Part shown: positions 1 to 30,101 of the stretch, piece by piece | How positions within the stretch are numbered: the stretch's first letter is position 1 | Layout: every line of letters starts with the position of its first letter | IMG/VR virus record: IMGVR_UViG_3300006793_000162 | Location: 1 to 30,101 of that record | Length of the DNA: 30,101 nt | Strand: one strand, 5' to 3' | Origin: a virus | Notes under the pieces: generated by a model | Told to the model about the DNA's origin: nothing | The model's database searches: none | Seen by the model: the letters and a program-made list of their open reading frames with translations, nothing else | Program-made: the position numbers and the translations under genes

Positions 1-2
1 CA

Positions 3-200
3 AACTGGTTACAAGGGGGCGCAATTGATATACCTCTGTATTACTATGATATTACTAAACTAGCTAAAAGAGTACACGAAACCGCAGTTTTGACACAGAA
101 AGAGACAGACAAAATTCACGAGAATTTTTATAATCATATATCTGCTCACTGCTTAAGGTTAGCAACAGAGTATAAAATCAACTATAATAATTTAAGATAA
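3..200 (+). CDS. Hypothetical protein, C-terminal part (cut by window edge)
   Basis: An open frame enters from the left edge and ends with TAA at 198-200. About 65 residues are visible, beginning NWLQGGAIDIPLYYYDI. The visible part is mixed hydrophobic and charged, probably helical in its second half (LAKRVHETAVLTQKETDKIH), with no motif I recognise. The start codon lies outside the window, so length and function cannot be judged. It is followed after 24 nt by the next small gene on the same strand, which suggests one transcript. Confidence 0.6.
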   Translation, partial: NWLQGGAIDIPLYYYDITKLAKRVHETAVLTQKETDKIHENFYNHISAHCLRLATEYKINYNNLR

Positions 201-224
201 TAATAACCAATAAAAACAAACAAA

Positions 225-416
225 ATGAACACAAATTTAGTAAACCAAACAGCGCAAGAAATAAGAGAAATTAGAGACATTTTAGAGATACTTAAAATTG
301 ATACTGGAGTTAGTAGGAAATTAACGAATGTACAGGCGTTAATGATTTCTAGAATTTTAACTAAAGACTTAGAGAAAAAAGAGAAGTTTGTAAGTTTTAA
401 TTTAATGCAAGACTAA
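225..416 (+). CDS. Small hypothetical helical protein (63 aa)
   Basis: Begins at an ATG preceded by an A-rich leader (aaaacaaacaaa), the start context seen throughout this phage; there is no Shine-Dalgarno sequence. The protein is charged and likely alpha-helical, with regularly spaced Ile/Leu in residues 8-30 (EIREIRDILEILKID). There are no Cys or His clusters and no membrane segment. I do not recognise a family. It lies just upstream of the candidate hammerhead ribozyme, so its message may be cut in its 3' untranslated part. Confidence 0.6.
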   Translation: MNTNLVNQTAQEIREIRDILEILKIDTGVSRKLTNVQALMISRILTKDLEKKEKFVSFNLMQD

Positions 417-449
417 GCGCAAAAACCTGAGTAAGTTTTTAAACTGCTC

Positions 450-498
450 CTGTTCTAGAGTGTATGCTCTAGCTGATGAAGTCAAAAGACAGAAACAG
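450..498 (+). ncRNA. Candidate hammerhead ribozyme (stem III open)
   Basis: The three-stem hammerhead core is present. Stem III is CTGT (450-453) with ACAG (495-498). The cleavage triplet is GTT, with U454 as residue H17. Stem I is CTAGAG (455-460) with CTCTAG (467-472) around loop TGTATG. The core CTGATGA is at 473-479, stem II is GTC (481-483) with GAC (488-490) around AAAA, and the core GAA is at 492-494, directly before the A of stem III. One deviation: the usual G10.1-C11.1 pair is A480/A491 here, which could slow cleavage. Predicted cut between 454 and 455, giving the 527-1189 message a 5' leader of about 72 nt. It lies in a gene-free gap. Self-cleavage is inferred from fold and conserved core only. 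Confidence 0.68.
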
Positions 499-526
499 AA
501 TATATTAATCTCAAAAAATAAACAAA

Positions 527-1189
527 ATGAGAAATTTATTAAACATTGAACGCCAAATGTTAGACTCTGCAAGGGGTTTTAATTTACTAGGCGAATTAAC
601 AGATTTAGCACAAATGCTAAACGAAGCACAGAGCGAGAAATTAACAGCTAAAATTCAGCAAGGGAAACTAGCTATTGAGTGTAAAAAGTGGTTAAAAAAG
701 CCACAAACAACGCGTATTTTTGAAGAGTTTGACCTTGAAAAATGGAGTATTGAAGAAATGAGCTTAAAATTCTTTTCAGTTAGACAAAGTCAAATGAACA
801 GAATGATTAAAGCGCACAAGCATACTCAAGAGAATTCAGAAGCATTGACTAATTTTCTGAATAAATGTACAGAAGAAGAGGAAAGCGGAAAAAAAGTGTC
901 TAGAAGTATTGACAATTTTAACAAATATGTTAAAGGGTTAAACACTGATTCAACAGAAGAAGTTAGCGCGACAATACCGACAATTTTCACACTGGCTTTT
1001 AAGATAAAAGAAGTAGAGCAGAACGCGGAGCGCAATATCGCAGTTAGAATTGATGAAAATCTAACCTTAACAAGCAAAAATGAACAAGATGAAATTGTTA
1101 AAGCTATGCAATTTTTAGCATCTCAATTAGCGGGAGTATCTGTTCTAACTGGGGTTGATACCGACAATTTTAACAATAATTCAATTTAA
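527..1189 (+). CDS. Hypothetical early protein (220 aa)
   Basis: ATG start behind an A-rich leader (aaaaaataaacaaa); first gene downstream of the candidate hammerhead ribozyme. The protein is largely helical and charged. Residues about 40-75 (KIQQGKLAIECKKWL and the following stretch) faintly recall the start of phage DUF3102-type proteins, but this is too weak for a name. The C-terminus is Asn-rich. No membrane segment, metal site or nucleotide-binding motif is visible. It is separated from the amidoligase-like gene by only 25 nt, so the two are probably co-transcribed. Confidence 0.75.
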   Translation: MRNLLNIERQMLDSARGFNLLGELTDLAQMLNEAQSEKLTAKIQQGKLAIECKKWLKKPQTTRIFEEFDLEKWSIEEMSLKFFSVRQSQMNRMIKAHKHTQENSEALTNFLNKCTEEEESGKKVSRSIDNFNKYVKGLNTDSTEEVSATIPTIFTLAFKIKEVEQNAERNIAVRIDENLTLTSKNEQDEIVKAMQFLASQLAGVSVLTGVDTDNFNNNSI

Positions 1190-1214
1190 ATATTAACTTA
1201 AAACACACACACAA

Positions 1215-2282
1215 ATGAGAAATTTTATAGGTAAAAAATACGATACACTAGAGCGCGAAGCGACCAACAGAAATGGGCGCAGTGTCTCTAGAACTATCGT
1301 ACAAGGTTACCAACAATCACCGAACGCGGAAAATTACGCGTCAACACCTTTTGAAATAGATTTGAAAGGGCTTAACCGCAGACAAAGAGAGAATAATATT
1401 CGCACTACTCAAACCTCTGCTCTTCCTTATGAAGTAATTCATAAATCTATTTTTACAATAGGTATGGAAGTTGAAAAGTCAAGAATTTCAAGAGAAGTTT
1501 TGACAGGGTCATCACTAAATGAATTTTGTTATTTAATGAAAGGAATTGAACGAGATGGGTCTTGCGGACTAGAAGCAATCACAAATATTTTACCACTTGT
1601 ACCGCAGTGCAAATGGCGAAATAAAATGTTTAATCTGATGTATGAAGCAGAAAAACTAATTGAGGAGGAGTATAGCCAATCTGATGAAATGAACGGGCGC
1701 GGGTCGTATATGTGCGGGGGTCATATCACAATTAGCAGTATTAATCATACCGCTAGTGAATTAAATAAACTGATGAGACCATACACCGCAATTATTTATG
1801 CCTTAAACAGAAAGCGACTAGCTAATCAGTATTGTTGTAACAATACCAATGCTAGAACGAGGGGGGAAAGCGAACAATTTAATCCAGCGTATAATAAATA
1901 CCAACCAATATTTGAAAAAGCGGGGGGAAAGCTACTTGAGTTTAGACTATGGAGCCGATTCACTAGCGTAAAACAAATGATTAATAGGTATAAATTAATG
2001 CAAATTATTGTTGATTATGCTGTCAACGATAGAGGTACTTATGCGAAGTTAATGAAGAAACTTAAGCCGATTTTATTGTCTATGTATAATAATAATGAGC
2101 AAAAAGTTAATGAGTTAATAGTGTTGTCTAGAAGTTTTAAAAAGATGTTAGTCTCTAATAAAATAGATGAAAAAATAACAAAATTTATCTATCGTAGTGA
2201 GCGTTCTCAAGACAGCTTTTTAACACCACAAGCAAAAAGAATGTTAAGACAAAACCTCATAACTTGGGCTAGTATGCGTTGA
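1215..2282 (+). CDS. Amidoligase-like enzyme (amidoligase_2, glutamine-synthetase-like fold)
   Basis: 355 aa. The family signatures appear in the expected order: GMEVEKS near residue 83 (the GxExE strand), ERDGSCGLEAITNILPL near 112-128 (the D-GS-E-SP type strand), GGHITIS near 168-174 (the G-H-H type metal/ATP strand), and LLEFRLWSR near 240. Family knowledge: these ATP-dependent ligases join an amine to a carboxylate, and they are often encoded beside class II glutamine amidotransferases and AIG2/GGCT-type cyclotransferases. Exactly those two domains follow at 2637-3725. The substrate cannot be told from sequence; cell-wall peptide, a small gamma-glutamyl metabolite or a protein side chain are all possible. 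The gene ends in TGA and is followed at once by a palindrome and a strong terminator. Assignment rests on motifs read by eye. Confidence 0.65.
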   Translation: MRNFIGKKYDTLEREATNRNGRSVSRTIVQGYQQSPNAENYASTPFEIDLKGLNRRQRENNIRTTQTSALPYEVIHKSIFTIGMEVEKSRISREVLTGSSLNEFCYLMKGIERDGSCGLEAITNILPLVPQCKWRNKMFNLMYEAEKLIEEEYSQSDEMNGRGSYMCGGHITISSINHTASELNKLMRPYTAIIYALNRKRLANQYCCNNTNARTRGESEQFNPAYNKYQPIFEKAGGKLLEFRLWSRFTSVKQMINRYKLMQIIVDYAVNDRGTYAKLMKKLKPILLSMYNNNEQKVNELIVLSRSFKKMLVSNKIDEKITKFIYRSERSQDSFLTPQAKRMLRQNLITWASMR

Positions 2283-2289
2283 TGCAATA

Positions 2290-2301
2290 GTCGTTAACGA
2301 C
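2290..2301. repeat. Palindrome GTCGTTAACGAC (copy 1 of GTCGT-N2-ACGAC)
   Basis: Perfect 12-bp palindrome between the stop codon of the amidoligase-like gene and its terminator. The identical 12-mer recurs at 14094-14105, and related copies are at 5861, 7378 and 16406. Possibly a protein-binding site. Confidence 0.6.
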
Positions 2302-2308
2302 CAAAATT

Positions 2309-2336
2309 AAGACCGCTTTTTGCGGTCTTTTTTTTT
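2309..2336 (+). terminator. Rho-independent terminator after the amidoligase-like gene
   Basis: Perfect 8-bp stem AAGACCGC (2309-2316) with GCGGTCTT (2322-2329), loop TTTTT, followed by a run of T to 2336. It closes the transcript holding the genes at 225-2282 and insulates the downstream control region. Confidence 0.9.
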
Positions 2337-2372
2337 GCTCCACACCCAACTACCGACAAGAGCAGGAAAGAG

Positions 2373-2409
2373 CCACACACCACCACACCACCACACACCA
2401 CCACACACT
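2373..2409 (+). repeat. A/C-only low-complexity tract
   Basis: About 37 bases made only of A and C in irregular CACACCA / CCACACA units, free of G and T on this strand. Such a strand cannot fold on itself. It sits between the terminator and the iteron-like repeats. It could be an unstructured entry region for replication proteins, or simply a replication-slippage product. Confidence 0.8.
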
Positions 2410-2422
2410 ATATTATATAAAG

Positions 2423-2524
2423 TACACGAAACATAAATTCGCACAACTACACGAAACATAAATTCGCATAAAGCAGAAGACTTTTAAAAGCGGTCTTCTA
2501 AAATACACGAAATCAAATTTCGCC
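2423..2524. repeat. Iteron-like repeats (three copies of a 21-bp unit)
   Basis: TACACGAAACATAAATTCGC(A) occurs at 2423-2443 and again, identical, at 2448-2468. A diverged copy, TACACGAAATCAAATTTCGC(C), is at 2504-2524. Each unit has partial dyad symmetry (CGAA...TTCG, or CGAAA...TTTCG in the third). The first two copies are 25 bp apart. A hairpin-forming inverted repeat lies between copies two and three. The array is immediately upstream of a promoter, so it may be an operator array or a replication origin. Confidence 0.75.
2475..2499. repeat. Inverted repeat with nested palindrome
   Basis: AGAAGAC (2475-2481) pairs with GTCTTCT (2493-2499), and the palindrome CTTTTAAAAG (2481-2490) is nested inside. 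No T-tract follows on either strand, so a terminator is unlikely. It sits inside the iteron-like array. Confidence 0.6.
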
Positions 2525-2531
2525 TAAATTG

Positions 2532-2563
2532 TTTGGCTATGTCTAAATGTTTTCTTATCTTTG
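2532..2563 (+). promoter_or_regulatory. Bacteroidota-type promoter P1
   Basis: The -33 element TTTG (2532-2535) and the -7 element TATCTTTG (2556-2563, matching TAnnTTTG) are 20 nt apart. The stretch TTTGGCTATGTCTAAAT (2532-2548) is identical at promoter P2 (5893-5909). TGTCTAAAT occurs twice, at 2540-2548 and 2562-2570, 22 bp apart (about two helical turns), overlapping both core elements as an operator would. It probably drives the genes from 2637 to about 5861. Confidence 0.8.
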
Positions 2564-2636
2564 TCTAAATTAATCAGAGGTCAGAGGACAATACTAGGCA
2601 ATAGTAGGAAGTCTAAACCTCACAAACAAATAAATT

Positions 2637-2990
2637 ATGTGTATAATAATAGTGAAGTCGAAAGACAAGCAAGTCTCACAAGAGACATTAAAAAATTCTG
2701 CAAGAATTAACCCTCACGGATTAGGGGTAATTTTTCTGGATACCAACGAGGTAAAATATTTTAAATCAAAGGATTATAAAGTATTGAATACTAATAGACC
2801 ATACATTGCGCATTTTAGATACGCAACCAAAGGGAAAATCAATAGAGAAAATACGCACCCTTTTATCTGTGGGAAAAACACAGATGAACTGCTAATGCAC
2901 AATGGAACTCTAGTAGGATATGGGTCGCACGACTTATGCGATAGCAAACAACTAGCTATCGAACTAGGGGGCATACCTCGTAGCAACTGA
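2637..2990 (+). CDS. Class II glutamine amidotransferase domain (N-terminal part of an interrupted GAT-II/GGACT gene)
   Basis: 117 aa up to an in-frame TGA at 2988-2990. The protein begins MCIIIVK, so Cys2 would be the N-terminal nucleophile of an Ntn-hydrolase once Met is removed. IAHFRYATKG (HxR motif, about residues 57-66), HPF, and LMHNGTL (oxyanion-hole Asn-Gly) fit class II amidotransferases, which release ammonia from glutamine. The same frame continues past the TGA with residues typical of the rest of this domain (SRFVSYN, then NGVWFSKP), and then enters a cyclotransferase domain with no ATG of its own. So the TGA splits one longer gene: a nonsense mutation, programmed readthrough or a sequencing error. 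Expressed from P1. It is the natural partner of the amidoligase-like gene upstream. Confidence 0.75.
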   Translation: MCIIIVKSKDKQVSQETLKNSARINPHGLGVIFLDTNEVKYFKSKDYKVLNTNRPYIAHFRYATKGKINRENTHPFICGKNTDELLMHNGTLVGYGSHDLCDSKQLAIELGGIPRSN

Positions 2991-3116
2991 AGAGCAGTAC
3001 TAGGTCAGCACGATTCTAGATTTGTTTCATACAATAAGAGGAATAGACAATACGAAATCTATAACAAAGACTTATGGAGTAAGCGTAATGGGGTTTGGTT
3101 TTCTAAACCTAATGTA

Positions 3117-3725
3117 TTGCAAGACAATGTTGTAGCAGTTTATGGTACATTAAAAAAAGGTTATGGAAACCACCGATTATTAATCAATCAAAGATTTGTA
3201 GGGAAAGGAACAACAACCGATAGATACCCACTTATAATTAATGGGCTACCTTATTTAATGGAAGAGAAAGGCAAAGGACATAAAGTAGAGGTAGAAGTTT
3301 ATAAAGTAGATGATGACACCTTTAGAAGTCTTGATGCTTTAGAAGGACACCCAACTTTTTACGAAAGGGTAGAGACAAGTATAACAATGAAGAGCGGTAA
3401 GAAAATTACAGCTTGGATATATTTTAATCGTAGTCAAAAGAACTATACGAATGAAAAATACTATGTAAGGTATACGCGAGATAATACTTGGAACTATTGG
3501 AAACCTAATTATCAAAAGTACCAACCTCAACAATATACAACATATCACGACCGCAAAGACTTGTTCTCTTCATTGTCGGTAATTGCAGACAAAGAAGATG
3601 ACAACGCAAAGTATTGTCAGATATGTTTTGAAGAAGTATACTATGATGAAACTGAAATCAGTAATCAAAAATATCATTGCAGTGTGTGTAATGAAATGTA
3701 TTCAGAGCAAGAGGTTAGTAAATAA
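3117..3725 (+). CDS. Gamma-glutamylamine-cyclotransferase-like (AIG2/GGCT fold) domain with C-terminal zinc ribbon
   Basis: In the same frame as the amidotransferase upstream (2637) and separated from it only by TGA 2988-2990. The boundary used here is a TTG at 3117; no ATG exists between the TGA and the domain, so independent translation is doubtful and the full gene is probably 2637-3725 (362 codons). VAVYGTLKKGYGNHRLL, RYPLII, VEVEVYKVDD and LDALEGHPTFYERV resemble the GGACT branch of the family. The Glu in LDALEG (codon 3342-3344) aligns with its catalytic Glu. The reaction removes a gamma-glutamyl group as 5-oxoproline. The last about 40 residues hold two Cys pairs (CQIC...CSVC), a likely zinc ribbon. 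A hairpin overlaps the stop codon. Confidence 0.7.
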   Translation: MQDNVVAVYGTLKKGYGNHRLLINQRFVGKGTTTDRYPLIINGLPYLMEEKGKGHKVEVEVYKVDDDTFRSLDALEGHPTFYERVETSITMKSGKKITAWIYFNRSQKNYTNEKYYVRYTRDNTWNYWKPNYQKYQPQQYTTYHDRKDLFSSLSVIADKEDDNAKYCQICFEEVYYDETEISNQKYHCSVCNEMYSEQEVSK

Positions 3726-3740
3726 CCTCTGCTTTGTTTA
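3710..3740 (+). terminator. Possible weak terminator or attenuator over the stop codon
   Basis: Perfect 8-bp stem AGAGGTTA (3710-3717) with TAACCTCT (3723-3730), loop GTAAA, followed by the imperfect T-rich stretch GCTTTGTTTA. The stop codon TAA lies in the 3' arm, so translating ribosomes would melt the stem. It may lower expression of the small genes downstream. Confidence 0.45.
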
Positions 3741-3768
3741 CTGAAGTTAAATTTAAAACTAAATAATT

Positions 3769-3975
3769 ATGAAAGAAACAATAGACTTTTTACACGAGCA
3801 AGTCAAGGCTTTGCAGACAGAAGTAGACAAACTCAAAGAAGAAAATACCATCCTGTTTGACTATGCCGATTGTAAAATGGTAGAGGGGTGCGAAGAAGCA
3901 ACACGAGTACTAAATAAAATAGAGTATAATAATGTTGATAATTTTGACTATGAAATTAGAAAATTAAATAAATAA
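3769..3975 (+). CDS. Small coiled-coil protein (68 aa)
   Basis: Starts at ATG after the leader aactaaataatt, which is reused before several genes here. Residues 1-30 have heptad-like hydrophobics with alternating charges (FLHEQVKALQTEVDKLKEE), so a coiled coil is likely. The rest is acidic with two Cys. Family not recognised. The stop codon is followed after 2 nt by the next start (TAA-CT-ATG), which suggests coupled translation. Confidence 0.65.
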   Translation: MKETIDFLHEQVKALQTEVDKLKEENTILFDYADCKMVEGCEEATRVLNKIEYNNVDNFDYEIRKLNK

Positions 3976-3977
3976 CT

Positions 3978-4307
3978 ATGATAACAATAGAAAAAAATTG
4001 TGCAGGACAATGTGCAAAATGCGAAAGCGAAAATATAGAGTACGACACAATGGTCTGTATGGGCGATTATGTGTATTACCCATACGATTGTCAGCATTGT
4101 GGGAACAAGGGAAAAGAACACTATACATTAGTTTACGAGATTACCGAAACTACAATAGAAAGTTACTACTGCGAAAATTGTGGAGAAGATGGATTAGACA
4201 ACCCTATTGATGATGGTACAGGGAGTATTTTTTGTAGCAATCATTGTATAGAAAAGAGTTTAGAATGGAGAAGTGAGGATATAAAAAAGTATATAACCAA
4301 CAACTAA
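3978..4307 (+). CDS. Small protein with several zinc-ribbon Cys pairs (109 aa)
   Basis: Cys pairs occur in series: CAKC (residues 12-15), CQHC, CENC near the middle, then FCSNHC. Two zinc ribbons are likely, one N-terminal (CAKC...CQHC) and one C-terminal (CENC...CSNHC). The protein is acidic overall and has no enzyme motif. Small zinc-ribbon proteins of phages often bind nucleic acid or host proteins, but nothing here shows which. It is one of three Cys-rich products in this operon, besides the end of the preceding cyclotransferase gene and 5634-5861. Start chosen 2 nt after the upstream stop. Confidence 0.7.
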   Translation: MITIEKNCAGQCAKCESENIEYDTMVCMGDYVYYPYDCQHCGNKGKEHYTLVYEITETTIESYYCENCGEDGLDNPIDDGTGSIFCSNHCIEKSLEWRSEDIKKYITNN

Positions 4308-4319
4308 ATAACTATAACT

Positions 4320-4484
4320 ATGAATAAAACACAAGAAATAAAACAGGCAATAAGCATTTTAGATGAAGCGTATAGCAAAGTAATGAGTTTGGTAAGAAGT
4401 GATGATGACCACGAAACTATTAATCTAATTCAACCAATCCTTGACAAGATTGATGAAGTGCAAAACGAAATCGAAGAATTATAA
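4320..4484 (+). CDS. Small acidic helical protein (54 aa)
   Basis: ATG at 4320 after the leader ataactataact, stop TAA at 4482-4484. The product begins MNKTQEIKQAISILDEAY and ends with EIEEL. It is acidic and predicted helical, with no Cys and no membrane segment. Function unknown. The stop is followed after 2 nt by the next ATG (TAA-TT-ATG), the spacing also seen at 3975/3978 and 5351/5354, and this supports its being a real gene despite the short length. Confidence 0.6.
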   Translation: MNKTQEIKQAISILDEAYSKVMSLVRSDDDHETINLIQPILDKIDEVQNEIEEL

Positions 4485-4486
4485 TT

Positions 4487-4600
4487 ATGAAAGAACTATT
4501 AAAACAAATCAAAGAAAATCCATTTGAGATATTACAAGGCGTAATATTTTTAATGGTGTTAAGTATATTATTTTACTTATCAATATGGATATTTTACTAA
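4487..4600 (+). CDS. Small single-pass membrane protein (37 aa)
   Basis: ATG at 4487, two bases after the previous stop; ends with TAA at 4598-4600. A short charged N-terminus (MKELLKQIKENPFE) is followed by about 20 hydrophobic residues (ILQGVIFLMVLSILFYLSIW) and almost nothing after them. This looks like a single transmembrane helix with the Lys-rich end inside the cell. It could be an early membrane effector, such as a superinfection or host-take-over factor, but nothing identifies it. Confidence 0.6.
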   Translation: MKELLKQIKENPFEILQGVIFLMVLSILFYLSIWIFY

Positions 4601-4616
4601 TTAAAAACAAACAACT

Positions 4617-4970
4617 ATGGGATATAGAAGTCAGGTATATATAGGTATACCTACAAACAAACGAAAAGACTTTGAACAATTAAACTTGGGAGAAACCTAT
4701 GAAAATACTCCGCTACAACTAACAAAAATTTTAGGGGTAGAGTCAGAGCAAGAGAAAATAATAATATATAAAGGAGACTGGTTAAAGTGGTACCCTGAAT
4801 ATGAAGCAGTGCGAACTATCACGAGCTTTGTAGAGGGGCTTGTTGATGAAGATGGATACACAGACACACCCGCCTTTATAGTAGCAGTAGGCGAGGATGG
4901 AACAATACATTCTGAATGGGGGTCTTACTATGACTGGGTAGAAATATATACACAAATAAATATAATCTAA
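4617..4970 (+). CDS. Conserved-type phage protein beginning MGYRS (117 aa)
   Basis: Begins MGYRSQVYIGI, an opening I associate with a family of small phage proteins of unknown role. It has aromatic-rich stretches (GDWLKWYPEYEAV; SEWGSYYDWVEIYT) and an acidic C-terminal half (VAVGEDGTIHSEWG). It looks like a compact alpha/beta protein with no catalytic motif that I can see. Leader aaacaaacaact precedes the ATG. It lies mid-operon among other small early genes, so a role in host interaction is possible. Confidence 0.7.
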   Translation: MGYRSQVYIGIPTNKRKDFEQLNLGETYENTPLQLTKILGVESEQEKIIIYKGDWLKWYPEYEAVRTITSFVEGLVDEDGYTDTPAFIVAVGEDGTIHSEWGSYYDWVEIYTQINII

Positions 4971-4982
4971 AACTAAATAATT

Positions 4983-5351
4983 ATGAAAATAGCAATCATA
5001 CGATACACAGAAGGAACAGGAAGAACTTATATTGTTGATATAACTACCGACCCTGACAAGTGGTTAGTGGACAATAACTCAACACGAGATAAAGAAGAAT
5101 ACGAGAAATTGTCTGACTTTGATATAGAGTGGACAACATTAAAACACTATGTTAATCAATTTGGTTATATGGGTAGCAATAGAATTAAACTTATTGAAAA
5201 ACTAATCCACTATTATGAAGTGGATATAGATAATTGCAAAATGTCTCACGAAATGTGGATAGAAGAATTAGCAAAGGCAATGAGTGATAAAAATTACAAA
5301 GATAATTTTCTTAAGGAACACAAAGACTATGTAAAATTTTTAAACGAATAA
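4983..5351 (+). CDS. Hypothetical protein (122 aa)
   Basis: Starts at ATG after aactaaataatt. The N-terminal third looks beta-rich (MKIAIIRYTEGTGRTYIVDI), the remainder helical and charged, with IEWTTLKHYVNQFGY in the middle and a Lys/Asp-rich end. No recognised motif. TAA 5349-5351 is separated from the next ATG by 2 nt, so it is probably translated in a chain with its neighbour. Confidence 0.7.
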   Translation: MKIAIIRYTEGTGRTYIVDITTDPDKWLVDNNSTRDKEEYEKLSDFDIEWTTLKHYVNQFGYMGSNRIKLIEKLIHYYEVDIDNCKMSHEMWIEELAKAMSDKNYKDNFLKEHKDYVKFLNE

Positions 5352-5353
5352 TT

Positions 5354-5623
5354 ATGATAACAATAGAACAAATTAAAAATATCGCAAAAGATATAAAGGA
5401 AGATAAGGAATGGGTAAATGATAGCCATACCTTTGCTGAACACAAAGGCGTAGTGAATGGGCTTGATAGACTTATAAGACACTTGACAGGAATTAAGGCA
5501 AAAGATGAATTGGAATGGTGGAGATTATACGGAGAATATGTGTCAAAAGTGCATAATAATGTAGACGCTGAGGCGTGTGCTTATGCTGACGGAGACGAGG
5601 AATATAAAGAAAACTTTAAATAA
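5354..5623 (+). CDS. Hypothetical acidic protein (89 aa)
   Basis: Acidic and helical, with a Trp pair (ELEWWRLYG) and an Asp/Glu-rich end (ADGDEEYKENF). It starts 2 nt after the preceding stop. No homology that I recognise. The high negative charge and small size resemble phage proteins that mimic DNA or bind basic host proteins, but that is speculation from composition only. Confidence 0.65.
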   Translation: MITIEQIKNIAKDIKEDKEWVNDSHTFAEHKGVVNGLDRLIRHLTGIKAKDELEWWRLYGEYVSKVHNNVDAEACAYADGDEEYKENFK

Positions 5624-5633
5624 ATAAATAATT

Positions 5634-5861
5634 ATGAATTATGATGATTGGAAATTAGCAACCCCTGACTATGAAGAAATGGTCAGTCATTGTTGCGGAG
5701 CAGAATACTGGGAAGCAAGAGACGAAGAAACTGAAGCCGACTATATATGTGGTTGTTGTGATGATGAATGTGAGATTGTTGAGAAATACGAGTACGATAT
5801 TTCAGAAAGAGAGGCAAGAGCAGAAATGCGGATGGATGAAGAGCGACTTGAAAGAGATTAG
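5634..5861 (+). CDS. Small acidic zinc-ribbon-like protein (75 aa)
   Basis: A Cys motif HCCGAEYW (about residues 19-26) and then CGCCDDEC (about 39-46) form a four-Cys zinc site. The rest is strongly charged (DISEREARAEMRMDEERLERD), probably a helix. It starts after aaataaataatt and ends in TAG at 5859-5861, inside the 5' arm of a hairpin. Last gene before promoter P2. Function unknown. Another frame is also open over part of this stretch, but its product lacks the zinc motif and is less likely. Confidence 0.65.
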   Translation: MNYDDWKLATPDYEEMVSHCCGAEYWEARDEETEADYICGCCDDECEIVEKYEYDISEREARAEMRMDEERLERD

Positions 5862-5875
5862 TCGTAGACGACTAA
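5858..5875. repeat. Hairpin with palindrome GTCGTAGACGAC (copy 2)
   Basis: TTAGTCG (5858-5864) pairs with CGACTAA (5869-5875), loop TAGA. The core 5861-5872 is a copy of GTCGT-N2-ACGAC. It covers the stop codon of the last gene of the P1 operon. An A-run, not a T-run, follows on the + strand, so it is not a standard terminator for these genes. Confidence 0.55.
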
Positions 5876-5892
5876 AAAAAAAGCAACATAAA

Positions 5893-5924
5893 TTTGGCTA
5901 TGTCTAAATAATGTTGTATATTTG
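5893..5924 (+). promoter_or_regulatory. Bacteroidota-type promoter P2
   Basis: TTTG (5893-5896) lies 20 nt before TATATTTG (5917-5924, TAnnTTTG). It shares TTTGGCTATGTCTAAAT and the downstream TTTGTCTAA with P1, so both promoters are probably controlled by the same factor. It feeds the structured transcript and the tRNA. Confidence 0.8.
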
Positions 5925-5930
5925 TCTAAT

Positions 5931-6105
5931 ATTAAGGGCGAAAGTTAAGAACGCACTTCTATCGTCCTTATGAGAGATAACAAATTCCTAGAGGATAACC
6001 AAGTGCGCATTGGAATAATCCTAAAGGATGATACTCTCAACAAGTTTAAACTAGGAGCAACCAGTTTAGTAAAAGGAAGCTATATGTCGTGCTTCCTTTC
6101 TTGTT
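5931..6105 (+). ncRNA. Candidate small structured RNA between P2 and its terminator
   Basis: About 175 nt lie between the predicted P2 start and a strong terminator, with several internal pairings: CGCACTT (5952-5958) with AAGTGCG (6001-6007); ATCGTCCTT (from 5961) with AAGGATGAT (6024-6032); TGAGAG (5970-5975) with CTCTCA (6034-6039); ATCC/GGAT near 6018-6029; and TAAACT near 6046 with AGTTTA near 6063. Some cross each other, so pseudoknots or alternative folds are implied. A 49-codon frame (5970-6119) also exists, but it runs through the terminator into the tRNA and uses more CTN Leu and AAG Lys codons than neighbouring genes. I favour an RNA; a small peptide is not excluded. Confidence 0.45.
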
Positions 6106-6107
6106 TT
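6072..6107 (+). terminator. Rho-independent terminator upstream of the tRNA
   Basis: Perfect 9-bp stem AAAGGAAGC (6072-6080) with GCTTCCTTT (6091-6099), loop TATATGTCGT, then the T-rich CTTGTTTTATT. It would end the P2 transcript before the tRNA at 6110, so tRNA supply may depend on readthrough. Confidence 0.85.
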
Positions 6108-6109
6108 AT

Positions 6110-6182
6110 TGCGAGGTAGAGCAGTGGTCAGCTCGTGAGTCTCATAAACTCAAGGTCAGCAGTTCGAATCTGCTCCTCGCAT
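6110..6182 (+). tRNA. tRNA with CAU anticodon (Met, or Ile2 if C34 is modified)
   Basis: A 73-nt cloverleaf. Acceptor TGCGAGG (6110-6116) pairs with CCTCGCA (6175-6181); T8 and A9 are present. D-arm GAGC/GCTC. Anticodon stem TGAGT/ACTCA with loop CTCATAA and CAT at 6143-6145. T-arm AGCAG/CTGCT with loop TTCGAAT. The discriminator base is T (6182) and CCA is not encoded. It lacks the three G-C pairs of an initiator tRNA anticodon stem, so it is an elongator Met or an Ile2 (AUA-reading) tRNA. AUA codons are common in this AT-rich phage, which would make Ile2 useful, but sequence alone does not decide. Confidence 0.93.
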
Positions 6183-6202
6183 CTAACCAAACAAATAATA
6201 AA

Positions 6203-6430
6203 ATGATTGTAGAAATAAACCAAACAGAACTTTGCACTACACTAGCGCACCGCAGAACTAATGATGTAATGGAAGCAGGGGGTTTTACCTTTGATGAAAC
6301 AAAAATTGACAAGGGAACTCATACCATCTGGACTCCACTGGCACAGAAAATATTTGATAAGTGGTATGACTACTACTGGGATATGATGGAAAGATGTAAA
6401 CCTACTACCTCAAGCATACCCGTAGGATAG
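6203..6430 (+). CDS. Hypothetical protein (75 aa)
   Basis: The start is taken at ATG 6203, after accaaacaaataataaa, because the frame upstream runs through the tRNA. Begins MIVEINQTELCTTLAHR. Contains an aromatic cluster (WTPLAQKIFDKWYDYYWDM). No recognised family. It lies directly behind the tRNA and probably shares its transcript. Ends in TAG. Confidence 0.65.
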   Translation: MIVEINQTELCTTLAHRRTNDVMEAGGFTFDETKIDKGTHTIWTPLAQKIFDKWYDYYWDMMERCKPTTSSIPVG

Positions 6431-6488
6431 TAAAGGAATTAAAACAACGGAGGGACTACCAAAAATTTCGAGAGGAATTAAAAATGAT

Positions 6489-6608
6489 ATGTCAAAATAT
6501 AAATTAAAAAAAATGAGAAATAAAAGATACGAAGACAAAATGAAAATGTTAGCCATATCTTATATAGGTATGGTGTTAACTTTAATACTAGCAATGTTAT
6601 GGAATTAG
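6489..6608 (+). CDS. Small single-pass membrane protein (39 aa)
   Basis: ATG at 6489 (an internal ATG at 6513 is an alternative start), TAG at 6606-6608. A very basic N-terminus (MSKYKLKKMRNKRYEDK) precedes one hydrophobic helix (LAISYIGMVLTLILAMLW). By the positive-inside rule the basic end should face the cytoplasm. Its last 10 bases overlap the next gene, whose ATG is at 6599, so the pair is likely co-translated. Function unknown. A GGAGG-like stretch about 40 nt upstream is too far away to act as a ribosome site. Confidence 0.55.
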   Translation: MSKYKLKKMRNKRYEDKMKMLAISYIGMVLTLILAMLWN

Positions 6609-6808
6609 AAAGAAAAGCAGAATTAATAACCGAAAGGTTAGAAATGAAAAGACGCATCAAAAAATTAGAGAAAGCGTTAGTCAAAACTAGAAGAAAAGAT
6701 ATAGCTAGGGAGGAGCGGAGAAAAAAATTTGATATCACCTCCATCAGCAAAGTAAAGATTGATGGACATTGGTATTTTAAAGGCACGGAAATTTTAGCGT
6801 GTCAATAA
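6599..6808 (+). CDS. Small basic coiled-coil protein (69 aa)
   Basis: The ATG overlaps the end of the membrane-protein gene (ATGGAATTAG). Residues 1-45 are a strongly charged helix (ERLEMKRRIKKLEKALVKTR), probably a coiled coil; residues 46-69 look beta-like (VKIDGHWYFKGTEILACQ). No recognised family. The tight overlap with a one-helix membrane protein suggests that the two products may act together. Confidence 0.6.
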   Translation: MELERKAELITERLEMKRRIKKLEKALVKTRRKDIAREERRKKFDITSISKVKIDGHWYFKGTEILACQ

Positions 6809-6840
6809 TTTACACTATATTTACACTATATTTAAACTAA
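6808..6840. repeat. 11-bp tandem repeat, three copies, upstream of a start codon
   Basis: ATTTACACTAT occurs at 6808-6818 and 6819-6829, followed by a 9-of-11 copy, ATTTAAACTAA, at 6830-6840. The array ends 11 nt before ATG 6852. The period matches one helical turn. Compare the 11-bp array at 10483-10515. Confidence 0.75.
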
Positions 6841-6851
6841 AATTTATTACA

Positions 6852-7247
6852 ATGGAAGAAAAGAAATTAAGACTGCTATCAGCAGAAATACTTTTAGAAA
6901 AAAGTATGAAGTCAGCACGAAAAAAAATAATTCAAAAACTACAACAAGCCCTAGACAAGAAGAAAATGAGTCTAACTACATTCAGAAGCACAGGACAATT
7001 AATGACCACTGAAACTTACCTATCTATGTATAGAGAACACGATATGAGTGTTTTATCTACGGGACTAATCATTTTGCCCAACGCAGAGGAAGTTGTGAGA
7101 TATGCAGGGGGATTTGTTATTCAGCTTCTACCTGAAAAGCATTATGCTTTACATTATAATAAAGACCTAGAGGTGTCTCTAGATTTGAAAGGTTTAGAAA
7201 AAGCTATTTTTGAAAGAATAGCACAAGATTTATTATTAAGTTTTTAG
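6852..7247 (+). CDS. Hypothetical protein (131 aa)
   Basis: A basic helical N-terminal third (residues 1-40, with SARKKIIQKLQQALDKKK) is followed by a mixed domain with hydrophobic strands (LSTGLIILPN; YAGGFVIQLL) and a helical end. No Cys. Not recognised. It is preceded by the 11-bp tandem array, a possible operator, and its stop is 1 nt before the next ATG, so the two genes are coupled. Confidence 0.65.
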   Translation: MEEKKLRLLSAEILLEKSMKSARKKIIQKLQQALDKKKMSLTTFRSTGQLMTTETYLSMYREHDMSVLSTGLIILPNAEEVVRYAGGFVIQLLPEKHYALHYNKDLEVSLDLKGLEKAIFERIAQDLLLSF

Positions 7248-7248
7248 A

Positions 7249-7533
7249 ATGCCTCCAAAAAGCCACTATTGGTACGACACGGACAGAAATCGGTCGACCA
7301 CCCTACCACAAGACTCACGAGTACCTGATTATTATATAGGGAATACGGAAAGAACAGGAAAGTATCAAGCAAGATATGTCGTCAGCGACTTTGACTGCTC
7401 CTACAATGTAGGGTCAGCAGTAACTTACTGCTTACGCTCTAAAAGAAAGCACGAAGATGGGGGAATAGAATGTCTTACCAAAGCAATCGCCCATCTAGAA
7501 TTTGAAGTTGAGAAATTAAAAAGTCAGAAATAA
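7249..7533 (+). CDS. DUF3310-like protein (T7 gp1.7 nucleotide-kinase family resemblance)
   Basis: 94 aa. The order PDYYIG (residues 26-31), SDFDCSYNVGSAVTYCLRS, KHEDGG, ECLTKAIAHLEFEVEKL matches the DUF3310 pattern (HY.. then FNLGNVIKY..RAGKK then DL.KA..YLE). Family knowledge: T7 gp1.7 belongs here and phosphorylates dGMP and dTMP; most members are uncharacterised. The N-terminal 25 residues (Ser/Asp/Arg-rich) are unlike the usual start. A palindrome copy lies inside the gene at 7378-7389. Terminator-like structures follow it. Confidence 0.6.
   Translation: MPPKSHYWYDTDRNRSTTLPQDSRVPDYYIGNTERTGKYQARYVVSDFDCSYNVGSAVTYCLRSKRKHEDGGIECLTKAIAHLEFEVEKLKSQK
7378..7389. repeat. Palindrome GTCGTCAGCGAC (copy 3, one mismatch)
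   Basis: Matches GTCG-N4-CGAC, with G for A in the inner right arm. It lies inside the DUF3310-like gene, where it encodes VVSD. Confidence 0.5.
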
Positions 7534-7593
7534 TTTGCACAATCTATAAACATTCCATATATTAGCGAAGTGTTTTCATAATAGTTTTTAAAT

Positions 7594-7655
7594 AGAGAGG
7601 GAGTGGTAATTTTACCAACTAAACTTATTGGAATTGCTTCCTCTCTGTTTTTTTT
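7594..7655 (+). terminator. Branched rho-independent terminator
   Basis: AGAGAGGGAG (7594-7603) pairs with CTTCCTCTCT (7637-7646), ten pairs including one G-T, followed by eight T (7648-7655). The long internal region can form TGGTA/TACCA, or alternatively CCAA/TTGG and GGAA/TTCC hairpins. It ends transcription of the P2 region before the DnaA-like gene. The 60 nt upstream hold no gene. Confidence 0.8.
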
Positions 7656-7675
7656 ACAACCACAAACAACAAACA

Positions 7676-7825
7676 ATGAGTGAAATAAGAAAAGAAAAAA
7701 CGATAGATGATTTAATGCATAATCTTAATTGTGCGGTCAATCAATTAAAAAAAACTCTCCGCAACCGAGACCAGTGGGAGAAAATAATGAATAAAAAAAA
7801 GATAAATGAAAGAACCAATATTTAA
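7676..7825 (+). CDS. Small charged protein (49 aa)
   Basis: The start is taken at ATG 7676 after caaacaacaaaca, the usual A-rich leader; the frame extends upstream only through the terminator, using non-ATG starts. The product begins MSEIRKEKTIDDLMHNL and is helical and basic at its end. It overlaps the next gene by 20 nt. Function not recognised. Confidence 0.55.
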   Translation: MSEIRKEKTIDDLMHNLNCAVNQLKKTLRNRDQWEKIMNKKKINERTNI

Positions 7826-8108
7826 TCAAATAGCGGAGAATGTATGTTCTCTGTATGATATTAGTAGGGAGCAACTCTTTACTAAAACTAAAGAAAGAAG
7901 AGTAGTAGATGCTAGACACCTGTTATATTATGGATGTATGGATAGACAAATTAGACTAGGATATATCCAAGAGTATTTAACCAAGAATGGATATAAAGTT
8001 AGCCATTCTTCTATCCTGCACGGGATAGGCGTGGTAAAAGAAATGATGAACAAAGATGATGATTATAAAACGATTACCGATAGAATTCAAGAATGTGTTA
8101 CTCTTTAA
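7806..8108 (+). CDS. Stand-alone DnaA domain-IV-like DNA-binding protein (100 aa)
   Basis: Residues about 8-80 follow the layout of the DnaA C-terminal domain: a first helix (IAENVCSLYDIS), the segment RRVVDARHLLYYGCMDRQIRLGYIQEYLTKNG (compare R..VDAR...YL....S...IG..FG), and SHSSILHGIGVV at the place of the D-H-T/S-T-V signature that reads the DnaA box. No AAA+ domain is present. By family knowledge this is a sequence-specific duplex-DNA binder. A role at the phage origin, as a regulator or as a decoy of host DnaA is inferred. The gene overlaps both neighbours by 16-20 nt. A second protein of this type is encoded at 14923-15315. Confidence 0.65.
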   Translation: MKEPIFNQIAENVCSLYDISREQLFTKTKERRVVDARHLLYYGCMDRQIRLGYIQEYLTKNGYKVSHSSILHGIGVVKEMMNKDDDYKTITDRIQECVTL

Positions 8109-8539
8109 TAGATATATTTAATCAAGCAAAGGAAGATGAATTTTCTGCCGTCTTAGATGGGGATGATTTTGAGGCACGAATCTTGTCAGGTATACGCATA
8201 GAGCAAGAAAGAGCAACGGAACATACCATCATTCATAATACGACAATGGGGGGAGATTTTTATAGAGAAATAACCCCTGAACAATATGAAATGTTTTATG
8301 ATAAAGGTTGGAAAATTGGAGTGTATGTCTTATCTTTGTCTAATTATCGTAGAAAACTAGAAATGATTGAGAGCAATATAAAGAGAGAAGTTAATACGAG
8401 AAAAAATGCCAAGCATATAATGAACTTAAAGGCATCCAGAGAAAGAATAATGAATTCTTATAGTAAGGTTAATAAGAAATTAAATAAAATAATTAAACAA
8501 CAAACAAATGACAACAAAATTAAAATCAATAAAAATTAA
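8093..8539 (+). CDS. Hypothetical protein (148 aa)
   Basis: The start overlaps the end of the DnaA-like gene by 16 nt. The N-terminal half is acidic (AKEDEFSAVLDGDDFEARIL), with EITPEQYEMFYDKGWKIG in the middle. The C-terminal half is a long basic helix rich in Lys, Asn and Arg. No recognised family. A promoter (8308-8338) lies inside it, and its end overlaps the next gene by 32 nt. Confidence 0.65.
   Translation: MCYSLIDIFNQAKEDEFSAVLDGDDFEARILSGIRIEQERATEHTIIHNTTMGGDFYREITPEQYEMFYDKGWKIGVYVLSLSNYRRKLEMIESNIKREVNTRKNAKHIMNLKASRERIMNSYSKVNKKLNKIIKQQTNDNKIKINKN
8308..8338 (+). promoter_or_regulatory. Bacteroidota-type internal promoter P3
   Basis: TTG (8308-8310) lies 20 nt before TATCTTTG (8331-8338), the same spacing as P1 and P2, and it is followed by the shared TTTGTCTAA. 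It lies inside the upstream gene and would drive the recombination genes from 8508 onward. Confidence 0.6.
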
Positions 8540-9059
8540 AGGCAAAGAATATGTAGAGGTAAACGAAAGACTAAAGTTTTTCAGAGCCACCTACCCTAAC
8601 TATTCTTTAGTATCTGAAGTAATTGACAAGACAGAATCATCAATTTTAATTATGGCTTCAGTAATAGATGAGAATGATAATGTACTAGCGACAGGATTAG
8701 CAGAGGAAGAAAAGGGAAGTACTTTTATAAACAAAACTTCTTATGTAGAAAATTGTGAAACGAGTGCGTGGGGAAGAGCATTAGCTAACTTTGGTATTGG
8801 ACTAGATACGGCAGTAGCATCTGCGGAAGAAGTTAAAAACGCCATCGCAAACCAAAATCCTGAAACCAAGTTTACCGTGAAAGATGTCGATATTGTAGCT
8901 TTTATGAAATGGGTTAGCGCATTGCCGAAAGAACAAAAAACAATGAAATTTATTGTAGCATTTTTAAAAGACAATAATTATAATATAACAGAAGAAGTTA
9001 AAACTAAAATTTCAAACAAACTAAAAAATGGAAATAGTACAAAAACTAAAAAACGATAA
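8508..9059 (+). CDS. Putative single-strand annealing protein (Rad52/ERF-like)
   Basis: 183 aa. The pattern YVEVNERLKFFRATYPNYSL (about residues 15-34), then MASVIDENDNVLATGLAEEE, then SYVENCETSAWGRALANFGIG (about 76-96) is one I associate with phage annealing proteins, where the GRAL...GIG helix follows a short beta sheet. Such proteins pair complementary single strands during phage recombination together with a 5'-3' exonuclease. The nuclease gene is the next one, overlapping by 32 nt, and an SSB-like gene follows, which fits. The C-terminus is Lys/Asn-rich, possibly for DNA contact. The assignment is from pattern memory, not a search. Confidence 0.5.
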   Translation: MTTKLKSIKIKGKEYVEVNERLKFFRATYPNYSLVSEVIDKTESSILIMASVIDENDNVLATGLAEEEKGSTFINKTSYVENCETSAWGRALANFGIGLDTAVASAEEVKNAIANQNPETKFTVKDVDIVAFMKWVSALPKEQKTMKFIVAFLKDNNYNITEEVKTKISNKLKNGNSTKTKKR

Positions 9060-9756
9060 TGAATATTATAACGGGATAGGAAAGAAATATTTATCCAACT
9101 CCGATATATGTGATTTACTTCATAACCCTTTAAAATTTCATCAACCTAGACCTGATAATAAAAACTTTCTTTATGGAAGATTCTTTCATCAGCTTTTATT
9201 AGAGCCAGAGAAATGTGAAGGGTGGCAATTCGTAGTTGCAAGTAGTAGAAATACTAAATTATATAAAGAAAAGATTGAAGAGAGCGGTGTTGATGTGTTG
9301 CTACTCGAAAAAGAAAGAGTAGAGATACAAGAATTAAAAGAGGTAATGTTAAGGAATTTTGATTTCGCTATGGATATTTATAAAGAAGGAAATGTTTTTG
9401 AACACCCCGCTGTCAAAAAAATCAAAGGCGCAATGTGGAAAGGAAAAGCGGATATAATTACAAAAGATAAAGTAATTGATATAAAAACTACAAGTGATAT
9501 TTCTCGTTTTAAATACAGCTGTCGTTCTTATAATTACGATAGTCAAGCGTACTTATATCAACAATTATTTGGTAAACCTTTAGAATTTTATGTAATAGAT
9601 AAAGTAACTAAAGTATTAGGCAAGTTTATACCAACCGCAGACTTTATAGAGTATGGAGAATACAAAGTAGAACAAGCGGTAAAACAATACAACACCTATT
9701 TTGCAGAAGGAAGTATTGAAGATGTAAAAAACTTTTATCTAAAAGTCGAATTATAA
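9028..9756 (+). CDS. PD-(D/E)XK exonuclease, RecE/exodeoxyribonuclease VIII-like
   Basis: 242 aa. The YLSNSDICDLLHNPLKF opening, YGRFFHQLLLEPE (residues about 49-61), GKADIITKDKVIDIKTT (about 138-154, holding the D-x(n)-D/E-x-K metal site) and SYNYDSQAYLYQQL (the Q..Y motif) match the PDDEXK-like family of RecE C-terminal domains (DUF3799 type). Expected activity: 5'-3' digestion of duplex ends to give 3' overhangs for the annealing protein encoded just upstream. The start lies inside the end of that gene, and the stop shares one base with the next ATG (TAATG), so translation is tightly coupled. Confidence 0.8.
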   Translation: MEIVQKLKNDNEYYNGIGKKYLSNSDICDLLHNPLKFHQPRPDNKNFLYGRFFHQLLLEPEKCEGWQFVVASSRNTKLYKEKIEESGVDVLLLEKERVEIQELKEVMLRNFDFAMDIYKEGNVFEHPAVKKIKGAMWKGKADIITKDKVIDIKTTSDISRFKYSCRSYNYDSQAYLYQQLFGKPLEFYVIDKVTKVLGKFIPTADFIEYGEYKVEQAVKQYNTYFAEGSIEDVKNFYLKVEL

Positions 9757-9896
9757 TGAAGAAAAGAAAACTGAATTCGACTAATCCTAAATACATACAA
9801 CAGGATAATAAAAAAAAAGAAAAAGTAATAAAAAAATTAATAAATGAAACAAAAAATATTAAAGTTTATGCGGTTTTTAAGGAACAAGATTCCTAA
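9756..9896 (+). CDS. Small basic protein (46 aa)
   Basis: The ATG shares its A with the stop of the nuclease gene (TAATG), a coupled start. The product begins MKKRKLNSTNPKYIQQDN, then is very Lys-rich, and ends with KVYAVFKEQDS. Half of the sequence is A-rich low complexity. It overlaps the next possible gene by 53 nt in another frame, so one of the two, or both, may be real. Function unknown. Confidence 0.45.
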   Translation: MKKRKLNSTNPKYIQQDNKKKEKVIKKLINETKNIKVYAVFKEQDS

Positions 9897-10068
9897 AAGA
9901 ACTCCTAAAAATACTATTATGTGGATGAGAGTTCCAATGTCCGTTAATAGTAAAGTCGAGAAAGAAGATTTAATCTTTGAGACAATGAATCATTTGGAAC
10001 GAACAATTAAAATAAATAAAAATGGCAGAAAAATTTGTACACAACAACGGGAACGGCAGTTTGTTTAA
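9844..10068 (+). CDS. Small basic protein (74 aa)
   Basis: ATG directly after in-frame TAA codons (taataaatg). The middle (TIMWMRVPMSVNSK, then EDLIFETMNHLERTIKINK) looks like real protein, while the N-terminal 20 residues overlap the previous gene and the last 15 overlap the SSB-like gene in other frames. Function unknown. Moderate doubt about the exact ends. Confidence 0.45.
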   Translation: MKQKILKFMRFLRNKIPKRTPKNTIMWMRVPMSVNSKVEKEDLIFETMNHLERTIKINKNGRKICTQQRERQFV

Positions 10069-10288
10069 AAATGACAATAAAACTCCTGACAATAACCAAC
10101 CAGAATATAGTGGAAGCATCACTCTTCCTGATGGTACTCAACAACAGATTGCGGCTTGGGTAAAGGAATACGGGAAAGGGAAATTTTTATCTCTTAAATT
10201 AAGCGACCCTTATGAAAAAGCTGAAGAAAAGAAGGAAGCAGTAGCAGAGGTGAAAGAAGAAAAGAATGATGTGGATTTACCATTCTAA
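10022..10288 (+). CDS. SSB-like protein with acidic DLPF tail (DUF736-like)
   Basis: 88 aa. An N-terminal NNGNGSLFKNDNK, then SGSITLPDGTQQQIAAWVKE and GKFLSLKLSDP form a short beta-barrel-like core resembling small phage OB-like/DUF736 proteins. A Glu/Lys linker leads to the end DVDLPF, which copies the acidic D-x-P-F tip by which SSB proteins recruit partner enzymes. Its place after the annealing protein and exonuclease supports a single-strand-binding role in recombination and replication. Followed by a terminator. Confidence 0.6.
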   Translation: MAEKFVHNNGNGSLFKNDNKTPDNNQPEYSGSITLPDGTQQQIAAWVKEYGKGKFLSLKLSDPYEKAEEKKEAVAEVKEEKNDVDLPF

Positions 10289-10306
10289 CTAACTATTAAG
10301 TGTAAG

Positions 10307-10333
10307 AAAAGGGTCGTCCTCGGCTCTTTTTTT
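10307..10333 (+). terminator. Rho-independent terminator after the SSB-like gene
   Basis: AAAAGGGTCG (10307-10316) pairs with CGGCTCTTTT (10321-10330), ten pairs with two G-T, loop TCCT, and the T-run continues to 10333. It ends the recombination operon begun at P3. Confidence 0.75.
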
Positions 10334-10342
10334 ATGCTTTTT

Positions 10343-10374
10343 TTTGTGTCGATATGTTAATTTGATTATCTTTC
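10343..10374 (+). promoter_or_regulatory. Bacteroidota-type promoter P4 for the primase operon
   Basis: TTTG (10343-10346) lies 20 nt before TATCTTTC (10367-10374), one base off TAnnTTTG but at exactly the spacing of P1-P3. It sits just after a terminator and leaves a leader of about 135 nt that ends in a tandem repeat before ATG 10519. Confidence 0.6.
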
Positions 10375-10482
10375 ATATTGAGTATACACAAAATATATTA
10401 ACTTATTTTTTATTTTTCTACAGAATGAGTAAATATATGACATAATCGACATACATACTGGTAATCAACAACTTATGAAAAT

Positions 10483-10515
10483 AAAAACGACATAAAAACG
10501 ACATAAAAACGACAT
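10483..10515. repeat. 11-bp tandem repeat, three perfect copies, before the primase-helicase
   Basis: AAAAACGACAT occurs at 10483-10493, 10494-10504 and 10505-10515, ending 3 nt before ATG 10519. Related CGACAT is at 10447-10452. The unit contains ACGAC, the half-site of the palindrome GTCGT-N2-ACGAC found elsewhere in this window. It could be an operator array, a translation control site or a primase/origin element. Confidence 0.85.
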
Positions 10516-10518
10516 ACT

Positions 10519-12933
10519 ATGACATTTACAATTACAATATTCCAAAACATAAAAGAAACAACTACTCCATTTCACAGGGATGTAAGCACGATAATAGAAA
10601 GAATAAAGAACGGCTCTTCTAAAGATTTAGTAAAAAGAATAAGGAAAGAAAAAGATAAAACAAAAAGAAACGAACTTAAAAAATTATTACCCGCAATATG
10701 TTTTTCAGGTACATTTACTAAACGCCTAGATACGAGCATTATAGACCATAGCGGATTAATCTGTCTAGATTTTGATGGCTATAAAAAAGTAAGAGATATG
10801 CTTAAAGACAAAGAAGATTTGTCTAAAAATAAATATGTATTTTCGGTTTTTGTATCTCCTTCAGGAAATGGATTAAAAGTGTTAGTTAGAATTCCTAATG
10901 ATAAAGAGAATCATATAAATTATTTTCATTCTTTAGAAAAACATTTCAACTCTCCATACTTTGATAAAGCAACTAAAAACATTTCGAGGGTATGCTATGA
11001 AAGTTTTGACCCCCTTATATATATAAACGAACAAAGTAAAGTTTGGGATAAGATTGAGGAGATAGAATACAAAGAAGTTAAAAAACATATAGACCCTGTA
11101 ACTATACCTATAACAGATGAAAATAAAATAGTAGAAATATTAGTAAAATGGTGGGAGAAAAAATTCCCTATGAACGAGGGACAGCGAAATCAAAACGCTT
11201 ATGTATTGGCTTCAGCTTTTAATGACTATGGGGTTAGCGAAAGTCTAGCTTCCTATGTGTTAGGGCAACACGCTAATAAAGATTTTACTTTAACGGAAAT
11301 TAAGAGGACTATTAAATCAGCGTATTCCCATACTCAAAATTTCGGAACGAAATATTATGAAGATGAAGATAGGATTAGTGATATTAAAAACAAACTAAAA
11401 CAAGGCATACCAAAAAATGAGATTAGGTGTCAATTGCAAGATGCTTCATTTGACACCGAAGTAATAAACTCAGTATTAGAAAAAGCAGATGAAGATAACC
11501 AGCATCAAATATTTTGGACTAAGTCTAACAAGGGTGTTATTAAAATTGTTCATATATTATTTAAACAATTTTTAGAAGACCACGGGTTTTATAAGTTTTG
11601 TCCAGAGGGCAGTAGAAATTATGTATTTGTTAAAGTATCTAATAATTTAATTGACCATACTTCCGAAAAAGAAATAAAGGATTTTATTTTAGAATCTTTA
11701 TTAAAACTAGAAGATATGTCTATCTATAATTACTTTGCAGACCATACCAGATTTTTTAAAGAGGAATTTTTATCTCTACTCTCTACTATAGAAGTATATT
11801 TTATTGAGGATACTAAAGATGAAGCCTATCTTTATTATAGAAATTGTGCAGTAAAGATTACCAAGAATGAGGTTATACCTATAGACTATTTAGATTTAGG
11901 TGGGTATGTTTGGAGAGAGCAAGTGATTAATAGAATATTTACTATTTGTAAAGTTACAAACTGCGACTATAAACAATTTGTTGCAAATATCTGCGGACAG
12001 AATCAGTCTAGAATATCAACTATGGAAAGTACAATAGGTTATTTAATGCACGGCTATAAAAACTTATCTTTTTCACCAGCTGTAATTTTAAACGATGAAG
12101 TTATATCGGACAACCCTGAAGGGGGAACAGGTAAGGGATTATTTATGAACGCATTAGCGCATATGAAGAAGCTAGTATTTATTGATGGAAAGTCTTTTAA
12201 CTTTGAAAGGTCATTCGCTTATCAATTAGTATCCGCTGATACTCAAATACTTTGCTTTGATGATGTTAAAAAGTATTTTGATTTTGAAAGATTGTTTTCG
12301 GTGGTTACAGAAGGGCTAACTTTAGAAAAGAAAAATAAAGATGCTATCAAGATACCATTTAGCAAATCTCCAAAGATAGCTATTACAACTAATTATGCTA
12401 TTAAAGGAAGTGGTAATTCTTTTGCTAGAAGAAAATGGGAAATTGAACTGCATCAACACTATAACAAGTCGTTTTCTCCTTTAGATGATTTTAATAAGCT
12501 AATGTTTGGAGATTGGGATGATGCGGAGTGGTGTATCTTTGATAATTTTATGGTGGACTGTCTTCAACTTCATTTGAATGAAGGATTAATAAAATCTGAG
12601 TTTGTTAATTTAGAAGTAAGACAGTTGTCTGCAGAAACCTCTCACGAATTTATTGAATGGTGCGGACTGTTACACGGACAGTCAACTAACAGTAAGTTAA
12701 TACCAGACAAGCGTATATATAAGAACGAACTATATCACGACTTTATTGAGGAAAACCCAGATTATGCACCTAAGTCTAAGATGACTATTTCTAGAACCAG
12801 ATTTAATAAATGGTTAACCGCCTATGGATTATTCCGAGAAGGCGTTGCTCCGACAGAAGGCAGAGATATGAATGGAAGGTGGATAATATTTACAACTAAA
12901 GAAGCAGAACAAAACCCTACCTTACCTTTTTAA
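10519..12933 (+). CDS. Primase-helicase with VirE_N/BT4734-like N-terminal domain
   Basis: 804 aa. The N-terminal about 170 residues (LLPAICFSGTF; GLICLDFDGY; VFVSPSGNGLKVLVRI) match the BT4734/VirE_N primase-like fold common in Bacteroidota, with acidic LDFDGY at the expected metal site. Residues about 200-270 (VKWWEKKFPMNEGQRNQNAY and later) look like a primase C-terminal helical domain. A helicase follows: Walker A PEGGTGKG near residue 532-539, an acidic Walker B-like ILCFDDVKKYF, and a sensor stretch KIAITTNYAIKG, followed by ARRKWEIEL as a possible arginine finger. Expected role: primer synthesis and unwinding at the phage fork. Preceded by P4 and an 11-bp repeat array. Confidence 0.8.
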   Translation: MTFTITIFQNIKETTTPFHRDVSTIIERIKNGSSKDLVKRIRKEKDKTKRNELKKLLPAICFSGTFTKRLDTSIIDHSGLICLDFDGYKKVRDMLKDKEDLSKNKYVFSVFVSPSGNGLKVLVRIPNDKENHINYFHSLEKHFNSPYFDKATKNISRVCYESFDPLIYINEQSKVWDKIEEIEYKEVKKHIDPVTIPITDENKIVEILVKWWEKKFPMNEGQRNQNAYVLASAFNDYGVSESLASYVLGQHANKDFTLTEIKRTIKSAYSHTQNFGTKYYEDEDRISDIKNKLKQGIPKNEIRCQLQDASFDTEVINSVLEKADEDNQHQIFWTKSNKGVIKIVHILFKQFLEDHGFYKFCPEGSRNYVFVKVSNNLIDHTSEKEIKDFILESLLKLEDMSIYNYFADHTRFFKEEFLSLLSTIEVYFIEDTKDEAYLYYRNCAVKITKNEVIPIDYLDLGGYVWREQVINRIFTICKVTNCDYKQFVANICGQNQSRISTMESTIGYLMHGYKNLSFSPAVILNDEVISDNPEGGTGKGLFMNALAHMKKLVFIDGKSFNFERSFAYQLVSADTQILCFDDVKKYFDFERLFSVVTEGLTLEKKNKDAIKIPFSKSPKIAITTNYAIKGSGNSFARRKWEIELHQHYNKSFSPLDDFNKLMFGDWDDAEWCIFDNFMVDCLQLHLNEGLIKSEFVNLEVRQLSAETSHEFIEWCGLLHGQSTNSKLIPDKRIYKNELYHDFIEENPDYAPKSKMTISRTRFNKWLTAYGLFREGVAPTEGRDMNGRWIIFTTKEAEQNPTLPF

Positions 12934-12934
12934 T

Positions 12935-13192
12935 ATGTCATTAAGCGATAAGGAAATTTTAGGAATTGCAATGCGAAACTCTTACAAGGTTTTGTTTGAA
13001 GACGCAGATGAGGAAGATATTATAGCTTCTGACAACTATTACTTTGCTCATAACCCTTTTGCTCCTTATAGCCGTGATTTTTTATTAAATATGCTAGAGT
13101 ATTTTATAGAAGAAGAGGAGTATGAAAAATGTTTATTAATTAATATGATAATAAAAGAATGGAGCTCAGACCATACCAGAAAGAAATTGTAA
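12935..13192 (+). CDS. Hypothetical acidic protein (85 aa)
   Basis: Starts 1 nt after the primase-helicase stop and overlaps the helicase gene by 34 nt. Acidic and helical, with DADEEDIIASDNYYFAHNPF in the first half and a Glu/Tyr-rich segment in the second. No recognised family. Sandwiched between two replication genes, it is probably an accessory replication factor (inference). Confidence 0.65.
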   Translation: MSLSDKEILGIAMRNSYKVLFEDADEEDIIASDNYYFAHNPFAPYSRDFLLNMLEYFIEEEEYEKCLLINMIIKEWSSDHTRKKL

Positions 13193-14394
13193 CCCTAGGG
13201 TTACACGTGTTACAAAGGTATAACTTTTTATATTTAGCTATGGAGGTGAGGACGGGAAAAACTCTTACGTCTTTGAAGTTAGCAGAATATTTATATGGCA
13301 ACGGTGATGTTTTATTTATTACAAAGAAGAAAGCTATATCAAGCATACAGTCTGATTATGATTTACTCAATCCTGATTACAATTTATATGTAATTAATTA
13401 TGAAAGTATACACAAGATACCAGAAGAAAAGTGGTCAGTTGTTATTTGTGATGAAGCTCATACAATGGGAGCTTTTCCTAAACCAAGTAAAAGAGCTAAA
13501 CAAGTAAAAGAGCTTTTAAAAAAACATATTCCTTATGTAATTCTATTGTCTGGGACTCCAACTCCTGAAAGTTATAGCCAAATCTACCATCAAGTTTATG
13601 GAATACCAACCAATCCTTTTTCTCAGTATAAAAACTTTTATAGGTTCTGTGATGATTATGTTAACGTCCAGATAAAACCTATAGGAGTAATGAATATACG
13701 AGATTATAGTGGAGGTACACGTGCTATTTTAGAAAAAATGAAACCTTTCACTATAAGTTACACTCAAAAAGAGGCGGGGTTTAAAGTGGAAACTACCGAA
13801 AAGATTTTAACTGTAGAAATGCAAGAAAAAACGTACGAGTGGATTAAAAAATTACAAAAAGATAAAGTGCTGAGGGGTAGAGAAGAAGTGATATTAGGAG
13901 ACACTGCAGTTAAATTAATGAGTAAGGTACATCAAATGTATTCAGGGACAGTGAAGTTTGAGTCTGGCGTTACAAACGTCTTAGATTATTCTAAAGCCAA
14001 TTTTATCAAGCGTCAGTTTAAAGATAAAAAAATAGCTATCTTCTATAAGTTTATTGCAGAGCTTGACGCATTAAAATATATCTATGGAAAAGAGTCGTTA
14101 ACGACCAAGTTAGAAGAGTTTAATACTACAGATAAATCTATTGCCCTGCAAATTGTAAGCGGAAGAGAAGGCATATCATTGAGAAAAGCTTCTGCCTTAA
14201 TTTATTACAATATAGATTTTTCTGCTACAAGCTATTGGCAATCAAGAGATAGGATGACAACCCAAGAAAGATTAAAGAATAAAGTTTATTGGATATTTGC
14301 TCGTAACGGAATTGAACATCAAATTTATAAAGCCGTTACAAAGAAAAAAGATTACACGTTAAATCACTTTAAAAGAGATTTCTTAGCTTTGTAA
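13159..14394 (+). CDS. SF2 (SNF2-like) DEAH helicase
   Basis: 411 aa. LRPYQKE (residues 3-9) is the Q-motif-like start. Motif I is MEVRTGKT (28-35), motif II DEAH (98-101), motif III LLSGTPTP (near 132), and in the C-terminal RecA lobe come IVSGREGISLRKAS and YWQSRDRMTTQERLKN, motifs V/VI. Size and order fit the compact phage SNF2-type helicases that remodel DNA in recombination or replication. A VRR-NUC nuclease follows 1 nt later, a pairing often seen in phages. A palindrome copy (14094-14105) lies inside the gene. Confidence 0.85.
   Translation: MELRPYQKEIVTLGLHVLQRYNFLYLAMEVRTGKTLTSLKLAEYLYGNGDVLFITKKKAISSIQSDYDLLNPDYNLYVINYESIHKIPEEKWSVVICDEAHTMGAFPKPSKRAKQVKELLKKHIPYVILLSGTPTPESYSQIYHQVYGIPTNPFSQYKNFYRFCDDYVNVQIKPIGVMNIRDYSGGTRAILEKMKPFTISYTQKEAGFKVETTEKILTVEMQEKTYEWIKKLQKDKVLRGREEVILGDTAVKLMSKVHQMYSGTVKFESGVTNVLDYSKANFIKRQFKDKKIAIFYKFIAELDALKYIYGKESLTTKLEEFNTTDKSIALQIVSGREGISLRKASALIYYNIDFSATSYWQSRDRMTTQERLKNKVYWIFARNGIEHQIYKAVTKKKDYTLNHFKRDFLAL
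14094..14105. repeat. Palindrome GTCGTTAACGAC (copy 4)
   Basis: Identical to the copy at 2290-2301. It is inside the helicase gene, where the site spans codons for ESLTT. Confidence 0.55.
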
Positions 14395-14395
14395 T

Positions 14396-14641
14396 ATGAC
14401 TGAGCAACAGATTCAAAAGAAAAGAATAAACGAACTAGAGGCAGAAGGGTACTATGTTATTAAACTTGTTAAAACAAACAAGAATGGTATTCCTGATATT
14501 ATTGCTTTACCGCCTGGCAGTAAAGTTTTATTTAGTGAAATAAAAAAACCAGAAGGGAGATTATCTATTCTTCAACAGTACAGATTAAAGGAGTTAAATG
14601 AATATGGATTTAAAACAGAAGTATACACGGGAAAGGCCTGA
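14396..14641 (+). CDS. VRR-NUC domain nuclease
   Basis: 81 aa, about the size of the bare domain. GIPDII (residues 31-36), SEIKKP (47-52) and SILQQYRLKEL (57-67) give the D-x(n)-E-x-K site (D34, E48, K50) and the Q-containing helix of the VRR-NUC family. By family knowledge these are structure-specific, often Holliday-junction-cutting, PD-(D/E)XK nucleases. Its position directly behind the SF2 helicase suggests joint work on recombination intermediates. It ends in TGA, one of only two clear TGA stops among the + strand genes, and overlaps the next gene by 44 nt. Confidence 0.85.
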   Translation: MTEQQIQKKRINELEAEGYYVIKLVKTNKNGIPDIIALPPGSKVLFSEIKKPEGRLSILQQYRLKELNEYGFKTEVYTGKA

Positions 14642-14957
14642 TTATGATATGGACGAAGGATTCTTAACTCAATTAAGAGACTTCCCTATTGAATATAGTG
14701 TGCCTGTTGCAGTGTTAATGGATATAAGCGCAGACACACTTCCTATTTTAAATGGATGGACTCAAAGCGTAGGTGGAGTTGTTACACGTCCTGAAAATTT
14801 CTTTTTTGAAATCGAATACTTTAACGAAGAAGGTGATGTTCCTGTATTTTTAAGTATAACTGAGACAGACGCAGACACTTATCTTGACCACATATTAAAC
14901 AAAACAAACTTAGACCAATCAAATGAAATTATCGACAGCATTAAACTCATCCCATAA
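14598..14957 (+). CDS. Hypothetical acidic protein (119 aa)
   Basis: Starts inside the VRR-NUC gene and runs 35 nt into the DnaA-like gene. It is acidic, beta-rich in the middle (FFFEIEYFNEEGDVPVFLSI), with a Thr/Asp-rich turn and a helical end. I do not recognise a family. The double overlap suggests strict co-translation with its replication neighbours. A shorter start is possible, since the first 15 residues use bases shared with the upstream gene. Confidence 0.6.
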   Translation: MNMDLKQKYTRERPDYDMDEGFLTQLRDFPIEYSVPVAVLMDISADTLPILNGWTQSVGGVVTRPENFFFEIEYFNEEGDVPVFLSITETDADTYLDHILNKTNLDQSNEIIDSIKLIP

Positions 14958-15315
14958 AAAAGTTCGCACTGTAGTTAACACTGTGTTTGGATTTGATATA
15001 ATGACAAATTCAAGGCGAAGACAATATGTTAACGCACGAATGATTTATTCTAAAATATTAAGAGACCAGAACCACACCTACAAGGATATTGCCCTTTCAT
15101 TGCGTAAAAACCACGCCTCTATTTTACACTATGTAAAAAGTATAGACTGGTTGTTAAGCTATGATAAAGACCTCTCTATAAAATATGAACTCTGCATAGA
15201 ATTATTAGGAGATGACTTTAATGAATATTCAGAGTTAACAAAAGGTGAATTAATTTTGCTTGTCAAAAAACTCAAAAAACAAAATAATTTATTATCTTTG
15301 AGTACAAACGTCTAA
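14923..15315 (+). CDS. Second stand-alone DnaA domain-IV-like protein (130 aa)
   Basis: SRRRQYVNARMIYSKILRD (about residues 29-47), TYKDIALSLRKNHASILHYV (about 51-70) repeat the DnaA domain-IV plan: R...V.AR..., then IA/IG.....-H-(A/T)-(S/T)-(I/V)-.H. The C-terminal 40 residues form a charged helix (ELTKGELILLVKKLKK), perhaps for oligomerisation. As in the 7806-8108 product, no ATPase domain is present. The two are clearly different sequences with the same fold signature. Likely a DNA-binding initiator or regulator. A good -7 hexamer (TATCTTTG, 15293-15300) lies in its 3' end, but with no matching -33. Confidence 0.6.
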   Translation: MKLSTALNSSHKKVRTVVNTVFGFDIMTNSRRRQYVNARMIYSKILRDQNHTYKDIALSLRKNHASILHYVKSIDWLLSYDKDLSIKYELCIELLGDDFNEYSELTKGELILLVKKLKKQNNLLSLSTNV

Positions 15316-15358
15316 AACACGACTAAACACAGTCAAAATGTAAAAGCCTACGCAATAA

Positions 15359-15547
15359 ATGACAAGTAATGGAGTAGAAAGGGATAAAATAAAATTCATC
15401 AATTTTACGATGGATGAAATCCACGACTCTCTAGACGAGCTGTATGAAAGTTTTGTTGATGGCAATTACACCGAAGTAAAGCAAGAGGCTGCTTTTATTA
15501 TTAGAACCCTTACTTCACTCCAAGAATCTGTAGAAGACGAAATATAA
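15359..15547 (+). CDS. Small acidic helical protein (62 aa)
   Basis: Begins after caataa with ATG; acidic throughout (TMDEIHDSLDELYESFVDG; ESVEDEI) and predicted all-helical. No recognised family. It is separated from the phosphoesterase gene by 1 nt, so it is probably translated together with it. Its charge pattern would suit a protein-protein adaptor, but this is only composition. Confidence 0.6.
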   Translation: MTSNGVERDKIKFINFTMDEIHDSLDELYESFVDGNYTEVKQEAAFIIRTLTSLQESVEDEI

Positions 15548-15548
15548 T

Positions 15549-16637
15549 ATGGGTAAAGAATACGGAAAAAGATTAAGGCTTTCAACTGAAGAAGTAGATT
15601 TAATACTTCAAAGGAGAGCTACCGTAGTAGACAACCTTAACAACAACACCGCTCTTGATATTCACCTTAAAGAACGCGGGATTCCTAAAAAAGATGTAGT
15701 TAGCGTAAAGCATTGGCAAAGCGGAAGTGGAGATTATAGGTTTTCAGTAGTAACCAAAGAAAACTTAGGGTTAGATGAAAATCAAATCTGGGATAAAATA
15801 AATACTTTTATTGAGGGATACTCTCCTGCTTATGAGCCCATCGAAACTCCAGGAGGAAATCATCTTTTAATAGTTAATCCTGCAGATATCCATATTGGCA
15901 AGTATGCAAATGAGCTAGAAACAGGAGAACCTTATGATTGTGTTACAGCAGTAGAAAGGGTAATGGAAGGAGTAATAGGGTTGATAAACAAATCATCTGG
16001 ATTTGATATAGAACGCGTGTTGTTTTGTATTGGAAATGACATTCTTCATATAGATAACGTATACAGCACGACAACCAAAGGAACTTATCAAGACACGGAT
16101 GGAAAGTGGTGGGAGCATTATGAAATAGCATTGATGTTATATGTTCAATGTATAGAAATGTTAAGGATGGTAGCTCCAGTAGATGTGCTTCATAGTATGA
16201 GTAATCACGACTACCAGTCAGGCTTTCATTTGGCTCATACTTTGAAAAGTTGGTTTAGAAAAGCTGAAGATGTGAACTTTGATATAGGTGTGGCTCATAG
16301 AAAGTATTATAAATACGGTACTAATCTAATAGGTTTAGAACACGGAGATGGCGCAAAGATGGATTCATTACCTTTATTAATGGCACAAGAAAATCCTAAA
16401 GATTGGTCGTCTACGACTCATCGTTATTGGTATCTACACCATATTCATCACAAAGTAAAACATAAATGGCTAGACGGTAAAGACTTTATAGGAGTTACTG
16501 TGGAGTATATGAGGTCTCCATCATCAGCAGACAGCTGGCATAGTAGAAAAGGTTTTACAGGGGTTCCTAAGGCTTGTGAAGGCTTTATTCACCATTGCGA
16601 AAGCGGACAAGTCGCTAGGCTTACTCACTACTTCTAA
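15549..16637 (+). CDS. Calcineurin-like metallophosphoesterase
   Basis: 362 aa. The motifs of the superfamily appear in order: PADIHIG (D-x-H, near residue 113), IGNDIL (GND, near 162), MSNHDYQSG (the GNHD motif with Ser in place of Gly, near 217), EHGDG (near 264) and HHIHHKVKH (the H-x-H end motif, near 297). The N-terminal 100 residues are extra and may bind DNA or a partner. Phage members in replication blocks resemble SbcD/Mre11-type nucleases, but a different phosphodiester substrate is equally possible. Last + strand gene; its stop overlaps the end of a convergent - strand gene. Confidence 0.8.
   Translation: MGKEYGKRLRLSTEEVDLILQRRATVVDNLNNNTALDIHLKERGIPKKDVVSVKHWQSGSGDYRFSVVTKENLGLDENQIWDKINTFIEGYSPAYEPIETPGGNHLLIVNPADIHIGKYANELETGEPYDCVTAVERVMEGVIGLINKSSGFDIERVLFCIGNDILHIDNVYSTTTKGTYQDTDGKWWEHYEIALMLYVQCIEMLRMVAPVDVLHSMSNHDYQSGFHLAHTLKSWFRKAEDVNFDIGVAHRKYYKYGTNLIGLEHGDGAKMDSLPLLMAQENPKDWSSTTHRYWYLHHIHHKVKHKWLDGKDFIGVTVEYMRSPSSADSWHSRKGFTGVPKACEGFIHHCESGQVARLTHYF
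16406..16417. repeat. Palindrome GTCGTCTACGAC (copy 5)
   Basis: It is the exact reverse complement of the copy at 5861-5872. Inside the phosphoesterase gene (WSSTT). Confidence 0.55.
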
Positions 16638-16774
16638 GACCTTTTAAAATTCCCTCTTTTAGGACGCTTCTTTTTAAAACCATCTGTAGCATAATACAAT
16701 CTTACTTGAGCTTCAGTAAAGGTTCTCCCGCTTGGGCTTTTATATTTATTTTTTCCTACTTTTTTAAATGGCAT
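16634..16774 (-). CDS. Small very basic protein at the end of the late operon (46 aa)
   Basis: On the - strand the ATG at 16774-16772 opens a frame ending in TAG at 16636-16634. The product begins MPFKKVGKNKYKSPSGRTFT, continues EAQVRLYYATDGFKKK and ends with a basic tail; 15 of 46 residues are Lys or Arg. SPSGRTFTEAQVRLYYA looks like a small folded core (a strand-turn-helix), not low complexity. It starts 2 nt after the stop of the giant virion gene, so it is the last gene of that operon. It overlaps the convergent phosphoesterase gene by 4 nt. A DNA-binding or virion role is inferred from charge and position only. Confidence 0.65.
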   Translation of the reverse strand: MPFKKVGKNKYKSPSGRTFTEAQVRLYYATDGFKKKRPKRGNFKRS

Positions 16775-16776
16775 AA

Positions 16777-19700
16777 TTAATTTATAAATAAATCATCTCG
16801 TGCATCTTTTGGAGGCAGCCATCTCCTAGGAATAGAACCATCTCCATATCCTAACATTGACCAGAAGTTGTACCAGAAATTACCTTGACCTAAGAATATT
16901 CTAGCAAGACCCCTTGGAGTCCTAAACTGTGCCCCTGCTACAAACTGTAGGATTGTTGAGGGAATTTCTAATATATCTCCCGAGCTTATATCTCTTCCTA
17001 GTTCTTCTGCTAAATCATCTAAAGGATTAGTAATAGCTCTGTTCCATTTATTTTTCCATCCTTCTGCATTAGATTCGTTAAGAAAGGTCTGAAAAGCATT
17101 TCCAAGAAATGGAACTATTTTTACTACATTCATTGGAGACGAGAGTATTCTATCAAAAGCTTTTTCTCTATCTTTTTTATCTCCCCCTAAGAGTAGTGGA
17201 AGGTTTCCAACTAGAGAGAATACCAACTGTACAAAGAAAAGATTAATAAGAAGCCCTCTAACGTCTCTTTTATCAGCCACCTTATTACCCAGTAAAGCTC
17301 GTCTTATATTAGCCTCGTGTACAAAAACTCTGTTTAAAGCTAAAAATAAAGAGCTACCAAACATAGTGAAACCACGAACTACTTTATTTTGACTGGTTTG
17401 TAAAGAGTTTTTATCTAACCCTCGTCTGGTTTGCTGCGTTAAATTGTAGTCATTAAAATAACGCAATGCTTCTTTAGGGTCTACCCCATTTTCAATCATA
17501 TTGTCATAAGCTACCATATACCCTAATACCCCCCAGATATCTCCTTGGGTTGTAAAATATCCAAAAGCTTGGTTAACTAGTTTAAAAGATTGAGCGAGCT
17601 TTTTATATTCAGGCCCTAAGTCTACACGCTCTTGCCCTGTGGTTAAAGCATACATTTTTCCCTCTAAACCTTCTTTTCTTCTGGCTCTAAATTGAGCAGA
17701 CAATTCTGTAGCTCTTCTGATGGTATCTTTTTTATTACGCATTAGCTTCATATAAGCCTGGGTAAACTTGAGAAACTCTCTGGTCTCATTTACTGTTCCT
17801 CCTAATATAGATTTTAAATTTTCAGCTATATCTTCTGCTATTATTTTTAAATCGGTTGTGCTTCTAAATATAGGGTCTCCTTTTTTCTTAGTCTCAAAAA
17901 CAGCAAACTTAGGATTATTATATAATACAAATCCATTAATATAGGAAGAAGCTTGTTTAGGCAACTGAACAGGTTTTAAAGCTAGAGCCCACGAAACCAT
18001 CCGTTCCATTAACCAGGAGTTTACATCATTAAAGTTTTTACTTTTAGTTAAATACCCTTTAGGATGGATAGCATCATTAATAGCTTTGGTAACGGCAGCT
18101 CTAATAAACATTATATCTAGGTAGGTGCGTACAGCAGGGGTGTTAACTATACCGTCCAGAATTTTAACCACTTTTGCATAAGCCTTATACCTTTCATTAT
18201 CTTCTGCGTGCTTTTCTAGTACCGAAAAGAAATCAGCAAACATTACCCTTAATGCTTTAGTGTTTTGAACTCGTTCAGATATCAAAGATGGGCTTATGTT
18301 TTGGAAGTTCTTTACAAATCCTGTGTCAGAAAAAGAACTCCTTTCCGATTCTTTAGATTTAATTCTTTTTTCAGTTTTTCTAGGGAAATAAGGAAACTCT
18401 TGTTTTAAGTTCTGTTGATTTTCTTCAACATACACTGCATTTGTTAAATCAAATTCTTGATACGTCAGCATTTCTAAAACTTCATCTACAAACCTAACAA
18501 GATTTTCTCCTAGATAATCAGTAATCATATCTATTTTTTCTTGTGTAAATCCATCTTGTATCAACATCTCTTTTGCGTCAGGGTGTTTCCATTGCGAATA
18601 GATATACATTAATTGTGGAACAGTTAAACTATTATCTGTAGCCCAGTCTTTTAAAATGGTGTTGGTTTTATCAAAAAGTTTTATTCCCGCTTTTTCTAGT
18701 GTGGAAGCAATTTGCTGAATATTAACCCCAGGAATATTTAATCTGTCTTTTAGTATGGCTTCTTGTTTTATAAATTCATAAGCTGAAATTTTCCCTAGTT
18801 GGCCCTTGAACATTTTTTTGTCTCTAAAAGGTAAAATAACTTCTGAATCAAATTCTTTAGCTCCCATTATTTCAGCTGCTATTTCCTCTATCTTATCCAT
18901 AAATCTGAAATAACCTAGGTTATAATATTCTTCTGCATCCGCTAGTCTATAATAAATATCTTTAACAAATACATCTGACTGCCCATTATCTAAGGCGTTC
19001 ATAAGGGTATAGGTAATACCTAATAAACTTCTAAAGGTAGCTGTAATCGGCTCTATTCCTTTTTGTATTAAAGGCTTTAATATTTCGTCTTTTACCTGTT
19101 GCAGAGATTTTTGAAGACCCTTTTCTTTAATTCCTTTCCATATATTTAAAAAGTCTTCTGCTATTCTGTCCTCGTTTTTTAACGTACCATTTTCATTAAA
19201 TAAGAAAGGAGCTAGCTTCTCTTTTATTTCACTAGTAAACTTCTCTGATATTTCATTAATCTCATTAAACCTTTGCATTCTGTTTTCTGCAAACACTGCT
19301 CTTCCTATTTCTCTTTCTGCTTTTACATCATCCAGAATTTCTCTTACCTCTTCTAATGATAAACTTTCTATATCACCAAACATATCATACGCAGCGGTTA
19401 ATGCTAAAAGTCTATTTTGTTCTAGGCTTAACAGCTCTCCTTTACGGTCAGCTTCTAAGGCCGCTTGAATTTCATTTTCTCTTTCCCCTAACTCCTCACG
19501 CAAAGACTTCATTCCCTCCGCGTCTTTATTAATCACCATCTTTAAAACTCTCCTGGCTTGTTGCATAAACAATCCTGTTTCAGCATCTACTCCTCTTGAC
19601 CTTACTTGGCTTGATATGGTTTTAGCAGGCCTACCCCCTATGTTTAATATTTTATATATAGAATTTATTAAAGCACGTTTCGTTTTTTCATTTTGTTTAT

Positions 19701-22700
19701 CTATAGCTTGCAATACTCTTTCTACAGCTGCCATATAATCATCTGGAGTTTCTATATCCGCTACAACTTTAGTTAAGCTTCTTAATATACTTTTAGTGGT
19801 GTCTGTTTCATCAGGAAAGTTTAATCTTATAAATCTTACTAATTCATTTTTTACTCTATTAATATCTCTAACTGCTCTCTTTCGTTCAGTAATTAATTTT
19901 TTTAATTCTTTAATCTCTGCAGTAACCTCTTTACCTGTTCTGATATTTAAGTTCTTATCTAATGCTACTACTAATTCTTGCTGGATATTTTTAGGCTGTT
20001 GCTTAAATAAAACAGAGCCTTGTAAATATTCTTTAGCAAACTTTCTAACCTCGGATTTTTTTCTTAGCACCTCCCCTTTTTTAATAGGCAATGGATACCT
20101 TCTTAATATAGTGCTGGTATTTTGAGTTTTTAAGTCAGGGTATTTTCTTCTTAATTCTGCCGCATACTCGTTTCTTACATCTTCTAATATTCCTCTTTCT
20201 CCTATAAATTCATTAACTGCTCTGTTCACATCTTGAAATAAAGACATCCCTGCAAAGAAACCACCTTCCATATTAGCAAAGGCTTCAGGTAAAGCTTTAG
20301 TTTCATCTAATGTAAATTTCATTGCAGCATCTACATCAGCAGCTGTATAATTAACATCTGTAAATTTTATCCTATCCTTTAATACTTTTTTAATGGAAGC
20401 GTCTGGTATACCACGCTCTCGTGCTCTTTGAATAATAAGGTTTACATCTGAATCAAAAGATAATGTTTCTTCTTTTTGAGAAAATAAAGATAATTGAGGA
20501 GACTCTTCAGGAACAAAATCAGGATTAACTTCTTGACCACCTAATAAATCACCCAGGGCCATATTTGCAAACCTTTCTAATGACATTTGTTCTAACGCTT
20601 CACCTTCAGGCATCGTGCTTTCTCTTTCTCCTTTTTTATTCTTTTTAAACGTACCTGATAACCAGTTTTTTATGTAAGCCCAGAATTTTTTTATCCATCT
20701 TATAAAAGGATTTTCTTTTGCTTTTTTACTTTTACTAAAGTCACTTTCTACATATCTAGCAAACCTACCCCCCTCATCAGCAATATAATCCGACAATGCT
20801 TCTATTGCTGCTAACTCATATCCTTGTTTTGTTTTTTTATCTCCGTATATACGTTTAGCTTCATCATAATAGGGTTTACCTCTAGAGTCAGTTTTTACTA
20901 CTTTTATTCCTTGACGCAGCAAAGCAGTCCCTTGGGTTCCAGCAGGAGATGCTAAGTAATCCAACCACGGGTGAGAAAACTCGTGTATAGCAATTTCAAA
21001 TGATTTGTCGTTAGGATTTATAAATATGGTATTATTATTTCTATTCATTCCATATACAGTATACCCACGAACTATTCTTCTTTGTACTTCAGGTTTTTTT
21101 ATTTCTGCATCAAACTTGGCCTGGTCAACAACTACTTTATAAGTTGGAAAGGCTAGGCTTAATAGCTTTAAAAGTTCAGCCTGGTCTTTCGCACTCATTT
21201 GTGGCCTAGTTTTTGCCCTCTTTCCAAAATCAGGGTGAGCTGTGGGATTGTAAAAAGAACCATCACGAGTAAAAATATAACCAGGGCCTCGGCTTTTTCT
21301 CACAGTAATACCGAGCTTTTCTCCTTCACTTATAAGTCTAGACGGATTATCTACATTATTCATATACCCTTCATCATTCATTCCATAATCTTCAGCTAGT
21401 TTATCAATAGCATATTGATTTCTAGCTAGTTTGAAAAAGGTTCCATCTTCTAAATCTTTCGCTAACTTTGCTTCTTCTGCGGAGTAGGTAGTAGCTTTAT
21501 CTTCTGCTTTTTTAGGTTTTGGAGTACGGGCTTTTACCGCTTTTCTAGCCTCTCTTTTTATTTCAGCTATTTCAGCTTTGTATTCACGAATAAGCTCTCT
21601 GGCTTCTTGCCTTAAGTCTGATTTTTCTTCTTTACTTAACCCAGGTTTTTTTAAATCTTTAGCTAACTCTTGTTTTACATTTGTTATTTCATTTTCTAAA
21701 TCTTCAATCTCCATACCTGCATCTTCATCGATTGCTTCCTGTTGTTTTTGTTTAGTTTGAGGCTTTACTTTTTTAGCCGCGTCTTTTATCTTTTTCTTAA
21801 TAGCAGCTTTTAAGTTTTTAATCCTTCTCTCTAGTTTTGGTTTATTATCTATAATGACTTCTAACATATCCTCAGTTCCTTCTTCAATAGCTTTATTAGT
21901 ATTCTCTAAAGCTTTTTCTGCTTCAGCTAATTCTTCTTTTAATTCTTTTAAAGATTTACCTTCCGATATCTCTTCACTAGATTTCTCAATACTTTCAATA
22001 TTTTCTGGTGTAACATCTACTATTACTTCAGATTCAATTCCTGGAACCCATACTGCTACATCCTTAGGTTTTACTTTTGTTTTAGTAATATTAGAAGACA
22101 ACCCTTGGTCTGCTCTTTCTTTAGATAGAATTTCAGCCATTTTCTTACTAGTAGTCATAGGTGTAGCACCTTCTCTAATTGAACCAACTCTATAAACCAC
22201 AATATCTCCGTTCTCATCTATTTCAGTATCGGGATTGTTTTTTAAAAATTCTTCTTTTAATTTTTCTTTTTGTTTTGCTGGTAACTTTTTAACTGTTTCG
22301 ACTAGCTTATTTTTTTCTGAACTATCACCTTCCATTCCTCCTCCTAAATCACTCTGCTTATAATCCGCTAGAGCTTTTTCATAATCTTCATCTTCCGCAA
22401 TAGTTGCGCTTACTTTAGAGGGAGGTAATTGGGCAAATGCATCAGCAGTCGTATCTAATATACGCTGCATTAATGATGGAGACACCTGAGTCATTGATGG
22501 TTCCCATTTTCCATTAAGAGCAATTTCACTTATTTCATCATTGATTTGTTTTATAACAGGTTTAAATGCTTGTTGCGTGGCATCATTTGTAGTTAATACA
22601 TTTTTCGCGGCTAACAAGTGAGTTAAACGTGCTACCGAGTCGGAGTTTTCTGGAGTCACATCATCTGCTTTAGTCATTAATATTTCTAAAGCTTCATTTT

Positions 22701-25596
22701 GTGCTCCTACTCTGCGCTGTATACGCTGTTCTGTGTCTGCATCAATATAATTTAACTCCCTCATATTATTAGCCCAGTTAGTTGTGCCTGGTGGTAGCAA
22801 TGGAGTATCATCAAATATTACATTCCATTTGTAATCAGCGAAATCTGAAGCCACTTTTTTACTTCTATTAATCAATCCTTGTGCTAATAAATTTGCTACC
22901 ATATTAGAAGTGTTAGCTCCAAATCCTCCGATGGCTTCCAAAGCTACTTCACCTCCATTTAATTCTGTTCCATTTAATATATGGTTATTTATTTGAGCTA
23001 ACGCTTCTCCCAATCCTTCGGCAGCAGGGTCAATCAATGCTCTTTCTGTTAATATAGCTCCTGTTCTTAACAAAGGATTCATTCCTCTTGTGCTGTAAAA
23101 TATTTTCCCAGCTAATCTAGCCGACAAGAAATCTATTATAGCAATAGGGATACCTCGTGCTAATCCCTTACTTTGCCCGTCATCCCAAACATTTTTATCA
23201 CTTAATGCCGCTTCAACAGATTTAGGATTAAATATATCATAACCCTTTTCTTCCATTGATTCAAATATGGCGTTAGTATATTCCATTCCTAAAATACTTC
23301 CTGCCATTCCTAGTTGAGCTCCTGTTACCGCCCCTGTAAACATTGACGCAGGTACTGTCAATAATTCTTCAGGCGTAGCAGCTTGGGGGCCCGCTTGGCC
23401 CGCTGCGAGTGCGTATGCCCCATAAGCTAGAGAGGTAGTGAGAGCTGTTGCAGGAACCATCTTAGCTCCATAAGGAAGCATCTCACTAAGGGAGCCAGAA
23501 GCCACACTTAAAGCCATTTCCATCGGGTTATCGGTAAACACCTCCAGTGATTCTCGCCATCCTTTTGCGCGTCTAAAATCTAAAGCAGTCGCGCTTGTTC
23601 CTTCTGAAGCTAGTACGGATGCTTTCATATATTTAGAAATTAATTCTGAAGCAACTCTTCTGTCTTCTGCATTTGTAGCATCTCTGTCGTCCCACCCTAT
23701 AGCCGAAAAACTAGTCGTGTCTGCTAATTCCAGTATAACCTCTGCTGCTTGACCTCTAGGATATCTCGTGTTGTATTCATTTACTACATTATTCCAAACC
23801 TTATTTACTACTTCCCCGTATAGTTCTTTGTTTATTTTAGAATCTAGATAGGATTTTCCTACGATAAAATTTAATGCAGCAGTTTCTCTTAAGTCATAGG
23901 CGCGTCTTTGCAGCTCTGTAAGTGCACTTATAGCTAGAGCTTCATTTTCATTTTTAGGAGTGTAAGAACTTATCTCCGAAAAAGGAGTTTCAAAATTTGT
24001 TAATGAAAATTTATCTATTTCATCTAATGCAAAATCTACTTGCGCATTTGCTTGAGTAGAGTTATTAATAAATTTCTCTCTGTTTTTGTCTGCGATAACA
24101 TCCCATTGCTGTTGAATATCTCTATATACTTCATCTCCAAAAGCTTTCTCAAATAACACATCTATTTGTGGCTTTAAGCTTTGTGCGTATTCTTTAGCAT
24201 CACTTCTTAAATATCCTTCTTCATTAAATAAGTTAGGGTATTTAGCTATTTCTTCTGGAGTGGCTTTTCTATCTTTATCCCAGGCTTTTTGCTTTGCCCA
24301 AAAACCTCCATCTGCTGTTCCTCCTAATATTAATTGGTATTCATCTCTTAAAGTGTGATAGTTTTCTACTATTTCTTTTCGACTATCATAATCTACAACC
24401 CCTTCATTTATAAAAAAGTTTCTTCTTTCTACATCCGCAGTGTCCATTGTTTTCCAACTTCCTTTAGCAAATGAATCCGCTTCTTCTTTTGTATTAAAAG
24501 GTATCAGTTCTCCATATCTAGTAGCTAGTTCTATAATTAATTTTTGGTCTCGTTTAGGGTCTAACTCTAGCCAAGCATCTGGACGCGTAGAGTGCGTCCC
24601 TTCTCTAGGAAATAAAGTAGGAGCGACATAATGTTTGCCATCCATTTCAAAAGTAGCTAATTTAACTGTTGACGCTGTAACATTTCCACTTCTATCCTTT
24701 TCTAAACGAGGTACTTGACGCATATTTTTAACCTGAATAGCTTTTTCTAAAAGAGGAACATTAGGGTCTACAAGTTTAGGTGCACGAGCATTTTCAGTAA
24801 AGAGTTTTTGTAATTGTACTAACTGGTCAATATTATCAGCATCATCTCCTGTATTTAAAAAAACCTCTCCTTTTCCGTTCACCGCTGTTACAACTATTGG
24901 GCTACTACTCACCCAGTTAGTAGAGTCGCGGGCATCGAAACTTACATTAAACCCATACTCTCCAATTAGACTTCTTAATATTTCAACAGATTCACGGGGG
25001 TTATTATCAGAAAAAATATTAGTGTTTAAAGATTTTAAGGTTTCAATATACTCAGGAGTTTGAGCTAGTTTTTCTAAGTTAGCTTGGTTTAGAGCAGCAT
25101 TATTATCAATACGCTCTTGAAGTTTTTGGTCGGCCGTTACATTAGCCTCTACTTGTTCAGGGGATATATCGGGAAAGTTTGGGTCATCACCTGCTTGTAA
25201 TTTTTGCTCTTCTTTTAATAAATCTACAGCTGCTGTAAACACGCCTCCCTTTTCTTTTATAGTTTCCCACCATCCACGGAAAGTTTCTCCTAATGGGGTA
25301 ACAGGGTCGTCTTGTATATTAGGTTTATAGGTTAAATCATCTTCAGGAAAAAGGCCACCATCTAGAGAAGTGCGATATTGATTTTTTTTTTGAGGCAACC
25401 CCTCTAATCCCATTAAAGCACCAAATTGATTTAAGTCTCCATTGTAGCCATTATTAGTAGCTAAACCGTATACATCATTTAGTGCGTCTGGATTTTGAGA
25501 AATCAGGTCTTTAAAATCTTCTTTACCGTGTCTATAGCCGTCTTTAACAGCTAATTGAAACATATCATTTAAAGCTTCGTTGTTAGTTATTTCCAT
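16777..25596 (-). CDS. Giant polyvalent virion protein with HExxH metallopeptidase motif (2939 aa)
   Basis: Residues 7-62 hold two related units (EALNDMFQLAVKDGY... and DALNDVYGLATNNGY...). Residues about 690-910 are Gly/Ala-rich and hydrophobic, with candidate membrane segments. Near 1130-1190, DIVVYRVGSIREGATPMTTS resembles ADP-ribosyltransferase-type modules. About 1195-1390 is a Lys/Glu coiled coil. HEFSHPWLDYL (near 1538) with EALSDYIAD about 60 residues later looks like a zinc-peptidase site. Long helical stretches follow, and a hydrophobic LLINLFFVQLVFSLVGNLPL (near 2780) comes before the end. Such packed-domain giants (polyvalent proteins) are known to ride in virions and enter hosts with DNA. 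Position after two smaller virion-like genes fits a gp16-like ejection protein. The individual domains are eye-matched. Confidence 0.7.
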   Translation of the reverse strand: MEITNNEALNDMFQLAVKDGYRHGKEDFKDLISQNPDALNDVYGLATNNGYNGDLNQFGALMGLEGLPQKKNQYRTSLDGGLFPEDDLTYKPNIQDDPVTPLGETFRGWWETIKEKGGVFTAAVDLLKEEQKLQAGDDPNFPDISPEQVEANVTADQKLQERIDNNAALNQANLEKLAQTPEYIETLKSLNTNIFSDNNPRESVEILRSLIGEYGFNVSFDARDSTNWVSSSPIVVTAVNGKGEVFLNTGDDADNIDQLVQLQKLFTENARAPKLVDPNVPLLEKAIQVKNMRQVPRLEKDRSGNVTASTVKLATFEMDGKHYVAPTLFPREGTHSTRPDAWLELDPKRDQKLIIELATRYGELIPFNTKEEADSFAKGSWKTMDTADVERRNFFINEGVVDYDSRKEIVENYHTLRDEYQLILGGTADGGFWAKQKAWDKDRKATPEEIAKYPNLFNEEGYLRSDAKEYAQSLKPQIDVLFEKAFGDEVYRDIQQQWDVIADKNREKFINNSTQANAQVDFALDEIDKFSLTNFETPFSEISSYTPKNENEALAISALTELQRRAYDLRETAALNFIVGKSYLDSKINKELYGEVVNKVWNNVVNEYNTRYPRGQAAEVILELADTTSFSAIGWDDRDATNAEDRRVASELISKYMKASVLASEGTSATALDFRRAKGWRESLEVFTDNPMEMALSVASGSLSEMLPYGAKMVPATALTTSLAYGAYALAAGQAGPQAATPEELLTVPASMFTGAVTGAQLGMAGSILGMEYTNAIFESMEEKGYDIFNPKSVEAALSDKNVWDDGQSKGLARGIPIAIIDFLSARLAGKIFYSTRGMNPLLRTGAILTERALIDPAAEGLGEALAQINNHILNGTELNGGEVALEAIGGFGANTSNMVANLLAQGLINRSKKVASDFADYKWNVIFDDTPLLPPGTTNWANNMRELNYIDADTEQRIQRRVGAQNEALEILMTKADDVTPENSDSVARLTHLLAAKNVLTTNDATQQAFKPVIKQINDEISEIALNGKWEPSMTQVSPSLMQRILDTTADAFAQLPPSKVSATIAEDEDYEKALADYKQSDLGGGMEGDSSEKNKLVETVKKLPAKQKEKLKEEFLKNNPDTEIDENGDIVVYRVGSIREGATPMTTSKKMAEILSKERADQGLSSNITKTKVKPKDVAVWVPGIESEVIVDVTPENIESIEKSSEEISEGKSLKELKEELAEAEKALENTNKAIEEGTEDMLEVIIDNKPKLERRIKNLKAAIKKKIKDAAKKVKPQTKQKQQEAIDEDAGMEIEDLENEITNVKQELAKDLKKPGLSKEEKSDLRQEARELIREYKAEIAEIKREARKAVKARTPKPKKAEDKATTYSAEEAKLAKDLEDGTFFKLARNQYAIDKLAEDYGMNDEGYMNNVDNPSRLISEGEKLGITVRKSRGPGYIFTRDGSFYNPTAHPDFGKRAKTRPQMSAKDQAELLKLLSLAFPTYKVVVDQAKFDAEIKKPEVQRRIVRGYTVYGMNRNNNTIFINPNDKSFEIAIHEFSHPWLDYLASPAGTQGTALLRQGIKVVKTDSRGKPYYDEAKRIYGDKKTKQGYELAAIEALSDYIADEGGRFARYVESDFSKSKKAKENPFIRWIKKFWAYIKNWLSGTFKKNKKGERESTMPEGEALEQMSLERFANMALGDLLGGQEVNPDFVPEESPQLSLFSQKEETLSFDSDVNLIIQRARERGIPDASIKKVLKDRIKFTDVNYTAADVDAAMKFTLDETKALPEAFANMEGGFFAGMSLFQDVNRAVNEFIGERGILEDVRNEYAAELRRKYPDLKTQNTSTILRRYPLPIKKGEVLRKKSEVRKFAKEYLQGSVLFKQQPKNIQQELVVALDKNLNIRTGKEVTAEIKELKKLITERKRAVRDINRVKNELVRFIRLNFPDETDTTKSILRSLTKVVADIETPDDYMAAVERVLQAIDKQNEKTKRALINSIYKILNIGGRPAKTISSQVRSRGVDAETGLFMQQARRVLKMVINKDAEGMKSLREELGERENEIQAALEADRKGELLSLEQNRLLALTAAYDMFGDIESLSLEEVREILDDVKAEREIGRAVFAENRMQRFNEINEISEKFTSEIKEKLAPFLFNENGTLKNEDRIAEDFLNIWKGIKEKGLQKSLQQVKDEILKPLIQKGIEPITATFRSLLGITYTLMNALDNGQSDVFVKDIYYRLADAEEYYNLGYFRFMDKIEEIAAEIMGAKEFDSEVILPFRDKKMFKGQLGKISAYEFIKQEAILKDRLNIPGVNIQQIASTLEKAGIKLFDKTNTILKDWATDNSLTVPQLMYIYSQWKHPDAKEMLIQDGFTQEKIDMITDYLGENLVRFVDEVLEMLTYQEFDLTNAVYVEENQQNLKQEFPYFPRKTEKRIKSKESERSSFSDTGFVKNFQNISPSLISERVQNTKALRVMFADFFSVLEKHAEDNERYKAYAKVVKILDGIVNTPAVRTYLDIMFIRAAVTKAINDAIHPKGYLTKSKNFNDVNSWLMERMVSWALALKPVQLPKQASSYINGFVLYNNPKFAVFETKKKGDPIFRSTTDLKIIAEDIAENLKSILGGTVNETREFLKFTQAYMKLMRNKKDTIRRATELSAQFRARRKEGLEGKMYALTTGQERVDLGPEYKKLAQSFKLVNQAFGYFTTQGDIWGVLGYMVAYDNMIENGVDPKEALRYFNDYNLTQQTRRGLDKNSLQTSQNKVVRGFTMFGSSLFLALNRVFVHEANIRRALLGNKVADKRDVRGLLINLFFVQLVFSLVGNLPLLLGGDKKDREKAFDRILSSPMNVVKIVPFLGNAFQTFLNESNAEGWKNKWNRAITNPLDDLAEELGRDISSGDILEIPSTILQFVAGAQFRTPRGLARIFLGQGNFWYNFWSMLGYGDGSIPRRWLPPKDARDDLFIN

Positions 25597-25606
25597 TACC
25601 TCTGCT

Positions 25607-28126
25607 TTATTGTGCTATTACTCCTATATTTTTTGCTATAGCAATCATTTGTTCATCTATAAACTTATCATAAGCTGCGCCATCTGCATAATCTGCTTTA
25701 GGGTCAGTTATAGGGTATTTTATTTCCATTGCATCTCTTTCTGCTACATAACGGTCTCCTAATGCCTTTTGAACCATTTCAATAGTTATTACATCGGTTG
25801 TTCCACTACCTGTTGGATTATTGTATTTACTCATTGCACCTTGAGAATTAACAGAGTTGAAGTCGTATTCCTCTACCATTTCAAATTTACCGTTCTCTAG
25901 TTGTCTTATCAACACTTGTTCTCCGTTTACAAAGACCTGTTTTACATTAGTGGGTAAATAGCGGTATTGTCTATCATCGTATTCAAGTCCAAGACCATCA
26001 TTCCAGGCAAACTTATTTCCCCTCGTATCCTTAAATGTATCATTTTTCTCAGCCCAATCGTATACACTCTTATTATAATCCTTCATTTGGTTATCATTTC
26101 TAATAAAAGAAAAATCATTTGGAGCTAACCTTCTTCCTTCATTCTCTGCGTTAACTAAAGTAGCATACACATCATCTATAAGACTAGCCGTCTTTTTAGC
26201 CTTACTTTCTGATGAACCCTGGTCAGGAATAAATATAGGGCCGCTCATCAGCTCAGGATAATATATCTGTATACTGGAAGCACCACCTACCAACCACTGC
26301 TGATTATCTCCTGTAAGATAACTTTCTAAGTCTCTATCAGCATCATTCTGTTTATCATCATCTATCACTGTGACTACCGCGTTCGTATCATTTAAACTAC
26401 CAATATTTAAACCATCCACTACTTTGGTTATACCTATAACAACATCATCTAATCTCTTTATATCTCTATCTTTTAATCTTATATCGTCTCCTATACCTAT
26501 AGCGGTCTCCAGGATTTCTAAAGGTTTTGCCGTTACAGGAGTCTCAGTATCCACCTCGTTGCCTTGGGCATCTACTTTCTTTTTCCATTCTCCAGTGTTA
26601 ATTTGAATCTCATTGTAATTAATGACTTTAGGAACATTAGCTGTAGTTCTGCCCTCAGGCAGTTCTCTTACAATTGGGCTATCATCATCAGTTACCGTTT
26701 GCCCTACAATAAATTTATTAAATGCAGCAGGGTCTGTATTTTGTAAATAGTTAAGAGAATTACCTATACTAACACCAGGCCCCACTACTTGCGCAGACCC
26801 ATCTAAAAATAATCGAGCATCAGCATTAAAAGGTATATATTCTGTAGATGTTACATCATCTTTTATAGTTATAACATTTATGCCTTTTCTATCATCAGTA
26901 GGTACTATATCTACAATTCCTTCATTAGCTCCTTTCAAGTGAGCAATACCTGCTGCTCTTTCCTCGTTACTTCCATAACCAACTTGTAAAAAAGCTTTTA
27001 CATTTCTTGCTCCTAATATTTCTTCCTCAGTTGCGTCTTTGTAATTGAAATCTTTAGTATCAACTGTTTCCGCCATTGTAATCTTTCTTGGAAGCTTAAC
27101 ATCTACCGCACCTTTTAACACCTCTCCTGCTAATTTTTGTAGCTCTCTACCTTTGTCTGTATCTAAATCAATATCATAACCTCCATTATTATTAGGAGAT
27201 AGATAAATCATATTCTCCCCTTTTGCCTTAACATCTGTGGTAAATTCCCACGGTTTTTTATTAGGAGCCATTCCTGCGTGGTCAGCCAATATACTGGACA
27301 CATTTCTAGAGTCTTCGAGATAAGACGCTATAAAATTATCCATAGCTTTGTCATAGTTCTCATTAAGACGCACATTATCTTCTCCAGATATCCTAGGGTC
27401 AAAATTAGGATTCTTCGTACCATCTGCTAGAAATTCAGTATTTAAAGCTTGATAACTAACAGCCATATTTCCAGCTATATTATCAACTGCACCCGTCATA
27501 TCAAACTTACCATAAGTCTCTCCCATCCAACCAAGTAGTGTGCTGACAGGTTTGAAGTCTCCTGTATCGCTCGATAAAGTACGAACATCGTGTCCCTCAA
27601 TAGTTTTAGTAACCGTTTTTCCTTGAGAAACTTTCATTGTTATCGGGTCAATATATAGAGCTGTATTATTAAAGTCTGCAAATTCTTGGATAATACTCCC
27701 CTCATATAGGGCTTTGGCGGGAAGGTCATTTTCTTTTCTTCGTTTCTCTTGCTCAATAAAAAAGTCATTGTATTTGTTTGCTATAGCAATAGCTTGATTG
27801 GTACCTGCTGTTAAATTATTCATAGCATTGGTGTATTGCTTGGTACTCATATTCCCATTCTTAACGCTTCTGTGCAGCATTAATGAATAATTAGATGCAT
27901 TATTAGCGTAATCTAAAATCCAATTATGAAGTTCTTTATTTTCACTACTAGGAGCCGTGTTAAGTAATGTAGCTAAATCAGTGTTAGATTGGTCTAAAGC
28001 CGCTTCTCTCTCTTGTTTTGCTGTAACCTCATCATCCAGCATTGTAGTAAATTTACGAGCAACCCCGCTCCAGTCTACTTGTTCTGCTGCTTCTCTTTGT
28101 GCGTATCCGTAATAAGTATTTCCCAT
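25607..28126 (-). CDS. Putative internal virion protein (839 aa)
   Basis: Begins MGNTYYGYAQREAAEQVDW. The first about 180 residues are helical (HNWILDYANNASNYSLMLH; IAIANKYNDFFIEQEKRRKE), followed by a long mixed, acidic region of beta character, with no enzyme motif. It lies between the 329-aa protein and the 2939-aa giant, with 10-15 nt gaps, the position of gp15 in T7-like ejectosomes. Function is inferred from order and size, not from recognised sequence similarity. It could equally be a tail or core structural protein. Confidence 0.55.
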   Translation of the reverse strand: MGNTYYGYAQREAAEQVDWSGVARKFTTMLDDEVTAKQEREAALDQSNTDLATLLNTAPSSENKELHNWILDYANNASNYSLMLHRSVKNGNMSTKQYTNAMNNLTAGTNQAIAIANKYNDFFIEQEKRRKENDLPAKALYEGSIIQEFADFNNTALYIDPITMKVSQGKTVTKTIEGHDVRTLSSDTGDFKPVSTLLGWMGETYGKFDMTGAVDNIAGNMAVSYQALNTEFLADGTKNPNFDPRISGEDNVRLNENYDKAMDNFIASYLEDSRNVSSILADHAGMAPNKKPWEFTTDVKAKGENMIYLSPNNNGGYDIDLDTDKGRELQKLAGEVLKGAVDVKLPRKITMAETVDTKDFNYKDATEEEILGARNVKAFLQVGYGSNEERAAGIAHLKGANEGIVDIVPTDDRKGINVITIKDDVTSTEYIPFNADARLFLDGSAQVVGPGVSIGNSLNYLQNTDPAAFNKFIVGQTVTDDDSPIVRELPEGRTTANVPKVINYNEIQINTGEWKKKVDAQGNEVDTETPVTAKPLEILETAIGIGDDIRLKDRDIKRLDDVVIGITKVVDGLNIGSLNDTNAVVTVIDDDKQNDADRDLESYLTGDNQQWLVGGASSIQIYYPELMSGPIFIPDQGSSESKAKKTASLIDDVYATLVNAENEGRRLAPNDFSFIRNDNQMKDYNKSVYDWAEKNDTFKDTRGNKFAWNDGLGLEYDDRQYRYLPTNVKQVFVNGEQVLIRQLENGKFEMVEEYDFNSVNSQGAMSKYNNPTGSGTTDVITIEMVQKALGDRYVAERDAMEIKYPITDPKADYADGAAYDKFIDEQMIAIAKNIGVIAQ

Positions 28127-28140
28127 ATTAATTTATATTT

Positions 28141-29130
28141 TTAAACTCTTGCGCTAGCACTTCCACGAGTACCCCCTAAACCTGTTTCATATATAGGGTC
28201 GAGCTCCATTGTTCCTTGCCTAGCCATTCGTTTTAAATAGTCTTTAAAAGCCTTTGTTCCTTCAGGCCCTAGCTGTCTTAGTAAATCCTCTTGCATTGCT
28301 TGGGTGCCGTGTAGTTGAGATTTACCAAAATTCTCATTCTCAGTTACACCATCTGCTAGAAATTTATTCTCGTCTATTGCAGAACGTGTTTCAATATCTA
28401 ATGATTTAGTTAATGCATTTGCATCTAATCCTAACTCTTTAAATTCTTGCGTTCCTGCAAATCCTTGTAGATTAGTTGCTAAGCTTTTCCCTGTGTCCTT
28501 CCTAAAGATGTTTTTTTGACGGCCTGTCCTATCACTTATTTCTGCAAACTCTCCTCCTCTAGCTGCTTTAACTTCACCTAAAGCAGTTCCAAACGCCACT
28601 CCAGCTTTTGCGGTATCTAAAGCTCCTTGTACTCCTGCAGCTGTCATTTGACCTGCTTGCTGCTCTGCACGTCCTGCCGCTACTTGTGCGCCTGCTACTT
28701 CTTCTAAATCTAACTGAACTCCAACATCTCTTAAACGAGACTCTTCCTGTTGAACTAATAAGTCTAATTTTTTCTGCTCTTTAGACATCGCTACTCGTTG
28801 TTGAGCTTGAGCTTGATTTTGTGCCGCTAATACTCTTCCTGCTACAGCCGCTGCTCCTCTTTCACTTTCAGCTCCTGCCGCAGTAGCTTGAGCTCCAGCT
28901 GATAATAAAGCCTCACGCTCTAGCTGATACGCTTCTTTATTAATTGCTAAGTTCTCGTAAAAATTAACATCTAATTTTCTTCTTGCTTTATCTAATGCTT
29001 GTTTAGCATCATACTCCGCATCTTCTTGCCTTCTTCGTGCTTTTGCTGCACCCGCAAAATTTATACCCATTCCTGTTGCGGATAATACCAATCCTACTCC
29101 TCCTACTATCGCTGCTGCTATTGCTGACAT
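28141..29130 (-). CDS. Putative internal virion protein, Ala-rich, membrane-active (329 aa)
   Basis: Residues 3-27 (AIAAAIVGGVGLVLSATGMG) form a hydrophobic Gly/Ala helix. Residues 30-200 are Ala/Gln/Glu-rich coiled coil (ESERGAAAVAGRVLAAQNQA; GAQVAAGRAEQQAGQMTAAG). The tail (GLGGTRGSASARV) is Gly/Ser/Arg-rich. Composition and operon order match small podovirus core proteins such as T7 gp14, which insert in the outer membrane during DNA ejection (analogy, not proven). The gene overlaps the cupin-like gene by 13 nt. Confidence 0.6.
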   Translation of the reverse strand: MSAIAAAIVGGVGLVLSATGMGINFAGAAKARRRQEDAEYDAKQALDKARRKLDVNFYENLAINKEAYQLEREALLSAGAQATAAGAESERGAAAVAGRVLAAQNQAQAQQRVAMSKEQKKLDLLVQQEESRLRDVGVQLDLEEVAGAQVAAGRAEQQAGQMTAAGVQGALDTAKAGVAFGTALGEVKAARGGEFAEISDRTGRQKNIFRKDTGKSLATNLQGFAGTQEFKELGLDANALTKSLDIETRSAIDENKFLADGVTENENFGKSQLHGTQAMQEDLLRQLGPEGTKAFKDYLKRMARQGTMELDPIYETGLGGTRGSASARV

Positions 29131-29642
29131 ATTTTTTTATTTTTTTCTATTACACTTTTAGGCAAATCTTTAAAATCATTTACAAATAATTCAAGCTCTG
29201 CATCCTTTACAGTTTTGGCATTTGTTTTATGTACACAAGTCCATATTACGTCTTCGTGAATATAAAAAACTCTCTGAGTTCCTGCCTGCGTAAATACCGT
29301 ATAAGGAGCTTTTAACATTACGATTTTACCTTCATCTGTTAAATATGACAGCTCACCTTTTAATAAAAAAGAAGGGTGTTGTTTTTTATGTATCATACTT
29401 ACCACAACTGCTCCTTTAGGCATAAAAATCTGCCTAGTATAGAGTCCTCCTTCAAACGTGTGTTCTAAAGGGAAATGAGTTTGTAATCCATTACTCTGTT
29501 CTTCTCCCGATTTATGAGTTAAAGTACTTTCAATTGTTTCTAATTGAGACTGAAACTCCGCAATTTTTTCCCACATCACCCCTCGCTTAGAGGTTACTTC
29601 TCCTAAAACTTGCTCAGCAATTATTGTTTCTATATTACTCAT
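29118..29642 (-). CDS. Cupin-like phage protein (174 aa)
   Basis: A helical N-terminal 45 residues is followed by a beta-rich core: GGLYTRQIFMPKGAVVVSMI, KKQHPSFLLKGELSYLTDEG, LKAPYTVFTQAGTQRVFYI. This order (PKG..., H-x-H region, G-x-L, P...AG) is a cupin barrel plan. Metal-binding His spacing is incomplete (HKKQH), so a structural rather than enzymatic role is plausible. Placed at the head of the internal virion block, it may be a small virion or tail protein. A -7 element lies just upstream on the - strand. Confidence 0.6.
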   Translation of the reverse strand: MSNIETIIAEQVLGEVTSKRGVMWEKIAEFQSQLETIESTLTHKSGEEQSNGLQTHFPLEHTFEGGLYTRQIFMPKGAVVVSMIHKKQHPSFLLKGELSYLTDEGKIVMLKAPYTVFTQAGTQRVFYIHEDVIWTCVHKTNAKTVKDAELELFVNDFKDLPKSVIEKNKKICQQ

Positions 29643-29656
29643 CTAAATAATTATCA

Positions 29657-29688
29657 CAAAGATACTAATTTTAAGGGAAACTTTTCAT
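29657..29688 (-). promoter_or_regulatory. Possible late promoter on the - strand
   Basis: TATCTTTG is present on the - strand (29664-29657), a full TAnnTTTG match, in the 28-nt gap before the cupin-like gene. Upstream, TATG (29689-29686) occupies about the -33 place at 21 nt, a weak match to TTG. The predicted leader would be only about 10 nt. Confidence 0.35.
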
Positions 29689-30101
29689 AATGTCCGAATC
29701 TACTGCAAACAATTCTACTGCAACTGGATTACTGTTTGTTAAACAAAATTCTCCATAATGCCCTATTATCCCATTAGACTCTCCAACTTGACTTTTTATA
29801 TACATAATATACGCTGCGGTATTAGTAGCAGGTAACGCACTTGTTCCTGCTCCTGTATTGTTTACTACTATTACATTAGTAGTATTATTTACGCTCACTA
29901 CCGCTCCCGCTTGTACTGGATTCATATTTCCAGTAAACGGAGCCACAGTATAATATACAATATCCCCTTGATTTATCATTGAACCTAACTCAACTGCTGC
30001 TGCAAAAGTTAAACTACAAGTTGCTGTTCCTTGTCCTGCTCGTGCAGTTTCATCATCTTGGGCAATTCCCTGAACTGAACGTAAAGGAAATTCTCCACTA
30101 A
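29671..30101 (-). CDS. Virion-like protein, C-terminal part (runs off the right edge)
   Basis: The frame is open to the window edge on the - strand (first whole codon at 30099), so the ATG at 29979 is probably internal. Visible sequence begins SGEFPLRSVQGIAQDDETARAG and continues through a Val/Asn/Thr-rich beta-sandwich-like region (VVSVNNTTNVIVVNNTGAG) to VDSDIMKSFP. Small hydroxylated residues and no Cys clusters suggest a structural capsid, neck or decoration protein. No specific family recognised. Confidence 0.6.
   Translation of the reverse strand, partial: SGEFPLRSVQGIAQDDETARAGQGTATCSLTFAAAVELGSMINQGDIVYYTVAPFTGNMNPVQAGAVVSVNNTTNVIVVNNTGAGTSALPATNTAAYIMYIKSQVGESNGIIGHYGEFCLTNSNPVAVELFAVDSDIMKSFP

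Follow-up and report, generated by a model that had tools for sequence, protein, structure and literature searches.

A UGA codon interrupts the reading frame of a phage gene that encodes a class II glutamine amidotransferase (GATase) followed by a gamma-glutamylamine cyclotransferase (GGACT) domain and a zinc-ribbon tail, and it is conserved together with the nucleotides directly downstream. We consider it probable, at roughly 70%, that this UGA at codon 118 undergoes programmed readthrough, probably with insertion of Trp, and that readthrough gates the synthesis of the complete enzyme. Judged from sequence comparisons, the conserved UGA and its 3' element would represent a probable case of programmed stop-codon readthrough in dsDNA phages. 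The argument takes its weight from three things in combination: the TGA, the coding selection past this codon, and a frozen stretch immediately 3' of it that is lacking in all relatives carrying TGG. The window, meaning the whole stretch of DNA analyzed, is a phage fragment of 30,101 nt whose early module lies on the + strand and whose late/virion module lies on the - strand. The relevant features are as follows.

1215-2282, +: amidoligase_2-like ligase (glutamine synthetase/carboxylate-amine ligase fold), 355 aa, predicted from a profile-profile match, AlphaFold/Foldseek and invariant motifs
2309-2329, +: intrinsic-terminator-like hairpin with a T run, between the ligase gene and the GATase-GGACT gene
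2533-2563, +: match to a Bacteroidota-type promoter, TTG-N20-TATCTTTG, ahead of the GATase-GGACT gene
2637-2987, +: first part of the class II GATase, 117 aa (Cys2, HFR, HNGT, Asp102)
2988-2990, +: in-frame TGA, codon 118; the 62 distinct outgroup genes that align at this codon all have TGG (Trp)
2991-3026, +: conserved element, codons 119-130, which follows the UGA immediately and in which synonymous variation is suppressed
3000-3022, +: core of the element, CTAGGTCANCACGATTCTAGATT
3000-3019, +: possible weak hairpin, CUAGGUC-A[GA]CAC-GA(U)UCUAG
2991-3725, +: putative readthrough part, with the remaining GATase Ntn fold, the GGACT domain and the zinc-ribbon tail
3132-3440, +: GGACT (gamma-glutamylamine cyclotransferase/AIG2) domain, residues 166-268
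3615-3689, +: C-terminal four-Cys zinc-ribbon-like tail; Cys327, 330, 348 and 351 are invariant in 25 relatives

The in-frame UGA and the selection beyond it

The original prediction described the locus as a GAT-II domain joined to a GGACT-like domain with a zinc-ribbon tail. All the motifs that it named (Cys2, HFR, HNGTL, YGTLKKG..NH, LDALEGHP and the C-x2-C..C-x2-C tail) were found in 2637-3725, and both domain calls were borne out by hmmscan, with matches to GATase_4 (PF13230, 30.2 bits, cut-off 23) and GGACT (PF06094, 89.5 bits, cut-off 22.8). The joining of the two domains held in part: they share one frame, but the TGA at codon 118 breaks it, and under the standard code GAT-II and GGACT are therefore joined only if the stop is read through. 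Residues C2, H59-F60-R61, N89-G90-T91 and D102 of the GATase were invariant among relatives, as were Y169-G-T-L and E236 of the GGACT domain, the last of which we take to be the catalytic Glu. An AlphaFold model of the fusion matched human GGACT structures (3juc etc.) in Foldseek with a TM of target of 0.73-0.76, and it also matched GFAT-1 structures.

In the clade to which the window belongs, TGA occupied codon 118 in all 13 distinct genes, which were recovered from many separate IMG/VR contigs, whereas the other 62 of 62 GATase-GGACT genes carried TGG, encoding an invariant Trp, at this position. The UFV-P2 row (L019) stands outside this count, as it aligns over the GGACT domain only. Both relatives found in GTDB genomes, from bins assigned to Cytophagales and Flavobacteriales, were of the TGG type. 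A tree made without codon 118 and the element placed all TGA genes in one clade (SH-aLRT 88) and needed a single TGG/TGA change, indicating that the TGA and the element have one shared origin. Retention of an A at one site across lineages is not rare by itself, as A was kept in 4 of 20 comparable degenerate columns.

Sequencing error or a pseudogene was rejected as the source of the TGA, since the 13 distinct genes come from separate metagenomes and dN/dS is 0.11. A code in which the whole phage reads TGA as Trp was rejected as well. All 98 Trp codons counted in the window were TGG, and the genes counted contained no other mid-gene TGA. Furthermore, no other conserved mid-domain stop was recognized among seven contigs, in which the remaining conserved same-frame pairs resembled neighbouring genes or non-coding frames.

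Coding selection continues past the stop codon. The dN/dS value was 0.107 over codons 119-160, compared with 0.114 before the TGA and 0.170 in the GGACT domain, so that protein-level selection in the same frame, as expected of readthrough, was found downstream of a conserved in-frame stop. Since the TGA is kept in every relative found in the clade and is followed by a nearly unchanging sequence, ribosomes are implied to read through it. In the AlphaFold model of the fusion, the stop lies in the helix formed by residues 115-122, ahead of four Ntn-domain strands; the 117-aa termination product should therefore be unable to fold as a GATase, and is presumably inactive.

The nucleotide element 3' of the UGA

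Nucleotide constraint peaks directly 3' of the TGA. Across codons 119-130, pS in the TGA clade was 0.245, a value as low as which was reached by none of 20,000 random 12-codon sets, and the five 12-codon windows with the lowest pS in the gene start at codons 116-120. The same codons gave a pS of 0.884 in ten TGG relatives, and gene-wide pairwise pS between the main TGA lineages reached 0.85. Lowered pS was also seen at both ends of the gene. Where residues were conserved, codons were identical at 6 of 8 positions in the element versus 21 of 129 elsewhere (p = 7.5e-4). Among 2.9 million viral contigs, the core CTAGGTCANCACGATTCTAGATT was present in 20, always at this site, and once per genome in the 15 genomes checked; a looser pattern anchored on the TGA recovered the same 20 contigs.

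The conservation of the element at the nucleotide level is thus strong and unique, whereas its structure is weak. The core of the possible hairpin has a predicted energy of -2.8 kcal/mol, and, being invariant, it offers no covariation. Folds of 67 nt were mostly no better than those of shuffled sequences, with a best z of -1.9. A linear signal is therefore as likely as a structured one. The Rfam search returned nothing relevant to the element, and no 16S genes were found in two MAGs.

Decoding of the UGA and competing explanations

The residue inserted at codon 118 would most likely be Trp, which is the parsimonious choice because every TGG relative has Trp there. Neither the window nor the longest contigs of the TGA clade yielded a tRNA of the Trp/UCA type, and the sole tRNA in the TGA-clade contigs searched was one tRNA-Met, present in the window and its near-identical record. 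A tRNA-model search of 12 contigs found none in three TGA-clade contigs, and tRNAs, counted irrespective of anticodon, in four TGG relatives. A phage-encoded suppressor tRNA was rejected, none having been found in the TGA-clade contigs searched.

In the mechanism that we propose, ribosomes reading through the UGA would translate 2637-3725 into a single protein consisting of the class II GATase, the GGACT domain and the zinc-ribbon tail. Near-cognate decoding by the host tRNA-Trp would restore the invariant Trp of the relatives, and an RNA element of ~24-36 nt 3' of the UGA, acting within the mRNA, would most likely raise readthrough or disfavour RF2. Termination at the UGA would yield the 117-aa fragment without the last four Ntn strands; as this fragment is presumably inactive, the UGA would gate or throttle, at the level of translation, the amidotransferase/cyclotransferase enzyme that partners the amidoligase encoded upstream. 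A broader proposal is that the UGA and its ~24-nt 3' element form a dsDNA-phage recoding signal through which all active GATase-GGACT enzyme is made, possibly as a sensor of RF2 or of the translation state, and towards this proposal we lean only slightly.

Alternatively, the gene could be split, with translation ending at the UGA and a second protein (the second half of the GATase, or only GGACT) starting independently from a ribosome-binding region formed by the element. A TTG-started ORF at 3117 does appear in the ORF listing, and 12 of the 13 genes have either a GTG at codon 160 or a TTG at codon 161. However, L008 lacks both, and no position downstream of the UGA carries a start codon common to all TGA genes, on which ground internal restart was rejected. 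Codons 119-160 are under the strong constraint given above and complete the Ntn fold, and the gene is single and continuous in all outgroups; a split gene is accordingly unlikely. Somewhat less probable is that a dedicated suppressor or altered tRNA-Trp, from the host or appearing late in infection, decodes the UGA and the 3' element is unneeded. Altered forms of tRNA-Trp able to read UGA are known from bacteria (PMC13092985), and insertion of Trp would agree with all relatives. This explanation would nevertheless have one TGA alone used in such a way next to 98 TGG codons, it leaves the frozen 3' element unexplained, and the search for a Trp/UCA tRNA described above was negative.

The constrained stretch directly 3' of the UGA also lies where a SECIS would be expected, since bacterial SECIS sit immediately 3' of the UGA within the coding region (PMC1088965). 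Yet we regard decoding as selenocysteine as quite improbable, because the homologues carry Trp (TGG, 62/62) and not Cys, the apical-loop G is absent in L006, L009 and L015 (AACAC loop), and a 2006 survey did not find Sec decoding in Bacteroidetes (PMC1794560). The nearest binned relatives of these phages are Bacteroidota, though the host may differ; in addition, the stem is weak. Even less credit goes to an internal promoter or operator within a decaying gene, in which the TGA would be a tolerated nonsense change. In its favour are a partial dyad symmetry of the element and the similarity of TAGATTTG in the window to the Bacteroidota -7 box, but the TTTG of this box is lost in L004, L006, L028 and L033, the element is single-copy and intragenic, and selection is equally strong on both sides of the stop. 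Least probable of all is removal of the stop at the RNA level, by A-to-I editing of UGA to UGG or by processing, or its bypass in an in-frame stop hop. Editing would restore Trp, but no known editing motif was recognized at the UGA site. Stop hops of this kind are mechanistically possible (PMC5009743), but an invariant residue would then be lost.

The amidoligase-like partner and comparison with known systems

The gene at 1215-2282 had been assigned to the amidoligase_2 type from its motifs GMEVE, DGSCGLE, GGHITIS and LLEFRLW, each of which is present as placed. The assignment failed in a direct PF12224 profile search, and was supported by a profile-profile match and a glutamine-synthetase-fold model. 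The protein had no Pfam or NCBIfam match in hmmscan and no meaningful PHROG match, and neither it nor any of 38 relatives reached the PF12224 gathering score. The ligase in the same slot of L018 did match PF12224 (3.5e-30), the source of this match being C75C1, an A1 member and one of seven phage amidoligases compared. As direct profile matches were absent, profile-profile comparison and structure were used. The ligase family aligned with the seven annotated phage amidoligases in hhalign at a probability of 95.8 (E 7e-9), pairing the GxExE, DxS..E, GxH, R..YC and EFR motifs in the same order, and GxExEK, D114, E120, GGH, R201 and EFR were invariant in the family.

The AlphaFold model of the ligase (pLDDT 92) adopts a glutamine synthetase/YbdK/PafA-type fold. 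Its best PDB matches in Foldseek were glutamine synthetase (E 7.7e-5), gamma-glutamylmethylamide synthetase, YbdK, PafA and Dop; the best matches had E of about 1e-4 to 1e-3 and a TM of ~0.3, values that place the kinship at the level of the fold only. A search of PDB sequences with the ligase profile gave no match. Taken together, sequence and model identify the product as a very divergent amidoligase_2-like protein, predicted to be an ATP-dependent amide ligase.

The predicted linkage of the ligase to the GATase-GGACT gene was upheld: among 97 related loci, 87 have a ligase upstream in the same orientation. Most of the ten fusion loci without a ligase were truncated or partial records, or records starting too near the fusion, and after de-replication the ligase was present in 55 of 60 fusion loci; C75C1 and MW202828 also retain the pair. 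In the window, the terminator-like hairpin (2309-2329) and the promoter match (2533-2563) between the two genes suggest that they probably belong to separate transcription units. A near copy of TTG-N20-TATCTTTG occurs at 5894.

Related unfused gene sets were found in LUZ24-like Pseudomonas, Arthrobacter and Vibrio phages, and a ligase with GGACT in Bacillus and Geobacillus phages. Such sets were predicted to be a modification system by Iyer et al. 2009, as cited in PMC10580990, which also refers to that work for the proposal that wall modification counters superinfection. In view of these similar sets and the earlier prediction, the cassette is not new; it is of an already known type, and the novel part is the conserved in-frame UGA in the second gene. 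As originally proposed, a ligase, an ammonia source and a gamma-glutamyl-removing enzyme may here form a pathway. The most similar known systems are the amidoligase/GATase/AIG2 (GGACT)/ATP-grasp cluster of UFV-P2 and other LUZ24-like phages and the systems treated by Iyer et al. 2009. The window resembles them in having the same three enzyme classes adjoining in an early region. In contrast to them, it has the GATase fused to GGACT, an amidoligase too divergent to match PF12224, and the conserved UGA within the fusion; neither an ATP-grasp nor a COOH-NH2 ligase was noticed near the pair. With its divergent branch of amidoligases, the enzyme set extends a phage modification system that is already known but apparently unexplored in its function.

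If the proposed readthrough is correct, the UGA and its short sequence element would be a natural and evolutionarily stable bacterial stop-codon readthrough signal, in phages whose nearest binned relatives are Bacteroidota, where recoding has been little studied. The phage would then gate an enzyme pair through termination efficiency and not through transcription. The element is short enough for transfer to a reporter, which makes the readthrough claim directly testable. For annotation, the consequence is that pipelines will split or drop the GATase-GGACT gene.

Readthrough of a UGA in the RNA phage Q-beta extends the coat protein C-terminally to give the A1 protein. The readthrough proposed here would likewise occur in phage mRNA and extend a protein at its C terminus. 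Unlike in Q-beta, the protein is an enzyme of a dsDNA phage, the 3' element is conserved at the nucleotide level, and the stop lies inside a catalytic domain, for which reason readthrough would be needed for any activity. With bacterial SECIS the window shares an in-frame UGA and a constrained sequence immediately downstream, and differs in the Trp, not Cys, of its homologues, in the unconserved apical-loop G and in the weak stem. Bacterial genes with conserved in-frame stops and low dN/dS, which suggest readthrough and lowered expression, were described by Belinky et al. 2021 (PMC7918605), where stems, hairpins and secondary structure are not mentioned. The window gene has the same combination of an in-frame stop and low dN/dS; in contrast to those genes, its stop has been kept among lineages whose pS reaches 0.85, and a dedicated 3' element accompanies it.

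Predicted promoters and possible operon starts

Two Bacteroidota-type promoters were predicted in the window:
2533-2563, + strand, predicted promoter, TTGGCTATGTCTAAAT..TANNTTTG
5894-5924, + strand, predicted promoter, near-identical to the 2533-2563 copy, TTGGCTATGTCTAAAT..TANNTTTG

This pair suggests that one phage operon begins with the GATase-GGACT gene and another close to position 6000. A tRNA-Met (CAT) gene is located at 6110-6183 (+); it is also present in the near-identical record L003 and was absent from the remaining TGA-clade contigs searched, that is, relatives with an in-frame TGA at codon 118 of the GATase-GGACT gene.

A DnaA-like small protein and a giant ORF

The 100-aa protein encoded at 7806-8108 (+) resembled the C-terminal DNA-binding domain of DnaA; its match to PF08299 (E 3.6e-7) fell just under the cut-off. 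Of the 60 de-replicated loci carrying the GATase-GGACT fusion, 53 have a member of a conserved gene family of equal length (100 aa) ~3.3 kb downstream of that gene. On the opposite strand, a single 2,939-aa ORF (16777-25596, -) bears the zincin-like motif HEFSHPWLDYL and probably encodes a giant protein of the internal virion or ejection type.

The GATase-GGACT and ligase genes

In the GATase-GGACT gene of the TGA clade, synonymous variation was low at codons 344-355 (about 3666-3701), in the zinc-ribbon tail at the 3' end, and was low at the 5' end as well. The intergenic region between this gene and the amidoligase_2-like ligase gene contains a low-complexity tandem repeat, CCACACACCA, at 2373-2408 (+). 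The ligase homologue at 6218-7942 of the related record MW202828 carries an N-terminal extension of roughly 200 aa, whereas the window's ligase lacks it.

Follow-up and report, generated by a model that had tools for sequence, protein, structure and literature searches.

Programmed UGA read-through is very probably how a tailed phage makes a whole amidotransferase-cyclotransferase from a gene interrupted by one in-frame stop codon, a conclusion reached without protein or ribosome data. The gene lies in the window, the whole 30,101-base stretch analyzed here, which comes from an IMG/VR virus record. Its frame runs from 2637 to 3725 on the plus strand. The conclusion builds on a conserved TGA at a tryptophan site, coding constraint behind it, and a frozen element strictly linked to it, each of them demonstrated at the level of sequence comparison. 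Read-through itself is inferred.

The interrupted gene and its predicted enzyme

The frame comprises 362 codons and ends in TAA, and the TGA at codon 118 is its only internal stop, as a preliminary description of this DNA had stated (Table 1). The predicted product is 117 aa long if this TGA terminates. Pfam places GATase_4 ahead of the TGA and GGACT behind it. In a structure model (mean pLDDT 80.1, pTM 0.51), residue 118 is part of helix 115-122, which is followed by strands 128-133 and 138-142. This bears out the earlier proposal that the residues after the TGA finish the amidotransferase domain. As modeled, the amidotransferase core of the 117-aa short form would be missing this helix and both strands, and this form is probably inactive. 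The cyclotransferase domain was also rightly said to have no ATG of its own, though TTG at 3117 (codon 161) might act as a start.

Table 1. Coordinates of the interrupted gene and of its features in the window.
Feature	Positions	Strand	Evidence
First gene part: start, N-terminal Cys2, most of the class-II glutamine amidotransferase domain	2637-2990	+	ORF calls; GATase_4 2.8e-7; M1-C2, N89-G90, and D102 invariant in 28 aligned relatives
In-frame TGA at codon 118, an otherwise invariant Trp site	2988-2990	+	TGA in 18 of 111 rows (one clade), TGG in 93; TGA in 20 of 20 other element-bearing contigs
Candidate cis read-through stimulator, conserved 3' element CTAGGTCARCACGATTCTAGATT, beginning 9 nt past the TGA	3000-3022	+	22 of 23 bases invariant in 8 representatives; synonymous-conservation peak; 20-nt core in 20 contigs, all with TGA
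Second gene part, same frame: amidotransferase end, cyclotransferase domain, four-Cys tail	2991-3725	+	Pfam; clade alignment; dN < dS in the clade
GGACT (gamma-glutamylamine cyclotransferase / AIG2-like) domain	3132-3440	+	PF06094 1.1e-24; human GGACT 3jub, Foldseek E 2.5e-9
Four invariant Cys (327, 330, 348, 351), probable zinc ribbon (inference)	3615-3689	+	Invariant columns in 28 relatives

The first domain meets the criteria for a class-II glutamine amidotransferase, namely the GATase_4 match, invariant C2, N89, and G90 in 28 relatives, and a Foldseek match to GFAT-1 (E 2.1e-6). The roles of these motifs, an N-terminal Cys nucleophile after Met1 and an NG motif, are assumed here. The second domain meets the criteria for a GGACT / AIG2-like protein, with its Pfam match and with Y169-G170-T171-L172 and E236 invariant in the same number of relatives. 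Mouse GGACT has a Glu in line with E236, probably the active-site Glu82, and an E82Q mutant appears among the Foldseek structure matches. Judged by its domains, the enzyme joins a glutaminase-type domain to a gamma-glutamylamine-cyclotransferase-like domain.

The gene directly upstream (1215-2282) is also conserved and contains the stretches IGMEVEK, CGGHITI, and LEFRL, which we take to recall amidoligases. In phage C75C1, the gene in the upstream position matches Amidoligase_2 (3.5e-30). Neither Pfam nor a profile comparison with this C75C1 neighbor gave a match for the 1215-2282 protein, which is not claimed as an amidoligase. A joint role of the enzyme with the upstream gene was not shown by the Pfam search and profile comparison of 1215-2282.

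Codon 118 and its downstream sequence among relatives

The phage clade is represented mostly by fragments, the longest of 58.9 kb. Relatives of the window primase are found in podovirus MW202828 and in phages of Flavobacterium, Polaribacter, Cellulophaga, and other Bacteroidota, so a host among the Bacteroidota, probably of the Flavobacteriia, is inferred. A search for cellular homologues and for the host returned one weak match only, which does not point to a host. The minus strand of the window (16777-25596) contains an ORF of 2939 aa, probably encoding a giant virion protein, that is ~31% identical to its counterpart in clade genome G004; neighboring genes are near 90%.

A scan with the first 117 residues found 20 loci. 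TGA occupies codon 118 in 19 of them, of which L004 and L005 are identical to the window over these residues and the remainder 79-83% identical. The most distant locus (L023, 60% identity) has TGG. Full-length clade proteins are 60-73% identical to the window protein. The same-codon TGA is present in 20 other IMG/VR contigs of the clade, whose proteins diverge by up to about 40%.

More relatives were collected with two profile scans. The best 80 of 135 relatives from the first scan, together with the window and two GenBank phages, make up 83 rows, with TGA in 18, TGG in 65, and no other codon. Among the best 80 of 243 relatives from the second, 52 were already included and dropped, and the 28 sequences added have TGG in all cases. 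The combined 111 rows hold 18 TGA (11 distinct) and 93 TGG (89 distinct), and leave out the lower-ranked relatives of both scans and the more distant MEP401 protein. Outside the clade, all 93 rows drawn from these best-ranked relatives have TGG, as does L023. The preliminary description had guessed that the stop replaces a tryptophan and had proposed homologues as the check; the alignment agrees with the guess. Other Trp codons of the gene are TGG throughout in 8/8 representatives.

The TGG relatives keep one fused gene. The GenBank phages MW202828 (UOF82491.1) and OQ984151 (WJE88161.1) carry intact fusions that resemble the window gene in domain order, MC start, and Trp at the same column, and differ from it in having TGG and no 3' element. 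A tree built without the codon-118 column requires, as drawn, two changes for the TGA rows, of which supported branches force only one. A single origin of the TGA is likely and consistent with this tree, and is unproven.

Beyond the TGA, the frame remains open for 243-279 codons in full-length clade copies. In 15 pairs of six representatives, dN is below dS on both sides of the TGA. dN is 0.06-0.20 before it, 0.03-0.16 in codons 119-160, and 0.13-0.49 in codons 161-270, and dS in the ranges up to codon 270 extends from 0.30 (in codons 119-160) to saturation. Codons 300-362, which form the tail, vary more in these pairs (dN 0.02-0.84, dS 0.24 to saturation). Because so many codons are open and dN is well below dS, the open frame exceeds chance. 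Judged by these rates, both flanks of the TGA are under purifying selection, and a stop conserved across species and followed by purifying selection in the same frame is one criterion for read-through, which this gene fulfills.

The 20-nt core CTAGGTCARCACGATTCTAG is found in 20 viral contigs and always lies 9 nt past the codon-118 TGA (20/20 contigs and the window). It is absent elsewhere in the window, even with three mismatches. TGG fusions L031 and L032 are without the element, which is exclusive to TGA contigs; in the records compared, the two are strictly linked. A looser pattern matched 83 stretches, 80 of which were read. Nineteen of these 80 extend to the full element, and all 19 belong to the codon-118 gene. 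The others look like chance, and another home for the element was rejected.

Synonymous codons were compared in eight TGA representatives of the 11 distinct sequences (near-copies excluded) and in 20 TGG relatives chosen from the 65 rows. At codons 122-128, the TGA clade has the same codon in 189 of 196 same-residue pairs (whole gene, 3997/6526); the chosen TGG relatives have it in 276 of 739. This segment ranks at the top of 265 seven-codon segments for synonymous conservation, a level reached by 51 of 100,000 random column sets. The synonymous freezing of codons 122-128 is, in this comparison, limited to the TGA clade. The gene start is also conserved (codons 1-10, same codon in 222/252 pairs), which is usual for gene starts.

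A weak bulged hairpin is predicted at the element in 6/6 sequences. It is mostly no better than shuffles, and none of its predicted pairs covary. A strong RNA structure is unsupported, and the term sequence element is used because the hairpin mostly does not exceed shuffles. The Rfam search of 2500-3800 gave four matches only, all below the gathering score, of unrelated kinds, and judged to be chance. Since one origin is likely, element and TGA would have become associated once in evolution and then been kept together, and the evidence rests on what was retained in later divergence. The frozen sequence could serve another purpose.

Explanations other than read-through

Termination at the TGA with re-initiation downstream would give two proteins. 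GTG or TTG is available at codons 160/161, just ahead of the cyclotransferase domain, in 7/8 representatives. L040 has neither GTG160 nor TTG161, and from the TGA to codon 165 the eight have no start codon in common. A start at 160/161 would also leave codons 119-160 untranslated, and these are modeled within the amidotransferase fold and constrained as protein. Together with the single fused gene of the TGG relatives, this makes re-initiation improbable. The conserved sequence directly 3' of an in-frame UGA would suit selenocysteine. This reading expects Cys in homologues, and the 93 TGG rows from the best 80 of 135 and best 80 of 243 relatives have Trp in every case and never Cys; the chance Rfam matches offer it nothing, and it is highly improbable. 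A nonsense mutation, pseudogene, or sequencing or assembly error has in its favor that TGA and TGG differ by one base and that an isolated in-frame TGA also occurs in a conserved G015 gene. The same TGA in 20 other contigs and coding constraint on both sides leave this reading next to no chance. The preliminary description had left three options for the TGA. Conservation and constraint support deliberate read-through; sequencing error is excluded by the 20 contigs, and a recent nonsense mutation is excluded because proteins only ~60% identical still share the TGA and the codons after it are under purifying selection.

A general reading of UGA as Trp in the phage or host, through code 4 or a suppressor tRNA, would fit the residue at the site and is very unlikely. 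All called genes of at least 60 aa were searched against twelve genomes for Trp-aligned TGA (3203 alignments). Within a conserved gene, the codon-118 site was recovered in 8/8 clade genomes, and the only other case rests on one alignment of two small ORFs (G007, 29008) and is not trusted; called genes of each clade contig contain 90-197 TGG codons. The first all-frames search for conserved TGA returned mostly antisense or shifted frames of real genes, and the gene-based search was used instead. With crude gene calling in seven clade contigs and one outgroup contig, ORFs ending in TGA number from 3/40 up to 9/53 per contig. Among them are conserved genes whose TGA has TAA or TAG within a few codons after it. 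A UGA=Trp code would place UGA at Trp sites genome-wide, which is not seen, and TGA serves as a stop. Termination of other genes of the same genomes by TGA is a further criterion for read-through that is met. The preliminary description had named 2282 and 14641 as TGA ends and had thought genome-wide recoding unlikely, and both points stand.

No suppressor tRNA or tRNA-Trp(UCA) was found in the clade records searched. The sole tRNA in them is tRNA-Met(CAU), carried by the three records of the window species; the 17 other clade records, mostly fragments, have none. The tRNA-Met(CAU) gene of the window (6110-6183) overlaps same-strand ORFs and, among the clade records searched, is restricted to the window species. 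Gene content includes many clade-restricted small genes, none distinctive as a recoding factor. A host tRNA-Trp with unusual UGA reading, as described in PMC13092985, is not excluded as a helper.

One further lone TGA was noted in a conserved gene. L202 (G015:C1:20001-40000) contains a conserved phage gene of ~313 codons (contig 33818-34756, minus strand) whose single in-frame TGA stands at a position occupied by D, E, Q, or T in relatives. In contrast to the codon-118 TGA, it is probably an isolated mutation or an assembly error.

In-frame stop hopping could mimic read-through, and no natural case is known according to PMC5009743. It was rejected, as codon 117 is AAC, CAA, or AAA and the codon that follows the TGA does not match it. 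Frameshifting was dropped, the frame being unchanged, and mRNA editing of the UGA was dropped with evidence neither way.

Probable read-through in a tailed phage

Under programmed read-through, ribosomes would start at 2637. Some would terminate at codon 118 and release the 117-aa fragment. Others would insert an amino acid, most likely Trp via the host near-cognate tRNA-Trp(CCA), and continue in frame to a 362-aa enzyme. The conserved sequence 9 nt downstream may act in cis, raising or setting the level of read-through; this stimulation is inferred, with no measured effect. TGG is one transition away, yet no clade member has it, from which selection for partial termination or regulation is inferred. 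Since the short form is without the helix and two strands, limiting or regulating the dose or timing of the enzyme would be a likelier benefit than use of the fragment. The argument is weakest here.

Among bacterial stop codons, UGA leaks most, at a level of at least 1e-2 to 1e-3 (PMC4989110). In the RNA coliphage Qbeta, UGA is read as Trp about 1 in 15 times, and the coat/A1 gene resembles the present one in having a single leaky UGA, Trp insertion, and short and long products from one start (PMC8067240). The Qbeta short form is the major coat protein, with the UGA after a complete domain. In contrast, the window phage is a tailed DNA phage whose UGA interrupts a catalytic domain and takes the place of an invariant, ancestral Trp; the frozen sequence begins 9 nt after it. 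The 3' stimulator of MuLV has a spacer of about eight bases, and the nine-base spacer of the window element resembles the spacing of known 3' stimulators. Conserved sequence close 3' of the stop is likewise a feature of the MuLV gag-pol UAG pseudoknot and the alphavirus UGA stem-loop (PMC8310308). Those systems use eukaryotic ribosomes and known RNA structures, whereas the window phage has only a short conserved sequence and a weak predicted hairpin.

A bolder version of read-through is possible but doubtful. It holds that tailed phages encode a dedicated signal that acts in cis to recode a single UGA as Trp with high, possibly regulated efficiency, so that active enzyme is made only under certain conditions. 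Such a signal would be a Trp counterpart of SECIS, responding, e.g., to levels of RF2 or charged tRNA-Trp during infection.

Few natural cases of UGA read-through have been worked out in bacteria and their viruses. Among open-license PMC papers, judged by title and abstract start, none was found to describe this gene or a conserved case of UGA read-through in a tailed phage. Standard gene calling would cut the gene in two and hide the whole enzyme. The case is an evolutionarily conserved candidate within a tailed-phage enzyme domain, with a compact clade-specific candidate signal and with TGG relatives as natural controls. With it, the ability of a short mRNA sequence to promote read-through by bacterial ribosomes can be tested directly.
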